A DNA stretch of 64,000 nucleotides, taken from NCBI RefSeq assembly GCF_000725125.1, contig NZ_JFCB01000009.1, positions 62,001 through 126,000 on the forward strand, given 5' to 3'. Shown piece by piece: positions 1-64,000 of this stretch (position 1 is its first letter; every line of letters begins with the position of its first letter). A program made the position numbers and the translations under genes. The DNA is from Streptomyces toyocaensis. GTDB lineage: Bacteria > Actinomycetota > Actinomycetes > Streptomycetales > Streptomycetaceae. Below the pieces are notes generated by a model that saw only the letters and a list, made by a program, of their open reading frames with translations, had not been told where the DNA came from and searched no databases.

Positions 1-2
1 AA

Positions 3-1565
3 CGGCTGATCGTGAACTACGCCGAGCTCGCCGACTCGGTGCTGCGGCTGGTCGACGGCAACATGTCGACCCGCTCGGACCGCTTCAGCCCGTACGGCTT
101 CACCTCGCTGGACGAGGCACTGCGCTGGCTGGACGACGAGTCGAGCTTCATCACGGCGGCCCTGCGGCACGCGGAGGGCGTCGACCGGAGGGCGGTGCTG
201 AACCTGCTCGGCGCGCTGTGCGACTACTGCCTGCTGCGCGGCGACCTCTACCGCCTCGGCGAGATCAACGAGCTGGCGCAGGCCGTGGACGAGGGGCTGC
301 TGGTGCGCTCCGTGCAGTGGCGCACCGGCATCGCCGCGCGGCAGCTCGGCGAGCTGGACAAGGCGCGGACCACCCTGACGTCGGTCGTGGACCTGTACCG
401 GGAGGCGCAGCACGACGCGGGCGCGGCGCGGGCGCTGACCTCGCTCGGCATCACGCTGCACCACCAGGGCAACCTGACGGAGGCGTCGGCGAAGCTGCGG
501 GAGGCGCTGGATCTGCAGTCCGCGCCCGAGCTGGCCACGGACCGCGCCTGGACGATGCACGCGCTGGCGGCGGTGGAACGCGACCGCGCCCGGCCGGCCG
601 AGGCCCTGGACCTGCTCACCGAGTCGCTGGTGCTGCACCGCGCGGGCGAGTCCCTGCACGGCCAGGCGTGGGCGCACTTCCAGCTGGGGCAGCTGTACCT
701 GCGGATGGGCGACGTGCCGCGCGCGGAGAGCGAACTGCGCACGGCCCTGGACCTGTACGGCCGTACGCGCGACGCCCGTGGTGAGGCGTGGGCGCTGACG
801 GAGCTGGCGCGGACCCGGCTGGTGGACGGTGACGCCTCGCCGGCGGTGGAGGACCTGCGCCGGGCCGCGGCCCGGCACCGTGACAACGAGGACGCGCGGG
901 GCGAGGCCTGGACGCTGTACTACCTGGGCCAGGCCCTGGAGGAGACCGGCGACCTGGACCGCGCGGTGCGCGAGCTGGAACGGGCCCGCACGATGTTCTC
1001 CCGGATGCGGGACGTCTACGGACTGGCCTGCGCCCGGCACCACTCGGCGCGGGTGACCCGGGACCAGCGGGCGGCCCGGACGGGGTCGCTGCGCAACTCC
1101 GGCTTCGCCCGCCAGCTGCTGGTGGACGCGCGCGCCGACTTCCAGCGCATCGGGGTGGCGCACGGCGAGGCGTGGACCTGCCTGGAGCTGGCGGTCGTCG
1201 ACGCGGGCAACGCGCGCACGCAGCAGGCCCTCGCCCTGTGCGACGAGGCGGTGACCCTGTTCGTGTCCTACGGCGACCGGCGCGGCGAGGACTGGGCACG
1301 CTTCCTGCGCTGCACGCTGCTGCCGTACGCGGCCCCGGGCGGCACGGAGGTCGGTACGGCGGTGGCCCAGGAGGAGCTGTCCCGGCTGGGCCGTGCCGGC
1401 CACCCCGCCCGCGACGGCAAGCTGGCCGACTGCGTGGAGGCCTACCAGCTCCTCCTGGAACGGGGCGTCACCCTGGAGTCCGGCTGGCAGGCCTGGCACC
1501 TGGGCATGGTCCCCAGCCGCCACGCCCGAGAGGTCATGGGAGTACCAGTGCAGCCCACGCCGTAA
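3..1565 (+). CDS. TPR-rich protein, 3' part (5' end outside window)
   Basis: The frame is open to the left edge, so the GTG at 12 is probably internal and this is the C-terminal part of a longer protein. About 520 residues are visible. They form roughly 40-residue helical repeats with the TPR signature (for example around residues 140-175, 215-300 and 305-335), several carrying a repeated RGEAW-type motif. Such C-terminal TPR arrays are common in Streptomyces SARP/AfsR-like or NB-ARC (STAND) regulators. That is inference, because no nucleotide-binding domain is inside the window. The TAA stop is followed by an intergenic repeat. Confidence 0.8.
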   Translation, partial: RLIVNYAELADSVLRLVDGNMSTRSDRFSPYGFTSLDEALRWLDDESSFITAALRHAEGVDRRAVLNLLGALCDYCLLRGDLYRLGEINELAQAVDEGLLVRSVQWRTGIAARQLGELDKARTTLTSVVDLYREAQHDAGAARALTSLGITLHHQGNLTEASAKLREALDLQSAPELATDRAWTMHALAAVERDRARPAEALDLLTESLVLHRAGESLHGQAWAHFQLGQLYLRMGDVPRAESELRTALDLYGRTRDARGEAWALTELARTRLVDGDASPAVEDLRRAAARHRDNEDARGEAWTLYYLGQALEETGDLDRAVRELERARTMFSRMRDVYGLACARHHSARVTRDQRAARTGSLRNSGFARQLLVDARADFQRIGVAHGEAWTCLELAVVDAGNARTQQALALCDEAVTLFVSYGDRRGEDWARFLRCTLLPYAAPGGTEVGTAVAQEELSRLGRAGHPARDGKLADCVEAYQLLLERGVTLESGWQAWHLGMVPSRHAREVMGVPVQPTP

Positions 1566-1594
1566 CAGCTACGGACAGCCGCACCGCCGCAACT

Positions 1595-1708
1595 GCGGGC
1601 AGTCGTGCCGCTGGGGCGGCACGGGTGGGCGCAGCGGCACCCCGCAGGCGCCGGGCTGCGCAACACCCCGCGGCCCACACCAACGCCGGGTGCCCAGCTG
1701 ACGCCGCC
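1595..1708. repeat. Dispersed intergenic repeat, short copy A
   Basis: This stretch repeats a motif seen again near 25.5, 32.8 and 37.1 kb. It has a lead-in GCGGGCAGTCGTGCCGC, then a unit of about 53 bp built on GCACCCCGCAGGCGCCGGGC, and the beginning of a second unit at 1690. It is in the same orientation as copy C at 32.8 kb and opposite to copies B and D. It lies between the 3' ends of two convergent genes. The variable core and far arm found in the long copies are missing here. Confidence 0.75.
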
Positions 1709-1754
1709 CAGCGGTCAGCAGTCAGCGGTCAGCGGTCAGCAGTCAGCGGTCAGC
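1709..1754. repeat. Heptamer tandem repeat CAGCGGT/CAGCAGT
   Basis: Six heptamers in the order CAGCGGT, CAGCAGT, CAGCGGT, CAGCGGT, CAGCAGT, CAGCGGT (1709-1750) plus a partial seventh. The last unit runs into the stop codon of the minus-strand membrane protein. Copy number is likely to vary by slippage. Confidence 0.9.
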
Positions 1755-1989
1755 CGGACTTCTTGCCACCGTCGGCCACGACGCTTCCCGTCTCGCCCCC
1801 GGGCTCCTCGGACTCCACGAAGTTCACCCGCCCCATGTGCCGGTTCATCGACTTCATCAGCCCCCACACCGCCAGAGCCATCACCGCGAACACGATGAAC
1901 CCGAGGACACCGGGAGTCACCTTGTCCTCGTCGAGCTCCTTGGCCAGAGGCACCAGGTGGGTCATTGCCAGGCTTGCGCTTGCGCTCAT
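1750..1989 (-). CDS. Small single-pass membrane protein
   Basis: A 79-residue protein with one hydrophobic segment at about residues 27-45 and a charged acidic/lysine tail; no enzymatic motif. The start at 1989 lies just beyond the mca stop, with a GGGA motif 11 nt upstream. ATG at 1998 would leave that motif only 1 nt away, and ATG at 1965 (beginning MTHLVPL) is also possible. The gene follows mca on the same strand, so the two are probably co-transcribed. Function unknown; such a small membrane protein beside mca is, from memory, conserved in Streptomyces. Its stop codon lies inside a heptamer tandem repeat. Confidence 0.75.
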   Translation of the reverse strand: MSASASLAMTHLVPLAKELDEDKVTPGVLGFIVFAVMALAVWGLMKSMNRHMGRVNFVESEEPGGETGSVVADGGKKSG

Positions 1990-1990
1990 G

Positions 1991-2872
1991 TCAGGCATTG
2001 TCCCGGATGCCCGCGAAGAGGTCGTCCTCGGGGAGGGAGGTATCGACGAGCGACTTCGCGAGCTCGTACTCCTCCGTCGGCCAGACCTCCTTCTGGAGCT
2101 CCATCGGCACCCGGAACCACCCCCCGTCCGGATCGATCTGCGTGGCGTGCGCGATCAGCGCCTTGTCACGGATCTCGAAGAAGTCGGCGCACGGCACGTG
2201 CGTGGTGAGGGTGCGCTCCTTGCGCTCGAACTCGCTCCAGCGCTTGAGCCAGTCCCCGTACGGCGACTCCAGGCCCCGGTCCAGCAGGGCCTGGTGCAGC
2301 GCCTCGGTGCGGGGGCGGTTGAAGCCCTGGTTGTAGTACACCTTCAGCGGCTGGAACGCCGGACCGAACTCGTCCTCCGGGTACTTCTCGGCGTCCGCCG
2401 CGCCCTCGAACGCCACCATCGTGATCTTGTGAGTCATGATGTGGTCGGGGTGCGGGTACCCGCCGTTCTCGTCGTACGTGGTGATCACCTGGGGACGGAA
2501 CGCGCGGATCTTGCGCACCAGCTCACCGGCCGCCTTGTCGACGTCCTCCAGGGCGAAGCAGCCCTCCGGCAGCGGAGGCAGCGGGTCGCCCTCGGGCAGG
2601 CCGGAGTCGACGAAGCCGAGCCACTCCTGCTTCACGCCGAGGATCTCGCGGGCCTCGTCCATCTCCTTCCTGCGCACCTCGTGGATGTTCTCCTCGATGT
2701 ACGGGTCGCCCTGCAGCTTCGGGTTGAGGATGGAGCCGCGTTCCCCTCCCGTGCAGGTCACCACGAGCACGTCCACCCCCTCGGACACGTACTTCGCCAT
2801 GGTGGCCGCGCCCTTGCTCGACTCGTCGTCGGGGTGGGCGTGGACGGCCATCAGTCGCAGCTGGTCAGTCAA
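1991..2872 (-). CDS. mca: Mycothiol S-conjugate amidase
   Basis: A 293-aa zinc amidase of the LmbE/MshB-Mca family. It cleaves mycothiol S-conjugates to glucosaminyl-inositol and a mercapturic acid for export, the main actinobacterial route for thiol-based detoxification. The zinc-binding HAHPDDE motif is at residues 11-17 and a second metal motif HPDH lies near residue 144. Length and sequence match Mca rather than MshB. The start is TTG at 2872, supported by GAGGA 7 nt upstream; the next ATG (2851) has no ribosome site. It is divergent from the DUF4307 gene, with about 150 bp of shared promoter space. Confidence 0.93.
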   Translation of the reverse strand: MTDQLRLMAVHAHPDDESSKGAATMAKYVSEGVDVLVVTCTGGERGSILNPKLQGDPYIEENIHEVRRKEMDEAREILGVKQEWLGFVDSGLPEGDPLPPLPEGCFALEDVDKAAGELVRKIRAFRPQVITTYDENGGYPHPDHIMTHKITMVAFEGAADAEKYPEDEFGPAFQPLKVYYNQGFNRPRTEALHQALLDRGLESPYGDWLKRWSEFERKERTLTTHVPCADFFEIRDKALIAHATQIDPDGGWFRVPMELQKEVWPTEEYELAKSLVDTSLPEDDLFAGIRDNA

Positions 2873-3020
2873 GACTCAATCCTCAAGTCGTTAGGCGCCC
2901 TGTGTGCGGCGGCGCAGTCGCAGGCTTCTATAGTGACCGAATCGGGGGACGAAAAATTCCGGAGTCCCGCTCCGGGGACCGCCACGGGGACGCCGGTCCC
3001 TTCCTGCCGAGGAGACGATC

Positions 3021-3419
3021 ATGAGTACGTCGAGCACGCGGCTGCCCGAGGGCCGTTACGGCCGCTCCTCGGACCAGCGTGCCGACCGCACCCTCAAGGT
3101 CGTCGGCGCCGTGCTGTCGGTGCTGCTGCTCGGGCTGATCGGCTGGTTCGGCTACCACTACGTGGCGCAGAACGAGATCAGCGCCGAACTGATCGGCTTC
3201 GAGATCACCGACGACGCGGTGCAGGTGCGCCTGGAGGTGCACAAGGACGCGGGCGTCGCCGGCTACTGCACGGTGCGCTCCCAGGCCGAGAACGGCGCCG
3301 AGGTGGGCCGCGCCGATTTCCGCTTCGCCGGGGACGCCACGCGCGTCGACGAGGTCGTCACCCTGCGCACGACCTCCCCGGGCACCACTGCCGAGCTCGT
3401 CGGCTGCCACGCGGAGTGA
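3021..3419 (+). CDS. DUF4307-type membrane protein
   Basis: 132 aa. A short basic N-terminus is followed by one transmembrane helix at about 26-46 and an extracytoplasmic domain of about 80 residues with two cysteines (near residues 83 and 130), the layout of DUF4307 proteins. The ATG has GAGGAG about 7 nt upstream. Function is unknown. In actinobacteria this family is usually found between mca and greA, as here. Confidence 0.85.
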   Translation: MSTSSTRLPEGRYGRSSDQRADRTLKVVGAVLSVLLLGLIGWFGYHYVAQNEISAELIGFEITDDAVQVRLEVHKDAGVAGYCTVRSQAENGAEVGRADFRFAGDATRVDEVVTLRTTSPGTTAELVGCHAE

Positions 3420-3588
3420 TGTGGCGGGGAATACCCGCCCACTGACCTGCGCTGACATGAGTCCGGCGGCTTATGTCCTCCCCCTGCGGGCACTCAATTG
3501 TTAGGCTCGTGGTTTCGCCCGTCCCTGGAGGACCATCCTTCTGGGTAGGGCGATGCTTTGTATTTCCCAGTACCTACGAGGAGCACCT

Positions 3589-4086
3589 GTGACCCAGACC
3601 AGCGAGTCCGTCACCTGGCTGACCCAGGAGGCGTACAACAAGCTCAAGGACGAGCTTGAGTACCTTACTGGTCCCGCGCGCACGGAGATCGCCGCCAAGA
3701 TCGCCGCCGCGCGTGAGGAGGGCGACCTGCGGGAGAACGGCGGGTACCACGCGGCCAAGGAGGAGCAGGGCAAGCAGGAGCTCCGTGTGCGCCAGCTCAC
3801 CCAGCTCCTCGAGAACGCCAAGGTCGGCGAGGCTCCGGCGGCCGACGGCGCCGTGGCGCCCGGCATGGTCGTGACCATCGCCTTCGACGGCGACGAGGAC
3901 GACACGCTGACCTTCCTGCTCGCCTCGCGCGAGTACGCGAGCGCCGATGTCGAGACCTACTCGCCGCAGTCCCCGCTCGGCTCCGGCGTGATGGGCCACA
4001 AGGTCGGCGACGACGCGGAGTACGAGCTGCCCAACGGCAAGAAGGCCTCCGTGAAGATCCTCAAGGCCGAGCCGTACAACGGCTGA
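3589..4086 (+). CDS. greA: Transcription elongation factor GreA
   Basis: 165 aa from GTG 3589, chosen because GAGGAG lies about 7 nt upstream; an in-frame ATG at 3553 has no ribosome site. GreA enters the RNA polymerase secondary channel and stimulates cleavage of backtracked RNA. The N-terminal coiled coil (about residues 8-78) carries the acidic tip DLRENGGY near residues 45-52, and the C-terminal FKBP-like domain follows. It ends before a strong hairpin shared with the convergent ABC permease gene. Confidence 0.95.
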   Translation: MTQTSESVTWLTQEAYNKLKDELEYLTGPARTEIAAKIAAAREEGDLRENGGYHAAKEEQGKQELRVRQLTQLLENAKVGEAPAADGAVAPGMVVTIAFDGDEDDTLTFLLASREYASADVETYSPQSPLGSGVMGHKVGDDAEYELPNGKKASVKILKAEPYNG

Positions 4087-4108
4087 CCCGCCCCCGCGGT
4101 GTCCCGGC

Positions 4109-4142
4109 GGACCCCCGGCGCCCTGTGCGGCGCCGGGGGTCC
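4109..4142. terminator. Bidirectional terminator between greA and ABC permease
   Basis: A perfect 14-bp stem (GGACCCCCGGCGCC at 4109-4122 against 4129-4142) with a 6-nt loop, exactly between two convergent stop codons. No U-tract, as is common in Streptomyces. Confidence 0.88.
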
Positions 4143-4144
4143 CG

Positions 4145-4990
4145 TCATGCCGCGGCCGAGCGGTACTTGCGCACCGCGAGCGTGCGGAAGAAGGCGATGA
4201 TCAGGACCGAGTAGATCAGCGAGGCCCACACCGGGTGCTGCATGGGCCAGGCGTCCGAGGTGGAGACACCGGGGTTGCCGAAGAGCTGGCGGCAGGCCTG
4301 GACGGTGGCGCTGAACGGGTTCCAGTCGGCGATGTGGCGCAGCCAGGGCGTCATGTTGCTGGAGTCCACGAACGCGTTCGACACGAAGGTGACGGGGAAG
4401 AGCCAGACCAGTCCGCCGGAGGTGGCCGCCTCCGGGGTGCGGACCGACAGCCCGATGACGGCGCCGATCCAGGTGAAGGCGTACCCGCTCAGGAGCAGCA
4501 GCGCGAACGCGCCGAGCACCTCGCCGGCGCTGGTGTGGGTGCGCCAGCCGACCAGGAGGGCGACCACGGCGAGCACGAGCAGGGTGAGCGCCGTCTGCAC
4601 CAGGTCGGCGAGGGTGCGGCCGGTGAGCACCGCGCCGCGCGCCATCGGCAGGGAGCGGAAGCGGTCGATGAGCCCCTTGTGCATGTCCTCGGCGATGCCC
4701 GCACCGGCTCCGGCGGTGGCGAAGGTGACGGTCTGGGCGAAGATCCCGGCCATCAGGAACTCGCGGTAGACCTCCGGACTGGTGCTGCCGGCGATCTCCA
4801 TGGAGCCGCCGAACACGTACGAGAACAGCACGACGAACATGATCGGCTGGATGAGCCCGAAGATGACCACTTCGGGGATGCGGACCATGCGGATCAGGTT
4901 GCGCCTGGCGATGACCAGGGAGTCGCGGATCGACTGGCCCACGGGGTTGCCGGGTGCCGTGACCCGCACGGCGTCGGTGACGGCACTCAT
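4145..4990 (-). CDS. ABC-2 type exporter permease (DrrB-like)
   Basis: 281 aa, six predicted membrane helices, with the ABC-2 signature region GSLPMARGAVLTGR-like near residues 125-145 typical of daunorubicin-resistance DrrB permeases. ATG 4990 is chosen because an ideal AAGGAGGT lies upstream; the longer open frame to 5080 is not supported. It starts 1 nt after the ATPase stop codon, so the two are translationally coupled and form one exporter. Substrate unknown; drugs or lipids are usual for this class. Confidence 0.92.
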   Translation of the reverse strand: MSAVTDAVRVTAPGNPVGQSIRDSLVIARRNLIRMVRIPEVVIFGLIQPIMFVVLFSYVFGGSMEIAGSTSPEVYREFLMAGIFAQTVTFATAGAGAGIAEDMHKGLIDRFRSLPMARGAVLTGRTLADLVQTALTLLVLAVVALLVGWRTHTSAGEVLGAFALLLLSGYAFTWIGAVIGLSVRTPEAATSGGLVWLFPVTFVSNAFVDSSNMTPWLRHIADWNPFSATVQACRQLFGNPGVSTSDAWPMQHPVWASLIYSVLIIAFFRTLAVRKYRSAAA

Positions 4991-4991
4991 G

Positions 4992-6023
4992 TCAGGACCT
5001 CCTTGCCGGGGCGGTGCCCCTGGTGGGCTGCTCGGTGTCCCGCGTGCCGTCGTCGTCCTCGGCCGGGGCCTCGGCGACATGTCCGGTGAGGGAGAGGAAG
5101 ACGTCGTCGAGAGTGGGGCGGCGCAGGCCGATGTCGTCGATCTCGATGCCGTCGGTGTCGAGCTCGCGGATGATCTCGGCGAGGAGCTTCGCCCCGCCGG
5201 AGACCGGCGTGGTGATCTTGCGCATGTGCTCCTCGACCGTGGTGTCCCCCGTGCCGGGGCCGCGCAGGCTGTACTTGTCGAGGAGGGCGGAGGCGGCCGG
5301 GATGTGCTCGCGGTCGTGCACCACGACCTCGACCCGCTCTCCTCCGGTGCGGGCCTTGAGCTGGTCGGAGGTGCCCTGGGCGATGACCCGGCCGTGGTCG
5401 ACGACCGCGATGTCGTGCGCCAGGTGGTCGGCCTCCTCCAGGTACTGGGTGGTCAGCAGCAACGTCGTGCCCCCGGAGACGAGCTGCTTGATCACCTCCC
5501 ACAGCTGCTGGCGGTTGCGCGGGTCCAGGCCGGTCGTCGGCTCGTCCATGAACATCACCGGCGGTGACACGACCAGGGCCGCCGCGAGGTCGAGCCGGCG
5601 GCGCATGCCTCCGGAGTAGGTCTTCGCGGTGCGGTCGGCGGCGTCCGCGAGGTGGAACTGCTCCAGCAGTTCGTCCGCGCGGGCCTTCGCGTCCTTCGCC
5701 CTCATCTGGTAGAGCTGCCCGACCATCTGCAGGTTCTCGCGGCCGGTCAGATACTCGTCGACGGCGGCGAACTGGCCGGACAGGCCGATGGAGCGGCGCA
5801 CGGCGTCGGGGTGCCTCAGCACGTCGATGCCCGCGACGACGGCCTTGCCGCTGTCGGGCCGCAGCAGGGTGGTGAGGCAGCGGACGGTGGTGGTCTTGCC
5901 CGCGCCGTTCGGCCCGAGCAGGCCCAGGACGGTTCCCTCGGGGACCTCGAGGTCGACACCGTCCAGAGCCCTTACGTCTCCGAAGGTCTTCACCAGACCT
6001 TCGGCATAGATGGCGCCTGGCAT
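4992..6023 (-). CDS. ABC exporter ATPase (DrrA-like)
   Basis: 343 aa from ATG 6023, which has GGAG about 8 nt upstream. GTG 6035 would add four residues (ORF 347 aa). Walker A GPNGAGKTT near residue 40, signature YSGGMRRRL near 137, Walker B VMFMDEPTTGLD near 160 and a switch histidine region TTQYLEEAD. The C-terminal domain of about 90 residues (from about 225) is the DrrA-type extension. It pairs with the adjacent permease as a drug-efflux ABC transporter. A strong promoter with a palindrome in its spacer lies about 120-150 bp upstream. Confidence 0.94.
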   Translation of the reverse strand: MPGAIYAEGLVKTFGDVRALDGVDLEVPEGTVLGLLGPNGAGKTTTVRCLTTLLRPDSGKAVVAGIDVLRHPDAVRRSIGLSGQFAAVDEYLTGRENLQMVGQLYQMRAKDAKARADELLEQFHLADAADRTAKTYSGGMRRRLDLAAALVVSPPVMFMDEPTTGLDPRNRQQLWEVIKQLVSGGTTLLLTTQYLEEADHLAHDIAVVDHGRVIAQGTSDQLKARTGGERVEVVVHDREHIPAASALLDKYSLRGPGTGDTTVEEHMRKITTPVSGGAKLLAEIIRELDTDGIEIDDIGLRRPTLDDVFLSLTGHVAEAPAEDDDGTRDTEQPTRGTAPARRS

Positions 6024-6142
6024 ATGAGTCTCCACGTCGTCGTGATTTCTCCGGAAAGCCTAGGTTTGCGCGCGGTGACGTGCTGAGATTTTTCCGCCCG
6101 ACACCGCAGCGGGACACGACTGCCGGACAGTGACGCGAACTC

Positions 6143-6171
6143 ACCATAACGCGATGTATCGCGTCTCTCAA
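6143..6171 (-). promoter_or_regulatory. Promoter of the ABC exporter operon with palindromic operator in spacer
   Basis: On the minus strand TTGAGA (6171-6166), a 17-bp spacer and TATGGT (6148-6143) make a good housekeeping-sigma promoter. The spacer is almost filled by the palindrome CGCGAT-GT-ATCGCG (6150-6163). A direct repeat AGTGACAC, period 13 bp, lies just upstream (6176-6196). A repressor bound at the palindrome would block RNA polymerase. The predicted leader is about 110 nt. No regulator gene is adjacent. Confidence 0.7.
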
Positions 6172-6204
6172 GGGAAGTGACACGAAGGAGTGACACCCCC
6201 GGCG

Positions 6205-7434
6205 TCAGACCATGACCGTGTAACCAGCCTCGCGCAGGGCCCGTTCGACCTCGGCGCAGTGCGCCGGGCCCTTCGTCTCCAGGTGCAGCTCGACCTCCGC
6301 CTCCGTGAGCCCCAGCCGGGGATCGGTGCGTACGTGACTGACGTCGAGAACGTTGGCATCGACCACCGACAACGACCCCAGCAGCGAGGCGAGGGCGCCC
6401 GGCCGGTCCGTCAGACGCAGCCGTACGGCCAGGTAGCGGCCCTGCGCCGCCATGCCGTGCCGCAGCACCCGCTCCATCAGCACCGGGTCCACATTGCCGC
6501 CGGACAGCACCGCGACGACCGGCCCCTCGAAGGCCCCGGGACGGCTCAGCAGCGCCGCGACCGGGCTCGCCCCGGCCGGCTCGACGACCAGTTTGGCCCG
6601 CTCCAGACACAGCAGCAGCGCGGCCGACAGCTCGTCCTCGGTGACCGTGCACACCTCGTCCACCAGTTCGCCGACGATCCCGAACGGCACGTCACCCGGC
6701 CGCCCCACCTTGATCCCGTCGGCCATCGTCACCGGGTTGCGCACCGCCACCGGGCGGCCGGCCGCCAGCGAGGGCGGATACGCCGCCGCGCCCGCCGCCT
6801 GCACACCGACGATCCGCACATCGGGCCGCAGCGCCTTCGCCGCGACCGCGATCCCCGCGGCGAGCCCGCCCCCGCCGACACCGACGACGATCGTCCGCAC
6901 CTCGGGGCACTGCTCCAGGATCTCCAGGCCCACCGTGCCCTGGCCCGCGATGACGTCCGGGTGGTCGAAGGGGTGAATGAACACCGCGCCCGTCTCCTGC
7001 GCGTACTCCACCGCCGCGGCCAGCGACTCGTCGACCACCTGGCCGTGCAGGCGCACCTCGGCGCCGTACTCCCGGGTCGCGCTGATCTTCGGCAGCGGGG
7101 CGCCCTTCGGCATGAACACCGTGGAACGGACCCCGAGCAGCGACGACGCCAGCGCCACGCCCTGCGCGTGGTTGCCGGCGCTCGCCGCGACGACACCGGC
7201 GGCCCGCTCCTCGGGCAGCAGCCCGGCGATCCGGACGTACGCGCCGCGCAGCTTGAACGACCCGGTCCGCTGGAGGTTCTCGCACTTCAGGTGCACCGGA
7301 GCGCCCACCCGCCGGGAGAGGTGCCTGCTGCCCTCCATCGCGGTGGTCCGCGCCACGCCGGAGAGCATCTTCTGCGCGCCGCGCACGTCGTCGAGAGTGA
7401 CGGCCCGCAGGGAACCGGCCGTGCTGTGGCTCAT
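6205..7434 (-). CDS. ilvA: Threonine ammonia-lyase (threonine dehydratase) with ACT domain
   Basis: 409 aa. A PLP-dependent enzyme converting threonine to 2-oxobutanoate and ammonia. The PLP lysine is in GSFKLRG (K61), the glycine loop VGVGGGGLAAG lies near residue 177, and a single ACT-like regulatory domain occupies about residues 330-409. That architecture fits the catabolic/short IlvA-TdcB type rather than the two-ACT biosynthetic type. ATG 7434 is chosen because the open frame upstream is only GC-rich antisense of the marR region. Divergent from the MarR gene. Confidence 0.9.
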   Translation of the reverse strand: MSHSTAGSLRAVTLDDVRGAQKMLSGVARTTAMEGSRHLSRRVGAPVHLKCENLQRTGSFKLRGAYVRIAGLLPEERAAGVVAASAGNHAQGVALASSLLGVRSTVFMPKGAPLPKISATREYGAEVRLHGQVVDESLAAAVEYAQETGAVFIHPFDHPDVIAGQGTVGLEILEQCPEVRTIVVGVGGGGLAAGIAVAAKALRPDVRIVGVQAAGAAAYPPSLAAGRPVAVRNPVTMADGIKVGRPGDVPFGIVGELVDEVCTVTEDELSAALLLCLERAKLVVEPAGASPVAALLSRPGAFEGPVVAVLSGGNVDPVLMERVLRHGMAAQGRYLAVRLRLTDRPGALASLLGSLSVVDANVLDVSHVRTDPRLGLTEAEVELHLETKGPAHCAEVERALREAGYTVMV

Positions 7435-7545
7435 GCCCCCAGCATCGCAGTCCGCGGGAGACGGCGACCGGTGTGACCAACCCGCGGACTCCGCTTTGCG
7501 CAGCGCCGGTACGGGCCGCGGCCCGGCCGCGTACCCTGTCCCCCA

Positions 7546-8097
7546 ATGAGCAGCCCTCCACGAAGTGAGCCTCCGGCCATGCCCACAACACCTGAAATGT
7601 CGATGGACATGACGACGGACCTGACGGCCGTCGGTGACACGGGTCTTCTCGACACGCTGCAGCACGAGGTGGCGCTGTTCGCCCGCCGTGCCGAACAGAC
7701 GCGGCTCGGCGGGGTCGGCCAGGTGCGCCACTCGATGGACCGCGCCGCGTACCTGCTGCTCAACCGCCTCGACAAGGAAGGCCCGATGGGCGTCAAGGCG
7801 CTCGCCGGGAGCATGGGCATCGACTCCTCGACGGTCACCCGTCAGGTGGCCCCACTCGTGGACACCGGCCTGGTGAAGCGGACCTCGCACCCCGAGGACG
7901 GCCGCGCGGTCGTCCTCCAGCTGTCCCCGCGCGGGAAGGCGCGGCTGGAGGAAGTACGCGCCTCCCGACGCCAGTTGATGGCCGAGCTGACGCACGACTG
8001 GGCGCCGGAGGAGCGCGAGGCGTTCTGCGCGCTCCTCACGCGCTTCAACGGTGCCCTGTCCTCCCGGATGTCCGTTCAGGACCGTACGGACTCCTGA
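7546..8097 (+). CDS. MarR-family transcriptional regulator
   Basis: 183 aa. A winged-helix domain at about residues 70-140 includes the recognition region GIDSSTVTRQVAPLVDTGLVKR and the wing HPEDGRAVVLQLSPRG, typical of MarR. No Shine-Dalgarno precedes ATG 7546, but TACCCT (7532-7537) ends 8 nt before it, suggesting a leaderless mRNA starting here. Later ATGs at 7579, 7600 and 7612 are alternatives. It is divergent from ilvA, with 111 bp between the starts; whether it regulates ilvA or the drug exporter cannot be told. Confidence 0.88.
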   Translation: MSSPPRSEPPAMPTTPEMSMDMTTDLTAVGDTGLLDTLQHEVALFARRAEQTRLGGVGQVRHSMDRAAYLLLNRLDKEGPMGVKALAGSMGIDSSTVTRQVAPLVDTGLVKRTSHPEDGRAVVLQLSPRGKARLEEVRASRRQLMAELTHDWAPEEREAFCALLTRFNGALSSRMSVQDRTDS

Positions 8098-8100
8098 CCT

Positions 8101-8200
8101 CCGGGGGCTGCGCCCCCCAACCCCCTTCGGCCCTGAACGGGCCTCGCCCTCGAACGCCGGACGGGCTGGTGTGCGGCCCTCCGGCGTCCGACGAGCCGAC
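8101..8200. repeat. Short intergenic repeat of the CCTCGAACGCCGGA type
   Basis: GC-rich element with a small GGGGGC/GCCCCC hairpin and the phrase CCTCGAACGCCGGACGGGC. It is related to the element at 54.77-54.90 kb, which has CTCCTCGAACGCCGGAGGGGC. It sits directly behind the marR stop codon and may act in transcription termination. Confidence 0.55.
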
Positions 8201-8300
8201 CGGAGCCCGGAACTCCCGCGCCGCCGGGCGTGCGCGACTCTTGACCCCGGGGGCGCGCGCTGGCCTGATATGAGGGGGGAGCCCCGGCGGGGAGGTGCGG

Positions 8301-8804
8301 TTGCGACCACGGCACGCGTCCGAGAACGTCCACCGCGCCCGCGAGTTCGAGGCGTACGTCGCGGGCGCGGGCGGACGGCTGCTGCACACCGCGACCCTGC
8401 TCACCGCGGAACCGCGGGACGCCAACCCGCTCGCGCGGCGCCTGCTGACCCTGGCGCTGGCCCACACGTACGCGTGCTGGGACCGCCTGCACGGCGAGGA
8501 TCCCTACGACCACACCCGCCGGTACCTGGCGACCCGGTTCGCGCACGGCGCGTGGCACCGGCACGGTGGCCTGCTCCGCTCGCGCCCCCGCCCCGGCGGT
8601 CCGCTCACCGCACTGAGCCCGCAGGAACGTCTGGTCCTGGTGCTGCGGCTTCACGAGGGCATCGCCGAGGAACAGACGGCGGCGCTGCTCGGTCTGCCCG
8701 CGGAGCGCGTGCGGGCGGTCTTCAACCGCGCGATGGCGACCGTGCTGCGCCCGCCCGGCAACCCCGCCCCCGCGGTGGGAGGCGCCCGGGCGGTGCCGTC
8801 ATGA
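8301..8804 (+). CDS. Degenerate ECF sigma-like DNA-binding protein (SigE/SigQ type)
   Basis: 167 aa from TTG 8301, with GGAGG 5 nt upstream; GTG 8295 is too close to that site. Residues about 12-80 look like region 2 of a SigE-type ECF sigma factor, but the usual acidic DAEDLVQ helix is replaced by DANPLARRLLTLAL. Residues about 105-150 keep a recognisable region 4 helix-turn-helix (SPQERLVLVLRLHEGI, then EQTAALLGLPAERV). It may be a specialised or non-functional sigma factor. It is followed 13 nt later by a small membrane protein, a layout that suggests a partner. Confidence 0.7.
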   Translation: MRPRHASENVHRAREFEAYVAGAGGRLLHTATLLTAEPRDANPLARRLLTLALAHTYACWDRLHGEDPYDHTRRYLATRFAHGAWHRHGGLLRSRPRPGGPLTALSPQERLVLVLRLHEGIAEEQTAALLGLPAERVRAVFNRAMATVLRPPGNPAPAVGGARAVPS

Positions 8805-8817
8805 ACAGGGAGCCGGT

Positions 8818-9066
8818 ATGGCGGCGATGAGGCGCGAGGCGACCGTACGGCGGCTGCTGGAGCAGTCACCGCCGCCCGTGCCGCCCGACCTGCACACGGA
8901 CGCCGTGCGGCGCGGCACCCGCATCCTGCGGCGCAGGACGCTCGCCCGCCGCGTGCTGTGGCTGCTGTCGCTGGCGCTGACCGTGGCGTTCGTGGTGTGG
9001 GCGCTGACCGCCCGCCCCTGGGTGGAGCCGCCGTCGGAGACGACCCCACCCCTGACGGGCTGGTGA
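8818..9066 (+). CDS. Small membrane protein next to the sigma-like gene
   Basis: 82 aa, with an arginine-rich cytoplasmic N-terminus (residues 1-44), one transmembrane helix at about 45-64 and a short Pro-rich outer tail. ATG with AGGGA about 6 nt upstream. The position after an ECF-like gene suggests an anti-sigma-like tether, but it has no zinc-binding HxxxCxxC motif and no recognisable anti-sigma domain. It ends 6 bp before the convergent metB stop. Confidence 0.65.
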   Translation: MAAMRREATVRRLLEQSPPPVPPDLHTDAVRRGTRILRRRTLARRVLWLLSLALTVAFVVWALTARPWVEPPSETTPPLTGW

Positions 9067-9072
9067 CCGGAA

Positions 9073-10230
9073 CTACCGGCCGAGCGCCTGCTCCAGGTCC
9101 TCGAGCAGGTCGTCGACGTTCTCGATGCCCACGGACAGGCGCACCAGGTCGGCGGGGACCTCGAGCGCGGAACCGGCCGCCGACGCGTGCGTCATCCGCC
9201 CCGGGTGCTCGATCAGGGACTCGACGCCGCCCAGCGACTCGCCGAGCGTGAAGACCCGGGCCCGGTCGCAGACCTCGACGGCCGCCTCCTCGCCGCCCTC
9301 CACGCGGAAGGAGACCATCCCGCCGAAGGCACGCATCTGCTTGGCGGCGATCTCGTGCCCCGGGTGCTCGGGCAGTCCCGGGTAGAGGACGCTCGTCACG
9401 CGGGCGTGGCGGCTGAGCATGTCGGCGACCTTCGTCGCGTTCTCGCTGTGCCGGTCCATGCGCACCGAGAGCGTCTTGGTGCCGCGCAGCACCAGCCAGG
9501 AGTCGAAGGGCCCGGCGACCGCGCCCATCGCGTTCTGGTGGTACGCCAGCTCCTCGCCCAGCTCCGCGTCCCCGGTGATCAGGGCGCCGCCGACGACGTC
9601 CGAGTGGCCGCCCATGTACTTGGTAAGGGAGTGCACGACGACGTCCGCGCCGAGCGCGAGCGGCTGCTGGAGGTACGGAGTGGCGAAGGTGTTGTCGACG
9701 ACCAGCCGGGCGCCGGCGTCCTGGGCGACCTGGGCGACGGCGGCGATGTCGGTGATGCCGAGCAGCGGGTTGGAGGGGGTCTCCACCCAGACGACCTTGG
9801 TCTTCGGGGTGAGGGCGGCCCGCACCGCGGCCGGGTCGGAGGTGTCGGCCACCGACCACTCCACGCCCCAGCGGGCGACGACCTTGGCGAAGAGACGGAA
9901 CGTGCCGCCGTACGCGTCGTTCGGGATCACCACGTGGTCACCGGGGCTGAGCAGCGTACGCAACAGGCAGTCCTCGGCCGCCAGTCCGGACGCGAACGCG
10001 AGGCCGCGGCGGCCGCCCTCCAGGGCGGCGAGGTTCTCCTCCAGCGCGGTCCTGGTGGGATTGGCGCTGCGGCTGTACTCGTAGCCGCCGCGCAGGCCGC
10101 CGACGCCGTCCTGCTTGTAGGTGGACACCTGATAGATCGGCGGGACGACCGCGCCCGTCAGGGGATCGGCGGTGTTGCCCGCGTGAATCGCGAGCGTCTC
10201 GAAGTGCTGACTGATGTGCCTGTCGCTCAT
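9073..10230 (-). CDS. metB: Cystathionine gamma-synthase
   Basis: 385 aa, PLP-dependent Cys/Met metabolism enzyme (trans-sulfuration). It condenses an activated homoserine with cysteine to give cystathionine; some homologues also act as gamma-lyases, so the in vivo direction is inferred. The PLP lysine is K204 in SLTKYMGGHSD, and the N-terminal tetramer motif YEYSRSANPTR is at 50-60. ATG 10230 gives the family length; the much longer open frame upstream is not real. No clear ribosome site. Confidence 0.92.
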   Translation of the reverse strand: MSDRHISQHFETLAIHAGNTADPLTGAVVPPIYQVSTYKQDGVGGLRGGYEYSRSANPTRTALEENLAALEGGRRGLAFASGLAAEDCLLRTLLSPGDHVVIPNDAYGGTFRLFAKVVARWGVEWSVADTSDPAAVRAALTPKTKVVWVETPSNPLLGITDIAAVAQVAQDAGARLVVDNTFATPYLQQPLALGADVVVHSLTKYMGGHSDVVGGALITGDAELGEELAYHQNAMGAVAGPFDSWLVLRGTKTLSVRMDRHSENATKVADMLSRHARVTSVLYPGLPEHPGHEIAAKQMRAFGGMVSFRVEGGEEAAVEVCDRARVFTLGESLGGVESLIEHPGRMTHASAAGSALEVPADLVRLSVGIENVDDLLEDLEQALGR

Positions 10231-10371
10231 GGGCACCGAGCGTAGTGCGCGAGCGGGGCGGATGGCGGGCGCGGGCGGCCGGGCGGCCGTCGCGGGGCGG
10301 CTGCGGGGAGTTTTCCACAGGGCCGGGCACCGGGTTGGCCAAGTGACGGCGCGGTCTGGTTCGCTTGTGAC

Positions 10372-11490
10372 ATGGAGATTCTCTGGGTCCTGATCGCGCT
10401 CGTCATGCTCGGCTTCGTGGTGTTGCCGTTCCTCAGGCGCCGGCGCGGCGCGGTGGGCCTGGTTCCGCCCGGCCACCCGGACGCGGCGGACCCGGCCACG
10501 TACGGCTTCGCCCGCGAGGAGGAGCTGGACGTCCGCATGCCCGGCCCCGACGAGGACCTGCTGGACGTGCTGGACCTGGTGCAGCGCACCCAGGACCACC
10601 GGGCGGCACAGCAGCTGCTGGCGGGCACCGGCGCCGAGGGCGAACTGCGCTGGCAGCGCGTCCAGGCCTTCGCGGGCGCGGCCTCCCTGGAGCTCGCCCA
10701 GCGGCCCGGCGGGGCGGGTTCGGCGCCGGGCGGTCAGTGGCTGCGTGTGTGGCGGACCGAGGCGCCCAAGGACGCGGGCGGCGCCGCGGTGCACGCCGAG
10801 TTCCTGGTTCAGCAGGCATGGCGGACGGCGACGCCCGGGACGGACGAGTTCCGGATCATCATGGAGGAGGCGAGGGCGGCGTGCGGCGAGGCGGCGCTGC
10901 TGGCCCCGGGCGACCCGGTCCCGTACATCGTGGAACTCTCGGTGGCCCGTGGACTCGGCTACTCCCAGCAGGACTTCGAACAGGTCTGGCTGAAGATCCT
11001 GGACCGCGCCCCGGCCCACATGGGCGCGCATCTGGCCGCGCTGCAGTACTGGTGCGAGAAGTGGCACGGCTCGCGGCAGCAGGCGTACTCCTTCGCGGAG
11101 GCCGCGGCGGCGCGGGCCCCCCAGGGGTCCCTCCTCGCCGCGATGCCGCTCTTCGCGGTGTTCGAGCATCTCCCCGAGGTGACCCTGGTCGCCGGTTTCT
11201 ACCAGAGCGAGGTCGTCGGCAAGGCGATCCACGGAGCGCTGCACGCGGTGCACTCGGCCCGCCCCGACGACCCGATGCTGGCGCACGTGCGGCATCTGCT
11301 GGTCTTCTTCCTGGTCCGCGCGGAGCGCTGGGCGGAGGCCATGAGCCAGCTCATACACATCGACGGCCACGTGGGCGCCCTGCCCTGGACCCTGTCCGCC
11401 GACCCCGCCGGCGAATTCGCGGTCTACCGCGCCCTGGCGGTCGCCGGCTACGAGGCCAACGGCGGCAGCCCGGCCACGCTGCCGCGCTGA
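10372..11490 (+). CDS. Membrane-anchored protein of unknown function
   Basis: 372 aa. A membrane helix at residues 2-20 is followed by RRRRG, so the rest is probably cytoplasmic. Residues 50-372 are helical with a tetratricopeptide-like feel (for example LDLVQRTQDHRAAQQLL near 65 and SQQDFEQVWLKILDRAP near 200), but I cannot name a family. There is no Shine-Dalgarno before ATG 10372, so it may be leaderless. It is divergent from metB (141 bp between starts) and convergent with the alcohol dehydrogenase. Confidence 0.75.
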   Translation: MEILWVLIALVMLGFVVLPFLRRRRGAVGLVPPGHPDAADPATYGFAREEELDVRMPGPDEDLLDVLDLVQRTQDHRAAQQLLAGTGAEGELRWQRVQAFAGAASLELAQRPGGAGSAPGGQWLRVWRTEAPKDAGGAAVHAEFLVQQAWRTATPGTDEFRIIMEEARAACGEAALLAPGDPVPYIVELSVARGLGYSQQDFEQVWLKILDRAPAHMGAHLAALQYWCEKWHGSRQQAYSFAEAAAARAPQGSLLAAMPLFAVFEHLPEVTLVAGFYQSEVVGKAIHGALHAVHSARPDDPMLAHVRHLLVFFLVRAERWAEAMSQLIHIDGHVGALPWTLSADPAGEFAVYRALAVAGYEANGGSPATLPR

Positions 11491-11554
11491 CCGTCGCAGT
11501 GCGGGTCCCCGGCCAGGGGCGGAGGGGCCGACGGCCGGGAGGCGCCGCCCGGTG

Positions 11555-12595
11555 TCAGATCGTCGCCGTGTCGATCACGAAGCGGTAGCGGACGTCGCTG
11601 GCCAGGACGCGCTCGTACGCCTCGTTGATCTCGGTGGCGCCGATCAGCTCGATCTCCGCGCCGATGCCGTGCTCGGCGCAGAAGTCCAGCATCTCCTGGG
11701 TCTCGGCGATGCCGCCGATCATGGAACCGGCGAGCGTCTTGCCGCCGCCGATCACCGAGAAGAGGTTGAGGGAGACGGGCTCCTCGGGAGCGCCGACGTT
11801 CGCCAGCGTGCCCTCCGTCCGCAGCAGGGACAGGTAGGCGTCCAGGTCCAGCGGGGCCGAGACGGTCGACACGATCAGGTCGAAGGTGCCGCGCAGGTCC
11901 TCGAAGGTCTTCGGGTCGGCGGTGGCGTGGTAGTGGTCGGCGCCCAGCTTCAGGCCGTCGTCCTTCTTGCGCAGGGACTGCGACAGCACCGTCACCTCCG
12001 CGCCCAGCGCGTGCGCGATCTTGACAGCCATGTGACCGAGGCCGCCCATGCCGAGGATCGCGACCTTCTTGCCGGGGCCCGCGCCCCAGCGCCTCAGCGG
12101 GGAGTAGGTGGTGATGCCGGCGCACAGCAGGGGCGCGGCGACGTCGAGGGCCAGGCCGTCGGGTATGCGCACGACGTAGTTCTCGTCGACGACGACCGTC
12201 TGCGCGTAGCCGCCGTAGGTGGGCTCGCCGTTCTTGTCGAGGGCGTTGTAGGTGCCGACCATGCCGCCGGCGCAGTACTGCTCCCGTCCGGCCCTGCAGT
12301 TGTCGCACTCACGGCAGGAGTCGACCATGCAGCCGACGCCGACGCGGTCACCGACGGCGTACTTCGTGACGCCGGGGCCGACCTCGGACACCACACCGGC
12401 GATCTCGTGACCGGGGACCATCGGGAAGATCGCCTCGCCCCAGCCCTCACGGACCTGGTGGATGTCGGAATGGCAGATGCCGGCGAACTTGATGTCGATC
12501 AGGACGTCGTGCTCGCCCACCTCGCGCCGCTCGATGGTCGTGCGCTCCAGGGGAGCCTTGGCGGCGGGCGCGGCGTACGCAGCGACAGTGGTCAT
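11555..12595 (-). CDS. Zinc-dependent alcohol dehydrogenase (CAD/AdhC type)
   Basis: 346 aa. Catalytic zinc ligands are C41 (GICHSD) and H63-E64 (PGHE). Structural zinc cysteines C94, C97, C100 and C108 are intact, and the NAD(P) fold has [11 protein letters not shown] near residue 180. It interconverts alcohols and aldehydes with NAD(P)H; the substrate is unknown. ATG 12595 has AGGAGA about 8 nt upstream. It is divergent from an MmyB-type XRE regulator, the usual arrangement in which that regulator controls its oxidoreductase neighbour. Confidence 0.92.
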
Positions 12596-12710
12596 ACCGG
12601 GGTTCTCCTCATGAGGTCGTGCGCCCGGCCGCCTTCGAACCGGCCGGGCTCGGCCTCCAGCCTGCGGCAACGGCCGTGGCGCAGCCAGCCCACGGCTCTT
12701 CCTACGTTGG

Positions 12711-12749
12711 CTGTGCGTACTACTGGCGGGGACAGGCTGCTGTGCGTAC
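12711..12749. promoter_or_regulatory. Direct repeat CTGTGCGTAC between adh and its divergent regulator
   Basis: CTGTGCGTAC occurs at 12711-12720 and 12740-12749, three helical turns apart, in the short divergent promoter region. It is a plausible binding site for the adjacent XRE regulator, but only its position supports that. Confidence 0.4.
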
Positions 12750-12768
12750 GACCGGGAATACTGGACAC

Positions 12769-13683
12769 ATGGACGAGCAGCACACCGACCCGGCCGGCCC
12801 CGCGAGCGGCGGCCTCGACCCGCGTGCGGGACTCAGCGAGTTCCTGCGGACCCGACGGGCCCGGCTGAAGCCGGAGGACGTCGGCCTGCCGGACTTCGGA
12901 CGCCACCGCCGGGTCCCGGGCCTGCGCCGCGAGGAGCTGGCGCAGCTCGCCGGGGTGTCCGTGGCGTACTACACGCGGCTGGAGCAGGGCAACGGGCGGA
13001 ACGTGTCGGCGGAGGTGCTGGACTCGATCGCCCGCGCCCTGCGCCTCACCGACGCCGAGCGCGCCCACCTGACGCATCTGGCGAAGCCGAAGCGGCACAG
13101 GAAGAAGCAGGCGCCCCGCGCCCAGCAGACACGCGTGGCGCTGCGGCAGCTGCTGGACTCGATGGACACGGTCCCGGCGTACGTGGTGGGCCGGCGCTCG
13201 GAGATCCTCGCCTGGAACCGGATGGCCGCGGCGCTCTTCGGCGACTGGGGCCGGATGCCGGCGCAGGAGCGGAACTGGGCCCGGCTGGTGTTCCTGAACC
13301 CGGACCACCGGGAGCTCTTCGTGGAGTGGGACCAGAAGGCGTCCGACATGGTCGCCTATCTGCGCATGGACGCGGGCTGTCATCCGGACGACCCCCAGCT
13401 GTCCTCGCTGGTCGGTGAGCTCTCCGTGAAGAGCGAGCAGTTCAGGCGGCTGTGGGCCGCGCACGACGTGAAGGAGAAGAGCCACGGCGTCAAGCGGCTG
13501 AGGCATCCGCTGGTCGGGGAGCTGACGCTGCAGTGGGAGTCGTTCCGCCCGGCCGGTGAGACCGAGCAGTCCCTGGTCACCTACTTCGCGGAGCCGGGTT
13601 CCCCGTCGGCGGAGGCACTGCGGCTGCTGGCCAGCTGGGGCGCGGACGCGAGGCGGTCGGGGGCGGACGCCGCGACTCCGTGA
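12769..13683 (+). CDS. XRE-family regulator with MmyB-like ligand-binding domain
   Basis: 304 aa. The N-terminal XRE helix-turn-helix (about residues 20-95) includes [28 protein letters not shown]. The C-terminal part (about 120-290) matches the MmyB-like LBD, a PAS-related fold, with the characteristic [18 protein letters not shown] 12769 begins MDEQHTD; the longer frame upstream runs across the adh promoter. MmyB regulators typically sit divergent from a dehydrogenase gene, as here. Confidence 0.92.
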
Positions 13684-13705
13684 GAGGGGAGGCCCCCGAA
13701 CGACG

Positions 13706-13744
13706 GGACGGCCCGCCGGGAGCAGTGCTTCCGGCGGGCCGTCC
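13706..13744. terminator. Terminator between XRE regulator and subtilase
   Basis: Perfect 14-bp stem (GGACGGCCCGCCGG at 13706-13719 against 13731-13744) with an 11-nt loop, between convergent stop codons. Confidence 0.88.
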
Positions 13745-13753
13745 GTGCACGGT

Positions 13754-16700
13754 CTACTTGCCGTAGTAGGCGTTGTAGATCGAGATCGTCGACTTGTTGC
13801 CCTTCTTGTCGGCGATCTTGGCGTGGAAGGAGATGGCCTTCCCCTTCGCCGGGTTCTTGACGGTGATCTTCCCCTTGGTGACCGTGGTCTTCTTCCAGGT
13901 CTTGCCGTAGTCGTAGGACACGTACACCGACAGGGACTTGAGGTTCTTGCCCTTGGCGGCGCCCTCCACGGAGACCGGGACGCCGACCTTCTTGCCGGCC
14001 GTCACCTTGCTGTCCAGACCCGTGGCCGCGAGGAAGCGGACCGTGGAGGCCGGAAGCTGCTTGAGGTCGGCGGTCTTCTTGGAGCGGAAGGTCCAGCTCG
14101 CGTCGATCCGCGTGGAGGCGGCGGCGACCTTGGCGCTCCGCTTGACCGAAGTGGTCAGCTTGTAGGAGGCGTCGGCGGACGGGACCTTGAACACACCGTC
14201 ACCGAGCAGCGGGTCGTCGTTCGAGCCGACCTTCTTGCCGTTGCGGTAGAGGCTGGTGGTGGCCGAGGTGAACAGCGACGAGCCGACGTGGCCCTTGCCG
14301 TCGGCGAACAGCGGGAGCATCCCGGAGATGGTGTTGCCGTCCCGGAAGAGGCCGTACTCGGAGGTGAGGCGCGGCCCGAAGACGGCCGTGTTCACGGTCT
14401 CCTTGTACGACTTGCCGGCCTTGTAGCTCTTTCCGGCGCCGATGAGGTACCCGGCGTCGGAGACCGGCCAGCCCTCCGCGTCGACACCGCTCTGCTGCTC
14501 GAAGTCGAGGTCCCACGTGACCCCGCCCGCAGCGGACAGGTGCAGCGTGCGGGTGCCGGGCAGGCTCTGCGCGTAGCCGAACGCGGAGGCGCCGCCGCTC
14601 CGGGGCAGCATGCCGAAGGCGTTGACGACACCCTTCTTGCCGCTCGCCGCCGCGCCCATGCCCACCTTCACCGTGGCGAGGTCGCCCGCCTTGTAGTGCC
14701 GGGTGTAGCCGGTGGCGAGCTTCTTCACCTTGGCGCCGGTGACGGTGCTGTACTGCTCCTTGGTGCCCTTGCTGAAGTGGGCGTCCCACTGCTGGGACAG
14801 CGAGCCGTCGGTGATCTGCGGCCCGAGGTGGGCGGAGCGGAAGTTGTCGTACGAATCCAGCCACCAGCCGAAGGCGTGGCCGCTGTCCTTGGTCTCGACG
14901 GTGTAGTCGGCCGAGGCGAACTCGGGCTTGGCGCCCTTGTCCGGCACGGTGATCTTCACCGGCTTGGCCTTGCGGGCGTCCAGCGTGATCGTCGTGGTCC
15001 TGTTGACGTCCAGCTTCGGCTGGGCGAGCCAGTCGGCGCCCTCGTACTTCTCCGGGTCCGGGCTGACGAAGACGCCGGTGTCCAGGACGTAACCGCCCTT
15101 CGGCACGCGGACGGTGACGGTGCCGTCGGCGTCGTAGGGCTGGTACCACTGGCCGGCGCCCAGACCGGAGAGTCCGGCCAGACCGGCGACGTAGTTGCCG
15201 GCCGGCTTGCCCGCGCGGTCGAGGAACTTCAGCGTCACGTCGTACGACTCGACCTCACGCTGCACCGCGGCGCCCGTGCGCACGGTCTGCCCGCCGCCCG
15301 TCGCGACCACGTACGCCGAGTAGGCGCCGTCGAGTGTGCCGCCGAGCCGGGTGTCGACGGTGACGTCCACGGAGGCCTTGCCGCCCGCCGGGACCGTAAC
15401 CGTGCCGGCGCCCAGCGTGAAGAAGCCGGCCGGGGCCGCCTTGCCCTTGGGGTTCGTGGCGGTCGACGTCAGCTTCAGGGTGACGTCCTCGGTGCCCAGG
15501 TTGCGGTAGGTGAGCGACTTGGTGACCGGCTTGTCGTCGGTGTGCGGCCACTGCTGGACGCCGAAGCTGAGCGACACCGGGTCGGCGATGACGGTCTGCT
15601 TGATGGCCTTGTCGACCTGGACGCGGCCCGAACCCTGCTGGAACGGCGTGTACGTGCCGCCCTTGGTGGAGCCGGTGAGCGCGGCCTTGAGCTCCGCCTG
15701 GGTCCATTCCGGGTGCTGCTGCTTCAGCAGCGCCGCCGCGCCCGCGACGTGCGGGGTCGCCATCGACGTACCGGAGATGGTCATGTATCCGGCCGGCTTC
15801 TCGCCGACCTCCTTGGCGATGTCGTTGCCCTTGGCGGATGCGGCCGTGATGTCGACGCCGGGCGCGGTGACGTCCGGCTTGATGGCGCCGTCGCCGGTGC
15901 GGGGGCCGGTGGAGGAGAAGTCGGCGAGCGCGTCCTTGTCGTCGACGGCGCCGACGGTGAGGGCGGCGTCCGCGCTGCCGGGCGAACCGATCGACTGCGG
16001 GCCCTCGTTGCCGGCCGCGATGGCGAACAGGACGCCCTTCTCGGCGGAGAGCTTGTTGACCGCCGCCTCCAGCGGGTCGACCTCGGGCGTGTCCATGCCG
16101 CCCAGGCTCATGTTGATGACGTCGGCGCCCTGCGCGGCCGCCCACTCCATCCCGGCGAGGATGCCGGAGTCGTCACCGAAGCCGGAGTCGTCGAGGACCT
16201 TGCCGTTGAGGACCTTGGCCCCGGGCGCGACACCCTTGTACGTGCCCTTGGACTTGGCGCCCGTACCTGCCGCGATGGACGCGACGTGGGTGCCGTGGCC
16301 GACCTTGTCGCCGGCGGTGGCCGCGGAGGTGAAGTTCTTGGACGCGGCCACCTGGCCCTTGAGGTCCGGGTGGGTGGCGTCGACGCCGGTGTCCAGGACG
16401 GCGATCTTGACGCCCTTGCCGTCGTAGCCGGCCGCCCAGGCCTTGGGGGTGCCGATCTGCGCCACGGACGTGTCGAGAGAGGCCTTGCGGACCCCGTCCA
16501 GCCACACGTGGGCGACACCGGCGGCGGTCTTCTCGCCGTTGGTGACGGCGTCCCACAGCTCGGGCGCGTCCTCGTGCGGGGTCTGCACCGCGTCCGCGTT
16601 CAGGGACTTCAGCGTCCGGCGGACCGTGCCCGCGTCACGGACGTCGGCCTTGGCGGCCCGCGCGCCGCCCCGGTAGCCGACGATGACCTTCAGGCCCCGC

Positions 16701-17083
16701 TCGTGGGAGCCGCGGGTCGCGGACTTGTTCAGCTCGGTGATGTCGAAGAGCCGCTGGTCCAGCTTGCCGCTCGCGATCAGCCGGGCGGCGTCCACCGGCA
16801 GCACGAGGGTGTGCCCGCCGGTCCTGCGGATCTGGACGGGTATGTGCTCCCGGCCCCCGGCCGGCTCCAGCCCGACCACGCGGCCCTTGCCGTCGACCGC
16901 GACCCGGTCACCCGTGATCAGAGTGATCCGGTGCTTGGCCTTCGGCGAGGACGCCCCCACCGAGGAGCCGGCGGCCGCGCGCTCCCCGTTCGCCGACGCC
17001 GGGCCGGCCATGCCCGCCGCGAGCGCCACGGCGGTCGCCGTGGCGATCGTGGCCGCGCACGCTCTCTTGACTTGTCTGCGCAA
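13754..17083 (-). CDS. Secreted S8 family serine protease (subtilase)
   Basis: 1109 aa. A signal peptide (residues 1-32, basic start, AAGMAGPASA cleavage region) and a propeptide to about 215 precede the peptidase domain at about 216-490. The triad is D231 (VLDTGVD), H263 (GHGTHV) and S440 (SGTSMATP), with the oxyanion N359. The remaining 600 residues are beta-rich C-terminal domains, including an Ig-like region near 500-600 and a Lys-rich end. The start is TTG 17083 with AGGGGGAA upstream. Extracellular; probable role in nutrition or wall-protein turnover. It stands alone between two strong terminators. Confidence 0.93.
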   Translation of the reverse strand: MRRQVKRACAATIATATAVALAAGMAGPASANGERAAAGSSVGASSPKAKHRITLITGDRVAVDGKGRVVGLEPAGGREHIPVQIRRTGGHTLVLPVDAARLIASGKLDQRLFDITELNKSATRGSHERGLKVIVGYRGGARAAKADVRDAGTVRRTLKSLNADAVQTPHEDAPELWDAVTNGEKTAAGVAHVWLDGVRKASLDTSVAQIGTPKAWAAGYDGKGVKIAVLDTGVDATHPDLKGQVAASKNFTSAATAGDKVGHGTHVASIAAGTGAKSKGTYKGVAPGAKVLNGKVLDDSGFGDDSGILAGMEWAAAQGADVINMSLGGMDTPEVDPLEAAVNKLSAEKGVLFAIAAGNEGPQSIGSPGSADAALTVGAVDDKDALADFSSTGPRTGDGAIKPDVTAPGVDITAASAKGNDIAKEVGEKPAGYMTISGTSMATPHVAGAAALLKQQHPEWTQAELKAALTGSTKGGTYTPFQQGSGRVQVDKAIKQTVIADPVSLSFGVQQWPHTDDKPVTKSLTYRNLGTEDVTLKLTSTATNPKGKAAPAGFFTLGAGTVTVPAGGKASVDVTVDTRLGGTLDGAYSAYVVATGGGQTVRTGAAVQREVESYDVTLKFLDRAGKPAGNYVAGLAGLSGLGAGQWYQPYDADGTVTVRVPKGGYVLDTGVFVSPDPEKYEGADWLAQPKLDVNRTTTITLDARKAKPVKITVPDKGAKPEFASADYTVETKDSGHAFGWWLDSYDNFRSAHLGPQITDGSLSQQWDAHFSKGTKEQYSTVTGAKVKKLATGYTRHYKAGDLATVKVGMGAAASGKKGVVNAFGMLPRSGGASAFGYAQSLPGTRTLHLSAAGGVTWDLDFEQQSGVDAEGWPVSDAGYLIGAGKSYKAGKSYKETVNTAVFGPRLTSEYGLFRDGNTISGMLPLFADGKGHVGSSLFTSATTSLYRNGKKVGSNDDPLLGDGVFKVPSADASYKLTTSVKRSAKVAAASTRIDASWTFRSKKTADLKQLPASTVRFLAATGLDSKVTAGKKVGVPVSVEGAAKGKNLKSLSVYVSYDYGKTWKKTTVTKGKITVKNPAKGKAISFHAKIADKKGNKSTISIYNAYYGK

Positions 17084-17154
17084 GGTTCCCCCTAGCGAAG
17101 TCGCCGGGCGAGGAAAGGGTCACCCGGCCGGGGGTGGTCTTGTACGCATGCGCG

Positions 17155-17201
17155 CACCCCCCGGAGCACGCAGTATGCCGGGGGGTGATCAAGCGCCTCA
17201 A
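17155..17201 (-). promoter_or_regulatory. Candidate subtilase promoter within an inverted repeat
   Basis: On the minus strand TTGAGG (17201-17196), an 18-bp spacer and CATACT (17177-17172) form a plausible promoter about 80 nt before the TTG start. The -10 lies between the arms of CACCCCCCGG/CCGGGGGGTG (17155-17164 and 17178-17187). Further upstream is a second inverted repeat, CCGTAAC-TCC-GTTACGG (17251-17267). The rest of the 17084-17326 gap shows nothing else I recognise. Confidence 0.45.
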
Positions 17202-17326
17202 CCAGTACGGGAAGGGGTGCCAAAGTCGCCGGGTGACTGTAACGCCACCGCCGTAACTCCGTTACGGGAACGATGGGTTGGCGGGAGCCCGCCGCCCGTT
17301 CGGCACGCGGGTGGCGCAAGGAAGAA

Positions 17327-17370
17327 CCGATGCCCTCGTCCCCTCCCGGAGGAGGGGACGAGGGCATCGG
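17327..17370 (-). terminator. Strong terminator after the L,D-transpeptidase gene
   Basis: A perfect 20-bp stem (17327-17346 against 17351-17370) with the tetraloop CGGA, 40 bp beyond the stop codon at 17410. The longest perfect hairpin stem I found in the window. Confidence 0.9.
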
Positions 17371-17409
17371 TCACGTGGGGTGTGGTCGCTCCGTGTCCGG
17401 AGGGTGGCG

Positions 17410-18660
17410 TCAGACTGCCGAGCCCGCCTTCCACTGCTCCCAGCTCATGTTCCAGCCGTTGAGGCCGTTGTCCGGGGCGATGGTCTTGTCGCCGGTGTTC
17501 TGCACGACGACCACGTCACCGACGATCGAGTTGTCGTAGAACCAGGAACCGGGCGTGTTCGGGTCGCCGGCGCCCTTGGCGTCGGCCAGGCCGATGCAGC
17601 CGTGGCTGGTGTTGACACTGCCGAAGATGGACTTGGCACCCCAGTAGTTGCCGTGGATGAAGGTGCCGGAGTTGCTCAGGCGCATGGCGTGCGGCACGTC
17701 CTTGATGTCGTACTCGCCCTTGCCGTCGTCGTCGGTGAAGCCGACCGTCGCGCCGTTCATCCGGGTCTCCTTGAACTTCTCGGAGATCACCATCTGGCCC
17801 TCGTACGTCTTGTTCTCGGGCGCCCCGGCGGAGATCGGAATCGTGCGGACGGTCTTGCCGTCCTGCGTGACCTTCATCTGCTTGGTCTTGGCGTCGACGT
17901 ACGAGACCTGGTTCCGGCCGATCTTGAAGGTGACCGTCTTCTGCTGGACGCCGAAGACGCCCTCGGCTCCCTCGACACCGTCGAGGGCCAGCTTCAGGGT
18001 GACGGTGGCGCCCTCCTGCCAGTACTCATCCGGCCGGCAATCCATGCGGTTGGCGTTGAACCAGTGGCAGGCGACCTCCTGGCCACTGGTGGTGGAGACG
18101 GTGACGCCCTTCTGGACGGCGGCCTTGTCGGTGATCGCCTTGTCGAAGTTGATCGACACCGGCATGCCGACGCCGACCGTGGTGCCGTCGTCCGGGGTGA
18201 AGTTGCCGATGAAGCTGTTGGCCTGGGAGACCGTGGTGAACGACGCGTTCTCGTGGGCGGCGAGGCCCTCGGAGTCCTCCGCGGTGGCCGACAGCTTGTA
18301 CGTGGTGGCGCGCTCGAGCTGGACGCTGGGCTTCCAGCTCTTCTTGTCGGCCGATATCTCACCCGCGACGGCGGTGCCGTCGGCGGTGGTCATCTTCACC
18401 TCGGTGAGCGTGCCCTTGCTCACGGTCACGGCGGCGGAGTTGTTGATGGAGGCGTTGGTCGAGCCGTCCTTGGGCGTGATCTTGATCTGCGCCGCGGACG
18501 ACTTCTTGGCCGCCGCCTCGTCCACCTGGGCCTGGGAGGTGTCCTTGCCGTCGCCACCCGAGCCACCGTCGTCACCACCGGAACACGCCGAGAGCACCAG
18601 CACTCCGCCGAGCAGAGCGGACGCGGCCGCCAGACCCCTGCGCCGCTTACCGTCCGTCAT
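17410..18660 (-). CDS. L,D-transpeptidase lipoprotein (YkuD domain with Ig-like domains)
   Basis: 416 aa from ATG 18660, chosen for GGAGAAG 6 nt upstream; ATG 18675 is less supported. A lipoprotein signal ends in the lipobox LVLSAC near residue 26, followed by a Gly/Asp linker, two Ig-like domains (about 60-250) and the YkuD catalytic domain (about 255-385). The signature HGNYWGAKSIF...NTSHGCIGL holds the nucleophilic cysteine. It forms 3-3 peptidoglycan cross-links at the outer face of the membrane, like mycobacterial Ldt enzymes. Confidence 0.94.
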   Translation of the reverse strand: MTDGKRRRGLAAASALLGGVLVLSACSGGDDGGSGGDGKDTSQAQVDEAAAKKSSAAQIKITPKDGSTNASINNSAAVTVSKGTLTEVKMTTADGTAVAGEISADKKSWKPSVQLERATTYKLSATAEDSEGLAAHENASFTTVSQANSFIGNFTPDDGTTVGVGMPVSINFDKAITDKAAVQKGVTVSTTSGQEVACHWFNANRMDCRPDEYWQEGATVTLKLALDGVEGAEGVFGVQQKTVTFKIGRNQVSYVDAKTKQMKVTQDGKTVRTIPISAGAPENKTYEGQMVISEKFKETRMNGATVGFTDDDGKGEYDIKDVPHAMRLSNSGTFIHGNYWGAKSIFGSVNTSHGCIGLADAKGAGDPNTPGSWFYDNSIVGDVVVVQNTGDKTIAPDNGLNGWNMSWEQWKAGSAV

Positions 18661-18897
18661 CACACGCTTCTCCATCGTTGCCGAATCCCAACCCCACGAG
18701 TCCCCGGCACGCAGCCGAGAGACCTCGTCCACAATCTTCAACGCTACGACCGGGTGATCCGGTTCCCCACGGCCCGGGGGTGTGGGGCTCACCACGTCCG
18801 CCGGGGCGGACGGTGAAAACGGCGGCCAGTGCGCCAGTTGAGACGTCGTGAACCGGGCGGCGGTTGCCGCCCGGGGTCACGATTTCCCCAAGACGCC

Positions 18898-19278
18898 TCA
18901 GCCCGCCCGGCCCGCCTCGTCCTCGTCCTCGTCCTCGTCGCCGTAGGACCCGTGGTGGGACTCCTCGCCGTCTTCCTCGTCGAGGTCCCACTCCGGGGAG
19001 TCCGGGTCGTACTCGATCCGTTCACTGCTCCAGGAGGCCTGCAGGAGATCGACCCCCGGCACCCCGCCGACCAGGCTGACCGGGTCCACGAGATACGCGA
19101 GCGCCTCCGCGGTGTCCTCCCTCACAGCACTCTCGGCGTGTACCCGTTCCTCCGCGGGCATATCGCCCTCGTCCGCGATCCTGCGCAGCGCGGCCTTGGT
19201 CAACGCGTCCTCGTCGTCGACTTCGAGGACGACCTCGACGCGAAGCCGCACAAACCGTGATGTCTCTGGAGTGCTCAT
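18898..19278 (-). CDS. Conserved acidic protein of unknown function
   Basis: 126 aa. A compact N-terminal part (residues 8-85, starting RFVRLRVEVVLEVDDEDAL) is followed by a strongly acidic tail rich in Asp/Glu (95-122). No signal peptide or membrane helix. The acidic tail is coded by GTCCTC-type hexamer repeats (18917-18941). No function can be assigned. Confidence 0.65.
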   Translation of the reverse strand: MSTPETSRFVRLRVEVVLEVDDEDALTKAALRRIADEGDMPAEERVHAESAVREDTAEALAYLVDPVSLVGGVPGVDLLQASWSSERIEYDPDSPEWDLDEEDGEESHHGSYGDEDEDEDEAGRAG

Positions 19279-19387
19279 CCCCGGAGCCTACGGCCACCGG
19301 CTCCCGTGACTTTCCCGTGACCCGCGCCATTCACTACCATCGCCCCACACGGCCAATTCGCCAGCGCCACAAGGGGATCGATATTCC

Positions 19388-19714
19388 GTGTCATCCGCGC
19401 TCCGTCCGTTGCTGACCGCCACCGCCGCGGGCACCCTGCTGTGCGCCCTGTGGTTCGTCCCGTCCGCGAACGCGTCGTCGGACACACCGGCGGGGGACGC
19501 GCCTTCGGCGACCCCGTCCGCCCAGGTCACCGAGCAGGCGAGAGCCGTGTCCGGCACCAGGTCGGCGTCGCTGGAGACCACCGGCCAGGAGGTCCGTCTC
19601 GCGGACACCGGCAGCTTCGACAGCACCCCGTACATCATCGGCGGCACGGCCTCCCTCGCCCTCGGCGCCGGCTTCGTCGTCTACTCGGTACGCCGGGAAC
19701 GGCTGGACTTCTGA
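19388..19714 (+). CDS. Secreted protein with LAXTG sortase-type sorting signal
   Basis: 108 aa. An N-terminal signal peptide (residues 1-29, cleavage after SANA), a Ser/Thr/Ala-rich mature part, then LADTG at 71-75, a hydrophobic stretch (81-100) and the basic tail RRERLDF. This is the three-part cell-wall sorting signal. LAXTG is the motif preferred by class E sortases of Streptomyces, known from the long chaplins. GTG 19388 has AAGGGGA about 12 nt upstream. It is probably a small wall-anchored protein; no sortase gene is nearby. Confidence 0.78.
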   Translation: MSSALRPLLTATAAGTLLCALWFVPSANASSDTPAGDAPSATPSAQVTEQARAVSGTRSASLETTGQEVRLADTGSFDSTPYIIGGTASLALGAGFVVYSVRRERLDF

Positions 19715-19738
19715 CGCCGCCGGACCGGCTCACACCCA

Positions 19739-19763
19739 GGCCCCGCGGCTCGGCCGCGGGGCC
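19739..19763. terminator. Terminator between sorting-signal protein and hutH
   Basis: 10-bp perfect stem GGCCCCGCGG (19739-19748) against 19754-19763 with a 5-nt loop, between convergent stop codons. Confidence 0.8.
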
Positions 19764-19771
19764 CCGCCGGG

Positions 19772-21316
19772 TCAGCGCAGCGGCCCGGTGCCCCTCTCCA
19801 CGGCGGCGACCAGCCGCCCGTCCCGCACGAACGCGTCCGCCGCCTCGAGGTCGGGCGCCAGGTAGCGGTCCGGACCGGGGCCGCCCACACCCGCTGCCCG
19901 CGCGGCCTCGATGACGGCCCGCGTCGCCGGCGCCGGGGTCAGCCCCTCGCGCAGTTCCACGGCCCGCGTGGCGGCGTACAGCTCCACGGCGACGACCCGG
20001 GTGAGGTTGTCGACGGCGGTCCGCAGTTTGCGCGCCGCCGACCAGCCCATCGAGACGTGGTCCTCCTGCATCGCGGAGGACGGGATCGAGTCCGCCGACG
20101 CGGGTACGGCGAGCCGCTTCAACTCGCTGACCAGGGCGGCCTGCGTGTACTGAGCGATCATCAGCCCGGAGTCCACGCCGGCGTCGTCGGCGAGGAACGG
20201 CGGCAGTCCGTGGCTGCGGTTCTTGTCCAGCAGCCGGTCGGTGCGGCGCTCGGCGATGGACGCGAGGTCGGCCACGGCGATGGCGAGGAAATCCAGCACG
20301 TAGGCGACCGGGGCACCGTGGAAGTTGCCGTTGGACTCCACCCTTCCGTCCGGCAGCACGACCGGGTTGTCGACGGCTGCGGCGAGTTCACGCTCGGCGA
20401 CCAGCCGGGCGTGCTCCAGGGTGTCCCGTCCGGCGCCGGCGACCTGCGGGGCACAGCGCACCGAGTAGGCGTCCTGCACCCGGGGAGCGTCGTCCTGGTG
20501 ATGTCCCGTCAGCCCCGAACCCTGCAGTACGGCGAGCATGTTGGCGGCGCTGGCGGCCTGACCCGGGTGCGGACGGATGGCGTGCAGCTCGGGGGCGAGC
20601 ACCTTGTCGGTGCCGAGGAGCGCCTCCAGGCTGAGCGCGGCGGTGACGTCGGCGGACTTGTAGAGGAGGTCCAGGTCGGCGAGGGCCATGACCAGCATGC
20701 CGAGCATGCCGTCGGTGCCGTTGAGGAGGGCGAGCCCTTCCTTCTCGCGCAGTTCCACGGGCCGGATGCCGTGCTCGGCGAGCAGGTCACCGGCCGGCCG
20801 CACGGTCCCGTCGGGGCCCTCCGCCTCCCCCTCGCCCATCAGGGTGAGGGCGCAGTGGGACAGCGGGGCGAGGTCGCCGGAGCAGCCGAGGGAGCCGTAC
20901 TCGTGGACGACCGGGGTGATCCCGGCGTTCAGGACGTCGGCCATCGTCCGTGCGACCTCGGGCCGGACCCCGGTGCGCCCGGAGCAGACGGTCTTGAGCC
21001 GGAGGAACATCAGGGCGCGGACGACTTCCCGCTCCACGCGGGGTCCCATGCCGGCGGCGTGCGAGCGGACGATGTTGCGCTGCAGCTGCGCGCGCAGCTC
21101 CGGGCTGATGTGCCGGGTCGCGAGGGCGCCGAAACCGGTGCTCACCCCGTAGACGGGGTCCGGCTTGGCGGCCAGGGCGTCCACGATCTCGCGGGACGCG
21201 GTGAGGGCGGCCACCGCCTCCGCGGACAGTTCGATGCGGGCACCGCCGCGCGCCACGGCGAGCACGTCGGACGCGGTCACGCCGGACGTCCCCACCACCA
21301 CAGTGTGCATAGTCAT
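19772..21316 (-). CDS. hutH: Histidine ammonia-lyase
   Basis: 514 aa from ATG 21316 (MTMHTVVVG). It converts histidine to urocanate, the first step of histidine use. The MIO prosthetic group forms from the tripeptide in YGSLGCSGDLAPL (C145-S146-G147). Most ammonia-lyases use Ala-Ser-Gly; a Cys-Ser-Gly version is, from memory, also found in Streptomyces HutH. Other family motifs (NGTDGMLGML, HHQDDAPRVQDAYS, ESNGNFHGAP) are intact. No other hut gene is adjacent, which is usual in Streptomyces. Confidence 0.95.
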   Translation of the reverse strand: MTMHTVVVGTSGVTASDVLAVARGGARIELSAEAVAALTASREIVDALAAKPDPVYGVSTGFGALATRHISPELRAQLQRNIVRSHAAGMGPRVEREVVRALMFLRLKTVCSGRTGVRPEVARTMADVLNAGITPVVHEYGSLGCSGDLAPLSHCALTLMGEGEAEGPDGTVRPAGDLLAEHGIRPVELREKEGLALLNGTDGMLGMLVMALADLDLLYKSADVTAALSLEALLGTDKVLAPELHAIRPHPGQAASAANMLAVLQGSGLTGHHQDDAPRVQDAYSVRCAPQVAGAGRDTLEHARLVAERELAAAVDNPVVLPDGRVESNGNFHGAPVAYVLDFLAIAVADLASIAERRTDRLLDKNRSHGLPPFLADDAGVDSGLMIAQYTQAALVSELKRLAVPASADSIPSSAMQEDHVSMGWSAARKLRTAVDNLTRVVAVELYAATRAVELREGLTPAPATRAVIEAARAAGVGGPGPDRYLAPDLEAADAFVRDGRLVAAVERGTGPLR

Positions 21317-21400
21317 ATTCAGGAGCGTACGCAGTGAATTCGATGATGTCACCCCTGGGCAGGGCCCTCACCCCTTACCTGCGGGTCACCGGGGCGCCGG

Positions 21401-22549
21401 CTACGGAGAGTGCCGCCCACGGAACCGGCGCCGCTCCCCGTCCGGCGCCCGCGAGGGCTCGTCCGCGAGACGTACGACCGGGTCCTCCGGTCCGGCCCGC
21501 CCGGCCACCACGGGATGGTCGGCCCGCTCGGCCTTGGCCCGGTACTGCGCGGCATCGGCCAGCCGGAACAGCCGCCGGGCGGAGTGCACCGGCCCGATGG
21601 GGTCCTCGGTGGACGCCACGCCGCAGGCCACACCGTCCCCGATGCCGAGCACCACCGCCCGCCGGCACACCTCGTCGGCCGCCTTGACGACCTCGTCGGC
21701 CGGTGGCCCCACCGCCAGCAGACAGAACTCGTCCCCGCCGAGCCGCGCCGCCAGGGCGCCGGGCACCATGGCCCCGCACAGCGACAGCACGGTCCCGAAG
21801 CGCTCCAGCAGCCGGTCCCCCACGGCGTGCCCCAGCGTGTCGTTGACCCGCTTCAGCCCGTTCAGATCGCACACCACCAGGCTGACGACGACCCCGTCCC
21901 GCCGGTGACGCTCGACCGCCTCGTCGAGCCGGGTGTCCACGGCACGCCGGTTGGCCAGCCCGGTCAGCGCGTCCGTGAAGGCCAGCCGCCGGGCCTCCTC
22001 CAGCCGCTCGGTCTGCGCGAGCCCGGCGGCCACCACGGCGGCCAGGACCGTCGCGAAGTCCGCGTCGGCCCGGCCGAAGACGGGCACACCGGCCGGCCGG
22101 GCCACGTACAGCTCGCCCCACGCCCGACCGTGCAGCACGATCGGCGCGATCACGCAGCAGCCGCGCCCCCGCCGCCTGAGCGCCGCGACCCGCCGATGGG
22201 AGTACCCGGCCCGGCCCGTCGAGGTGCCCTCGGCGGTCTCCACCCACGCGTCGGGCTCCCCTCCCCCCGCCCACCGCTCGTGCAGGAATTCGGCGATCTC
22301 GGCGAACTGGTGCACCGGGTAGGACTCGTCCTCGGGGAACTCCTCCTCCCCCTCCGCCAGCTCCCCCACGTTCACCAGTACCCGCAGCCGCCCGAGCTCC
22401 CGCTCCCACACCGACAGCGCGGCGAAGCTGCCGCCCAGCGCCCGGCAGGCCCCGCCGGCCGCGGCCCGCCAGGACTCCCGCGAACTGTGCGCGGCGGCCA
22501 TGCCCTGGGCCAGCGCCACCACGGCCGCCAGCCGGCTCTCCTCACCCAT
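21401..22549 (-). CDS. cdgE: GAF-GGDEF diguanylate cyclase
   Basis: 382 aa. A GAF-type sensor domain (about residues 25-180) is followed by a GGDEF domain (about 190-345) with an intact GGDEF signature at 271-275, so it should make cyclic di-GMP. No EAL domain, and no RxxD inhibitory site five residues before the motif. No membrane helices, so cytosolic. In Streptomyces c-di-GMP controls BldD and development. The symbol is from memory of the S. coelicolor GAF-GGDEF protein at this locus. The Arg-rich C-terminal 30 residues look unstructured. Confidence 0.88.
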   Translation of the reverse strand: MGEESRLAAVVALAQGMAAAHSSRESWRAAAGGACRALGGSFAALSVWERELGRLRVLVNVGELAEGEEEFPEDESYPVHQFAEIAEFLHERWAGGGEPDAWVETAEGTSTGRAGYSHRRVAALRRRGRGCCVIAPIVLHGRAWGELYVARPAGVPVFGRADADFATVLAAVVAAGLAQTERLEEARRLAFTDALTGLANRRAVDTRLDEAVERHRRDGVVVSLVVCDLNGLKRVNDTLGHAVGDRLLERFGTVLSLCGAMVPGALAARLGGDEFCLLAVGPPADEVVKAADEVCRRAVVLGIGDGVACGVASTEDPIGPVHSARRLFRLADAAQYRAKAERADHPVVAGRAGPEDPVVRLADEPSRAPDGERRRFRGRHSP

Positions 22550-22614
22550 TCCCCCAGATTAGTGAGGTTCGCGACCAACCGGGACATCAAGGATGTGAAC
22601 GAAGCGGCGCCCGG

Positions 22615-23415
22615 CTACTCCCCGGGCCACTGCGGCCTGCGCTTCTCGTTGAAGGCGGCGACCCCCTCCGCCCGGTCCCCCGAGAACGCCACCGAGCGCC
22701 AGGCGGCGTCCTCGACCTCGAGCCCCGCGGACAGGTCGAGGCCGTGCCCCAGCCGCAGCGCCCGCTTGGCCGCCCGCAGCCCCACCGGGGAGTTCGCGGC
22801 GATCCGGGAGGCCATGGCGAGGGCCTCCTCCCGGTCCCGTCCCTCCTCCACCAGCTCGTCGACCAGACCCAGCTCACGGGCCTCGCCGGCCTCCACCCGA
22901 CGCGCCGTGAAGATCAGCTCGGCGGCCCGGGCCGCCCCCACCCGCCGGGGCAGCAGCTGCGTACCGCCCCCGCCCGGGATCACCCCGACGGACACCTCGG
23001 GCAGCCCCATGACCGCCGTGCGGTCGGCGACGATCACATCGCACGACAGGGCCAGCTCGAAACCGCCCCCCAGCGCGAACCCGTGCACGGCAGCCACCGT
23101 CGGCACCGGCAGTTCGAGCACTCCGGTGTACGCCCCGCGCGCGACGGGACGCTGGCGCACCAGGTCGGCGTCGCTGAAGGAATTGCGCTCCTTCAGATCG
23201 GCACCCACGCAGAACGCCCGCTCGTGCGACGAGGTCAGTACGACGGCCCGTACCGCGCGGTCCTCCCCCAGCGCCGCACAGGCCCCGGCGATGGACCGGG
23301 CCATCTCCGTCGACACGGCGTTCATGGCCTTGGGCCGGTCGAGGACGAGCTCCGCGACATGTCCCTGCTCGTGCCGACGCACCAGCACGAACTCCCCGAA
23401 CCGTTCCTCACTCAT
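22615..23415 (-). CDS. Enoyl-CoA hydratase/isomerase family protein
   Basis: 266 aa, crotonase fold. Oxyanion-hole segments CVGADLKERN (near residue 69) and HGFALGGGFELAL (near 110), and the catalytic acid region LPEVSVGVIPGGGGTQ with Glu in the hydratase position near 139. It probably hydrates enoyl-CoA in fatty-acid or branched-chain degradation; the exact substrate is unknown. ATG 23415 has GGAGG 7 nt upstream. It stands alone. Confidence 0.92.
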   Translation of the reverse strand: MSEERFGEFVLVRRHEQGHVAELVLDRPKAMNAVSTEMARSIAGACAALGEDRAVRAVVLTSSHERAFCVGADLKERNSFSDADLVRQRPVARGAYTGVLELPVPTVAAVHGFALGGGFELALSCDVIVADRTAVMGLPEVSVGVIPGGGGTQLLPRRVGAARAAELIFTARRVEAGEARELGLVDELVEEGRDREEALAMASRIAANSPVGLRAAKRALRLGHGLDLSAGLEVEDAAWRSVAFSGDRAEGVAAFNEKRRPQWPGE

Positions 23416-23623
23416 GACACCCTCCGGTTAACGCGGGTTAACATCACTCGCCCCGATCATCGCAGCCGACGGCCGCCCGGAAAAGGGCGCACGCCCGGTT
23501 CCCCCGTCACCCCCCGCCCACCCGTTCGAGTGACATCCGGATGACTCCGGCACCGCTCCCCGTGGCAGCGCGTAGCGTGCGCACACCGCAGCGCGTCGGG
23601 GGCGCGCGGCAGGGGAGGAAGCA

Positions 23624-24235
23624 ATGACACCGAAGAGACCGCCGGCACAGTTCGCGCCGCACACCGCCGAGCCGCCCGCCCGCACGGGCTTCCTCCCCCG
23701 CATCAGGGGCCGCCACCGCAAGCCCCGCCCCCGCAAGGTGCTGCTTGCCGCGGGCGGCCTGGCCCTGGCCGCGGGCACCGTGAGCCTGATCCGCCTGACC
23801 CCGGCGCCCGACGGCGGAGGCGTCATCGGCGTGGAGGCAGGCCCGCACCCCGCCCCGTCCGCGGCGACCACCACCCCCGTCGGCCCTCCTCCTCCCGAGA
23901 CGCCGGCCCCCGAGGCGAGCCCGTCCTCACCCAAGGCCCTGGGCGGCAAGGACGAGACACCGCTCACCCCGCCCGAGCCGCCGCCCACGCCCCCCACGCC
24001 CACGGCCGTCCCGGACACGACGCCCACGACGCCCCCGACCCCGCCCGCGCCCTCGACGAGCGGCCCCGGCACACCCCGCGCCCCCGGCCCCCCACCACCG
24101 GAACACCGGGACCCGGCGCCGCACCGGCCGGAGAACCCTGCCCCCGCACCCGAGCCCCCGCCCACCCCCGAGCCCGACCCGGGCCTGTGCGTACCGATCA
24201 TCGGACTGTGCGTGGGCGGCGCGGCACCCGGCTAG
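23624..24235 (+). CDS. Proline-rich membrane-anchored protein
   Basis: 203 aa. A basic N-terminus (RGRHRKPRPRK) is followed by one helix at about 38-58 and a long Pro/Thr/Ala-rich extracellular region. The protein ends GLCVPIIGLCVGGAAPG with two cysteines seven residues apart. GGAGGAA stands before ATG 23624. No domain is recognised. Its TAG stop overlaps the stop of the convergent cya gene within CTAG. Confidence 0.7.
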   Translation: MTPKRPPAQFAPHTAEPPARTGFLPRIRGRHRKPRPRKVLLAAGGLALAAGTVSLIRLTPAPDGGGVIGVEAGPHPAPSAATTTPVGPPPPETPAPEASPSSPKALGGKDETPLTPPEPPPTPPTPTAVPDTTPTTPPTPPAPSTSGPGTPRAPGPPPPEHRDPAPHRPENPAPAPEPPPTPEPDPGLCVPIIGLCVGGAAPG

Positions 24236-25341
24236 GAGGAGGACGGCGCCCCGTTGCGGCGGGTGAGCAGCCAGGGCTCCACCACACCGAGCCCACGCAC
24301 CGGCCGCTGCCACATCGGCTGGAGCGCGAACCGGTACGTCGGCGGCTCCTCGCCCTCCTTCTCTGCCGCGGCCACCGCCTCGGCCGCCGCGGCCTCGGAG
24401 GCGGGCGCGTCACCGGTACGGATCAGTTCCTGGGCGAACGCGGTGTCGACGAGCACGGCGTCACGAGGGGCTATGGAGGTGAGCCGGGAGGCCAGGTTCA
24501 CGGTCGTACCGAACACATCGCCCATCCGGGTGGTCACCGTGCCGAACGCCATGCCGACCCGCAGCTCCGGCATGGTCTCGTCGTTCGCCATGGTCTCGAT
24601 CAACCGCATCGCGATCTCGGCGGCGGTCCCCGCGTCGTCGGCCGCGTACAGCACCTCGTCACCGAGCGTCTTGATGAGCCGCCCGCCACGCGCCGCGACC
24701 AGATCGGCGGCCGTGGTCTCGAAGGCCTCGACGAGCTCGCCGAGCTCCTCCTCCTCCATCCGCCGGGTCAGCCGGGTGAACCCCACGAGGTCCGCGAAGG
24801 CGACGGCCAGCCGGCGGTCGACCATCTCCTCGTCGTCGGCCCCCTGCACGACCCGCCCGGCGGAGGCGGCGAGCTGCCGCCGCCAGACGTACACCAGGAA
24901 CTCCTCCAGCTCGGGGAGGAGCAGTTCGACGATCGGATAGGTGACCTCGGTACGGGTCATCCCCGGTTCGGGCGGCTCGGTCAGCCCTTCCAGGAACGAG
25001 TCGATCTGCCATTCGGCCAGCCGTGCGGTGGTCTGCCCGGTGGACCGTGCCACCTGCACCGCCATGGCCTCGCTGAGCAGCCCCGCCTCCACCAGACCGG
25101 CGAGCCTGCGCAGCGCGAGTACGTCCGCCTCGGTGAGGGCCTTGGCCTGTCCGACGTCGGCGAAGCCCATGGCCCGCCAGAAACGGGTGGCCAGCTCCAT
25201 GGTGACGCCGGCGCTGCGGGCGGCCTGGAACGGCGTGTAGCGGCGCTCGGCGCCCAGAATGAGCTGCTCGAGGCGCAGAGCAAGCGGATCCTCGCCGGCG
25301 CCCTGCGCGTCCGTTCCGGAACCCGAGTCGTCGACGGTCAC
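24232..25341 (-). CDS. cya: Class III adenylate cyclase
   Basis: 369 aa from GTG 25341 (GGAAGGG about 9 nt upstream). The N-terminal half (about 1-170) resembles the helical regulatory part of Streptomyces adenylate cyclases. The cyclase domain (about 185-345) has the metal-binding FADLVGFTRL and the KTLGDEVLY strand with the second metal Asp region. It makes cAMP, which in Streptomyces influences germination and development. From memory the S. coelicolor orthologue is CyaA. The 5' side is occupied by repeat copy B. Confidence 0.9.
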   Translation of the reverse strand: MTVDDSGSGTDAQGAGEDPLALRLEQLILGAERRYTPFQAARSAGVTMELATRFWRAMGFADVGQAKALTEADVLALRRLAGLVEAGLLSEAMAVQVARSTGQTTARLAEWQIDSFLEGLTEPPEPGMTRTEVTYPIVELLLPELEEFLVYVWRRQLAASAGRVVQGADDEEMVDRRLAVAFADLVGFTRLTRRMEEEELGELVEAFETTAADLVAARGGRLIKTLGDEVLYAADDAGTAAEIAMRLIETMANDETMPELRVGMAFGTVTTRMGDVFGTTVNLASRLTSIAPRDAVLVDTAFAQELIRTGDAPASEAAAAEAVAAAEKEGEEPPTYRFALQPMWQRPVRGLGVVEPWLLTRRNGAPSSS

Positions 25342-25439
25342 GCGTTGCTGCCCTTCCGATCTGCCATGGCCATGGTTCGACCGGGCTCAACTCTACGGCA
25401 GGTGTGCGCCAGCTCACTCCGTCAGGTTGAGCCGGGGGT

Positions 25440-25993
25440 GGGTCCGCGACCCGGTGCTTTGTCAGGTGCCCGGCGTGGGTGCGGGCCGGGGGTGTTCGCG
25501 CAGCCCGGCGCTTGCGGGGTGCCGTCGCGCCCACCCTCCCCCACTCTCGGCTTCGCTCGAGCGGGGGGACCCCCATGAGCGGGAGGTACCCCCATCGCCC
25601 CAGCGGCACGACTGCCCGCGGGAACGCGGGAATGCGGGAACGCGGGCACGGCGGGTGCGGCGGCCCGCGAAGACAGCGGAGGCGGCGGCCCGCGGAAGCG
25701 GCGGCAGGCGCGGAGCGCGGAAGCGGCGGCAGGCGCGGCCCACGGAAGCGGCGGCAGGCGCGGAGCGCGGAAGCGGCGGCAGGCGCGGAGCGCGGAAGCG
25801 GCGGCGGGCGCGGAGCGCGGTGGGCGTGGGACAGCCGCCTACGGCGGGAAGGGGGCGGGGCGGGGGTGTGCGCCCGCAGCGGCTGGTGCGAGCAAACGCC
25901 CCGCACCTCCACCGGCCGACCCGGTCGCGCCAGTCCGAGGACGGACACCCCCGACCCGACCCCGACCCACCTACCACCCGAAGGCGCCACCCG
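25440..25993. repeat. Dispersed composite intergenic repeat, long copy B
   Basis: About 550 bp without a credible gene, although Arg/Pro/Ala-rich open frames run through it on both strands. From left: units of the 53-bp family (reverse complement of those in copies A and C), the arm with CAGCGGCACGACTGCCCGC (25601-25619), a five-fold 25-bp tandem array (25694-25818), then an arm with CCGAGGACGGACACCCCCGAC. Copy C at 32.5-33.0 kb is its inverted relative, with the modules in opposite order. Copy D at 37.1 kb has the same orientation. It lies between the start of cya and the end of birA. Confidence 0.85.
25694..25818. repeat. Five 25-bp tandem units inside repeat B
   Basis: GGAAGCGGCGGC recurs at 25694, 25719, 25744, 25769 and 25794, an exact 25-bp period. 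Unit sequences differ by one or two bases. The corresponding place in copy C holds only two units, so copy number varies. Confidence 0.92.
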
Positions 25994-26024
25994 AGCCCAA
26001 GGCCGAGCCCACCCCCCCCGAGCG

Positions 26025-26894
26025 TCACACGGCCGGGCGCAGGTGGACGATGTCACCCGCGCCCACCGGCTCCCGCACCCCCGACTCCGTGGCCAGCACC
26101 AGCCGCCCGTCACCGTCCACCGCGACGGCCTCCCCCACCAGCGCCCGGTCCCCCGGCAGCTCCGCCCGCACCGTCCGCCCGAGCGTCGCGCACCCCGCCG
26201 CGTACGTCTCCTGCAAACCGCACGCCCCCGCGTCCCCACCCGCCGCCCGCCACCGCCCGTACCACTCCTCCAGCGACCGCAGCATCCCCCGCAGCAGCGG
26301 GTCCCGGTCCGTACTCACCGCCCCCGCCAGCGCCAGCGACCCCGCCGTCGGCACCGGCAGCTCGTCCGCCCGCAGGCTGACGTTGATCCCGACGCCGACC
26401 ACCACGCCCCCCTCCCCGGCGCCCTCCGCCAGGATCCCCCCGGCCTTGCGCTCGGCTCCCCCCACGGTCACCAGCACGTCGTTCGGCCACTTCAGTGCCG
26501 TATCGACCCCCGCCGCCCGCGACAGCCCCGTGGCCACCGCCACCCCCGTCAGCAGCGGCAGCCACCCCCACCGGGCCACCGGCACCTCCCGCGGGGTGAG
26601 CAGCACGGAGAAGAACAGCCCGGACCGGGCCGGCGCGCTCCACTGCCGGTCGAGCCGCCCCCGCCCGGCGGTCTGCTCCTCGGCGACGAGCACCGCGCCC
26701 TCCCCCGCCTCCCCGGCCGCCGCCCGCGCCACCAGATCGGAGTTCGTCGACCCCGTCCGCTGCACCACGTCCACCCGCGACCACAGCGCCCCCTCCCGCA
26801 CCAGACCGCGCCTCAACGCGCCCACGTTGAGCGGCGGCCGGTCCAGGTCGGACCAACGGTTCCCGTACGGCTCTGAAGCATCTCGCGGCGTCAT
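26025..26894 (-). CDS. birA: Biotin-[acetyl-CoA carboxylase] ligase
   Basis: 289 aa from ATG 26894. It attaches biotin to the carrier lysine of acyl-CoA carboxylase alpha subunits through biotinyl-AMP. The biotin/ATP site GRGRLDRQW is near residue 80, followed by KWPNDVLV (near 135) and the C-terminal SH3-like domain. No N-terminal DNA-binding domain, so it is not a BirA-type repressor. It is divergent from pccB and within 4 kb of accA2, its likely substrate. Confidence 0.94.
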   Translation of the reverse strand: MTPRDASEPYGNRWSDLDRPPLNVGALRRGLVREGALWSRVDVVQRTGSTNSDLVARAAAGEAGEGAVLVAEEQTAGRGRLDRQWSAPARSGLFFSVLLTPREVPVARWGWLPLLTGVAVATGLSRAAGVDTALKWPNDVLVTVGGAERKAGGILAEGAGEGGVVVGVGINVSLRADELPVPTAGSLALAGAVSTDRDPLLRGMLRSLEEWYGRWRAAGGDAGACGLQETYAAGCATLGRTVRAELPGDRALVGEAVAVDGDGRLVLATESGVREPVGAGDIVHLRPAV

Positions 26895-27004
26895 GCAAGC
26901 CACCCTAGGTGTGGTAAACGCCGCACTGCCGAAGCGAAGGCCCCCCACTACGCTACGGATGAGTAACCGTCCCCCCTTTTGAGCAGGCAGGGAGCCGCAT
27001 CCCG

Positions 27005-28594
27005 ATGTCCGAGCCGGAAGAGCAGCAGCCTGACATCCACACCACCGCGGGCAAGCTCGCGGATCTTCAGCGTCGTATCGAAGAGGCGACGCACGCCGGC
27101 TCCGCACGCGCCGTCGAAAAGCAGCATGCCAAGGGCAAGCTGACGGCCCGTGAGCGGATCGACCTCCTGCTCGACGAGGGTTCCTTCGTCGAACTGGACG
27201 AGTTCGCCCGGCACCGCTCCACCAACTTCGGCCTCGACGCCAACCGCCCCTACGGCGACGGCGTCGTCACGGGCTACGGCACCGTCGACGGCCGCCCGGT
27301 CGCCGTGTTCTCCCAGGACTTCACCGTTTTCGGCGGAGCCCTCGGCGAGGTCTACGGCCAGAAGATCGTCAAGGTCATGGACTTCGCGCTGAAGACCGGC
27401 TGCCCGGTCATCGGCATCAACGACTCCGGCGGCGCCCGCATCCAGGAGGGCGTGGCCTCCCTCGGCGCGTACGGGGAGATCTTCCGCCGCAACACCCACG
27501 CCTCCGGCGTGATCCCGCAGATCAGCCTGGTCGTCGGCCCGTGCGCGGGCGGCGCGGTGTACTCCCCCGCGATCACCGACTTCACGATCATGGTCGACCA
27601 GACCAGCCACATGTTCATCACCGGCCCCGACGTCATCAAGACGGTCACCGGCGAGGACGTCGGCTTCGAGGAGCTCGGCGGCGCCCGCACCCACAACGCG
27701 ACCTCCGGCGTGGCCCACCACATGGCCGGCGACGAGAAGGACGCGATCGAGTACGTCAAGCAGCTCCTCTCCTACCTCCCGTCCAACAACCTCTCCGAGC
27801 CCCCGGCCTTCCCGGAGGAGGCGGACCTCACGATCACCGACGAGGACCGCGAACTCGACACGATCGTCCCGGACTCGGCGAACCAGCCGTACGACATGCA
27901 CAGCGTCATCGAGCACGTCCTCGACGACGGCGAGTTCTTCGAGACGCAGCCGCTGTTCGCGCCGAACATCCTCACCGGCTACGGCCGGGTCGAGGGCCGC
28001 CCCGTCGGCATCGTCGCCAACCAGCCGATGCAGTTCGCCGGCTGCCTGGACATCACCGCGTCCGAGAAGGCGGCCCGCTTCGTGCGGACCTGCGACGCCT
28101 TCAACATCCCGGTCATCACGTTCGTCGACGTCCCCGGCTTCCTGCCGGGTGTGGACCAGGAGCACGACGGCATCATCCGCCGCGGGGCCAAGCTGATCTT
28201 CGCCTACGCCGAGGCCACCGTCCCGCTGATCACCGTGATCACCCGCAAGGCCTTCGGCGGCGCGTACGACGTCATGGGCTCCAAGCACCTGGGCGCCGAC
28301 CTCAACCTGGCCTGGCCCACCGCCCAGATCGCGGTGATGGGTGCGCAGGGCGCCGTCAACATCCTGCACCGCCGCACCATCGCCGAGTCGGGGGACCCCG
28401 ACGAGGCACGTGCCCGGCTGATGCGGGAGTACGAGGACGCGCTCCTCAACCCCTACGTCGCGGCCGAGCGCGGATACGTCGACGCGGTGATCATGCCGTC
28501 CGACACCCGCCGGCACATCGTCCGCGGCCTGCGCCAGCTCCGCACCAAGCGCGAGAGCCTGCCCCCGAAGAAGCACGGCAACATCCCCCTCTAA
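27005..28594 (+). CDS. pccB: Propionyl-CoA carboxylase beta subunit
   Basis: 529 aa carboxyltransferase. It moves CO2 from carboxybiotin to propionyl-CoA, giving methylmalonyl-CoA for polyketide and odd-chain metabolism. Two crotonase-like halves (about 20-260 and 280-520) with the acyl-CoA oxyanion loop [12 protein letters not shown] near 140-150 and the biotin loop near [11 protein letters not shown] (380). GGGAG precedes ATG 27005. From memory PccB of S. coelicolor works with PccE and the AccA2 alpha chain; all three are in this cluster. Confidence 0.95.
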
Positions 28595-28603
28595 GGAGCC
28601 GCT

Positions 28604-28813
28604 GTGATCAAGGTCGTACGGGGCAACCCGACCCCGGAGGAGCTGGCCGCCGCACTGGCGGTGGTCCGGGCCCGCGCCGCGGCGGCCTCCGCCGTGCCGT
28701 CCGGCGCGCCCGCACCCCGTGACTCCTGGTCCGACCCGTCCCGCGTCGCCGCCCACCGCCTGCCCCAGCCGGGGCCGACGGCATGGTCGCGGACGTACTG
28801 GCCGGGCGCGTGA
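28604..28813 (+). CDS. pccE: Propionyl-CoA carboxylase epsilon subunit
   Basis: 69 aa. The small epsilon subunit found only in actinobacterial acyl-CoA carboxylases, which stabilises the alpha-beta complex. The N-terminal IKVVRGNPTPEELAALLAV-like segment (here residues 2-21) and the Trp-containing C-terminus (SRVAAHRLPQPGPTAWSRT) match the family. GTG 28604 has AAGGAG overlapping the pccB stop codon, so the two are co-translated. Confidence 0.92.
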   Translation: MIKVVRGNPTPEELAAALAVVRARAAAASAVPSGAPAPRDSWSDPSRVAAHRLPQPGPTAWSRTYWPGA

Positions 28814-28840
28814 CGACGTACTGGCAGGACGCCTGACGAC

Positions 28841-28870
28841 GACGGGCCGCACCCCCGGGTGCGGCCCGTC
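28841..28870 (+). terminator. Terminator after pccBE
   Basis: Perfect 14-bp inverted repeat GACGGGCCGCACCC (28841-28854) against 28857-28870. Confidence 0.85.
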
Positions 28871-28929
28871 ACCGCCACTCCGCGAGGGTCCTCGCGCACC
28901 CCGCGCGGGCCCTCGCGGGCCGGCCAAGT

Positions 28930-28945
28930 TGAGTACGCGTACTCA
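28930..28945. promoter_or_regulatory. 16-bp perfect palindrome TGAGTACGCGTACTCA
   Basis: A perfect palindrome 36 bp before a 42-codon membrane-protein gene and about 200 bp before maf. Its length and symmetry suggest an operator for a dimeric regulator. It is not the same as the CTACGCGCGTAG site of the nucleoside genes. Confidence 0.55.
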
Positions 28946-28980
28946 GGCGACTCCCGCCAGCTCAGCGCCACGCTGGTGGC

Positions 28981-29109
28981 ATGCTGTGGTCCGACCCCGA
29001 GAACGAGCCGCCGAAGGAACTGCGGGACACGCAGGACATGCTGCGGCGGCTGGGCGTTCTGATGGCGCTGGCCATGGTGCTCGCGATGCTCGTGATCGGC
29101 GTGAGGTGA
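28981..29109 (+). CDS. 42-residue single-pass membrane protein
   Basis: A short open frame ATG...TGA. The N-terminal half is charged ([18 protein letters not shown]) and the C-terminal half is a hydrophobic helix (about residues 24-41, [16 protein letters not shown]) ending in Arg. Third-position GC is high, as in neighbouring genes. It begins 36 bp after a 16-bp palindrome and ends 31 bp before maf. Function unknown; small membrane proteins at this place are, from memory, conserved in Streptomyces. Confidence 0.6.
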
Positions 29110-29140
29110 GGCATCCGGGCGACGTCGATACGCTGACCGC

Positions 29141-29761
29141 ATGACAGATCAGCCGCGCCGCCGCCTCGTGCTCGCCTCCCAGTCCCCCGCCCGGCTCGGA
29201 CTGCTCCGCCAGGCCGGCCTGGCCCCCGAAGTGATCGTCAGCGGGGTCGACGAGGACGCCGTCACCGCCCCCACCCCCGCCGACCTGGCACTCGCCCTGG
29301 CCGAGGCCAAGGCCTCCGTCGTCGCCGCGAAGCCGGAGGTCAAGGGTGCGCTGGTGATCGGCTGCGACTCGGTCCTGGAACTGGACGGCCAGGCCCTCGG
29401 CAAGCCCGCGGACACCGAGGAGGCCACCGCCCGCTGGAAGGCCATGCGGGGCCGCGCGGGCACGCTCCAGACCGGCCACTGCGTCTACGACACCCTCAGC
29501 GGCAGGTACGTCTCGGCCACCGCCTCCACCGTCGTCCGTTTCGGTGACCCCACCGACGAGGAGATCGCCGCCTACGTCGCCTCCGGCGAACCGCTCCACG
29601 TCGCCGGGGCGTTCACCCTGGACGGCCGCTCGGCGCCGTTCATCGACGGTATCGACGGCGACCACGGCAACGTGATCGGCATCAGCCTGCCCCTGGTACG
29701 CCGTCTGCTGGCCGACCTGGGCGTCGGCATCACGGAACTGTGGGCGCCGCCGGAGGGGTGA
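29141..29761 (+). CDS. maf: Maf-family nucleotide pyrophosphatase
   Basis: 206 aa. Maf proteins hydrolyse non-canonical or selected nucleoside triphosphates (dTTP, UTP or m7GTP types) to monophosphates. The N-terminal [18 protein letters not shown] has the family S-x-S-x-R loop (residues 12-18), and [10 protein letters not shown] near 75 carries the catalytic Asp. No Shine-Dalgarno; TACGCT (29129-29134) ends 6 nt before ATG 29141, suggesting a leaderless mRNA. The last 32 bp overlap the convergent membrane-protein gene. Confidence 0.93.
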
Positions 29762-30281
29762 CCGGCGAGCGGTCGCTTCCGGTGCCGCCCGGACCGTCCG
29801 TGCGGCCCGGACCGTCCGTGCCGCCGGTGCCGCCGGTGCCGCCGGTGCCGCTCTCGGGAGCGGTGCCGGCGGACTCGCCGGAACGGCCGTCGTACGTCAT
29901 CAGGAGCAACACGATGAGTCCGAGGACGACCACCATGGCCAGGAACGCGGTCCAGCCGATCAGCCCCCACGCGAACGCGCCCAGCAGCCCGTGCACCACC
30001 GCGGCGCTGATCAGCAGCACCCGGCCGACGCCTGCCGGCGCCCGGTCCCGCAGCGCGACCAGCAGGGCCACCAGACCGCACAGCGCGAAGTAGAGCCCGA
30101 AGACGATCCCCCCGATCTTCGAGGACACCGACATCATGTGCGGGTCGAGACCCGCCAGCGACATGTCCTGCCGGTCGACGACGACGCCCAGGAACCAGTT
30201 CACCGCCGCGATGCCGAGCGCCTCCGCGAACAGCACGAGCGCCACGATCCACGCCACCGGTCTGCGCACCACCGGCCCCAC
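29730..30281 (-). CDS. Four-helix integral membrane protein
   Basis: 183 aa from GTG 30281 (GGAAG upstream). Four membrane helices at about 10-32, 55-78, 87-108 and 112-130, then a Gly/Thr/Pro-rich tail made of GGT and GTD triplets from a short tandem repeat near 29800-29850. The tail is antisense to the 3' end of maf. Family not recognised. Confidence 0.78.
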
Positions 30282-30635
30282 CCACTTCCGAGCACGACTG
30301 CGGTTACCCCGAGTATCTTCGGGCCGACGCGAAGGCTACTGACTGGTAAACCTCGGTACAAGGGTTCCGTGGACGGCAAAGAATCATTGGGCCATTCGTA
30401 GGGACTCGACAAAGAAACGAAGTGGGCCGCAGCACGCCCTTACAGAGACCTTGACCACACAGGACGGCTAGGGTTTCCGGGAGGAGTCCTGCCTACCGCG
30501 GTGCGACAAGGGATTTCGCGGGGCCAGCGAGCCTCGTATCACGCTCCGTGTGGGCAAGCTCACCTCTGGGGACGGGTCGAAGTGCCGTGTCGGCAGTCCC
30601 TAAACTCGGCTTGTTTCAAGGAGGGAGCCTCAATC
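30282..30635. promoter_or_regulatory. Upstream region and candidate promoter of accA2
   Basis: 354 bp with no credible gene. The best promoter is TCGAAG (30577-30582), an 18-bp spacer and TAAACT (30601-30606), placing the start about 25 nt before the GTG and just ahead of AAGGAGGG (30618-30625). No further palindrome or RNA structure stands out. Confidence 0.45.
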
Positions 30636-32408
30636 GTGCGCAAGGTGCTCATCGCCAACCGTGGCGAAATCGCTGTCCGCGTTGCCCGGGCCTGCCGGGA
30701 TGCCGGAATCGCGAGCGTTGCCGTCTACGCCGACCCGGACCGGGACGCTCTGCATGTCCGCGCCGCGGATGAGGCGTTCGCCCTGGGCGGTGACACTCCG
30801 GCCACCAGCTACCTCGACATCGAGAAGGTCCTGAAGGCCGCGAAGGAGTCGGGCGCGGACGCCATCCATCCGGGCTACGGCTTCCTCTCCGAGAACGCCG
30901 AGTTCGCCCAGGCGGTGCTGGACGCGGACCTGATCTGGATCGGCCCGCCGCCGCAGGCCATCCGCGACCTCGGCGACAAGGTCGCCGCGCGGCACATCGC
31001 CCAGCGCGCGGGTGCGCCGCTCGTGGCGGGTACGCCCGATCCGGTGAGCGGCGCCGACGAGGTCGTCGCCTTCGCCGAGGAGCACGGGCTGCCGATCGCC
31101 ATCAAGGCGGCGTTCGGTGGTGGCGGGCGTGGTCTGAAGGTCGCCCGGACGCTGGAGGAAGTGCCGGAGCTGTACGACTCGGCCGTGCGAGAGGCCGTGG
31201 CGGCGTTCGGGCGGGGCGAGTGCTTCGTCGAGCGCTACCTGGACAAGCCGCGGCACGTCGAGACGCAGTGCCTGGCGGACCGTCACGGGAACGTGGTCGT
31301 CGTGTCCACCCGTGACTGCTCGCTCCAGCGCCGGCACCAGAAGCTGGTCGAGGAGGCTCCGGCGCCGTTCCTGTCCGACGCGCAGGTCGCGCAGCTGTAC
31401 TCGGCGTCCAAGGCCATCCTCAAGGAGGCCGGTTACGTCGGTGCCGGCACCGTGGAGTTCCTGGTCGGTCTCGACGGGACGATCTCGTTCCTCGAGGTCA
31501 ACACGCGTCTGCAGGTGGAGCACCCGGTGACCGAGGAGGTCGCCGGCATCGACCTGGTGCGGGAGATGTTCCGCATCGCGGACGGTGAGGAGCTGGGGTA
31601 CGACGACCCGGTGCTGCGCGGTCACTCGTTCGAGTTCCGTATCAACGGTGAGGACCCGGGGCGCAACTTCCTGCCCGCCCCCGGCACCGTCACGACGTTC
31701 GCCCCGCCGTCCGGTCCCGGTGTGCGGCTGGACGCGGGTGTCGAGTCCGGCTCGGTGATCGGTCCGGCGTGGGACTCGCTGCTGGCGAAGCTGATCGTCA
31801 CCGGCCGCACCCGCAAGGAGGCGCTGGAGCGGGCCGCCCGTGCGCTGGAGGAGTTCCAGGTCGAGGGCATGGCCACGGCGATCCCGTTCCACCGTGCGGT
31901 GGTGAAGGACCCGGCGTTCGCTCCCGAGCTCACCGGTTCGGCCGATCCGTTCACGGTGCACACCCGGTGGATCGAGACGGAGTTCGTCAACGAGATCAAG
32001 CCCTTCGCCGCCGCGGTGGACGTGGAGGCCGAGGAGGACGCGGGCCGCGAGACGGTGGTCGTCGAGGTCGGCGGCAAGCGGCTGGAGGTCTCGCTCCCGG
32101 CGTCGCTGGGCATGTCCCTGGCCCGTACGGGTCTGGCGGCGGGTGCGAAGCCGAAGCGGCGGGCGGCGAAGAAGTCCGGTCCGGTGGCTTCGGGTGACAC
32201 CCTCGCCTCTCCGATGCAGGGCACGATCGTGAAGATCGCCGTGGAGGAGGGGCAGGAGGTCAAGGAGGGCGATCTGATCGTCGTCCTTGAGGCCATGAAG
32301 ATGGAGCAGCCCATCAACGCACACCGGTCGGGCACGATCAAGGGCCTGAGCGCGGCGGTGGGGGCGTCGGTCACGTCCGGCGCGGCGATCTGCGAGATCA
32401 AGGACTGA
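30636..32408 (+). CDS. accA2: Acyl-CoA carboxylase alpha subunit (biotin carboxylase and carrier)
   Basis: 590 aa from GTG 30636 with AAGGAGGG upstream; this equals the length I recall for S. coelicolor AccA2. The biotin carboxylase domain (about 1-450) has the Gly-rich ATP loop [12 protein letters not shown] near 157 and the catalytic [14 protein letters not shown] near 287. The biotinyl domain (about 520-590) has EAMKMEQ with K555 as the biotinylated lysine. It is the shared alpha chain for acetyl- and propionyl-CoA carboxylases, supplying malonyl- and methylmalonyl-CoA. Confidence 0.95.
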
Positions 32409-32434
32409 GCCGGGTCCTGCACGTTCCCGGCGAC

Positions 32435-32464
32435 CCGCCGGGGTCCGTACGGATCCCGGCGGGG
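32435..32464 (+). terminator. Terminator after accA2
   Basis: A 30-bp near-perfect palindrome (arms 32435-32449 and 32450-32464, one mismatch) 26 bp after the stop codon. Confidence 0.75.
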
Positions 32465-32467
32465 ATG

Positions 32468-33025
32468 CCTGCGGCGCAGCGGTCTGTGCGGTGGGGGTGC
32501 GCGTAGCGCCTTCGGGTGGTGGGTGGGTCGGGGGTGTCCGTCCTCGGACTGGCGCGACCGGGTCGGCCGGTGGAGGTGCGGGGTGCTTGTTCGCACCAGC
32601 CGCTGCGGGCGCACACCCCCGCCCCGCCCCCTTCCCGCCGTAGGCGCCTGTCCCACGCCCACCGCACCCCGCACTCCGCGCCTGCCGCCGCTTCCGCGCC
32701 CCGCGCCTGCCGCCGCTTCCGCGGGCCGCCGCGCCTGCTGTCTTCGCGGGCCGCCGCCCCCGCCGCTCCCGCGGGCAGTCGTGCCGCTGGGGCGGCACGG
32801 GTGGGCGCGACGGCACCCCGTGGGCGCCGGGCTGCGTAACCTCCCCCCGCCCACACCCACGCGGAGCACCCCGCAGGCACCGGGAATGAGCAGCCGCCCG
32901 CGGCCCACACCTACGCCGGGCACCCCGCAAGCGCCGGGCTGCGCGAACACCCCCGGCCCGCACCCACGCCGGGCACCTGGCAAAGCACCGGGCTGCGGAC
33001 CCACCCCCGGCCCACCCCACCGGCG
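32468..33025. repeat. Dispersed composite intergenic repeat, long copy C (inverted)
   Basis: About 560 bp, no credible gene. Order from the left: the arm shared with copy D (32468-32520), the arm with GGGGGTGTCCGTCCTCGGAC (from 32528), a core with two 25-bp units (near 32690-32740), GCGGGCAGTCGTGCCGC, then four 53-bp tandem units to 33025. Copy B at 25.5 kb shows the same modules as reverse complement. It fills the gap between the 3' ends of accA2 and the convergent DeoR gene. Confidence 0.85.
32813..33025. repeat. Four 53-bp tandem units inside repeat C
   Basis: GCACC-led units begin at 32813, 32866, 32920 and 32973 (spacing 53, 54 and 53 bp). Each has the core CGGGCTGCG or a close variant, followed by a C-rich half ending CACGCCGG. 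Confidence 0.88.
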
Positions 33026-33029
33026 GTGC

Positions 33030-33983
33030 TCAGCGCCTCCGTAGGTCGGCGACCCGCGCCCGCTCGCCCGTCGGCTCCGCCGCCCCCAGCGCCACGGCCG
33101 TGCGCAGTCCGGGCCCCTGCCGCCGGGGCCCCGGAAGCGGCACATCCCGGCGTTGGCGGGCCGACGGCGGCCCCTCACCCCCCGCGCCCGCGGAACCCCC
33201 CGGCGCCCCCGCGACAGCGATCTGCACGCCCTGGTCCGCGAGCGCCTGCAACTCCGTCCCCGCACGGTCGTCGTGCGCGGGCGGCTCGTCCGTCACCAAC
33301 CGCGTGATCAGATCCGTCGGCACCGTCTGGAACATGGTGTCCGTCCCGAGCTTCGTGTGGTCCGCGAGGACCACCACCTCCGCCGCGGCCTGCACCAGCG
33401 CCCGGTCGACGGACGCCGACAGCATGTTGGACGTGGACAGCCCCCGCTCGGCGGTCAGGCCGCTGCCGGAAAGGAAGGCCCTGGACACCCGCAGTCCCTG
33501 CAGGGACTGTTCGGCACCGCTGCCGACGAGGGCGTAGTTCGAACCGCGGAGCGTACCGCCGGTCATCACGACCTCCACCCGGTTGGCGTGGGCCAGCGCC
33601 TGGGCCACCAGCAGGGAGTTGGTGACGACCGTCAGTCCGGGCACCCGGGCGAGCCGGCGGGCCAGCTCCTGCGTGGTGGTACCCGCGCCGACCACGATGG
33701 CCTCTCCCTCTTCCACGAAACTCGCGGCGAGGTCGGCGATGGCGGTCTTCTCGGCGGTCGCGAGATGTGACTTCTGCGGAAATCCGGACTCTCGCGTGAA
33801 ACCGCCCGGAAGTACCGCACCGCCGTGCCGGCGGTCGAGGAGTCCTTCTGCCTCCAGCGCGCGCACGTCCCGCCGTACGGTCACTTCGGAGGTCTGGACG
33901 ACGCGGGCGAGCTCACGGAGCGACACGGCCCCGTTCGCTCGCACCATTTCGAGGATCAATTGGCGACGTTCTGCAGCGAACAC
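33030..33983 (-). CDS. DeoR-family transcriptional repressor
   Basis: 317 aa. The N-terminal DeoR helix-turn-helix (residues 5-57) has LRELARVVQTSEVTVRRDVRALEAEGLLDRRHGGA. The sugar-isomerase-like effector domain (about 75-235) has GAGTTTQELARRL and the DHTKLG motif, which in this family binds a phosphorylated sugar. The last 60 residues are Arg/Gly/Pro-rich and unlike the family; they end 5 bp from repeat C. TACTGT (33996-33991) ends 7 nt before GTG 33983, with no Shine-Dalgarno. It is a candidate, not proven, regulator of the neighbouring nucleoside genes. Confidence 0.88.
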   Translation of the reverse strand: MFAAERRQLILEMVRANGAVSLRELARVVQTSEVTVRRDVRALEAEGLLDRRHGGAVLPGGFTRESGFPQKSHLATAEKTAIADLAASFVEEGEAIVVGAGTTTQELARRLARVPGLTVVTNSLLVAQALAHANRVEVVMTGGTLRGSNYALVGSGAEQSLQGLRVSRAFLSGSGLTAERGLSTSNMLSASVDRALVQAAAEVVVLADHTKLGTDTMFQTVPTDLITRLVTDEPPAHDDRAGTELQALADQGVQIAVAGAPGGSAGAGGEGPPSARQRRDVPLPGPRRQGPGLRTAVALGAAEPTGERARVADLRRR

Positions 33984-34015
33984 GAAACTGACAGTAACGC
34001 CGACGACCGTCTGGT

Positions 34016-34034
34016 TTCAGCAGTTTGCGCTGAA
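34016..34034. promoter_or_regulatory. Inverted repeat upstream of the deoR-type gene
   Basis: TTCAGC-N7-GCTGAA at 34016-34034 covers the likely -35 region (CTGAAA, 34020-34015) of the DeoR-type gene. A possible autoregulatory operator. Confidence 0.45.
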
Positions 34035-34086
34035 TAGCAGAAGTTGTTCACACGGTCCCACACCAAGTGGTATGGGACCTGTACCG

Positions 34087-35535
34087 TCAGGCCTCCGCTC
34101 CCGTCTTCCGCGTGTGCAACTGCCGTGCCACCTCGGCGATCGAGCCCGACAGCGACGGGTACACGGTGAAGGCGTTGGCGATCTGCTCGACGGTCAGATT
34201 GTTGTCGACCGCGATCGAGATGGGGTGGATGAGTTCCGAGGCGCGCGGCGCCACGACCACGCCGCCGACCACGATGCCGGTGCCGGGCCGGCAGAAGATC
34301 TTGACGAAGCCGTCGCGAATGCCCTGCATCTTCGCGCGCGGGTTGCGCAGCAGCGGCAGCTTCACCACCCGTGCGTCGATCTTGCCGCCGTCGACGTCGG
34401 CCTGGGAGTAGCCGACGGTGGCGATCTCGGGGTCGGTGAAGACGTTCGACGAGACCGTCTTGAGGTTCAGCGGTGCCACCGCGTCGCCCAGGAAGTGGTA
34501 CATGGCGATACGGCCCTGCATCGCCGCCACCGAGGCGAGCGCGAAGACGCCGGTGACGTCACCGGCGGCGTAGACGCCCGGGGCCGTGGTCCGCGAGACC
34601 TTGTCGGTCCAGATGTGGCCCGACTCCCGCAGCCTGACCCCTGCCTCCTCCAGGCCCATGCCCTCGGAGTTGGGGATGGCGCCCACGGCCATCAGGCAGT
34701 GCGACCCGGTGATGACCCGGCCGTCGGCGAGGGTCACCTCGACGCGGTCCCCGACCCGCTTGGCGGACTGGGCCCGGGAGCGCGCCATCACGTTCATGCC
34801 GCGGCGGCGGAAGACGTCCTCCAGCACGGCCGCCGCGTCGGGGTCCTCGCCCGGCAGCACCCGGTCGCGCGAGGACACGAGCGTCACCTTGGACCCCAGC
34901 GCCTGGTAGGCGCCGGCGAACTCGGCGCCCGTGACACCCGATCCGACCACGATGAGCTCCTCGGGGAGCTCGTTCAGGTCGTACACCTGGGTCCAGTTCA
35001 GGATCCGCTCGCCGTCGGGCCGGGCGTCGGGGAGTTCGCGCGGGTGGCCGCCGGTCGCGATGAGCACGGCGTCAGCGGTGAGCGTCTCCTCGCTCCCGTC
35101 GGCGGCGCGGACCACGACCTTGCGCGACCCGTCGAGCGCCTGCATGCCCTCCAGCCGCCCGCGCCCGCGCAGCACCCGCGCGCCGGCCCGGGTCACCGAG
35201 GCGGTGATGTCGTGCGACTGGGCGAGGGCGAGGCGCTTCACACGCCGGTTGACCTTCCCCAGGTCCACGCCGACCACCCGGGCGGCCTGCTCCTGGGGCG
35301 GGGTGTCGTCGGCGACGATGATCCCCAGTTCCTCGTACGACGAGTCGAAGGTGGTCATCACCTCGGCCGTGGCGATCAGGGTCTTGGACGGCACGCAGTC
35401 GGTCAGCACCGACGCCCCGCCCAGGCCGTCGCAGTCGACGACGGTCACCTCCGCGCCGAGCTGAGCGGCGACCAGCGCCGCTTCGTATCCGCCGGGTCCG
35501 CCACCGATGATCACGATCCGAGTCACGTACTCCAT
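34087..35535 (-). CDS. LpdA-like flavoprotein (NAD(P)H:quinone reductase) lacking the redox cysteine pair
   Basis: 482 aa from ATG 35535; a second start at 35523 (first residue of TRIVIIGG) is less likely. FAD motif IVIIGGGPGGYEAA (residues 7-20), NAD motif IVVGSGVTGAEFAGA near 180, and the second FAD motif GVYAAGDVTG near 315. The usual dihydrolipoamide dehydrogenase CxxxxC is ASVLTDCVPSK here, so the first cysteine is Ser and no redox disulfide can form. This matches mycobacterial LpdA, a quinone reductase that protects against oxidative stress. Divergent from the next gene. Confidence 0.88.
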   Translation of the reverse strand: MEYVTRIVIIGGGPGGYEAALVAAQLGAEVTVVDCDGLGGASVLTDCVPSKTLIATAEVMTTFDSSYEELGIIVADDTPPQEQAARVVGVDLGKVNRRVKRLALAQSHDITASVTRAGARVLRGRGRLEGMQALDGSRKVVVRAADGSEETLTADAVLIATGGHPRELPDARPDGERILNWTQVYDLNELPEELIVVGSGVTGAEFAGAYQALGSKVTLVSSRDRVLPGEDPDAAAVLEDVFRRRGMNVMARSRAQSAKRVGDRVEVTLADGRVITGSHCLMAVGAIPNSEGMGLEEAGVRLRESGHIWTDKVSRTTAPGVYAAGDVTGVFALASVAAMQGRIAMYHFLGDAVAPLNLKTVSSNVFTDPEIATVGYSQADVDGGKIDARVVKLPLLRNPRAKMQGIRDGFVKIFCRPGTGIVVGGVVVAPRASELIHPISIAVDNNLTVEQIANAFTVYPSLSGSIAEVARQLHTRKTGAEA

Positions 35536-35632
35536 TGTCCCGCACACTTCAGCGTGCGACCGCCCGGGGGGCCGGGCCGTGGCCCCGCTGTTACCGGAGT
35601 GGCACCGGTTGCGGCTGCCGTACCCTTCCCCC

Positions 35633-36073
35633 ATGTCGCTCTACGCCGCGTACGCCGGCAACCTCGACGCGCGGCTGATGTCCCGCCGCGCACCGCACTC
35701 GCCGCTGCGCGCCACCGGCTGGCTGAACGGGTGGCGGCTGACGTTCGGGGGCGAGCACATGGGCTGGGAGGGCGCGCTCGCGACCCTCGTCGAGGATCCG
35801 ATCTCCCAGGTCTTCGTGTCCCTCTACGACATCGCCCCGATGGACGATGAGGCCCTCGACCGCTGGGAAGGGACCGGCGACCTGGACCTCTACCGGCGCA
35901 CACGGGTCCGCGCCCACACGCTGGACGGCGAGGAGTCCGCCTGGACCTACGTCCTGAACAGCTACGAAGGCGGCCTCCCCTCGGCTCGCTACCTGGGGGA
36001 GATCGCCGACGCCGCGGAGTCCGCGGGCGCGCCCCACGACTACGTGATGGAGCTGCGCAAGCGCCCGTGCTGA
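35633..36073 (+). CDS. Gamma-glutamylcyclotransferase-like protein
   Basis: 146 aa. It begins [16 protein letters not shown], the family substrate loop (Y-G/A-x-N), and later has [20 protein letters not shown] with the acid residue region of GGCT/AIG2 proteins. The substrate is unclear; bacterial members often act on gamma-glutamylamines. TACCCT (35621-35626) ends 6 nt before the ATG, with no Shine-Dalgarno, so it is probably leaderless. Confidence 0.82.
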
Positions 36074-36128
36074 GGGCACCTCGTCGGAAACGACAAGACA
36101 ACGATCGCCATCCCGTTCCCTCCGACAT

Positions 36129-36140
36129 CTACGCGCGTAG
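36129..36140. promoter_or_regulatory. CTACGCGCGTAG operator, site 1 (PNP)
   Basis: Perfect 12-bp palindrome centred 31 bp before the PNP start codon, in the -35 region of the likely promoter (TACCCT at 36153-36158, 7 nt before GTG). Identical to sites at 40175, 51567 and 63409, all before nucleoside genes. Confidence 0.75.
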
Positions 36141-36165
36141 GCGAGAACCGGCTACCCTCATCGGC

Positions 36166-36990
36166 GTGAACGCTTCTCTTCTTCCGGACGACATCCAGGG
36201 CGACCCGTACGCCGCAGCCGACGCCGCCGCCGTGCGCCTGCGCGAACTCACGGGCGCCGAGACCCACGACGTCGCCCTCGTGATGGGCTCCGGCTGGGCC
36301 CCGGCCGTGGACGCCCTCGGCACCCCCGAGGCCGAGTTCCCCGTCACCGAGCTGCCCGGCTTCCCGCCGCCGGCTGTCGAGGGCCACGGAGGCAAGATCC
36401 GCTCGTACCGCGTCGGCGCGAAGCGCGCCCTGGTCTTCCTGGGCCGTACGCACTACTACGAGGGCCGGGGTGTCGCGGCCGTCGCCCACGGCGTCCGCAC
36501 GGCGGTGGCCGCGGGCGCCAAGACGATCGTCCTGACCAACGGCTGCGGCGGCCTGCGCGCGGGCATGCGCCCCGGGCAGCCGGTCCTGATCAGCGACCAC
36601 ATCAACCTCACGGCCACGTCGCCGATCGTCGGCGCCAACTTCGTCGACCTCACCGACCTCTACTCGCCGCGTCTGCGGGCGCTGTGCAAGGAGATCGACG
36701 CGAGCCTGGAAGAGGGCGTCTACGCGCAGTTCCCCGGGCCGCACTACGAGACTCCGGCGGAGATCCGGATGGCCCGGGTGATCGGGGCGGACCTGGTCGG
36801 CATGTCGACGGTTCTCGAGGCGATCGCCGCGCGGGAGGCGGGGGCCGAGGTCCTGGGGATCTCCCTGGTCACGAATCTCGCGGCGGGCATGACGGGCGAG
36901 CCGCTCAACCACGAGGAAGTCCTCCAGGCGGGCCGTGACTCCGCGACGCGGATGGGGTCGCTGCTGGCGCAGGTGCTCGGCCGCCTCTAG
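36166..36990 (+). CDS. Purine nucleoside phosphorylase
   Basis: 274 aa, trimeric PNP family. It splits purine (deoxy)nucleosides with phosphate into base and (deoxy)ribose-1-phosphate. Motifs: VMGSGW phosphate loop (residues 41-46), RTHYYEGRG near 89-97, TNGCGGL near 125, [18 protein letters not shown]-like segment (here [17 protein letters not shown]) near 190 and [10 protein letters not shown] near 237. The start is GTG 36166; no Shine-Dalgarno, and TACCCT ends 7 nt upstream, so leaderless. The longer frame upstream would run through the operator. Confidence 0.93.
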
Positions 36991-37069
36991 GCGGCGGAGC
37001 CGAACGCGGACGGGTACCCCATCCGTACCGGTGCTGGTGCCGGCCGGGGGCCGCTTCCGCCCGCCCGGC

Positions 37070-37511
37070 ACCCCGGGTGACCCGGCTGGGTTCACGCAGC
37101 CTGGCGCCTGCGGGGTGCCGTCGCGCCCCCTCCCCCACTCTCGGCCTCGCCCGAGCGGGAGGTACCGCCATCGCCCCTGGGCACTCGTGGAGGCACGACT
37201 GCCCGCGGAAGCCGAAGCGGCGGGCGGCACGTGGCGACCGGCAGCCGCGCGTGGCGTGTGGCACGCGTGGTGGTGCAGCCGCGCGTGGCGTGTGGCACGC
37301 GTGGTGGTGGGCGTGCTGTTGGCGCGTACGGCGGGAAGGGGACGGGGCGGGGGTGTCCGCCCGCAGTGACTGGCGCGTCCGCGCCCCAGCCCTTCCAGCG
37401 AACCCGGTCGCGCCGGTCCGAGGACGGACACCCCCGACCCGGCCCCGACCCACCCACCACCCGTAGGCGCTGCCCGAGCCCCCACCGCACAGCCCGCTGC
37501 GCCGCAGGCAC
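37070..37511. repeat. Dispersed composite intergenic repeat, long copy D
   Basis: Same orientation as copy B: 53-bp-family sequence and GGCGCCTGCGGGGTGCCGTC near 37105, the arm ending GCACGACTGCCCGCGG (37194-37209), a variable core, then the CCGAGGACGGACACCCCCGAC arm (37418-37438) and an end arm matched in copy C. The core here is a different 34-bp unit repeated twice (37241 and 37275), not the 25-bp unit. The stretch between PNP and the mutase gene holds no credible gene. Confidence 0.8.
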
Positions 37512-37548
37512 ACGACCCCCACCCGACCCAACGAGAGGCTGACCGACC

Positions 37549-39183
37549 GTGCAAGACGACGCCCTCCTCGCCCAGGCCCAGGCGTGGCTCGCCGAGGACC
37601 CCGACCCGGACACCCGCGAGGAACTCACCCGCCTCCTCGACGCCGGCGACCAAGCCGAGCTCGCCGCACGCTTCGGCGGCACCCTCCAGTTCGGCACCGC
37701 CGGCCTCCGCGGCGAACTCGGCGCCGGCCCCCTGCGCATGAACCGCTCCGTGGTCATCCGCGCCGCCGCCGGCCTCGCCGCGTATCTCAAGAAGCAGGGC
37801 CACACCGACGGCCTCGTCGTCATCGGCTACGACGCCCGCCACAAGTCGCAGACGTTCGCGCAGGACACCGCCGCCGTCATGACCGGCGCCGGCCTCAGGG
37901 CAGCCGTACTGAACCGCCCCCTCCCCACCCCCGTCCTCGCCTTCGCCATCAGGCACCTCGGCGCGGTCGCCGGCGTGGAGGTCACCGCCAGCCACAACCC
38001 GCCCCGCGACAACGGCTACAAGGTGTATCTCGGCGACGGCTCCCAGATCGTCCCCCCGGCCGACGCGGAGATCGCCGCCGAGATCACCGCCGTGGGCTCG
38101 CTCACCACGGTCCCCCGCCCCACGGAAGGCTGGGAGACCCTCGACGACACCGTCCTGGACGCCTACCTCGCCCGCACCACGCACGTCCTGGCGGAGAACT
38201 CCCCCCGCACGGCCCGCACCGTCTACACGGCCATGCACGGCGTCGGCAAGGACACCCTCCTCGCCGCCTTCGCACGGGCCGGATTCCCCGCCCCCGCCCT
38301 CGTCGCCGAGCAGGCCGACCCGGACCCGGAGTTCCCGACCGTCGCGTTCCCCAACCCGGAGGAGCCCGGCGCGATGGACCTCGCCTTCGCGAAGGCCCGC
38401 GAGACCGACCCCGACCTGGTCATCGCCAACGACCCCGACGCCGACCGCTGCGCCGCCGCCGTCAAGGACGGCGCCGACTGGCGCATGCTGCGCGGCGACG
38501 AGGTCGGCGCGCTGCTCGCCGCCCACCTGGTCCGCCGCGGAGCGACCGGCACGTTCGCGGAGTCGATCGTGTCGTCGAGCCTCCTCGGCCGCATCGCCGA
38601 GAAGGCCGGCCTCCCCTACGAGGAGACGCTGACCGGATTCAAGTGGATCGCGAGGGTCGAGGGCCTGCGCTACGGCTACGAGGAAGCCCTCGGCTACTGC
38701 GTCGACCCGGACGGCGTGCGCGACAAGGACGGCATCACGGCGGCGCTGCTCCTCACGGAACTGGCCTCCGAGCTCAAGGAGGACGGCCGTACCCTCCTCG
38801 ATCTGCTCGACGACCTCGCCCTGGAGCACGGCCTGCACGCCACCGACCAGCTCTCGGTCCGGGTGAGGGACCTCGGCGTCATCACCTCCGCGATGCGCCG
38901 CCTGCGCGAGCAGCCGCCCACGGAGCTGGCCGGCCTGCGCATCACCAGGGCCGAGGACCTCACCGGGGGCACGGAGAAGCTCCCGCCCACGGACGGCCTC
39001 CGCTACACCCTGGAAGGCGCGCGGGTCATCGTGCGTCCCAGCGGCACGGAGCCGAAGCTGAAGTGCTACCTCGAGGTGGTCGTCCCGGTCGCGTCGAGGG
39101 CCGGCCTCCCCGAGGCCCGCACGCGGGCGGCAGCGCTCCTCGGGCGGATCAAGCAGGACCTGTCCGAGGCAGCCGGCATCTGA
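37549..39183 (+). CDS. Phospho-sugar mutase (phosphoglucomutase/phosphopentomutase, PGM2-like)
   Basis: 544 aa alpha-D-phosphohexomutase. The catalytic phosphoserine is S148 in VTASHNPPRDNGYK, metal loop NDPDADR near 290, sugar loop GYEEALGY near 375, phosphate loop RPSGTEPKLK near 503. Length and motifs match the PGM2/bacterial phosphopentomutase-like branch rather than phosphomannomutase ManB. Lying between PNP and deoC, it probably converts (deoxy)ribose-1-phosphate to the 5-phosphate, a job done elsewhere by the unrelated DeoB. GTG 37549 with GAGAGG upstream. Confidence 0.87.
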   Translation: MQDDALLAQAQAWLAEDPDPDTREELTRLLDAGDQAELAARFGGTLQFGTAGLRGELGAGPLRMNRSVVIRAAAGLAAYLKKQGHTDGLVVIGYDARHKSQTFAQDTAAVMTGAGLRAAVLNRPLPTPVLAFAIRHLGAVAGVEVTASHNPPRDNGYKVYLGDGSQIVPPADAEIAAEITAVGSLTTVPRPTEGWETLDDTVLDAYLARTTHVLAENSPRTARTVYTAMHGVGKDTLLAAFARAGFPAPALVAEQADPDPEFPTVAFPNPEEPGAMDLAFAKARETDPDLVIANDPDADRCAAAVKDGADWRMLRGDEVGALLAAHLVRRGATGTFAESIVSSSLLGRIAEKAGLPYEETLTGFKWIARVEGLRYGYEEALGYCVDPDGVRDKDGITAALLLTELASELKEDGRTLLDLLDDLALEHGLHATDQLSVRVRDLGVITSAMRRLREQPPTELAGLRITRAEDLTGGTEKLPPTDGLRYTLEGARVIVRPSGTEPKLKCYLEVVVPVASRAGLPEARTRAAALLGRIKQDLSEAAGI

Positions 39184-39190
39184 GCGGACC

Positions 39191-39219
39191 CCACGCGGGG
39201 CGAACAGCGCCCCGCGTGG
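39191..39219 (+). terminator. Terminator after the mutase gene
   Basis: Perfect 12-bp stem CCACGCGGGGCG (39191-39202) against 39208-39219 with loop AACAG, 7 bp past the stop. Confidence 0.88.
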
Positions 39220-39355
39220 CCCACTCGGGCGCCACCCGGCCCAACACCCGGCCCAACACCCGGTCCACGCCACTCGGGCGCCTCCCGGCCCAACACCCGG
39301 CCCACGCCACCCGAGCCCCGCCTCACCGGCCCAATGCCACCCGGCCGCGTGCCGC
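39220..39355. repeat. Imperfect 49-bp tandem repeat with nested CGGCCCAACACC units
   Basis: CCACTCGGGC starts units at 39221 and 39270, a decayed third begins near 39308, and CGGCCCAACACC recurs inside. No coding signal. Unrelated to repeats A-D. Confidence 0.75.
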
Positions 39356-39360
39356 CCCGC

Positions 39361-40059
39361 TCACCCCACGGCCAGCAGAACCGCCAGCAGCACGGCCCCC
39401 GCGACAGCCGGCCCCGCGATCTCGTAGGCCCACCGCACGGTCACCTCGCCCTGCGCCGCCTCGGCCCCCTGCCGCCGCTCGTGCAGCTCGCGCATCTCGG
39501 CCATGGCCCGGTCGCTCTCGGCCTGCCGGGGAGCCTCGGAAACGCCCCCCGGGCCGGACCCACGGCCGCCGCGGCCCCCGGCCGCCCCGCCGTCACCGCG
39601 GGCGGCCTGCCGCGCCACCCGCGCCTCGTGCCGTGCCGCCTTGCTGCGGGCCCGCAGCGAGACCGGGAGGGCCCAGAGCTGGTACTTGGTGCCGGAGTCG
39701 TCGACGACCTCGTTGGAGAACCCGGACCGCAGCGAGGCGACCTGCCCCCAGGGCAGCACGATCACGCGGAACGGGTTGCGGACGCGCAGCCGGTCCTCGT
39801 TCACGTAGACGGCGGGGCGCAGGGTGTAGGCGACGACCAGCGGCACGAGCAGGAGCATCACGGCGAGGGAGAGCCAGGGGGTGCGGCCCTCTCCGGCGAC
39901 CACCGCGTCGATGCCGAGCCAGCCGATGATGGCGAGCAGCAGCACACCACCGACGAGGCCCGCGGGCGAGCGGTAGATCCGGTCCTGGAACTGGGGCGCC
40001 GCGGGCTCAGCAGGCCTCGTGGGCTCCGGGCCGGGCGACTGGGGGTCGGGGGTCGTCAT
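39361..40059 (-). CDS. Membrane protein with bacterial PH domain
   Basis: 232 aa from ATG 40059. A Pro-rich start, membrane helices at about 34-52 and 62-82, then a PH-like domain (about 83-140) with RPAVYVNEDRLRVRNPFRVIVLPWGQVASLRSG. An Arg/Gly-rich coiled stretch (140-205) and a third helix at the C-terminus (about 213-232) follow. Such bPH proteins are common in actinobacteria and of unknown role. Divergent from deoC. Confidence 0.85.
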   Translation of the reverse strand: MTTPDPQSPGPEPTRPAEPAAPQFQDRIYRSPAGLVGGVLLLAIIGWLGIDAVVAGEGRTPWLSLAVMLLLVPLVVAYTLRPAVYVNEDRLRVRNPFRVIVLPWGQVASLRSGFSNEVVDDSGTKYQLWALPVSLRARSKAARHEARVARQAARGDGGAAGGRGGRGSGPGGVSEAPRQAESDRAMAEMRELHERRQGAEAAQGEVTVRWAYEIAGPAVAGAVLLAVLLAVG

Positions 40060-40174
40060 GCACCCGATTCTGCACGACGCCTCCGCCGAAGCCGTACGCG
40101 GTGGACACCGCACGCCACCCCGCACCGCGGGCCCCCCGCCCACCCACGAGATGCCCCACGGGGCTGTACAGCCG

Positions 40175-40186
40175 CTACGCGCGTAG
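40175..40186. promoter_or_regulatory. CTACGCGCGTAG operator, site 2 (deoC)
   Basis: Perfect palindrome ending 1 bp before TATGCT (40188-40193), which itself ends 6 nt before GTG 40200. A bound protein would cover the promoter core. Identical to the sites before PNP, add and the nucleoside ABC ATPase gene. Confidence 0.78.
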
Positions 40187-40199
40187 ATATGCTCGTCTG

Positions 40200-41159
40200 G
40201 TGACCATGCCCACCACTGCACCAAACGCTCTCAGCGACGTCACCGCGTCCGACGGCACACTGCGCCGCTTCCTCCACGGGCTGCCCGGCGTCGACGCGGT
40301 CGGCCTGGAGGCGCGTGCCGCTTCCCTCGGCACCCGCTCGATCAAGACGACCGCGAAGGCGTACGCCATCGACCTCGCCATCTCGATGGTCGACCTGACG
40401 ACGCTGGAAGGCGCGGACACCCCGGGCAAGGTCCGGGCGCTCGGCGCGAAGGCGGTCCGCCCCGACCCGACCGACCGCACCACGCCCTCCACGGCGGCGG
40501 TCTGCGTCTACCCCGACATGGTGGCCACGGCGAAGGAGGCCGTCGCCGGCTCCGACGTCAAGGTCGCCTCCGTCGCCACCGCCTTCCCGGCCGGCCGCGC
40601 CCCGATCGCCGTCAAGCTGGCGGACGTCCGCGAGGCCGTCGCCGCCGGTGCGGACGAGATCGACATGGTCATCGACCGCGGGGCGTTCCTCGCGGGGCAC
40701 TACAAGAAGGTGTACGACGAGATCACCGCCGTGAAGGAGGCCTGCGGGACGAACGCCCGCCTCAAGGTCATCTTCGAGACGGGCGAGCTGTCGACGTACG
40801 ACAACATCCGCCGGGCGAGCTGGCTCGGCATGCTGGCCGGGGCCGACTTCATCAAGACCTCGACCGGCAAGGTCGCCGTCAACGCGACCCCCGCGAACAC
40901 CCTCCTCATGCTGGAGGCGGTCCGCGACTTCCGCGCACAGACGGGCGTCCAGGTCGGTGTGAAGCCGGCCGGCGGCATCCGCACGTCCAAGGACGCCATC
41001 AAGTTCCTGGTCCTGGTCAACGAGACCGTGGGCGAGGACTGGCTGGACAACCACTGGTTCCGCTTCGGCGCCTCCTCGCTGCTGAACGACCTGCTGATGC
41101 AGCGCCAGAAGCTGGCAACCGGCCGCTACTCCGGCCCCGACTACGTGACGGTGGACTGA
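40200..41159 (+). CDS. deoC: Deoxyribose-phosphate aldolase
   Basis: 319 aa from GTG 40200 (317 from ATG 40206). It cleaves 2-deoxyribose-5-phosphate to acetaldehyde and glyceraldehyde-3-phosphate. The Schiff-base lysine is in ADFIKTSTGK (K217 counting from ATG 40206), with KVIFETGEL (near 187) and KPAGGIRT (near 248) carrying the other active-site lysine. The -10-like TATGCT ends 6 nt upstream of GTG with no Shine-Dalgarno, favouring the GTG as a leaderless start. Two aldehyde dehydrogenase genes follow in an operon. Confidence 0.94.
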   Translation: MTMPTTAPNALSDVTASDGTLRRFLHGLPGVDAVGLEARAASLGTRSIKTTAKAYAIDLAISMVDLTTLEGADTPGKVRALGAKAVRPDPTDRTTPSTAAVCVYPDMVATAKEAVAGSDVKVASVATAFPAGRAPIAVKLADVREAVAAGADEIDMVIDRGAFLAGHYKKVYDEITAVKEACGTNARLKVIFETGELSTYDNIRRASWLGMLAGADFIKTSTGKVAVNATPANTLLMLEAVRDFRAQTGVQVGVKPAGGIRTSKDAIKFLVLVNETVGEDWLDNHWFRFGASSLLNDLLMQRQKLATGRYSGPDYVTVD

Positions 41160-41164
41160 TCACC

Positions 41165-42601
41165 ATGGCATCCGCATTCGAGTACGCACCTGCGCCCGAG
41201 TCCCGCTCGATCGTCGACATCGCGCCGTCGTACGGCCTGTTCATCAACGGGGAGTTCACCGAGGCCGCCGACGGCAAGGTCTTCAAGACGGTCTCCCCCT
41301 CCACCGAGGAGGTCCTCTCCGAGGTCGCCGAGGCCGGTGAGGCGGACGTCGACCGCGCGGTGCAGGCCGCCCGCAAGGCGTTCGAGAAGTGGTCGGCGCT
41401 GCCCGGCTCCGAGCGCGCGAAGTACCTGTTCCGCATCGCCCGGATCATCCAGGAGCGCAGCCGCGAGCTGGCCGTCCTGGAGACCCTCGACAACGGCAAG
41501 CCGATCAGGGAGACCCGCGACGCCGACCTCCCCCTGGTCGCCGCGCACTTCTTCTACTACGCCGGCTGGGCGGACAAGCTCGACCACGCCGGTTACGGCG
41601 CGAACCCGCGCCCCCTGGGCGTGGCCGGCCAGGTCATCCCGTGGAACTTCCCGCTCCTGATGCTCGCGTGGAAGATCGCCCCGGCCCTCGCGACCGGCAA
41701 CACGGTCGTCCTGAAGCCCGCCGAGACGACCCCGCTCTCGGCGCTGTTCTTCGCGGACATCTGCCGTCAGGCGGGCCTGCCCAAGGGCGTCGTCAACATC
41801 CTCACCGGCGACGGCCGCGCCGGAGCCGCGCTGATCGCCCACCCGGACGTCGACAAGGTCGCCTTCACCGGCTCGACCGCCGTGGGCAAGCAGATCGCCC
41901 GCACGGTCGCGGGCACCCGCAAGAAGGTCACCCTCGAACTGGGCGGCAAGGGCGCCAACATCGTCTTCGACGACGCACCCGTGGACCAGGCCGTCGAGGG
42001 CATCGTCAACGGCATCTTCTTCAACCAGGGCCAGGTCTGCTGCGCCGGCTCCCGCCTGCTGGTCCAGGAGTCGATCCACGACGAGCTGCTGGACTCCCTG
42101 AAGCGGCGCCTGGGCACGCTCCGTCTCGGCGACCCGCTGGACAAGAACACCGACATCGGCGCGATCAACTCCGCCGAGCAGCTGGCCCGGATCACCGCGC
42201 TGGCCGACCGGGGCGAGGCGGAGGGCGCCGAGCGCTGGTCCCCGGCCTGCGAACTCCCGCAGAACGGATTCTGGTTCGCGCCGACGCTGTTCACGAAGGT
42301 CACCCAGGCGCACACGGTCGCCCGCGACGAGATCTTCGGCCCGGTGCTGTCCGTCCTCACCTTCCGCACACCGGACGAGGCCGTCGCCAAGGCCAACAAC
42401 ACCCCGTACGGCCTGTCGGCGGGCATCTGGACGGAGAAGGGTTCGCGCATCCTGGCGGTCGCGAACAAGCTCCGCGCGGGCGTGATCTGGTCCAACACGT
42501 TCAACAAGTTCGACCCGACGTCGCCGTTCGGCGGCTACAAGGAGTCGGGCTTCGGCCGCGAGGGCGGCCGCCACGGCCTGGAGGCGTACCTCGATGTCTG
42601 A
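41165..42601 (+). CDS. Aldehyde dehydrogenase (ALDH16-like full-length partner)
   Basis: 478 aa, NAD(P)-dependent aldehyde oxidation. NAD-binding IPWNFPLLM (near 158-166), FTGSTAVGK (234-242), general base E258 in LELGGK, nucleophile C292 in GQVCCAG, and EIFGPVLSV near 390, all intact. It starts 5 nt after the deoC stop and overlaps the next gene by 8 bp, so it is co-transcribed. The likely substrate in context is the acetaldehyde released by DeoC. Confidence 0.9.
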   Translation: MASAFEYAPAPESRSIVDIAPSYGLFINGEFTEAADGKVFKTVSPSTEEVLSEVAEAGEADVDRAVQAARKAFEKWSALPGSERAKYLFRIARIIQERSRELAVLETLDNGKPIRETRDADLPLVAAHFFYYAGWADKLDHAGYGANPRPLGVAGQVIPWNFPLLMLAWKIAPALATGNTVVLKPAETTPLSALFFADICRQAGLPKGVVNILTGDGRAGAALIAHPDVDKVAFTGSTAVGKQIARTVAGTRKKVTLELGGKGANIVFDDAPVDQAVEGIVNGIFFNQGQVCCAGSRLLVQESIHDELLDSLKRRLGTLRLGDPLDKNTDIGAINSAEQLARITALADRGEAEGAERWSPACELPQNGFWFAPTLFTKVTQAHTVARDEIFGPVLSVLTFRTPDEAVAKANNTPYGLSAGIWTEKGSRILAVANKLRAGVIWSNTFNKFDPTSPFGGYKESGFGREGGRHGLEAYLDV

Positions 42602-43484
42602 CGCACGACTTTCCGTACTGAAGACCTACAAGCTGTATGTCGGCGGGAAGTTCCCGCGTTCCGAGAGCGGCCGGGTGTACGAGGTGACGGACTCCAAGAA
42701 CAACTGGCTGGCCAACGCCCCGCTCGCGTCCCGCAAGGACGCCCGTGACGCGGTGGTCGCCGCCCGCAAGGCGTTCGGTGGCTGGTCCGGCGCGACGGCG
42801 TACAACCGCGGCCAGATCCTCTACCGGATCGCGGAGATGCTCGAGGGCCGCAGGGGCCAGTACGTCCGTGAGGTCGCCGACGCCGAGGGCCTGTCGAAGT
42901 CGAAGGCCGCCGACCAGGTGGACGCGGCGATCGACCGCTGGGTCTGGTACGCGGGCTGGACCGACAAGATCGCCCAGGTGGTCGGCGGCGGCAACCCGGT
43001 CGCGGGTCCGTTCTTCAACCTGTCCTCCCCCGAACCGACGGGCGTGGTCGCCGTACTGGCCCCGCAGGCGTCGTCCTTCCTGGGCCTGGTCTCGGTGGTC
43101 GCCCCGGTGATCGCGACGGGCAACACGGCGGTCGTGGTGGCGTCCGAGCGGTCCCCGCTCCCCGCCCTCTCCCTGGGCGAGGTGCTGGCCACCTCCGACC
43201 TGCCCGGTGGCGTGGTCAACATCCTCTCCGGCCGCACGGCGGAGATCGCCGCCCCGCTGGCCGCCCACCAGGACGTCAACGCGATCGACCTCGCGGGCGC
43301 CGACGAGGCGCTGGCGAAGGAGCTGGAGATCGCGGCCGCGGACAACCTGAAGCGCGTTCTCCGTCCACAGCCTGTGGACAACTGGTCGGCGACGCCCGGC
43401 ACCGAGCGCATGACGGCGTTCCTGGAGACCAAGACCGTGTGGCACCCGACGGGGTCGCTGGGCGCGTCGGGCTCCGCCTACTGA
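42594..43484 (+). CDS. Truncated aldehyde dehydrogenase-like protein without catalytic cysteine
   Basis: 296 aa, overlapping the preceding ALDH by 8 bp. It resembles the N-terminal NAD-binding part of ALDHs (residues 10-215: LYVGGKFPRSESGR, GWSGATAYNRGQILYRIAEMLE, VATGNTAVV-like near 175). The FTGS motif is replaced by IDLAGAD near 227. The catalytic half with Cys and EIFGP is absent, so it cannot be an active ALDH alone. The frame is clean and coding bias normal, so it is probably a real subunit rather than a decayed gene. It may pair with the upstream enzyme. Confidence 0.82.
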   Translation: MSDARLSVLKTYKLYVGGKFPRSESGRVYEVTDSKNNWLANAPLASRKDARDAVVAARKAFGGWSGATAYNRGQILYRIAEMLEGRRGQYVREVADAEGLSKSKAADQVDAAIDRWVWYAGWTDKIAQVVGGGNPVAGPFFNLSSPEPTGVVAVLAPQASSFLGLVSVVAPVIATGNTAVVVASERSPLPALSLGEVLATSDLPGGVVNILSGRTAEIAAPLAAHQDVNAIDLAGADEALAKELEIAAADNLKRVLRPQPVDNWSATPGTERMTAFLETKTVWHPTGSLGASGSAY

Positions 43485-43509
43485 GCGGCGCCCCACCCAC
43501 AGCCGGAGC

Positions 43510-43543
43510 GCCGTGCCCCTTCTCCGTCCGGGAGGGGTACGGC
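43510..43543. terminator. Terminator between the deoC operon and the secreted protein gene
   Basis: 11-bp stem (43510-43520 against 43533-43543, one G-T pair) between convergent stop codons. Confidence 0.7.
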
Positions 43544-43568
43544 GTTCCGCCGCCGCACCCCCGCCCGG

Positions 43569-43907
43569 TCAGCTCCTCAGCAGGTCCGTCGCCTGCCCGG
43601 CCCCCGGAATGCTGCCGACCGACGGCGCCTGGGCGACCGGACCGGTCACCTCCCGGGAGTCCACCGCCCGGAAGTCGGCGATCTGTGTGCTGACGCCGTT
43701 GTCGAGCGGGTCGACGCCCGTGCCGGCGAGCGGGTTGGGCTTGAGGTCCGCGACCGTACCCACGACCTGGCCGGCATCGCCGAGAAGTGCCTCGGAGTCC
43801 GCGGCCGCCGCCGTGGCCGCGCCGACGCCGAGGGCCACGCCCGCGGTCGCCAGGACGGTCAGGGCGCGTCGGGCGGTCGGCGTCTTGGGTGCCTTGTGTC
43901 GGGCCAT
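43569..43907 (-). CDS. Small secreted protein
   Basis: 112 aa from ATG 43907 with AGGTGG about 8 nt upstream. Signal peptide about residues 1-36 (RRALTVLATAGVALGVGAATAAAA), then a mature part of about 76 residues with no cysteine and no known domain. It is similar in size and composition to the secreted protein at 49906-50253. Function unknown. Confidence 0.72.
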   Translation of the reverse strand: MARHKAPKTPTARRALTVLATAGVALGVGAATAAAADSEALLGDAGQVVGTVADLKPNPLAGTGVDPLDNGVSTQIADFRAVDSREVTGPVAQAPSVGSIPGAGQATDLLRS

Positions 43908-44035
43908 CGCTGTGCCACCTATTGCCTTCGCTGGGTGATCGGTTCGACGCGAAGAGTAGTGGAGATGTGACGCGCGCTTCAAAGCCGCACCTCGGGGTCG
44001 TACGCCACCCGAACGATGCCCCACACTGGTGTCCC

Positions 44036-44725
44036 GTGAGTTCCCAGTCGCCCATATCCGCGCGAGTCGTGCTGCTCTGCGGCCCCTCCGGCTCCGGCAA
44101 GTCCCTCCTCGCTGCCCGCTCCGGCCTCCCGGTGCTGCGTCTCGACGACTTCTACAAGGAGGGCGACGACCCGACCCTCCCCCTGGTCGCGGGCACGTCG
44201 GACATCGACTGGGACGACCCCGGCTCCTGGGACGCGGACACCGCCGTCGCCGCGATCGAGCGGCTGTGCCGGACGCGTCGTACCCAGGTCCCCGTCTACG
44301 ACATCTCCCTGAGTGCCCGCACGGGCGAGGGGACCGTCGACATCGGCGGGACCCCGCTATTCATCGCGGAGGGGATCTTCGCCGCGGAGATCGTCGGCCG
44401 CTGCCACGAACGGGGGCTGCTGGCCGACGCGCTGTGTCTGAGCCGCGGTCCGGTGCGGACGTTCCGGCGGCGCTTCCTGCGGGACCTCAGGGAGGGCCGC
44501 AAGTCGGTGCCGTTCCTGCTGCGCCGCGGCTGGCGGCTGATGCGGCTGGAGCGGGCGATCGTCGCCCGCCAGACGGCGCTGGGCGCTTACGCGTGCGACC
44601 GGGACGAAGCGCTGGGCCGCCTCGCTGCCGCGGCCGTCTCCGGACGTACGGCGACTGGTGCCGGCGCGACGAAGAGCGACAGCACCAGCACCAGCACCAG
44701 CACCAGCACCAGCACGCCGGCCTAG
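44036..44725 (+). CDS. P-loop kinase, uridine kinase-like
   Basis: 229 aa from GTG 44036. Walker A GPSGSGKS (residues 16-23) and LRLDDFYKEGDDPTLP (near 35-50), the substrate-Asp region of uridine kinases. The C-terminal part is less conserved and ends in a Ser-Thr repeat (DSTSTSTSTSTSTPA) coded by AGCACC hexamers. It probably phosphorylates a nucleoside, in keeping with the surrounding salvage genes, but the substrate is inferred. The operator CTACGCGCGTAG is not present upstream. Confidence 0.75.
   Translation: MSSQSPISARVVLLCGPSGSGKSLLAARSGLPVLRLDDFYKEGDDPTLPLVAGTSDIDWDDPGSWDADTAVAAIERLCRTRRTQVPVYDISLSARTGEGTVDIGGTPLFIAEGIFAAEIVGRCHERGLLADALCLSRGPVRTFRRRFLRDLREGRKSVPFLLRRGWRLMRLERAIVARQTALGAYACDRDEALGRLAAAAVSGRTATGAGATKSDSTSTSTSTSTSTPA
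44681..44716. repeat. AGCACC hexamer repeat in the kinase 3' end
   Basis: Five AGCACC units plus AGCACG, in frame, coding Ser-Thr pairs. Slippage would change tail length without shifting the frame. Confidence 0.95.
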
Positions 44726-44764
44726 CGGGAGGGGCGTACGCGGGAACGCTCGGACGCACGAAAG

Positions 44765-44802
44765 GCGGGACTGGGCGGGCCCCCCGGCCCCTCCAGTCCC
44801 GC
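44765..44802 (+). terminator. Terminator after the kinase gene
   Basis: Perfect 10-bp stem GCGGGACTGG (44765-44774) against 44793-44802 with a GC-rich inner part, followed by TGTTTC. Confidence 0.8.
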
Positions 44803-44812
44803 TGTTTCGCAC

Positions 44813-44951
44813 TCCCCCGTGCTCCCCCGGATCCCAAGGGCCCCCGTGTCCCCCCTGTGCTTCCCCCTCTTGCTCCCCCCGGGATCCCCCGATCCCCCTT
44901 GCCACGACGACGCCCCCGGTGTCCCCGCGGTTCCCCCGTTTCCCCCTGCCT
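44813..44951 (-). other. C-tract array giving a G-rich RNA downstream of sigQ
   Basis: About 140 bp with some fifteen C4-C6 runs on the + strand. A transcript reading past the sigQ stop (44952) would carry repeated GGGGG tracts separated by 3-12 nt, a strong G-quadruplex pattern. The C-tract bias is much stronger than elsewhere in the window. Confidence 0.75.
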
Positions 44952-45704
44952 TCAGGCCACGAGCTCCCCGAAGGCGTTCTCCTCGTCACGGCCGAAGCTG
45001 AGGACCTCGTCCTCGCGCAGCCGGCGGAGCGACCGCCAGATGCTGGACTTCACCGTGCCGACGCTGATGCCGAGGATGTCCGCGATCTCCGGGTCCGTGC
45101 GGCCCTCGTAGTAGCGCAGGACCAGCATGGTGCGCTGGTTCTCGGGCAGCCGGGCCAGCGCCTGCCACAGCACGGCGCGCAGCTCGGTGCCGCGCATCGC
45201 GTCCGTGTCACCGGCCGTCTCCGGCAGTTCCTCGGTCGGGTATTCGTTCAGCTTGCGGCGGCGCCACGCGCTGATGTGCAGGTTGGTCATGGTGCGGCGG
45301 AGGTATCCGCCGACCGCCGCCTTGTCGCTGATCCGGTCCCACGCCCGGTAGGTCGAGAACAGTGCGCTCTGCAGCAGGTCCTCGGCCTCGAAACGGTCGC
45401 CGGTCAGGTGGTAGGCGGTGGCGTACAGGGAGGCGCGGCGCTCCTGGACGTAGGCGGTGAACGCCGCTTCGGCGTCCGCCGCCCGTGCCGGAGTGCGCCG
45501 CTCCCCCGAGGCCTCCCCGGACGCGTTCCCCCCGTTGGCGCCCTCCGTGGACGCGTCAACCACCGCCATGATCGCGGTGTGCTGACGCCCGGTGCCGCGA
45601 GCGCACCCCCGCATGCCCGCCGCACCGGACTTCTCGGAACCCCGGTGCACGTCGTGCAGACGCGTGACCACTGCGCTGGTGCTGGTGCCGTGCAGCGTGT
45701 TCAT
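44952..45704 (-). CDS. sigQ: ECF sigma factor SigQ
   Basis: 250 aa from ATG 45704; a start at 45569 (MAVVDAS) would give about 205 aa. Region 2 (about 80-145) has LYATAYHLTGDRFEAEDLLQSALFSTYRAWDRI, and region 4 (about 185-235) has LPENQRTMLVLRYYEGRTDPEIADILGISVGTVKSSIWRSL, both intact and of the SigE-type ECF subgroup. In S. coelicolor sigQ lies divergent from afsQ1 and is controlled by AfsQ1; here an AfsQ1-type box lies between them. SigQ opposes AfsQ1 effects on antibiotic production there. Confidence 0.93.
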   Translation of the reverse strand: MNTLHGTSTSAVVTRLHDVHRGSEKSGAAGMRGCARGTGRQHTAIMAVVDASTEGANGGNASGEASGERRTPARAADAEAAFTAYVQERRASLYATAYHLTGDRFEAEDLLQSALFSTYRAWDRISDKAAVGGYLRRTMTNLHISAWRRRKLNEYPTEELPETAGDTDAMRGTELRAVLWQALARLPENQRTMLVLRYYEGRTDPEIADILGISVGTVKSSIWRSLRRLREDEVLSFGRDEENAFGELVA

Positions 45705-45790
45705 CTCGCGCCCCCCGTCGTGGACTTCCGGTGTTTCGCCCTGCTGTCGTGCTTGTGCCGAAAAGCTTGCCGGGGGACCTTCATGGCCGT

Positions 45791-45817
45791 GTCAGCCGAC
45801 TGTCACAGACGTGTCAC
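45791..45817. promoter_or_regulatory. AfsQ1-binding box (GTCAG-N6-GTCAC-N6-GTCAC)
   Basis: Three direct repeats with 11-bp period at 45791, 45802 and 45813. The last two fit the published AfsQ1 consensus GTnAC-n6-GTnAC exactly. Located in the 225-bp sigQ/afsQ1 divergent promoter region, as expected for autoregulation and control of sigQ. Confidence 0.85.
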
Positions 45818-45929
45818 AGGGGTCGGTCACGGCGGGACCACGGATCCTTCACGAAAGTCCGCGCACGTAGCGGCACGTATGGGGGCTCATTGGGCAACTG
45901 CCGCCCACGGGTCGAACAGGGAGCCCTCC

Positions 45930-46625
45930 ATGGGCCAGAATGAGCCCGTGCCTTCCCTGTTGCTGATCGAGGACGACGACGCCATCCGCACGGCCCTGGA
46001 GCTCTCCCTGACGCGCCAGGGTCACCGGGTCGCGACCGCTGCCAGTGGTGAGGACGGTCTGAAGCTGCTGCGCGAGCAGCGCCCGGATCTGATCGTGCTG
46101 GACGTGATGCTGCCCGGCATCGACGGGTTCGAGGTGTGCCGTCGCATCCGGCGCACGGACCAGTTGCCGATCATCCTGCTGACCGCGCGCAACGACGACA
46201 TCGACGTGGTGGTCGGGCTGGAGTCCGGCGCCGACGACTATGTCGTCAAACCCGTGCAGGGCCGGGTGCTGGACGCCCGTATCCGGGCCGTGCTGCGGCG
46301 CGGCGAGCGGGAGTCCAGCGACTCGGCGACCTTCGGCAGCCTGGTCATCGACCGTTCGGCGATGACGGTGACGAAGAACGGCGAGGACCTCCAGCTGACC
46401 CCGACGGAGCTGCGGCTGCTGCTGGAGCTGAGCCGGCGGCCTGGCCAGGCGCTGTCCCGGCAGCAGTTGCTGCGGCTGGTGTGGGAGCACGACTACCTGG
46501 GCGACTCGCGTCTGGTGGACGCCTGTGTCCAGCGGCTGCGTGCCAAGGTCGAGGACGTGCCGTCGTCCCCGACACTGATCCGTACCGTGCGCGGTGTCGG
46601 CTACCGGCTGGATCCGCCTCAGTGA
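45930..46625 (+). CDS. afsQ1: Response regulator AfsQ1
   Basis: OmpR/PhoB type. The phosphorylation site is Asp in LIVLDVMLPG (residue 52 counting from GTG 45948); the receiver domain is followed by a winged-helix DNA-binding domain ending IRTVRGVGYRLDPPQ. GTG 45948 gives the 225-aa form known in S. coelicolor. ATG 45930 (six residues longer) has the better ribosome site (GGGAG). AfsQ1 responds to nitrogen imbalance and controls antibiotic genes. The stop overlaps the afsQ2 start (GTGA). Confidence 0.95.
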   Translation: MGQNEPVPSLLLIEDDDAIRTALELSLTRQGHRVATAASGEDGLKLLREQRPDLIVLDVMLPGIDGFEVCRRIRRTDQLPIILLTARNDDIDVVVGLESGADDYVVKPVQGRVLDARIRAVLRRGERESSDSATFGSLVIDRSAMTVTKNGEDLQLTPTELRLLLELSRRPGQALSRQQLLRLVWEHDYLGDSRLVDACVQRLRAKVEDVPSSPTLIRTVRGVGYRLDPPQ

Positions 46626-48238
46626 CACAGGAGCACCAAGGGGGGGTCCGCGGCTGGTCCGCGGCGCGCAAGGGAGTCTGGTCACGGCTGCGGTTCACCA
46701 GCCTGCGGCTGCGGCTGGTCGTGGTGTTCGGGCTGGTCGCGCTCACCGCCGCGGTGTCCGCGTCCGGCATCGCGTACTGGCTGAACCGCGAGTCCGTACT
46801 GACCCGCACCCAGGACGCGGTGCTGCGCGACTTCGAGCGGGAGATGCAGAACCGGGCGGGCGCGCTGCCCGAGCACCCTTCGCAGGACGAACTGCAGCGC
46901 GCCGCGGGCCAGATGGCGACCAGCAGTCAGCGCTTCTCCGTGCTGCTGGTCGCGGAGGACCCGGACGGGCGGACGCTGTACGGCAGTTCGGGCGGACTGA
47001 ACGGCTTCTCGCTGAACGACGTGCCGCGCTCGCTGCGGGAGGCGGTCACCGAGCGGCAGAAGATCACGTCCGGCAACACGTACCCGCACCACCTGTACTG
47101 GCAGCGGACGGTCGACGACGACACGCCGTACCTGGTGGCGGGGACGCGGGTGATCGGCGGCGGGCCGACGGGCTACATGCTGAAGTCTCTGGAGCCGGAG
47201 GCCAAGGACCTCAACTCGCTGGCCTGGTCGCTGGGGATCGCCACGGCGCTCGCGCTGATAGGTTCCGCGCTGCTCGCGCACGCCGCCGCGACGACGGTGC
47301 TGAAGCCGGTGCAGCGGCTGGGGGTGGCCGCGCGCCGGCTCGGCGAGGGGAAGCTGGACACCCGGCTCAGGGTGTCGGGCACCGACGAACTGGCCGATCT
47401 CTCGCGCACGTTCAACAAGGCGGCCGAGGCGCTGGAGAAGCGGGTGGCCGACATGGCCGCGCGGGACGAGGCGTCGCGCCGGTTCGTGGCGGACATGAGC
47501 CACGAGCTGCGAACGCCGCTGACCGCGATCACGGCGGTGACCGAGGTGCTGGAGGAGGAGCTCGAGTTCGAGGGCGGCGGCATCGACCCGATGATCGAGC
47601 CCGCCGTACGGCTGGTGGTGAGCGAGACCCGGCGGCTGAACGACCTGGTGGAGAACCTGATGGAGGTGACCCGCTTCGACGCGGGTACCGCCCGTCTGGT
47701 CCTCGACGACGTCGACGTCGCCGACCAGATCACCGCCTGCATCGACGCGCGTGCCTGGCTGGACGCGGTCGACCTGGACGCCGAGCGCGGTATCCACGCA
47801 CGGCTCGATCCGCGCCGGCTGGACGTGATCCTGGCCAACCTGATCGGCAACGCCCTCAAGCACGGCGGTTCGCCGGTCCGGGTGGCGGTGCGGGAGTCGG
47901 TGGCGGAGAGCGGAGAGGGCGCGGAGGACGCCGGGGACGGGGGCACGGTGGTCATCGAGGTGCGCGACCACGGGCCGGGCATCCCGGAGGAGGTCCTGCC
48001 GCACGTGTTCGACCGCTTCTACAAGGCGAGCGCCTCCCGGCCGCGTTCCGAGGGCAGCGGCCTGGGGCTGTCCATCGCGCTGGAGAACGCCCACATCCAC
48101 GGCGGCGAGATCACCGCGGCCAACTCCCCCGAGGGCGGCGCCGTCTTCACACTGCGGCTGCCGCGGGACGTCTCGGCGCGCGGCTCCGCGGAGAAGGCCG
48201 GCGACGCCGGGGACGAAGGCGCCGGAGGGGACGCCTGA
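46622..48238 (+). CDS. afsQ2: Sensor histidine kinase AfsQ2
   Basis: 538 aa from GTG 46622, overlapping afsQ1 by 4 bp. Helix 1 at about 28-48, extracytoplasmic sensor (about 49-200), helix 2 at about 203-223, HAMP, then the H box FVADMSHELRTPLTAI (near 290-305) and an ATPase domain with NLIGNALKHGG, DHGPGIPEE and GSGLGLSIA. It phosphorylates AfsQ1. The small Gly/Glu-rich tail is not conserved. The stop overlaps the next ATG (TGATG). Confidence 0.95.
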   Translation: MTQEHQGGVRGWSAARKGVWSRLRFTSLRLRLVVVFGLVALTAAVSASGIAYWLNRESVLTRTQDAVLRDFEREMQNRAGALPEHPSQDELQRAAGQMATSSQRFSVLLVAEDPDGRTLYGSSGGLNGFSLNDVPRSLREAVTERQKITSGNTYPHHLYWQRTVDDDTPYLVAGTRVIGGGPTGYMLKSLEPEAKDLNSLAWSLGIATALALIGSALLAHAAATTVLKPVQRLGVAARRLGEGKLDTRLRVSGTDELADLSRTFNKAAEALEKRVADMAARDEASRRFVADMSHELRTPLTAITAVTEVLEEELEFEGGGIDPMIEPAVRLVVSETRRLNDLVENLMEVTRFDAGTARLVLDDVDVADQITACIDARAWLDAVDLDAERGIHARLDPRRLDVILANLIGNALKHGGSPVRVAVRESVAESGEGAEDAGDGGTVVIEVRDHGPGIPEEVLPHVFDRFYKASASRPRSEGSGLGLSIALENAHIHGGEITAANSPEGGAVFTLRLPRDVSARGSAEKAGDAGDEGAGGDA

Positions 48239-48873
48239 TGGACGGACGTCGGATGACCCTGCGGCGTGCGGCCGTGCGGGGCGCACGGGGGCTGCTGGCC
48301 GCCGGGGCGTTCGGGGCGCTGCTGGCGGGGTGCGGGATCCGGGCCACGGAGGTGCCGACCGACTTCGGCCCGGCGCCCTCACGGGTGCGCTGCTCGCTGG
48401 CCGAGCCGGAGGTGTCGACGCAGGCCGTGCGCGGGCTGCCGGTGCAGGTGTTCCTGCTGTGCGGGTCGTCCCTGGTGGCGGTGGACCGGACGGTACGGGT
48501 GCCGGACGGGGCGGCGGACGCGCGGCGGGTGCTGGTGGCGCAGGGGCTGCTGGACGAGCTGTCCGAGGAGCCGCCGGCCGCCGAGCGGGAGGCCGGGTAC
48601 ACCACGCGAGTGCGGCGCGGGACGACCGTGAGCGGTCCGCGGCCGGGCGACCCGGAGGACACACTGCGGCTGAGCACCGCGCCGGGGAGCCTGCCCTCCT
48701 CCGCGCTGGCGCAGGTCGTGTGCACCTTCTCCGACTCGGCGGCGGCCGAGGGAGACGGCTCGGTGATCCTCGGCGGCCCGGACGACAGCCGGCCGCGCCG
48801 CTACAAGTGCACCGACGAGGTCCGGTCGCGCCCGGCCGAGGAGCCGCCCTCCTCGGAGGCCACGGAGGGCTGA
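48238..48873 (+). CDS. afsQ3: Lipoprotein of the afsQ operon
   Basis: 211 aa, coupled to afsQ2 by TGATG, with GGAGGGG 7 nt upstream. Lipoprotein signal with lipobox ALLAGC (near residue 32). The mature part has VQVFLLCGSSLVAVDRTVR and ARRVLVAQGLLDEL, resembling GerMN-type lipoproteins. It probably sits at the outer membrane face next to the AfsQ2 sensor and may modulate it (inference from operon structure). Confidence 0.85.
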   Translation: MDGRRMTLRRAAVRGARGLLAAGAFGALLAGCGIRATEVPTDFGPAPSRVRCSLAEPEVSTQAVRGLPVQVFLLCGSSLVAVDRTVRVPDGAADARRVLVAQGLLDELSEEPPAAEREAGYTTRVRRGTTVSGPRPGDPEDTLRLSTAPGSLPSSALAQVVCTFSDSAAAEGDGSVILGGPDDSRPRRYKCTDEVRSRPAEEPPSSEATEG

Positions 48874-48978
48874 TCCGCGGGGCGGGCCGGGCGGCTCCGC
48901 GCACTGTGGCGCATGCCTCATCCGGTGAACGGGTGACATCCCGGAACCATCCGCGCCGAGCGCCGCGTCTAGGGGGTC

Positions 48979-49560
48979 GTGCAGCGTCAAGGCTTCATCG
49001 GCGGCACCGCCGCATTCCGCATCCGGGTGACAGGGGGTCTCCTCCTGGCCGCGCATCTCGCGTTCGTCGCCTGGTACACGCTGCGTCCGCTGGACGTCCC
49101 CTGGGTGATGCCGGCGAATCTGCGGCCGTTCGACGGCATCCGGGCGGATTACGCGCTGGGGTGGGCGACGGGGGTCCGCCGGACCGCCGGGGCGATGGCG
49201 CTGCTGGCGCCGCTCGGGGTGCTGCTGCCGATGGCCGGCGGGCGCCTGGCCGTGTCGCGGCTGGGTTCGCTGATCCGCACCGTGACGGCGACCGCGCTGG
49301 TCTCGCTGGCCGTGGAGATGCTGCAGACCGCGGTGCCGGGGCAGGTGGTGGACGTCGACTCGCTGCTGCTGAACACGGCGGGCGCGGCGCTCGCGCACGC
49401 GGCCGTGGTGCCCGCGGGCCGCGCCTGGCTGCGCCGCAGGGAGGCGCGGCTGCCCGCCGCGGCCCTCCTCCCGGAGGAGCCGGCTCAGGGGAGGACCCCG
49501 ACGATTCCCAGGGTCGGTATCGCCCCGTGGAGCGACGCTTTGCCCCCTTCGTCTCCGTAA
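48979..49560 (+). CDS. VanZ-like membrane protein
   Basis: 193 aa from GTG 48979 (AGGGGGT upstream). Membrane helices at about 15-33, 63-85, 98-118 and 125-145, with the VanZ-type LRPFDGIRADYALGWATG and VVDVDSLLLNTAGAALAHA. VanZ proteins are linked to low-level glycopeptide resistance in enterococci; in Streptomyces the role is unknown. The C-terminal 50 residues are Pro/Arg-rich and cytosolic. Confidence 0.83.
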   Translation: MQRQGFIGGTAAFRIRVTGGLLLAAHLAFVAWYTLRPLDVPWVMPANLRPFDGIRADYALGWATGVRRTAGAMALLAPLGVLLPMAGGRLAVSRLGSLIRTVTATALVSLAVEMLQTAVPGQVVDVDSLLLNTAGAALAHAAVVPAGRAWLRRREARLPAAALLPEEPAQGRTPTIPRVGIAPWSDALPPSSP

Positions 49561-49619
49561 CGTGGAGTGCGTGGAGGCAGCCGGCCGGGAGGCCTCCCAC
49601 CCCTCTCGAAGGAGCCGTC

Positions 49620-49820
49620 ATGAGCCGCCTCGCCCGCCCCACCAACGACCGGATGATCGGCGGAGTGTGCGCCGCGCTGGCCCGGCGCTTCGGCACCTCC
49701 GCGAGCACGATGCGGGTGATCTTCCTGGCGTCGTGCCTGCTCCCGGGCCCGCAGTTCCTGCTGTACCTCGCCCTGTGGATCCTGCTGCCCTCGGAGGACA
49801 AGGCACGGACGGCCTGGTAG
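49620..49820 (+). CDS. PspC-domain membrane protein
   Basis: 66 aa, almost entirely a PspC domain: RPTNDRMIGGVCAALARRFGTSASTMRVIFL, then one helix (about 42-60) and ILLPSEDKA. AAGGAG 6 nt upstream of ATG 49620. PspC homologues act in membrane-stress signalling; this minimal form is common in Streptomyces. A strong terminator follows. Confidence 0.9.
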   Translation: MSRLARPTNDRMIGGVCAALARRFGTSASTMRVIFLASCLLPGPQFLLYLALWILLPSEDKARTAW

Positions 49821-49848
49821 GCCCCCGGAACCGTCTCCCCGCGAGTAC

Positions 49849-49889
49849 GCCGATGGGGCGCACCCCGAGTCCGGGTGCGCCCCATCGGC
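49849..49889. terminator. Terminator after the PspC gene
   Basis: Perfect 17-bp stem (49849-49865 against 49873-49889), 7-nt loop, serving both this gene and the convergent secreted-protein gene. Confidence 0.9.
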
Positions 49890-49905
49890 CGTGTGCGCCC
49901 GGCGG

Positions 49906-50253
49906 TCAGCCGCCGAGCGGAACGCCGTTGACGGTGAGGCCCTGCGCGGGCACACCGTTCAGCGGCAGACCGCCGAGCAGACCGGCGCCCGGAACCTGGG
50001 GGCCCGCCTTCTCCGCCACGGGCTGCACGGTCGCCATGCCGGTGCCGGCCAGCTCCTGGCCCGTCGCCAGCGCCTCGGACGGGGCCGGCACCGCGCCGGA
50101 CAGCCGCTCGGCCGGAACGGCCTGGGTGACGGTGTCCAGCGTCGGAGCGGCGTCCGGGACGGCCGGGGCCGCGTTGGCGGCGCCCGCACCGGCGGCGGCG
50201 AAGGCGGCACCGAGAGCGGCGACACCGAGGGTCTTGGCAGCAGACTGCTTCAT
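49906..50253 (-). CDS. Small secreted protein
   Basis: 115 aa from ATG 50253 with GAGGAC about 10 nt upstream. Signal peptide residues 1-27 (KTLGVAALGAAFAAAGAGAANA), then a Val/Pro/Gly-rich mature part ending in repeated GLPLNGVP / GLTVNGVP / PLGG phrases. No cysteine and no sorting signal, although LAGTG occurs at about residue 73 without a following helix. Resembles the 112-aa secreted protein at 43569-43907. Confidence 0.75.
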   Translation of the reverse strand: MKQSAAKTLGVAALGAAFAAAGAGAANAAPAVPDAAPTLDTVTQAVPAERLSGAVPAPSEALATGQELAGTGMATVQPVAEKAGPQVPGAGLLGGLPLNGVPAQGLTVNGVPLGG

Positions 50254-50392
50254 GAAAACGCGTCCTCGAAATGGGATACGGGGATGTGAGCGGTGCTGTG
50301 ACCGTAAACACGCGGCACCATCCGCCGCAAACATCGAAATGCGGACGGATGGTGAACGTCGCCGCTGCCCTCGTTTTCCGAGAACGCCGATC

Positions 50393-51550
50393 TCAGTCCT
50401 TGGCGGCCGCGGAACCGCTGGTGGAGGCCGTCTGCCGGAACAGCCATTCGGATTTCAGCTCGGCGTATCCGGGCTTGATGACGTCATTGATCATGGCCAG
50501 TCGTTCGTCGAAAGGAATGAACGCTGATTTCATCGCATTGACGGAGAACCACTGCATGTCGTCGAGCGTGTAACCGAACGCTTCGACCAGGTGCTCGAAT
50601 TCCCGGCTCATGCCGGTGTGCGACATGAGGCGGTTGTCGGTGTTGACAGTGGCGCGGAAGTGCAGCCGGCGCAGCAGACCGATGGGGTGCTCGGCGTACG
50701 AGGCGGCGGCCCCGGTCTGGAGGTTGGAGCTCGGGCAGAGCTCCAGGGGGATCCGCTTGTCCCGGACGTAGGAGGCGAGCCGGCCGAGCTCCACGGTGCC
50801 GTCGTCGTGCACCTGGATGTCGTCGATGATGCGCACCCCGTGCCCGAGCCGGTCGGCGCCGCACCACTGCAGGGCCTGCCAGATGGACGGCAGCCCGAAC
50901 GCCTCGCCTGCGTGGATGGTGAAGTGGTTGTTCTCCCGCTTCAGGTACTCGAAGGCGTCGAGGTGCCGGGTGGGCGGGTAGCCGGCCTCGGCGCCCGCGA
51001 TGTCGAAGCCGACGACGCCCAGGTCGCGGTAGCGGTTGGCGAGTTCGGCGATCTCCAGGGCGCGGGCGGCGTGCCGCATCGCGGTGAGCAGGGCACCGAC
51101 CCGGATGCGGTGGCCGTTCTCCTTCGCTCGCCGCTCCCCCTGCCGGAAGCCCTCGTTGACCGCCTCGACGACCTCCTCGAGGCTCAGCCCGCCCTCGAGG
51201 TGCTGCTCGGGGGCGTAGCGCACCTCGGCGTAGACGACGCCGTCCTCGGCCAGGTCCTCGGCGCACTCGGCGGCGACCCGGACGAGCGCGTCGCGGGTCT
51301 GCATGACGCCGACGGTGTGCGAGAACGTCTCCAGGTACCGCTCCAGGGAGCCCGAGTCGGCGGCCTGGTGGAACCAGAGGGCGAGCTTGTCGGGGTCGGT
51401 GGCCGGGAGTGCGGTGTAGCCGGTCTCCCGGGCCAGGTCGACGACGGTGCCCGGGCGCAGCCCGCCGTCGAGGTGGTCGTGCAGCAGAACCTTGGGCGCC
51501 CGGCGGATCTGGTCCACGGTCGGGGTGTTCGCGATGGTCTGGCTCGTCAT
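50393..51550 (-). CDS. add: Adenosine deaminase
   Basis: 385 aa. It converts adenosine and deoxyadenosine to inosine and deoxyinosine, feeding PNP. Zinc ligands and active-site motifs: HDHLDGG (24-30), FTIHAGE (about 217-223, catalytic Glu), GHGVR (near 244-248) and NTDNRLMSH with the metal Asp near 304. ATG 51550 is preceded by TAGAGT (51562-51557) 6 nt upstream and by the CTACGCGCGTAG palindrome, so probably leaderless and repressible. Confidence 0.94.
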
Positions 51551-51566
51551 CTCCGCACTCTAACTC

Positions 51567-51578
51567 CTACGCGCGTAG
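51567..51578. promoter_or_regulatory. CTACGCGCGTAG operator, site 3 (add)
   Basis: Perfect palindrome 4 bp upstream of the probable -10 (TAGAGT) and centred 22 bp before the add start. It lies in the region shared with the divergent hydrolase-like gene, which could also be affected. Confidence 0.78.
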
Positions 51579-51663
51579 ATCGTCCGGTGTGCGAATTCGT
51601 CGATATGGAACGGTGACCGCACGGACGGGTCGCGTACACCGGCGCTTCTGAGACTGTTCTGTC

Positions 51664-52425
51664 ATGGCACAGCAAGCGACGCCGGTTCGCACGGCCCGGC
51701 TGGGGAGGGCGCTCGGCCCGGAGCAGACGGCGGTGAGCGGTGTGGTGCTGCTGCTCCCCGGCGGCGAGGAGGTCTCCAGCCGCCGGCCGTCCCCCCTTCG
51801 GGCGGCCGCCTCCGTACGGGGCCTCGGCCGCCGTCTCACCCGCGCGGGACGGGAGCAGAGCCTCGCCGCCCACGTCGTCCACTACCGCTGGCGCGGCTGG
51901 AACGGCAGCGAGGCGCATCTCGCGCACGACGCCGCCTGGGCCGCGGACGAGGCCGTACGGCGCTACGGGGACGTCCCCGTCTGCCTGGCCGGTCTCGGCA
52001 TGGGCGGCAGGGCCGCGCTCCGCGCGGGCGGTCACGAGGCCGTCAACTCCGTACTGGCCCTTGCCCCCTGGCTGCCGGAGGAGGACGTGGCGGCGCCACC
52101 CGAACCGGTGAAACAGCTCGCCGGCCGGCGCGTGCTGATCGTGCACGGCACCAATGACGCGCGGACCGACCCCGAGTTGTCGTTCCGGCTGGCGGCACGC
52201 GCGAAGAAGGCGAACCGTGACGTGTGCCGGTTCGAGGTGCATGCGGACGGGCACGGGCTGAGCCAGTACCGGGACGAAGTGATGGCGCTGTCCGAGGACT
52301 TCGTGATGGGGGCGTTGTTCGGGCGGGCGTTCTCCCGGCCCGTGCAGGATGCCCTGGCGGCGCCCCCGCCGCTGGGGTTGCGGATGCCGCTCGCCGCGGG
52401 GTTCGGGAAGTCCCTGCGGCGGTAG
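51664..52425 (+). CDS. Alpha/beta-hydrolase fold protein lacking the nucleophilic serine
   Basis: 253 aa. Oxyanion region VVLLLPGGEE (27-36), nucleophile elbow CLAGLGMGGRAAL, acid segment IVHGTNDARTDPE (near 158-170) and histidine segment ADGHGLSQY (near 199). The elbow should read G-x-S-x-G but is G110-L-G112-M-G114, with Gly in place of Ser. The Asp and His are kept. It may be non-catalytic or use another chemistry. Divergent from add. Confidence 0.8.
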   Translation: MAQQATPVRTARLGRALGPEQTAVSGVVLLLPGGEEVSSRRPSPLRAAASVRGLGRRLTRAGREQSLAAHVVHYRWRGWNGSEAHLAHDAAWAADEAVRRYGDVPVCLAGLGMGGRAALRAGGHEAVNSVLALAPWLPEEDVAAPPEPVKQLAGRRVLIVHGTNDARTDPELSFRLAARAKKANRDVCRFEVHADGHGLSQYRDEVMALSEDFVMGALFGRAFSRPVQDALAAPPPLGLRMPLAAGFGKSLRR

Positions 52426-52442
52426 CGCCGTCGCGCCCGGTG

Positions 52443-53405
52443 TCATGTGGGGAGCAGAGTTCCCCTCTTGGAGAGCAGGAACTTCTTGAAGGCGGCCACC
52501 GGGGGCGTGTCCGGACGGCCGGCCAGCCAGGCCACGCCGATCTCCCGTGCCGCCCTGGGGGCCGTCACCGTCAGCTCCACCACGCCGGGACGGGGGAACG
52601 GCGGCGGGGGCAGGAGGGCGACGCCCAGGCCCGCGGCGACCAGTCCGCGCAGGGTCTCGGCCTCCTCGCCCTCGAAGGCGGTGCGCGGCGTGAAGCCCGC
52701 CCGTGCGCAGAGGTCGTCGGTGATGCGGCGCAGGCCGTAGCCGGGTTCCAGGGTCACGAACGTCTCGTCGGCGGCCTCGGCCAGGCGGACGCGGCGGCGG
52801 CCGGCGAGGCGGTGGTCGGCGGGGACGACCAGGCGCAGCTTCTGCTCGTCGAGGCGGCGGGCGACGAGGTCGGGTGCGTCGGGCACCGGAGAGGTCAGGC
52901 ACAGGTCGAGTTCACCCGCCCGCAGGCCCTCCAGCATGGCCTCGCCGTAGTTCTGGACGAGGCTGAACCGGATGCGCGGGTGGTCGGCGCGGAAGGCGTG
53001 CAGCAGGCCGGGCACGGTCTCGGCGCCCATGGTGTGCAGGAAACCGAAGGCGACCTTGCCGGTGGCGGGGTCGGCGTCGGCGCGCACCTCCTCAGCGGCG
53101 CGCCCGATCTCGGCGAGGGCGCGTTCGACGGAGGCCAGGAAGGTGCGGCCGGCGGGGGTCAGGGAGACCGTGCGGCCGTGCCGGGCGAACAGCTCCACGC
53201 CCAGGTCCTGTTCGAGGCGGACCATCGCGCGGGAGAGGGTGGACTGCGGTACCTGCATCTCCTGGGCGGCACGCGTGACGTGCTCGGTGCGGGCGACGCC
53301 GGCGAAGTGCGCGAGGCGGGGCGCGAGCAGTCGCGCCATGTCGTCCGTGTCTCGTGTGTCACTGCCCTGTGACAGCCGACTCCGCGACCTGTGCTGATGC
53401 TCCAT
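52443..53405 (-). CDS. LysR-family transcriptional regulator
   Basis: 320 aa from ATG 53405, before which CATAAT (53418-53413) ends 7 nt upstream without a Shine-Dalgarno; ATG 53339 (MARLLAP) would give 298 aa. N-terminal helix-turn-helix HFAGVARTEHVTRAAQEMQVPQ...TLSRAMVRLEQDLGVELFARHGRTVSLT (about 40-90), then the LysR effector domain. Divergent from the MFS transporter with 63 bp between starts, the classic LysR-target layout. Confidence 0.9.
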   Translation of the reverse strand: MEHQHRSRSRLSQGSDTRDTDDMARLLAPRLAHFAGVARTEHVTRAAQEMQVPQSTLSRAMVRLEQDLGVELFARHGRTVSLTPAGRTFLASVERALAEIGRAAEEVRADADPATGKVAFGFLHTMGAETVPGLLHAFRADHPRIRFSLVQNYGEAMLEGLRAGELDLCLTSPVPDAPDLVARRLDEQKLRLVVPADHRLAGRRRVRLAEAADETFVTLEPGYGLRRITDDLCARAGFTPRTAFEGEEAETLRGLVAAGLGVALLPPPPFPRPGVVELTVTAPRAAREIGVAWLAGRPDTPPVAAFKKFLLSKRGTLLPT

Positions 53406-53468
53406 GGGAACGATTATGGCGATTCCGTGCATTGGACGGATGAGCGGGCCCCTTCCTACCTTCTAGGC

Positions 53469-54752
53469 ATGACTCCCGCCAGTACCGGGGCGTCCACCAG
53501 CGTGGGCGCCGTCGCAACCGTTCCCTCCGCCCAGCCGCCCGCCGACGGGTCCCGGATGTCTCCGGGCGGTCCCGGTTACCGCCGGATGAGTCTCGCCCTG
53601 TTCCTCGCGGGTGTCGCGACGTTCGCGCTGCTGTACTCCACCCAGGCCCTGCTGCCGCTGATCTCCGGTGACTTCGCGGTGGGCGCGAGCGACGCGAGCT
53701 GGACGGTGTCGGCGGCGACCGGTGGCCTCGCGCTGTTCGTGCTGCCGATGAGCGCGCTGTCGGAGCGCTACGGACGGCGCACGGTCATGACGGTCTCCCT
53801 GGCCGTCGCCGTGACGCTGGGGCTGCTGGTGCCGTTCGCCCCGTCGCTGGGCGTGCTGGTGGCACTGCGGGCACTGCAGGGCGCGGCGCTGGCCGGGCTG
53901 CCGGCCTCGGCGACGGCCTATCTCGCGGAGGAGGTCACGCCCAAGGCGCTGGTGACGGCGATCGGGCTGTTCGTGGCCGGGAACAGCGTCGGCGGGATGA
54001 GCGGCCGGGTGATCACCGGGTGGGTGGCGCAGGAGTGGGGCTGGCGGGTCGCCGTCGGGGCGATCGGGGTCATCGCGGTCGCGTGCGCGGTGGCCTTCCG
54101 GCTGCTGCTGCCGGCGCCGAAGCACTTCCGGCCGGGCTCGCTGCGGCCGCGCGTGCTGGCCGGTGCGGTCCGCGGCCATCTGGCGAACCCGTTGCTGCGG
54201 CGGCTGTTCGCGATCGGCGCGCTGTTCATGACGGTGTTCGGCGGTGTGTACACGGTCATCGGGTACCGGCTGACCGACGCGCCGTTCTCGCTGCCGCAGG
54301 GCATCGCCGGCTCGGTCTTCCTGGTGTATCTGGTGGGCACGGTCTCGGCTTCGGCGGCCGGGCGGCTGGTGGGCCGGCTGGGGCGCCGGGGAGCGCTGTA
54401 CGCCGGCGGGGGGACCACGGCGGCGGGCCTGCTGCTGTCGCTGGCGGAGTCGCTGCCGCTGGTGCTGCTGGGGCTGGTGCTGATCACCGCGGGGTTCTTC
54501 GCGGGGCACGCGGTGGCGTCGTCGGCGGTGGGGAAGACCGCGGAGGTGGGGCGTGCGCAGGCGGCCGCGCTCTACCAGTCCGCCTACTACGTCGGCTCCA
54601 GCGCGGGGAGCACGGTGGGTGCGCTGGCCTTCCACGCCGGTGGGTGGGCCGGCACGGTGGGGGTCGGGCTGGTGGCCGTGGCCGGGGTCGCGGCGATCAC
54701 CCTGGCCGGTACGCGCGCGGCGGCCCGGGCGGCCGTGGTCCGGCCGGCCTGA
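53469..54752 (+). CDS. MFS transporter (YnfM-like)
   Basis: 427 aa, 12 helices beginning at about residue 40. MFS motif A appears as LSERYGRRTVM between helices 2 and 3. Related to YnfM/arabinose-efflux type exporters. TACCTT (53457-53462) ends 6 nt before ATG 53469, so it is probably leaderless; TTGGAC lies 19 bp further up. Probably controlled by the divergent LysR. Substrate unknown. Confidence 0.9.
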   Translation: MTPASTGASTSVGAVATVPSAQPPADGSRMSPGGPGYRRMSLALFLAGVATFALLYSTQALLPLISGDFAVGASDASWTVSAATGGLALFVLPMSALSERYGRRTVMTVSLAVAVTLGLLVPFAPSLGVLVALRALQGAALAGLPASATAYLAEEVTPKALVTAIGLFVAGNSVGGMSGRVITGWVAQEWGWRVAVGAIGVIAVACAVAFRLLLPAPKHFRPGSLRPRVLAGAVRGHLANPLLRRLFAIGALFMTVFGGVYTVIGYRLTDAPFSLPQGIAGSVFLVYLVGTVSASAAGRLVGRLGRRGALYAGGGTTAAGLLLSLAESLPLVLLGLVLITAGFFAGHAVASSAVGKTAEVGRAQAAALYQSAYYVGSSAGSTVGALAFHAGGWAGTVGVGLVAVAGVAAITLAGTRAAARAAVVRPA

Positions 54753-54764
54753 TTCTCCCCGCCC

Positions 54765-54900
54765 GCGCCGCCCCGCCCCCGGGGGTGCTGCCCCCGGACC
54801 ACCGCTCCTCGAACGCCGGAGGGGCCGACACACCAGCCCGGCCCTGGGGTACCCCCTCTGGGGGATTGGGGGACGAGGCCCGTCCAGGGTCAAAAAAGGG
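54765..54900. repeat. Short intergenic repeat of the CCTCGAACGCCGGA type
   Basis: CCGGGGG-TGCTG-CCCCCGG hairpin (54779-54797), then CTCCTCGAACGCCGGAGGGGC and a GGTACCCCCTCTGGGGGATTGG segment, ending in an A6 run (54892-54897). Related to the element after marR at 8.1 kb. The hairpin may terminate the MFS transcript. The rest of the 54753-55036 gap shows nothing. Confidence 0.6.
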
Positions 54901-55036
54901 GGGCCTGGGCCACTGCGCCGTCGCGCCGACCTGGGCGTCCGCCCGCTCGAAGGGCCGTTGTCAGTGGGCTGCGGTAGCTTCCGGAGTGGTGGGTGCGATG
55001 GTGCGCCACGAAGACGCCACATGGGGTGGGTGGACG

Positions 55037-56053
55037 ATGACGAACGGCACGGCGACGACGACCGACCTGGACGCCAGGCTGGAGGAGTACCGGGTCGAAC
55101 TGACCGGGTACTGCTACCGGATGCTCGGCTCGTCCTTCGAGGCGGAGGACGCGGTGCAGGACACCATGATCCGCGCCTGGCGCAGCTACGACAGATTCGA
55201 AGGCCGCTCCAGCCTGCGTTCCTGGCTGTACCGCATCGCGACCAACGTGTGCCTGGACATGCTCACGGCGGGCAACAAGCGGGCCAGGCCGATGGACCTG
55301 ACGGAGTCCACCCCGCTGGCGCGGGCCGCGCTGTCCCCCCGCCCGGACAGCACCTGGCTGGAGCCGATGCCCGACTCCCGGGTGCTGCCCACGCCCGCCG
55401 ACCCGGCCGAGGCCGCGGTCGCCAAGGAGTCGGTGCGGCTCGCCTTCATGGCCGCGCTCCAGCAGCTGCCGGCCAAGCAGCGCGCGGTGCTGATCCTGCG
55501 CGAGGTGCTGGCCTGGAAGGCGAGCGAGGTCGCCGAGCTGCTGGGCACGTCGGTCGCGTCGGTCAACAGCGCACTCCAGCGGGCCCGGGCGACGCTCGCC
55601 GAGCGGCAGCAGTCCGGTGCCGAGGCGTCGGTGTCCGACCCGCTGGACGAGGAGCAGCAGAAACTGCTCGAGCGCTACGTGGCCGCGTTCGAGGGGTACG
55701 ACATGTCGGCGCTGACCGCGCTGCTGCACGAGGACGCCATCATGACGATGCCGCCGTTCGACCTGTGGCTGACCGGTGCCGACGACATCACGGGGTTCAT
55801 GACGACGCTGGGCGCCGCCTGCGCGAACTCCCGGCTGGTACCGGTGGAGGTCAACGGGCTGCCGGGGTTCGCGCAGTACAAGCCCGACCCGGAGGCCGGC
55901 GGTCACACGCCGTGGGCGGTGCAGGTGCTGGAGATCTCAGACGGCCGGATCACCGGGTTCCACTGCTTCCTGGACACCAAGCGGTGGTTCCCGCTGTTCG
56001 GGCTGCCCCTCCATCTCGAAGCGGAGACCGACGAGGTCGAGCAGGGCGCATAG
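55037..56053 (+). CDS. ECF sigma factor with C-terminal SnoaL-like domain (SigX5/TIGR02960 type)
   Basis: 338 aa from ATG 55037; ATG 54998 is an alternative. Region 2 (about 15-85): LTGYCYRMLGSSFEAEDAVQDTMIRAWRSYDRFEGRSSLRSWLYRIATNVCLD. Region 4 (about 140-190): LPAKQRAVLILREVLAWKASEVAELLGTSVASVNSALQRARATL. A SnoaL/NTF2-like domain (about 210-325) replaces a separate anti-sigma factor in such groups and tunes activity. The 3' end overlaps the convergent STAS gene by 117 bp. Confidence 0.9.
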   Translation: MTNGTATTTDLDARLEEYRVELTGYCYRMLGSSFEAEDAVQDTMIRAWRSYDRFEGRSSLRSWLYRIATNVCLDMLTAGNKRARPMDLTESTPLARAALSPRPDSTWLEPMPDSRVLPTPADPAEAAVAKESVRLAFMAALQQLPAKQRAVLILREVLAWKASEVAELLGTSVASVNSALQRARATLAERQQSGAEASVSDPLDEEQQKLLERYVAAFEGYDMSALTALLHEDAIMTMPPFDLWLTGADDITGFMTTLGAACANSRLVPVEVNGLPGFAQYKPDPEAGGHTPWAVQVLEISDGRITGFHCFLDTKRWFPLFGLPLHLEAETDEVEQGA

Positions 56054-56395
56054 CGCCGCGGAGGGGTCGCGCAGCCGTATCCGGCCCCCGGCCCGGCGGG
56101 CCGTGAGCTGGAGCCGCGCGAGCAAATTCACGGCCGCGAGACCGGGTGGCCCCAGTCCCGCGACGTCGCAGACGACCAGCCCGCCCGCCCCACCGCCTCC
56201 GCCGTCCAGGAGTGCCCGCAGCGCGTCGCACGGCCCGCTCACCTCGTCCCGGGTGAGAGGGCCGCTGATCACGAGTACGGGCGGTGTCATGGCGTCCACA
56301 ACCGGTAGACCGGCCGGGGTCGGGTAACTCATCGCGCGGGGCGCCGCGAGGATCACATTGACCCGGGCGCGACCCGCCCCGGAGGGTGGCCGCAT
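55937..56395 (-). CDS. STAS-domain protein (anti-sigma factor antagonist-like)
   Basis: 152 aa from ATG 56395 (GAGGA about 10 nt upstream); ATG 56332 would give 131 aa. The core VLVISGPLTRDEVSGPCDALRALL, LVVCDVAGLGPPGLAAVNLLARLQLTARRAGGRIRLRDPS is a STAS fold. The usual phosphorylatable D-S-S/T-G loop reads GLGPPGLAAV here, so regulation by an anti-sigma kinase is doubtful. It overlaps the 3' end of the ECF gene antisense. Its start codon lies 61 bp from the divergent AEC gene start. Confidence 0.75.
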   Translation of the reverse strand: MRPPSGAGRARVNVILAAPRAMSYPTPAGLPVVDAMTPPVLVISGPLTRDEVSGPCDALRALLDGGGGGAGGLVVCDVAGLGPPGLAAVNLLARLQLTARRAGGRIRLRDPSAALCALLDLVGLRFEMEGQPEQREPPLGVQEAVEPGDPAV

Positions 56396-56455
56396 GTGCC
56401 ACAGATCCTCGCCGCGCCCGGTGTCCGGTACCCCCCACCGCCGCGAGGAGCCGTC

Positions 56456-57376
56456 GTGCGGGGGGTGCTGAGCGGGTTCCTGGTGATCGCCGTCGTCATC
56501 GGCGTCGGCTACGTCATCGGCCGCCGGGGGCACCTCGGCGCCCAGGGCCGCGACGTCCTGACGAAGCTGGCGTTCCACGTGGCGTCGCCGGCCCTGCTGT
56601 TCACCACCCTGGCCGGGGCCGACCTGTCGGTGGTCTTCTCGGACCGGCTGCTGGTCACCGCGCTGAGCACGGCGGCGGTGGCGGGCGTCTTCGTCTCGGT
56701 GGGTGCCGTACGCGGCTGGGGGGTCGGCCGCACCACCATCGGCGCCCTGTGCTCCAGCTACGTCAACTCCGGCAACCTCGGCATTCCGATCGCCGTGTAC
56801 GTGCTCGGCGACGCCTCCCTCGTGGCGCCGGTACTGCTGTTCCAGCTGGTCGGGATCACGCCGGTCGCGCTGACCGTCCTGGACCTGTCGACGGCGGGCG
56901 GGAAGCAGCCGTTGTGGCGGCGGCTGCTGACACCGCTGCGGAACCCGATCGCGCTGGGGTCGCTGGCGGGGGTGGCGGTGTCGGCGGCAGGGGTGGAGAT
57001 ACCGGGACCGGTCCTGGACCCGGTGGTCCTGATCGGCAACATGGCGGTCCCGGCCGTGCTGCTGGCGTTCGGCATCTCGCTGCGCGGCAGCACGCTGCCG
57101 CTGCGGGGCGGGGACCGGGGCGCCGTCCTCCTCGCCGTGGCGCTGAAGGCGGTGGGTCAGCCGCTGGCCGCCTGGGTACTGGCGGTGGGCGTCTTCGGGC
57201 TGCGCGGCGCGCACCTGCTGGACGTGGTGGTGACCTCGGCCCTCCCGGCCGCGCAGAACCTGTTCACCTACGCGAGCAGCTACCGCGTGGGCGAGACCCT
57301 GGCCAGGGAGGCGATCCTGGTGTCCACGGTGCTGTCGGTGCCGGTTCTGGTGGTGGTGGCGGCGCTGCTGGGGTGA
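56456..57376 (+). CDS. AEC family (auxin efflux carrier-like) transporter
   Basis: 306 aa from GTG 56456 with GAGGAG 6 nt upstream; the frame to 56396 has no ribosome site. Ten predicted helices. The central SSYVNSGNLGIPIAVYVLGD (near 96-115) is the family signature, repeated more loosely near the C-terminus (SALPAAQNLFTYAS). AEC proteins export small organic acids or malonate-like compounds. Substrate unknown. Confidence 0.9.
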   Translation: MRGVLSGFLVIAVVIGVGYVIGRRGHLGAQGRDVLTKLAFHVASPALLFTTLAGADLSVVFSDRLLVTALSTAAVAGVFVSVGAVRGWGVGRTTIGALCSSYVNSGNLGIPIAVYVLGDASLVAPVLLFQLVGITPVALTVLDLSTAGGKQPLWRRLLTPLRNPIALGSLAGVAVSAAGVEIPGPVLDPVVLIGNMAVPAVLLAFGISLRGSTLPLRGGDRGAVLLAVALKAVGQPLAAWVLAVGVFGLRGAHLLDVVVTSALPAAQNLFTYASSYRVGETLAREAILVSTVLSVPVLVVVAALLG

Positions 57377-57522
57377 CTCAGGAGCGGGGAGCTTGAGCGG
57401 CTCACCGGACGTCGCCGTGGCCGAGGGACGGTGGACGTCGCCCTTCGGTTCACCGCAGAGCGTCGCGGTCGGACCGTCGGAAGCGGACGAGGTCGTCCCA
57501 GCGTCACCGAGTACAGCATGCC

Positions 57523-57556
57523 GAACGGGACCGGTGGGGGTCCACCGGTCCCGTTC
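57523..57556 (-). terminator. Terminator of the nucleoside operon
   Basis: Perfect 15-bp stem GAACGGGACCGGTGG (57523-57537) against 57542-57556 with a 4-nt loop, 24 bp after the deoA stop on the minus strand. Confidence 0.9.
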
Positions 57557-57579
57557 ACCCGATCAAGGGAAACCACTGG

Positions 57580-58863
57580 TCAGGCGATACGTTCCCGCAC
57601 GACCGGGGTGGCCGTGAAGTCCGTGCCCTGCGGGACGACGTCGTACGAGCCCTCCACCGACCGGAGCGCGTACTCGAAGCGTTCCGGGGTGTCCGTGTGC
57701 AGGGTGAGGAGGGGCTGGCCCTCGGTCACCCGGTCGCCGGGCTTGGCGTGGAGTTCGACGCCCGCACCCGCCTGCACCGGGTCCTCCTTGCGGGCGCGGC
57801 CCGCGCCGAGGCGCCAGGCGGCGACGCCGATGCCGTAGGCGTCCAGGCGGGTCAGCACGCCCGAGGCCGGAGCGTGCACCACGTGCTGCTCGCGGGCCAC
57901 CGGCAGCTCCGCGTCCGGGTCACCGCCCTGGGCCGCGATCATGCGGCGCCAGACGTCCATCGCGGAGCCGTCGGCGAGGGCCTTCGCCGGGTCGGCGTCC
58001 TTCAGGCCGGCCGCGTCGAGCATCTCGCGGGCGAGGGCGAGGGTCAGCTCGACGACGTCCGCCGGGCCGCCGCCCGCCAGGACCTCGACGGACTCGCGGA
58101 CCTCGAGCGCGTTGCCCGCGGTCAGGCCGAGCGGGGTGGACATGTCGGTCAGGAGGGCGACCGTCCGCACTCCGGAGTCGGTGCCCAGACCGACCATGGT
58201 GCGGGCCAGTTCGCGGGCGTCGTCGAGGGTCTTCATGAAGGCGCCCGTGCCGACCTTCACGTCCAGGACCAGGGACCCGGTGCCCTCCGCGATCTTCTTC
58301 GACATGATCGAGGAGGCGATCAGCGGGATCGCCTCGACCGTGCCGGTCACGTCGCGGAGCGCGTAGAGCTTCTTGTCGGCGGGGGCCAGCCCGTCACCGG
58401 CCGCGCAGATCACCGCGCCGGTGTTGTCCAGCACGGACAGCATCTCCTCGTTGGAGAGCAGGGCGCGCCAGCCGGGGATGGACTCCAGCTTGTCGAGCGT
58501 GCCGCCGGTGTGGCCGAGGCCGCGGCCGGAGAGCTGCGGGACGGCCGCGCCGCAGGCCGCGACGAGGGGGGCCAGCGGGAGGGTGATCTTGTCGCCGACG
58601 CCTCCGGTGGAGTGCTTGTCGGCGGTGGGGCGGGACAGGGACGAGAAGTCCATGCGTTCGCCGGATGCGATCATCGCGGCCGTCCAGCGGGCGATCTCGC
58701 TCCGGTTCATGCCGTTGAGCAGGATCGCCATGGCGAGGGCCGACATCTGCTCGTCGGCCACCTCCCCGCGGGTGTACGCGTCGATCACCCAGTCGATCTG
58801 CTCGTCGCTGAGTTCGCCGCGGTCCCGCTTGGTGCGGATGACGGAGATGGCGTCCATGGCCAT
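57580..58863 (-). CDS. deoA: Thymidine/pyrimidine nucleoside phosphorylase
   Basis: 427 aa from ATG 58863 (GGAAGGA upstream); ATG 58857 is two codons shorter. It splits thymidine, deoxyuridine and perhaps uridine with phosphate into base and (deoxy)ribose-1-phosphate. Signature SGRGLGHTGGTLDKLESIPG near 115-134, phosphate-binding KHSTGGVGDK near 83-92. Last gene of the ABC-cdd-deoA unit. A 13-bp inverted repeat occupies the 92-bp gap before it. Confidence 0.95.
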   Translation of the reverse strand: MAMDAISVIRTKRDRGELSDEQIDWVIDAYTRGEVADEQMSALAMAILLNGMNRSEIARWTAAMIASGERMDFSSLSRPTADKHSTGGVGDKITLPLAPLVAACGAAVPQLSGRGLGHTGGTLDKLESIPGWRALLSNEEMLSVLDNTGAVICAAGDGLAPADKKLYALRDVTGTVEAIPLIASSIMSKKIAEGTGSLVLDVKVGTGAFMKTLDDARELARTMVGLGTDSGVRTVALLTDMSTPLGLTAGNALEVRESVEVLAGGGPADVVELTLALAREMLDAAGLKDADPAKALADGSAMDVWRRMIAAQGGDPDAELPVAREQHVVHAPASGVLTRLDAYGIGVAAWRLGAGRARKEDPVQAGAGVELHAKPGDRVTEGQPLLTLHTDTPERFEYALRSVEGSYDVVPQGTDFTATPVVRERIA

Positions 58864-58893
58864 GGCCGGGGTTCCTTCCGGGGTGCGAAGGGC

Positions 58894-58948
58894 GCGGCCC
58901 CTCCGGTCGACGGTGGCGGCGGTGCCGTCGGTCGTCCGGAGGGGCCGC
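58894..58948 (-). other. Hairpin between cdd and deoA
   Basis: GCGGCCCCTCCGG (58894-58906) pairs with 58936-58948, with a smaller GACGG/CCGTC stem in the loop. Within an operon it may set the relative level of deoA or act as an RNA processing site. Confidence 0.55.
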
Positions 58949-58955
58949 ACGGGAG

Positions 58956-59354
58956 TTACTTGGTGAGGTGCTGCGGGCCGAAGGCCTGGGGCAGCATCTC
59001 CGACAGCGGCAGGATTCCCGCCGGGGTCTCCAGCAGCAGTCCGGACCCGCCGAACTCGTACAGCAGCTGGCGGCAACGGCCGCACGGGACGAGGATCTCG
59101 CCCCGGCCGTCCACACAGGTGAAGTGGGTGAGCCGGCCACCGCCGGTGCGGTGCAGCTCCGAGACCATGCCGCACTCGGCGCACAGGCCGAGACCGTACG
59201 ACGCGTTCTCGACGTTGCAGCCGGAGACCGTGCGCCCGTCGTCGACCAGGGCCGCGACGCCCACCGGGTACCCCGAGTAGGGGACGTAGGCGTGGGTCAT
59301 GGCCTCCCGGGCGACGGCGCGCAGCGCCTCCCAGTCGACGTCGGCCGTGGTCAC
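58956..59354 (-). CDS. cdd: Cytidine deaminase
   Basis: 132 aa, homotetrameric type. It converts cytidine and deoxycytidine to uridine and deoxyuridine. Zinc site: NASYGLGLCAECG (C58 and catalytic Glu60) and VPCGRCRQ (near 90-97). GTG 59354 overlaps the permease stop by 4 bp (GTGA), so it is translationally coupled. It supplies substrate for the following deoA. Confidence 0.95.
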   Translation of the reverse strand: MTTADVDWEALRAVAREAMTHAYVPYSGYPVGVAALVDDGRTVSGCNVENASYGLGLCAECGMVSELHRTGGGRLTHFTCVDGRGEILVPCGRCRQLLYEFGGSGLLLETPAGILPLSEMLPQAFGPQHLTK

Positions 59355-60625
59355 TTGCCCTGCCCCTTCCGGTAGGGCATGCCGTTGGCCCTGGGCATGC
59401 GCAGCCGCTGGGCGGAGAGGGCGAGGACGACGAGGGTGATGACGTACGGCGTGGCGGCGACGACCTGGTTGGGGACCTCGTTGGTGCCGGCGTACCAGGC
59501 GAAGACGAGGGCGCCGACGACCAGGGTGATCACCGCGTGGACGTACTTCTTGCGGATGACGAGGTAGATCGCGCCGATGAGCAGCAGCAGGGCGCCGAGC
59601 AGCAGCAGGGCGTGCACGTTGGCGGAGCCGCCGCGCAGGTTGAGGCTGTCGGTGTAGCCGAAGAGGCCGGCGCCGATGGCGAGACCGCCCGGCATCCAGT
59701 TGCCGAAGATCATCGCGGCGAGGCCGATGAAGCCGCGTCCGCTGACCTGCCCCTCCAGGTAGAACGGGTTGGCCACGATGGAGAGGAACACACCGCCGAG
59801 GCCGGCCAGGGCGCCGGAGATGATCACCGCGAGGTACTTGTACTTGTAGACGTTGACGCCGAGGGACTCGGCGGCGATCGGGTTCTCACCGCAGGAGCGC
59901 AGCCGCAGGCCGAACGGGGTGCGCCACAGGATCCACCAGGTGGCGGGGACGAGCGCGACGGCGATCAGGGTCAGCCAGGAGACGTTGGTGACCAGTCCGC
60001 CCAGCAGGCCCGCGATGTCGGAGACGAAGAACCAGCCCTTGTCGTTGAGTTCCCTCAGGGCGTCGGACAGTCCGGGCACGGTGAAGTGACCGAGGGACTC
60101 GACCGGCGGGGACTGCTTGGCGGAGCCGCCCTGGTGGCCCACGAAGGCCAGCGGGGCGAGGTAGCGGGTGGCGCCGAGGGCGAGGATGTTGATCGCCACA
60201 CCGGAGACGATGTGGTTGACGTTGAAGGTGACGGTGACGATCGCGTGCAGCAGGCCGCCGATCGCGCCGCCGATGAGGCCGACCAGGACGCCGGTCCACG
60301 GACCCCACTGGAATCCGGCCCAGGCGCCGAACCAGGTGCCCAGGATCATCATGCCTTCGAGGCCGATGTTGACGACGCCCGCGCGCTCGGCCCACAGGCC
60401 GCCGAGGCCGGCGAGGCCGATCGGGACGGCGAGCTGGAGTGCGGTCGACATCTGGCTGACGTTGGTGATGCCGTCGGCACCCGTGATCAGGCGCACGATC
60501 GAGGTCAGGGCCAGGGCTCCGGCGATGACCAGGAGCAGGACGGGCCAGGACAGACGGCGGCCGGCCTTCGGTGCGTGCTCCAGCGACGGCTGGTTGACGT
60601 CGGTCGCTGTGGTCGGTGCGGTCAT
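59351..60625 (-). CDS. Nucleoside ABC transporter permease 2
   Basis: 424 aa from ATG 60625, GGAGG 10 nt upstream, overlapping the first permease gene by 4 bp (ATGA). Branched-chain/BPD-type permease with helices from about residue 28. GLWAERAGVVNIGLEGMMILGTWFG near 75-100 and the cytoplasmic coupling region RLRSCGENPIAAESLGVNVYKYKY near 248-271 match BMP-family nucleoside transporter permeases. The C-terminal 60 residues contain two extra helices. Confidence 0.93.
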   Translation of the reverse strand: MTAPTTATDVNQPSLEHAPKAGRRLSWPVLLLVIAGALALTSIVRLITGADGITNVSQMSTALQLAVPIGLAGLGGLWAERAGVVNIGLEGMMILGTWFGAWAGFQWGPWTGVLVGLIGGAIGGLLHAIVTVTFNVNHIVSGVAINILALGATRYLAPLAFVGHQGGSAKQSPPVESLGHFTVPGLSDALRELNDKGWFFVSDIAGLLGGLVTNVSWLTLIAVALVPATWWILWRTPFGLRLRSCGENPIAAESLGVNVYKYKYLAVIISGALAGLGGVFLSIVANPFYLEGQVSGRGFIGLAAMIFGNWMPGGLAIGAGLFGYTDSLNLRGGSANVHALLLLGALLLLIGAIYLVIRKKYVHAVITLVVGALVFAWYAGTNEVPNQVVAATPYVITLVVLALSAQRLRMPRANGMPYRKGQGK

Positions 60626-61755
60626 CGGCCGGCCACCTCCTTCGTGGTGTTGTTGTCGGCGTCCGGGCCTCCGAGAACGTGGCCCGCGGCGAGCTCGGCG
60701 CCGACCCGGCGCTGCTGGCGGCGCAGACCCCATTCGCGGACGGCCTCGTAGGAGACCACGACGGAGAGGACGATCAGGCCCTGCATGATGACCGCGATCT
60801 CCTTGTCGTAGCCGTGGAAGTCCAGCTCGGGCGAGGCCTTGTCGAGCCAGGCCCACAGGAGGGCGGCGAAGGCGATGCCGACCGGGCTGTTGCGGCCGAG
60901 CAGGGCGATGCCGATGCCGAGGAAGCCGATGCCGGTGGGGAAGCTGAGGTTGTAGGTGTGGGCGTCGCCGAGCAGGATCGGCAGGCCCGCGAGACCGGCG
61001 ACGGCGCCGGAGAGCAGCATGGCGGTGAGCACCATGCGCTTGGGGTCGACGCCGCTGGCCGCTGCGGCGGACTCCGAGGCGCCGGAGGCGCGCAGGTCGA
61101 AGCCGAAGCGGGTGCGGTTCAGGACGATCCAGTAGCCGATGCCGAGGAGGACGGCGAGGATCACCAGGCCGTAGATCTCGCCGGCCGCGCCCATGTCGAT
61201 GCCGGGGATCCAGCCGGACTCGTACATCTCGCCGGTGGTGTTGTTGTTGCCGACCTTCACGCCGAAGACCGTGGGCAGCCACATGTAGCCGATGACGGAC
61301 GTCGCGATCGCGTTGAGCATGATCGTCGCGACGACCTCGCTGACGCCCCGGGTGACCTTGAGGACGCCGGCGACGCCGGCCCAGAAGGCGCCGGTGAACA
61401 CGGCGGTGAGGAGCAGCAGCGGGATCTGCAGGACGGCCGGCAGGTTCATGTGGGCGCCGACGATGGCGGCCATCATGGCGCCGAGCTGGTACTGGCCGTC
61501 GACGCCGATGTTGAACAGGTTCATCCGGAAGCCGATGGCCACCGCGAGGGCCGCGATGTAGTACATCGAGGCCTGGTTGATGATCAGCACCTGGATGTCG
61601 GAGAAACCGGCCTGCTCGAACATCAGGGCGAACGGCTCGACCGGGTTCTTGCCGGAGGCGAGCAGCACGACGGCGCTCAGCACGAAGGCCACGGCGAGCG
61701 CGATGACCGGTCCGGCCACCGCGAGGAGCACACGCTCCTTGTCGAACTTCTTCAT
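60622..61755 (-). CDS. Nucleoside ABC transporter permease 1
   Basis: 377 aa. ATG 61755 overlaps the ATPase stop by one base (TGATG). Helices from about residue 10. FRMNLFNIGVDGQYQLGAMMAA near 76-97 and the coupling loop FDLRASGASESAAAASGVDPKRM near 230-252 identify the BMP-associated permease family (YufP/NupP type). Forms the channel with permease 2. Confidence 0.93.
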   Translation of the reverse strand: MKKFDKERVLLAVAGPVIALAVAFVLSAVVLLASGKNPVEPFALMFEQAGFSDIQVLIINQASMYYIAALAVAIGFRMNLFNIGVDGQYQLGAMMAAIVGAHMNLPAVLQIPLLLLTAVFTGAFWAGVAGVLKVTRGVSEVVATIMLNAIATSVIGYMWLPTVFGVKVGNNNTTGEMYESGWIPGIDMGAAGEIYGLVILAVLLGIGYWIVLNRTRFGFDLRASGASESAAAASGVDPKRMVLTAMLLSGAVAGLAGLPILLGDAHTYNLSFPTGIGFLGIGIALLGRNSPVGIAFAALLWAWLDKASPELDFHGYDKEIAVIMQGLIVLSVVVSYEAVREWGLRRQQRRVGAELAAGHVLGGPDADNNTTKEVAGR

Positions 61756-63332
61756 CAGCGGGCCTCGTCTTCCTCGGACTCGGGGGACTGGGACCCGTCG
61801 GCCGAGGTCTCGGGGTTGTCTTCCTGTTCGAGGTGTCCCGAGGCGGCGCCGGTCATGGCGGTGCCCAGGGCCTCGGGGGTGATGGTGGCCGGGTCGGCGT
61901 CCGCGACCAGCTTGCCGTCGTAGATCACCCGGAGGGTGTCGGACAGGCCGATCAGCTCGTCCAGGTCGGCGGAGATCAGCAGCACGGCCAGGCCCTCGCG
62001 GCGGGCCTCGCGGATGTGGTCCCAGATGGCGGCCTGGGCGCCGACGTCCACACCGCGGGTGGGGTGGGCGGCGATCAGGAAGCGCGGCTTGTGGGTCATC
62101 TCGCGCCCGACGATCAGCTTCTGCTGGTTGCCGCCGGAGAGGGAGGCCGCGGTGACGTCGATGCCGGGGGTGCGGACGTCGTACTCCTCGACGATCCGGC
62201 GGGTGTCCTCCTGGGCGGCCTTCGGGTCCAGCCAGACGCCCTTGGCGTTGGGCCGTTCGGTGACGTGGCCCAGGATGCGGTTCTCCCAGAGGGGGGCCTC
62301 CAGGAGCAGGCCGTGGCGGTGCCGGTCCTCGGGGATGTAGCCGATGCCCTGCTCGCGGCGCCTGCGGGTGGGCCAGGCGGTGATCTCCCGGTCCGCCAGC
62401 CGGATGACACCGGAATCGGCGGACTTCAGTCCGATGAGGGCGTCGACCAGTTCGGTCTGGCCGTTGCCCTCGACGCCCGCGATGCCGAGGACCTCGCCCT
62501 CGTGGATGGTGAAGGTGATGTCGTCGAGCAGGACCTTGCCGCCGGCGGCCGTCAGCCGCAGCTTGTCGACGGTGATGACGGGACGGTCGGTGACCGTGGA
62601 CTCGGCGGTCTCGGGGGTGGGCAGTTCGCTGCCAACCATCATCTCGGCGAGCTGGCGCGCGGTGGTTTCGGCGGGGACGGCGGTGCCGACGGTCGTACCG
62701 CGGCGGATGACGGTGATGTCGTCGGCCACGGAGAGGACCTCGCCCAGCTTGTGGGAGATGAAGATGACCGACAGGCCCTCGGCCTTCAGCTCGCGCAGGT
62801 TGTCGAAGAGCGCGTCGACCTCCTGCGGCACGAGGACCGCGGTGGGCTCGTCGAGGATCAGCGTGGTGGCGCCGCGGTAGAGGACCTTGAGGATCTCCAC
62901 GCGCTGGCGTGCGGCGACGCCGAGTTCCTCGACCAGGACGTCGGGGCGGACGCCGAGGCCGTAGCGCTCGGAGAGCTCCTTGATCCTTCGGCGGGCCTTG
63001 GCGCCGATGCCGTGGAGCTTCTCGCTGCCGAGGACGACGTTCTCGAGGACGGTGAGGTTGTCGGCGAGCATGAAGTGCTGGTGCACCATGCCGATGCCGA
63101 GCGCGATGGCGTCGGCGGGCGACGAGAAGCTCACCGTCTCGCCGCCGACCGCGATGGTGCCCTCGTCCGGCTTCTGCATGCCGTAGAGGATCTTCATCAG
63201 GGTCGACTTGCCGGCGCCGTTCTCACCGACGAGGGCGTGGACGGTGCCCTTGCGGACGGTGAGGTGGATGTCGTGGTTGGCGACGACGCCGGGGAAGCGC
63301 TTGGTGATCCCGGCGAGTTCGACGGCGGTCAC
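61755..63332 (-). CDS. Nucleoside ABC transporter ATPase (two nucleotide-binding domains)
   Basis: 525 aa counted from GTG 63332, which has no ribosome site. An in-frame ATC at 63380 has AGGAGA exactly 7 nt upstream and may be the true start (16 more residues). The first domain has GENGAGKST (Walker A), [16 protein letters not shown] and LILDEPT. The second has [10 protein letters not shown] without the P-loop lysine, LSGGNQQK and [11 protein letters not shown], the usual asymmetric layout of sugar/nucleoside importers such as YufO. The acidic tail (about 500-525) is unstructured. Confidence 0.92.
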
Positions 63333-63377
63333 CGAACTGTTGACCGCCGCTCCGGCCGGAGGGCTGCTGGACGCGTT

Positions 63378-63393
63378 GATGACGCACTCTCCT
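63378..63393 (-). promoter_or_regulatory. Ribosome site AGGAGA placed for an ATC start
   Basis: AGGAGA (63393-63388), 7 nt, then ATC (63380-63378) in frame with the ATPase gene. No ATG, GTG or TTG lies at that position. It decides between a rare ATC start and the unsupported GTG at 63332. Confidence 0.5.
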
Positions 63394-63408
63394 GGGGACG
63401 GGGGCCGT

Positions 63409-63420
63409 CTACGCGCGTAG
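63409..63420. promoter_or_regulatory. CTACGCGCGTAG operator, site 4 (nucleoside ABC operon)
   Basis: Perfect palindrome between the BMP gene and the ATPase gene, centred 34 bp before the possible ATC start. Same sequence as sites 1-3. It implies an internal promoter for ATPase-permeases-cdd-deoA. I could not place a convincing -10 after it. Confidence 0.75.
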
Positions 63421-63458
63421 CGCCCCTACGGCATACAAAGGGGTGGCGCCCTTGACCG

Positions 63459-63493
63459 ACGGGGTACGGAGAGCCCGGCTCTCCGTACCCCGT
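63459..63493 (-). terminator. Terminator or attenuator between BMP gene and ATPase gene
   Basis: Perfect 16-bp stem (63459-63474 against 63478-63493) with a 3-nt loop. Together with the next hairpin it should stop most transcripts leaving the binding-protein gene, giving the usual excess of binding protein over transporter. Confidence 0.8.
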
Positions 63494-63524
63494 CCAGCGG
63501 CCGCGACCCCGCGGTGCCTCGGGA

Positions 63525-63599
63525 GGTGCCTCATGGATCCCGCCGGGGCCGCGCGCACAACGCCCCGCCTCCCCGAGCCGGCCTGAACCATGAGGCACC
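63525..63599 (-). other. Second, wide hairpin after the BMP gene
   Basis: GGTGCCTCATGG (63525-63536) pairs with 63588-63599 around a 51-nt GC-rich interior, starting 15 bp after the BMP stop. Probably stabilises the 3' end of the binding-protein mRNA or assists termination. Confidence 0.6.
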
Positions 63600-63613
63600 C
63601 CTCAGAGGGTTGT

Positions 63614-64000
63614 TCAGCTGGACTTGACCTTGATCTCGCCGCTGATGATCTTCTCCTTGGCCGTCTTGATGGCTTCCTGGAGCTCGGCGTCGTCCGCGAA
63701 CTTCGGGTTGGAGTTCGACAGGCTCACCTCACCCGTCTTCAGATCGCCCTTGACGATACCGGTCGCGGGCTTGCCGTCCTCCACCGACTTCGCCAGGTTG
63801 TACACCGCCTTGGCGACGTCCTTCATCGCCGAGGTGAGGATCGAGTCCTTGTACTTGGCGAGCGCTTCCTGCTGGTACTGGTCGGAGTCGACGCCGATCG
63901 CCCACACCTTGTTGGCGGCGGCGGCCTCGATGACGCCCTGGCCGGACAGGCCGGCGGCCGCGTACACGACGTCGGCCTTCTTCTCGATCTGGCCCTCGGC
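63614..64000 (-). CDS. BMP-family nucleoside-binding lipoprotein, C-terminal part (start outside window)
   Basis: The last 129 codons of the gene; the frame is open to the right edge. The visible part has VVYAAAGLSGQGVIEAAAANKVWAIGVDSDQ (BMP/PnrA fold, ligand-binding region) and ends in a Lys-rich KIISGEIKVKSS. In this family the protein is a lipid-anchored receptor that hands purine or pyrimidine nucleosides to the ABC permeases encoded next to it. Confidence 0.92.
   Translation of the reverse strand, partial: AEGQIEKKADVVYAAAGLSGQGVIEAAAANKVWAIGVDSDQYQQEALAKYKDSILTSAMKDVAKAVYNLAKSVEDGKPATGIVKGDLKTGEVSLSNSNPKFADDAELQEAIKTAKEKIISGEIKVKSS

Follow-up and report, generated by a model that had tools for sequence, protein, structure and literature searches.

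AUC is a codon that ribosomes ordinarily refuse as a start, and to our knowledge few bacterial genes with a conserved start codon other than AUG, GUG, or UUG have been documented. According to the published sigR study, noncanonical start codons characterized by experiment are very few (PMC5472188). Two genes in that study are of direct concern here. The infC gene starts with ATT in Escherichia coli and with ATC in Streptomyces (PMC5472188). GTC is the start codon of sigR in Streptomyces coelicolor, where extra IF3 represses the gene and infC fidelity mutants show derepression (PMC5472188). The stoichiometry of the operon was upset when the GTC of sigR was changed to a canonical codon, and the same study reports no evidence of GTC use in the sigR homologues of other actinobacterial genera (PMC5472188). 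Rare AUC, AUU, and AUA starts have been treated by Gvozdjak and Samanta (2020), as cited in PMC9094748, and their work may include the ATPase gene that is described below. A search of titles and abstracts in the open-licence literature found no report of an AUC start for this transporter ATPase gene.

The window is the whole stretch of Streptomyces toyocaensis DNA that was analysed (64,000 nucleotides with a G+C of 72%). The genes of an ABC importer and the genes that adjoin them are located near the end of the window and are listed below.

63614..64000, minus strand: BMP-family substrate-binding protein (PF02608), C-terminal part, which runs past the window edge
63461..63491, minus strand: perfect terminator-like hairpin with 14-bp arms and a 3-nt loop, read from the sequence, between the binding-protein gene and the ATPase gene
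61755..63380, minus strand: ATP-binding protein of a BMP-type ABC importer, 541 aa from the ATC (525 aa from GTG 63332), with PF00005 in two stretches
60622..61755, minus strand: permease 1 (PF02653), whose ATG overlaps the ATPase stop (TGATG)
59351..60625, minus strand: permease 2 (PF02653), whose ATG overlaps the permease 1 stop (ATGA)
58956..59354, minus strand: cytidine deaminase (NF004064 above cut-off), whose GTG overlaps the permease 2 stop (GTGA)
57580..58857, minus strand: thymidine / pyrimidine-nucleoside phosphorylase (NF004490 and TIGR02644 above cut-offs)

Pfam places the gene set of a BMP importer in this one cluster: the BMP binding protein, the two PF02653 permeases, and the ATPase with its two ABC domains. 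The best NCBIfam match of the ATPase is NF047930 (putative B6 ABC transporter ATPase) with 465.3 bits, which is under the cut-off of 670. The best named matches are those of Streptomyces pseudogriseolus (94% protein identity) and S. werraensis (93%). A hairpin-like repeat with changed arms was seen by eye at the corresponding place in one other locus (L101). The importer probably takes up nucleosides, judging from its neighbours, namely the cytidine deaminase, the thymidine phosphorylase, and a palindrome shared with other genes that is described further below. The corresponding BMP binding protein of S. coelicolor is presumably SCO4885, which is described as a putative nucleoside-binding lipoprotein (PMC6593405).

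The features around the start of the ATPase gene are as follows.

63388..63393, minus strand: Shine-Dalgarno AGGAGA with a 7-nt spacer to the ATC, from the sequence and the spacing rule
63378..63380, minus strand: ATC (AUC) start of the ATPase gene, from comparative conservation
63330..63332, minus strand: in-frame GTG of the ORF list that a canonical-only gene caller picks, present in 36 of the 81 Streptomyces sequences

AGGAGA occupies positions 63393-63388 of the minus strand and is followed by a spacer of 7 nt (63387-63381) and then by the ATC (63380-63378). The first canonical codon in the ATPase frame is the GTG at 63332-63330, which is 48 nt (16 codons) past the ATC. The preliminary description of this DNA had placed AGGAGA 7 nt ahead of an in-frame ATC at 63380, with an open frame from there to a GTG 16 codons on that lacks a ribosome site. 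This layout is exact in the minus-strand sequence: the frame is open from the ATC to GTG 63332, and no ribosome site was found at that GTG by the spacing rule (SD score of 0). The upstream end of the frame is TAG 63428. No canonical codon is present between this TAG and the ATC, which rules out a start further upstream in the window. The RNA around the start folds with z = -1.53 relative to shuffled sequences, 16 of 200 of which are at least as stable, and this was not counted as evidence.

Two sets of orthologous loci from the same family were compared. The Streptomyces set consists of 80 named loci and the window (81 sequences). The further Streptomycetaceae set consists of 68 loci that were read of 165 matched genomes, with the window's own genome excluded, and it spans 11 genera besides the genus of the window. 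Both sets may share species, hence the numbers of distinct sequences are also given. ATC follows the ribosome site in all 81 Streptomyces sequences, and the spacing from Shine-Dalgarno to ATC is 7 nt in 76 of them, 5 nt in four, and 6 nt in one. The further set exhibits ATC in 66 of its 68 loci, ATA in one locus (L089), and no site in one locus (L146). Among the 66 loci with ATC, 63 have the ATC alone, and the remaining three (L123, L129, and L132) also have a stray canonical codon at least 90 nt further upstream. Neither ATG nor GTG was found at the ATC position among the 149 Streptomycetaceae sequences (81 and 68). The locus without AUC (L146 from G044) belongs to a Streptomyces, and it has a weak ribosome site followed by GTC and then by an in-frame GTG.

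The preliminary description had proposed either the use of a rare ATC start or the loss of an ancestral ATG through a single base change. The orthologue comparison supports the former (81/81 Streptomyces sequences and 66/68 further Streptomycetaceae loci), and the latter was abandoned because the position holds neither ATG nor GTG in the 81 sequences or in the 67 further loci (of 68) with a site. It is likewise hardly credible that an ATG was lost recently in the window strain, with damage to the operon, or that the ATC is a sequencing error. ATC and ATG do differ by one base, and ATG is present at this place in some other families, but the same ATC is read from many assemblies in both sets, and the orthologues therefore refute a recent loss.

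The ATC is also the point from which the reading frame is kept. A frame-blind search for ATC, ATT, or ATA 5-9 nt after GGAG found a site in all 74 distinct Streptomyces sequences (named loci and window) and in 64 of the 65 distinct ones from the other Streptomycetaceae. All of these sites (138/138) are in the ATPase frame, and their distance to the ITKRFPG motif is 39-96 nt. The spacer between Shine-Dalgarno and ATC shifts by 1 or 2 nt whereas the distance from ATC to the domain changes only in threes, which indicates that the reading frame begins at the ATC. At 0.06 bits, the entropy of the ATC codon is the lowest of 20 codon positions in 131 distinct rows from which L146, the locus without the site, was left out. 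The eleven codons after it have entropies of 0.99-3.86 bits and the eight codons before it have entropies of 0.29-3.47 bits. Isoleucine is nearly always encoded by ATC in these genomes, so little can be concluded from an unchanging third base by itself.

The conserved frame bears on the explanation that the true start is GTG 63332, or an equivalent codon near the domain, and that the ATC stretch is an untranslated leader. GTG is a standard start codon, and some canonical in-frame codon is present between the ATC and the domain in 48 of the 81 Streptomyces sequences and in 31 of the 68 other Streptomycetaceae loci. In eight orthologues from other families (L197 and L230-L236), a GTG preceded by a ribosome site is found 27 nt ahead of the domain motif, which implies that a protein made from GTG 63332 would be complete. 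However, the equivalent of GTG 63332 is absent in 45 of the 81 Streptomyces sequences, and GTG 63332 itself has no ribosome site. No ATG, GTG, or TTG is present from the upstream in-frame stop to the ITKRFPG motif in 26 of the 81 sequences, in 23 of the 68 further loci, and in 10 of 86 loci from other families, and the supposed leader keeps the reading frame in every one of the 138 distinct sequences. Orthologues whose frame starts only at this GTG were looked for, and its presence in just 36 of the 81 sequences speaks against it. A start at GTG 63332 in place of the ATC is thus improbable, and GTG 63332 as the sole start was rejected on its conservation and its missing ribosome site. Where this GTG exists, it may be used as a second start. 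Upstream of the ATC, an in-frame canonical codon within 45 nt is present in four of the 81 and four of the 68 loci; these codons have no ribosome site and are not conserved.

Another possibility considered is that initiation takes place at GTG 63387-63385, which is out of frame, and that a programmed frameshift then brings the ribosome into the ATPase frame. A GTG is present at -7 to -5 from the ATC in 75 of the 81 and 62 of the 68 loci, and an ATG is present there in one more. This GTG, however, lies nearly on the ribosome site, one base past AGGAG-A, and it is not general in the other families that have ATC or ATT. It is missing in L043, L044, L054, L064, L067, L119, L123, L129, L130, and L132. 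All ten of these family loci keep the ATC, on which ground the frameshift was rejected as very improbable. The start at the AUC itself is strongly supported by these comparisons of sequence. Shine-Dalgarno spacing with frame, conservation across species, and orthologues without a usable canonical start, by which near-cognate AUC or AUU starts were judged, were all found at this gene.

A positive and a negative control were read in the same manner. The infC gene exhibits ATC after Shine-Dalgarno in 30/30 loci of the class (the best 30 loci, with 57 of 60 genomes matched), and infC of the window's own genome (L238, C8) has its ATC start after CGAGGAGG, with the start region CGAGGAGGATCCATCAGC. 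A paralogous Streptomyces ATPase that resembles those of sugar importers has a canonical codon with a ribosome site in all 23 readable loci of 24. A scan of 464 kb of the own genome and the infC locus (267 ORFs) found two cases of ATC after Shine-Dalgarno without a well-placed canonical start against 3.6 expected, which is a weak background estimate since the ORF filter missed both the window ATPase and infC. ATC after Shine-Dalgarno is no commoner than chance in one genome, and it is therefore conservation and not the single genome that decides. A TetR-like gene (L244:1945-2538, minus strand; C1:102538) was tried as another conserved ATT start. It has ATT after GGAGG in the own genome, ATC in its nearest relative (L340), and ATG or GTG in 13 other orthologues of the 20 loci returned. 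The orthologue starts led to its rejection, and, unlike the conserved start of the ATPase, this weak ATT start is recent.

The comparison was extended to 86 loci from 17 other families of the class, which were obtained from 85 of 86 matched genomes and, for one locus, from a search at the level of the order. The family and genus labels used here (f17, f38, f40, and g59) are codes. By rule, 24 loci have ATC and 7 have ATT; a canonical codon accompanied by a ribosome site is present in 39, and 9 show none of these signals. Seven loci have both signals, of which L173, L185, L192, and L222 were read from the sequence as ATC and L205, L209, and L234 as canonical. ATC or ATT after a ribosome site is thus present in 35 of the 86 loci and in 10 of the 17 families. 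Family f17 is mixed (12 ATG, 1 TTG, 4 ATC, 3 ATT, and 2 with both). Several families use ATG or GTG, which means that AUC is not essential for the ATPase gene.

Among the 35 AUC or AUU loci of other families, 11 have no canonical codon in frame and 15 have one within 45 nt upstream, with or without a ribosome site. In L171, L173, and L178 (f17) and in L191 (f38), an in-frame ATG stands 15 nt before the ATC and immediately ahead of the ribosome site (ATGGAGGAG...), and this ATG could be an alternative or double start. Dropping these four loci leaves 31 of 86 AUC or AUU loci and does not change the number of families. In the alignment of L148 (ATT) and L151 (ATG), both from genus g59, the bases around the codon correspond one to one and ATT and ATG share a column, which indicates that the AUY position is where the gene ordinarily starts. 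ATT makes up 7 of the 35 codons at the start and 5 of 137 internal ATC or ATT codons in the same loci (Fisher p 0.003), a test that ignores shared ancestry and is weakened by three of the seven ATT loci being from one genus. Such an excess of ATT fits a start codon rather than an isoleucine codon in G+C-rich genomes.

In two loci of family f40 (L159 and L167), GAGGAGG is followed at start spacing by CTG, and the rule found no canonical codon in a better place; this may represent a CUG start. Locus L330 (G052) matches residues 3-268 of the query only, and its ATC after Shine-Dalgarno is intact; a frameshift or an assembly error is possible there. Outside the class but in the same phylum, 17 of 20 loci were readable, and in 12 of them a ribosome site precedes a canonical codon (L326 is doubtful). 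No convincing AUY start was found among these 17 loci. Among the other five, L332 shows an ATC behind a weak site, followed two codons later by an ATG.

The transcription of the operon appears to be subject to another signal, which lies upstream of the Shine-Dalgarno.

63409..63420: palindrome CTACGCGCGTAG, probable operator, which occurs in 5 exact copies across the 7.34-Mb genome, including 4 within the window

The copies of CTACGCGCGTAG (12 bp each) are at 36129, 40175, 51567, and 63409 of the window and at L338:1501 (C31:62333), and the reversed control of the palindrome has 1 copy in the genome against 5. These sites stand at the starts of the genes for purine-nucleoside phosphorylase, deoC, and adenosine deaminase, of the nucleoside ABC operon, and of a second adenosine deaminase gene, where the site is a few bases inside the start. 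An exact CTACGCGCGTAG is present upstream of the orthologous ATPase in 67 of the 81 Streptomyces sequences and in 41 of the 68 other Streptomycetaceae loci. The palindrome is a probable operator of a nucleoside-catabolism regulon. Transcription of the nucleoside ABC operon is then probably controlled separately from the AUC start.

The ATPase very likely starts at the conserved AUC, and this start is probably repressed by IF3 in the manner of infC and sigR and probably throttles a translationally coupled operon. We infer the IF3 control and the coupling by analogy with the known systems and from the layout of the genes. The initiator fMet-tRNA would presumably decode AUC with a mismatch at the third base after a good Shine-Dalgarno. 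Selection would maintain the weak AUC for a low and IF3-sensitive rate of initiation, as for infC (AUU/AUC) and sigR (GUC). The starts of permease 1, permease 2, and the cytidine deaminase overlap the preceding stops, so they are probably coupled and the AUC would meter the whole membrane module. The terminator-like hairpin (63491-63461) would separate the binding-protein gene, which is translated on its own, from the ATPase. The AUC start probably sets the level of the membrane module relative to this upstream binding protein. Importers need more binding protein than transporter, and a separate binding-protein gene with a hairpin behind it fits this need. The preliminary description had expected lower transporter synthesis from a lost ATG. 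Lower synthesis from the AUC is plausible as a conserved feature rather than as damage.

The AUC start could also be neutral, that is, frozen and inefficient without regulatory meaning. An importer of low abundance may tolerate weak initiation, and several families have ATG or GTG without obvious cost. This explanation is unlikely, although it carries more weight than the alternative starts, because ATG is one mutation away and yet neither ATG nor GTG stands there in the 149 Streptomycetaceae sequences, while most codons after the ATC vary. The conserved weak start thus suggests a built-in brake on the transporter.

The AUC or AUU start might be ancient within Actinomycetes, with nucleoside uptake as a third member of the IF3 regulon beside infC and sigR, with the balance of IF3 and ribosomes tuning nucleoside salvage, and with the ATG and GTG lineages as those that released this control; we regard this broader proposal as tentative and somewhat doubtful. 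If the AUC start is true, a metabolic transporter, and not a translation or sigma factor, would use such a start throughout a family and again in 10 other families of the class. Gene callers limited to ATG, GTG, and TTG must then misplace the N-terminus of the ATPase in every species that uses AUC. One orthologous start site that occurs as ATC, ATT, ATA, ATG, and GTG also provides a comparative system for the cost and use of a weak start. Its signature, a ribosome site followed by an in-frame ATC with the frame kept only downstream, is simple and can be scanned for genome-wide.

The importer resembles the BMP-family (PnrA-like) nucleoside ABC importers in its list of parts and in the adjoining cytidine deaminase and thymidine phosphorylase. 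The nearest named system in NCBIfam is the putative B6 transporter, and the system in the window scores below its cut-offs. The readable orthologues in other classes of the phylum start with ATG or GTG, unlike the ATPase of the window. AUC and AUU starts are of a known kind, and the transporter ATPase appears to be a new case that is unusual as a transporter and in its class-wide reach. The infC gene has a Shine-Dalgarno followed by a conserved ATC start as the ATPase does. However, infC is autoregulated by its own product whereas the transporter ATPase would be a downstream target, and the ATC of infC is kept in 30/30 class loci whereas the start of the ATPase varies among ATC, ATT, ATG, and GTG in the class. 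The sigR gene is similar to the ATPase in that its start is non-canonical, follows a strong ribosome site, is kept across Streptomyces, and affects the stoichiometry of its operon. The repression of sigR by IF3 was demonstrated experimentally (PMC5472188), whereas for the ATPase we infer it. The start of sigR is GTC, for which the same study gives no evidence in the homologues of other actinobacterial genera, whereas the start of the ATPase is ATC, and AUC or AUU is found at this start in 10 other families.
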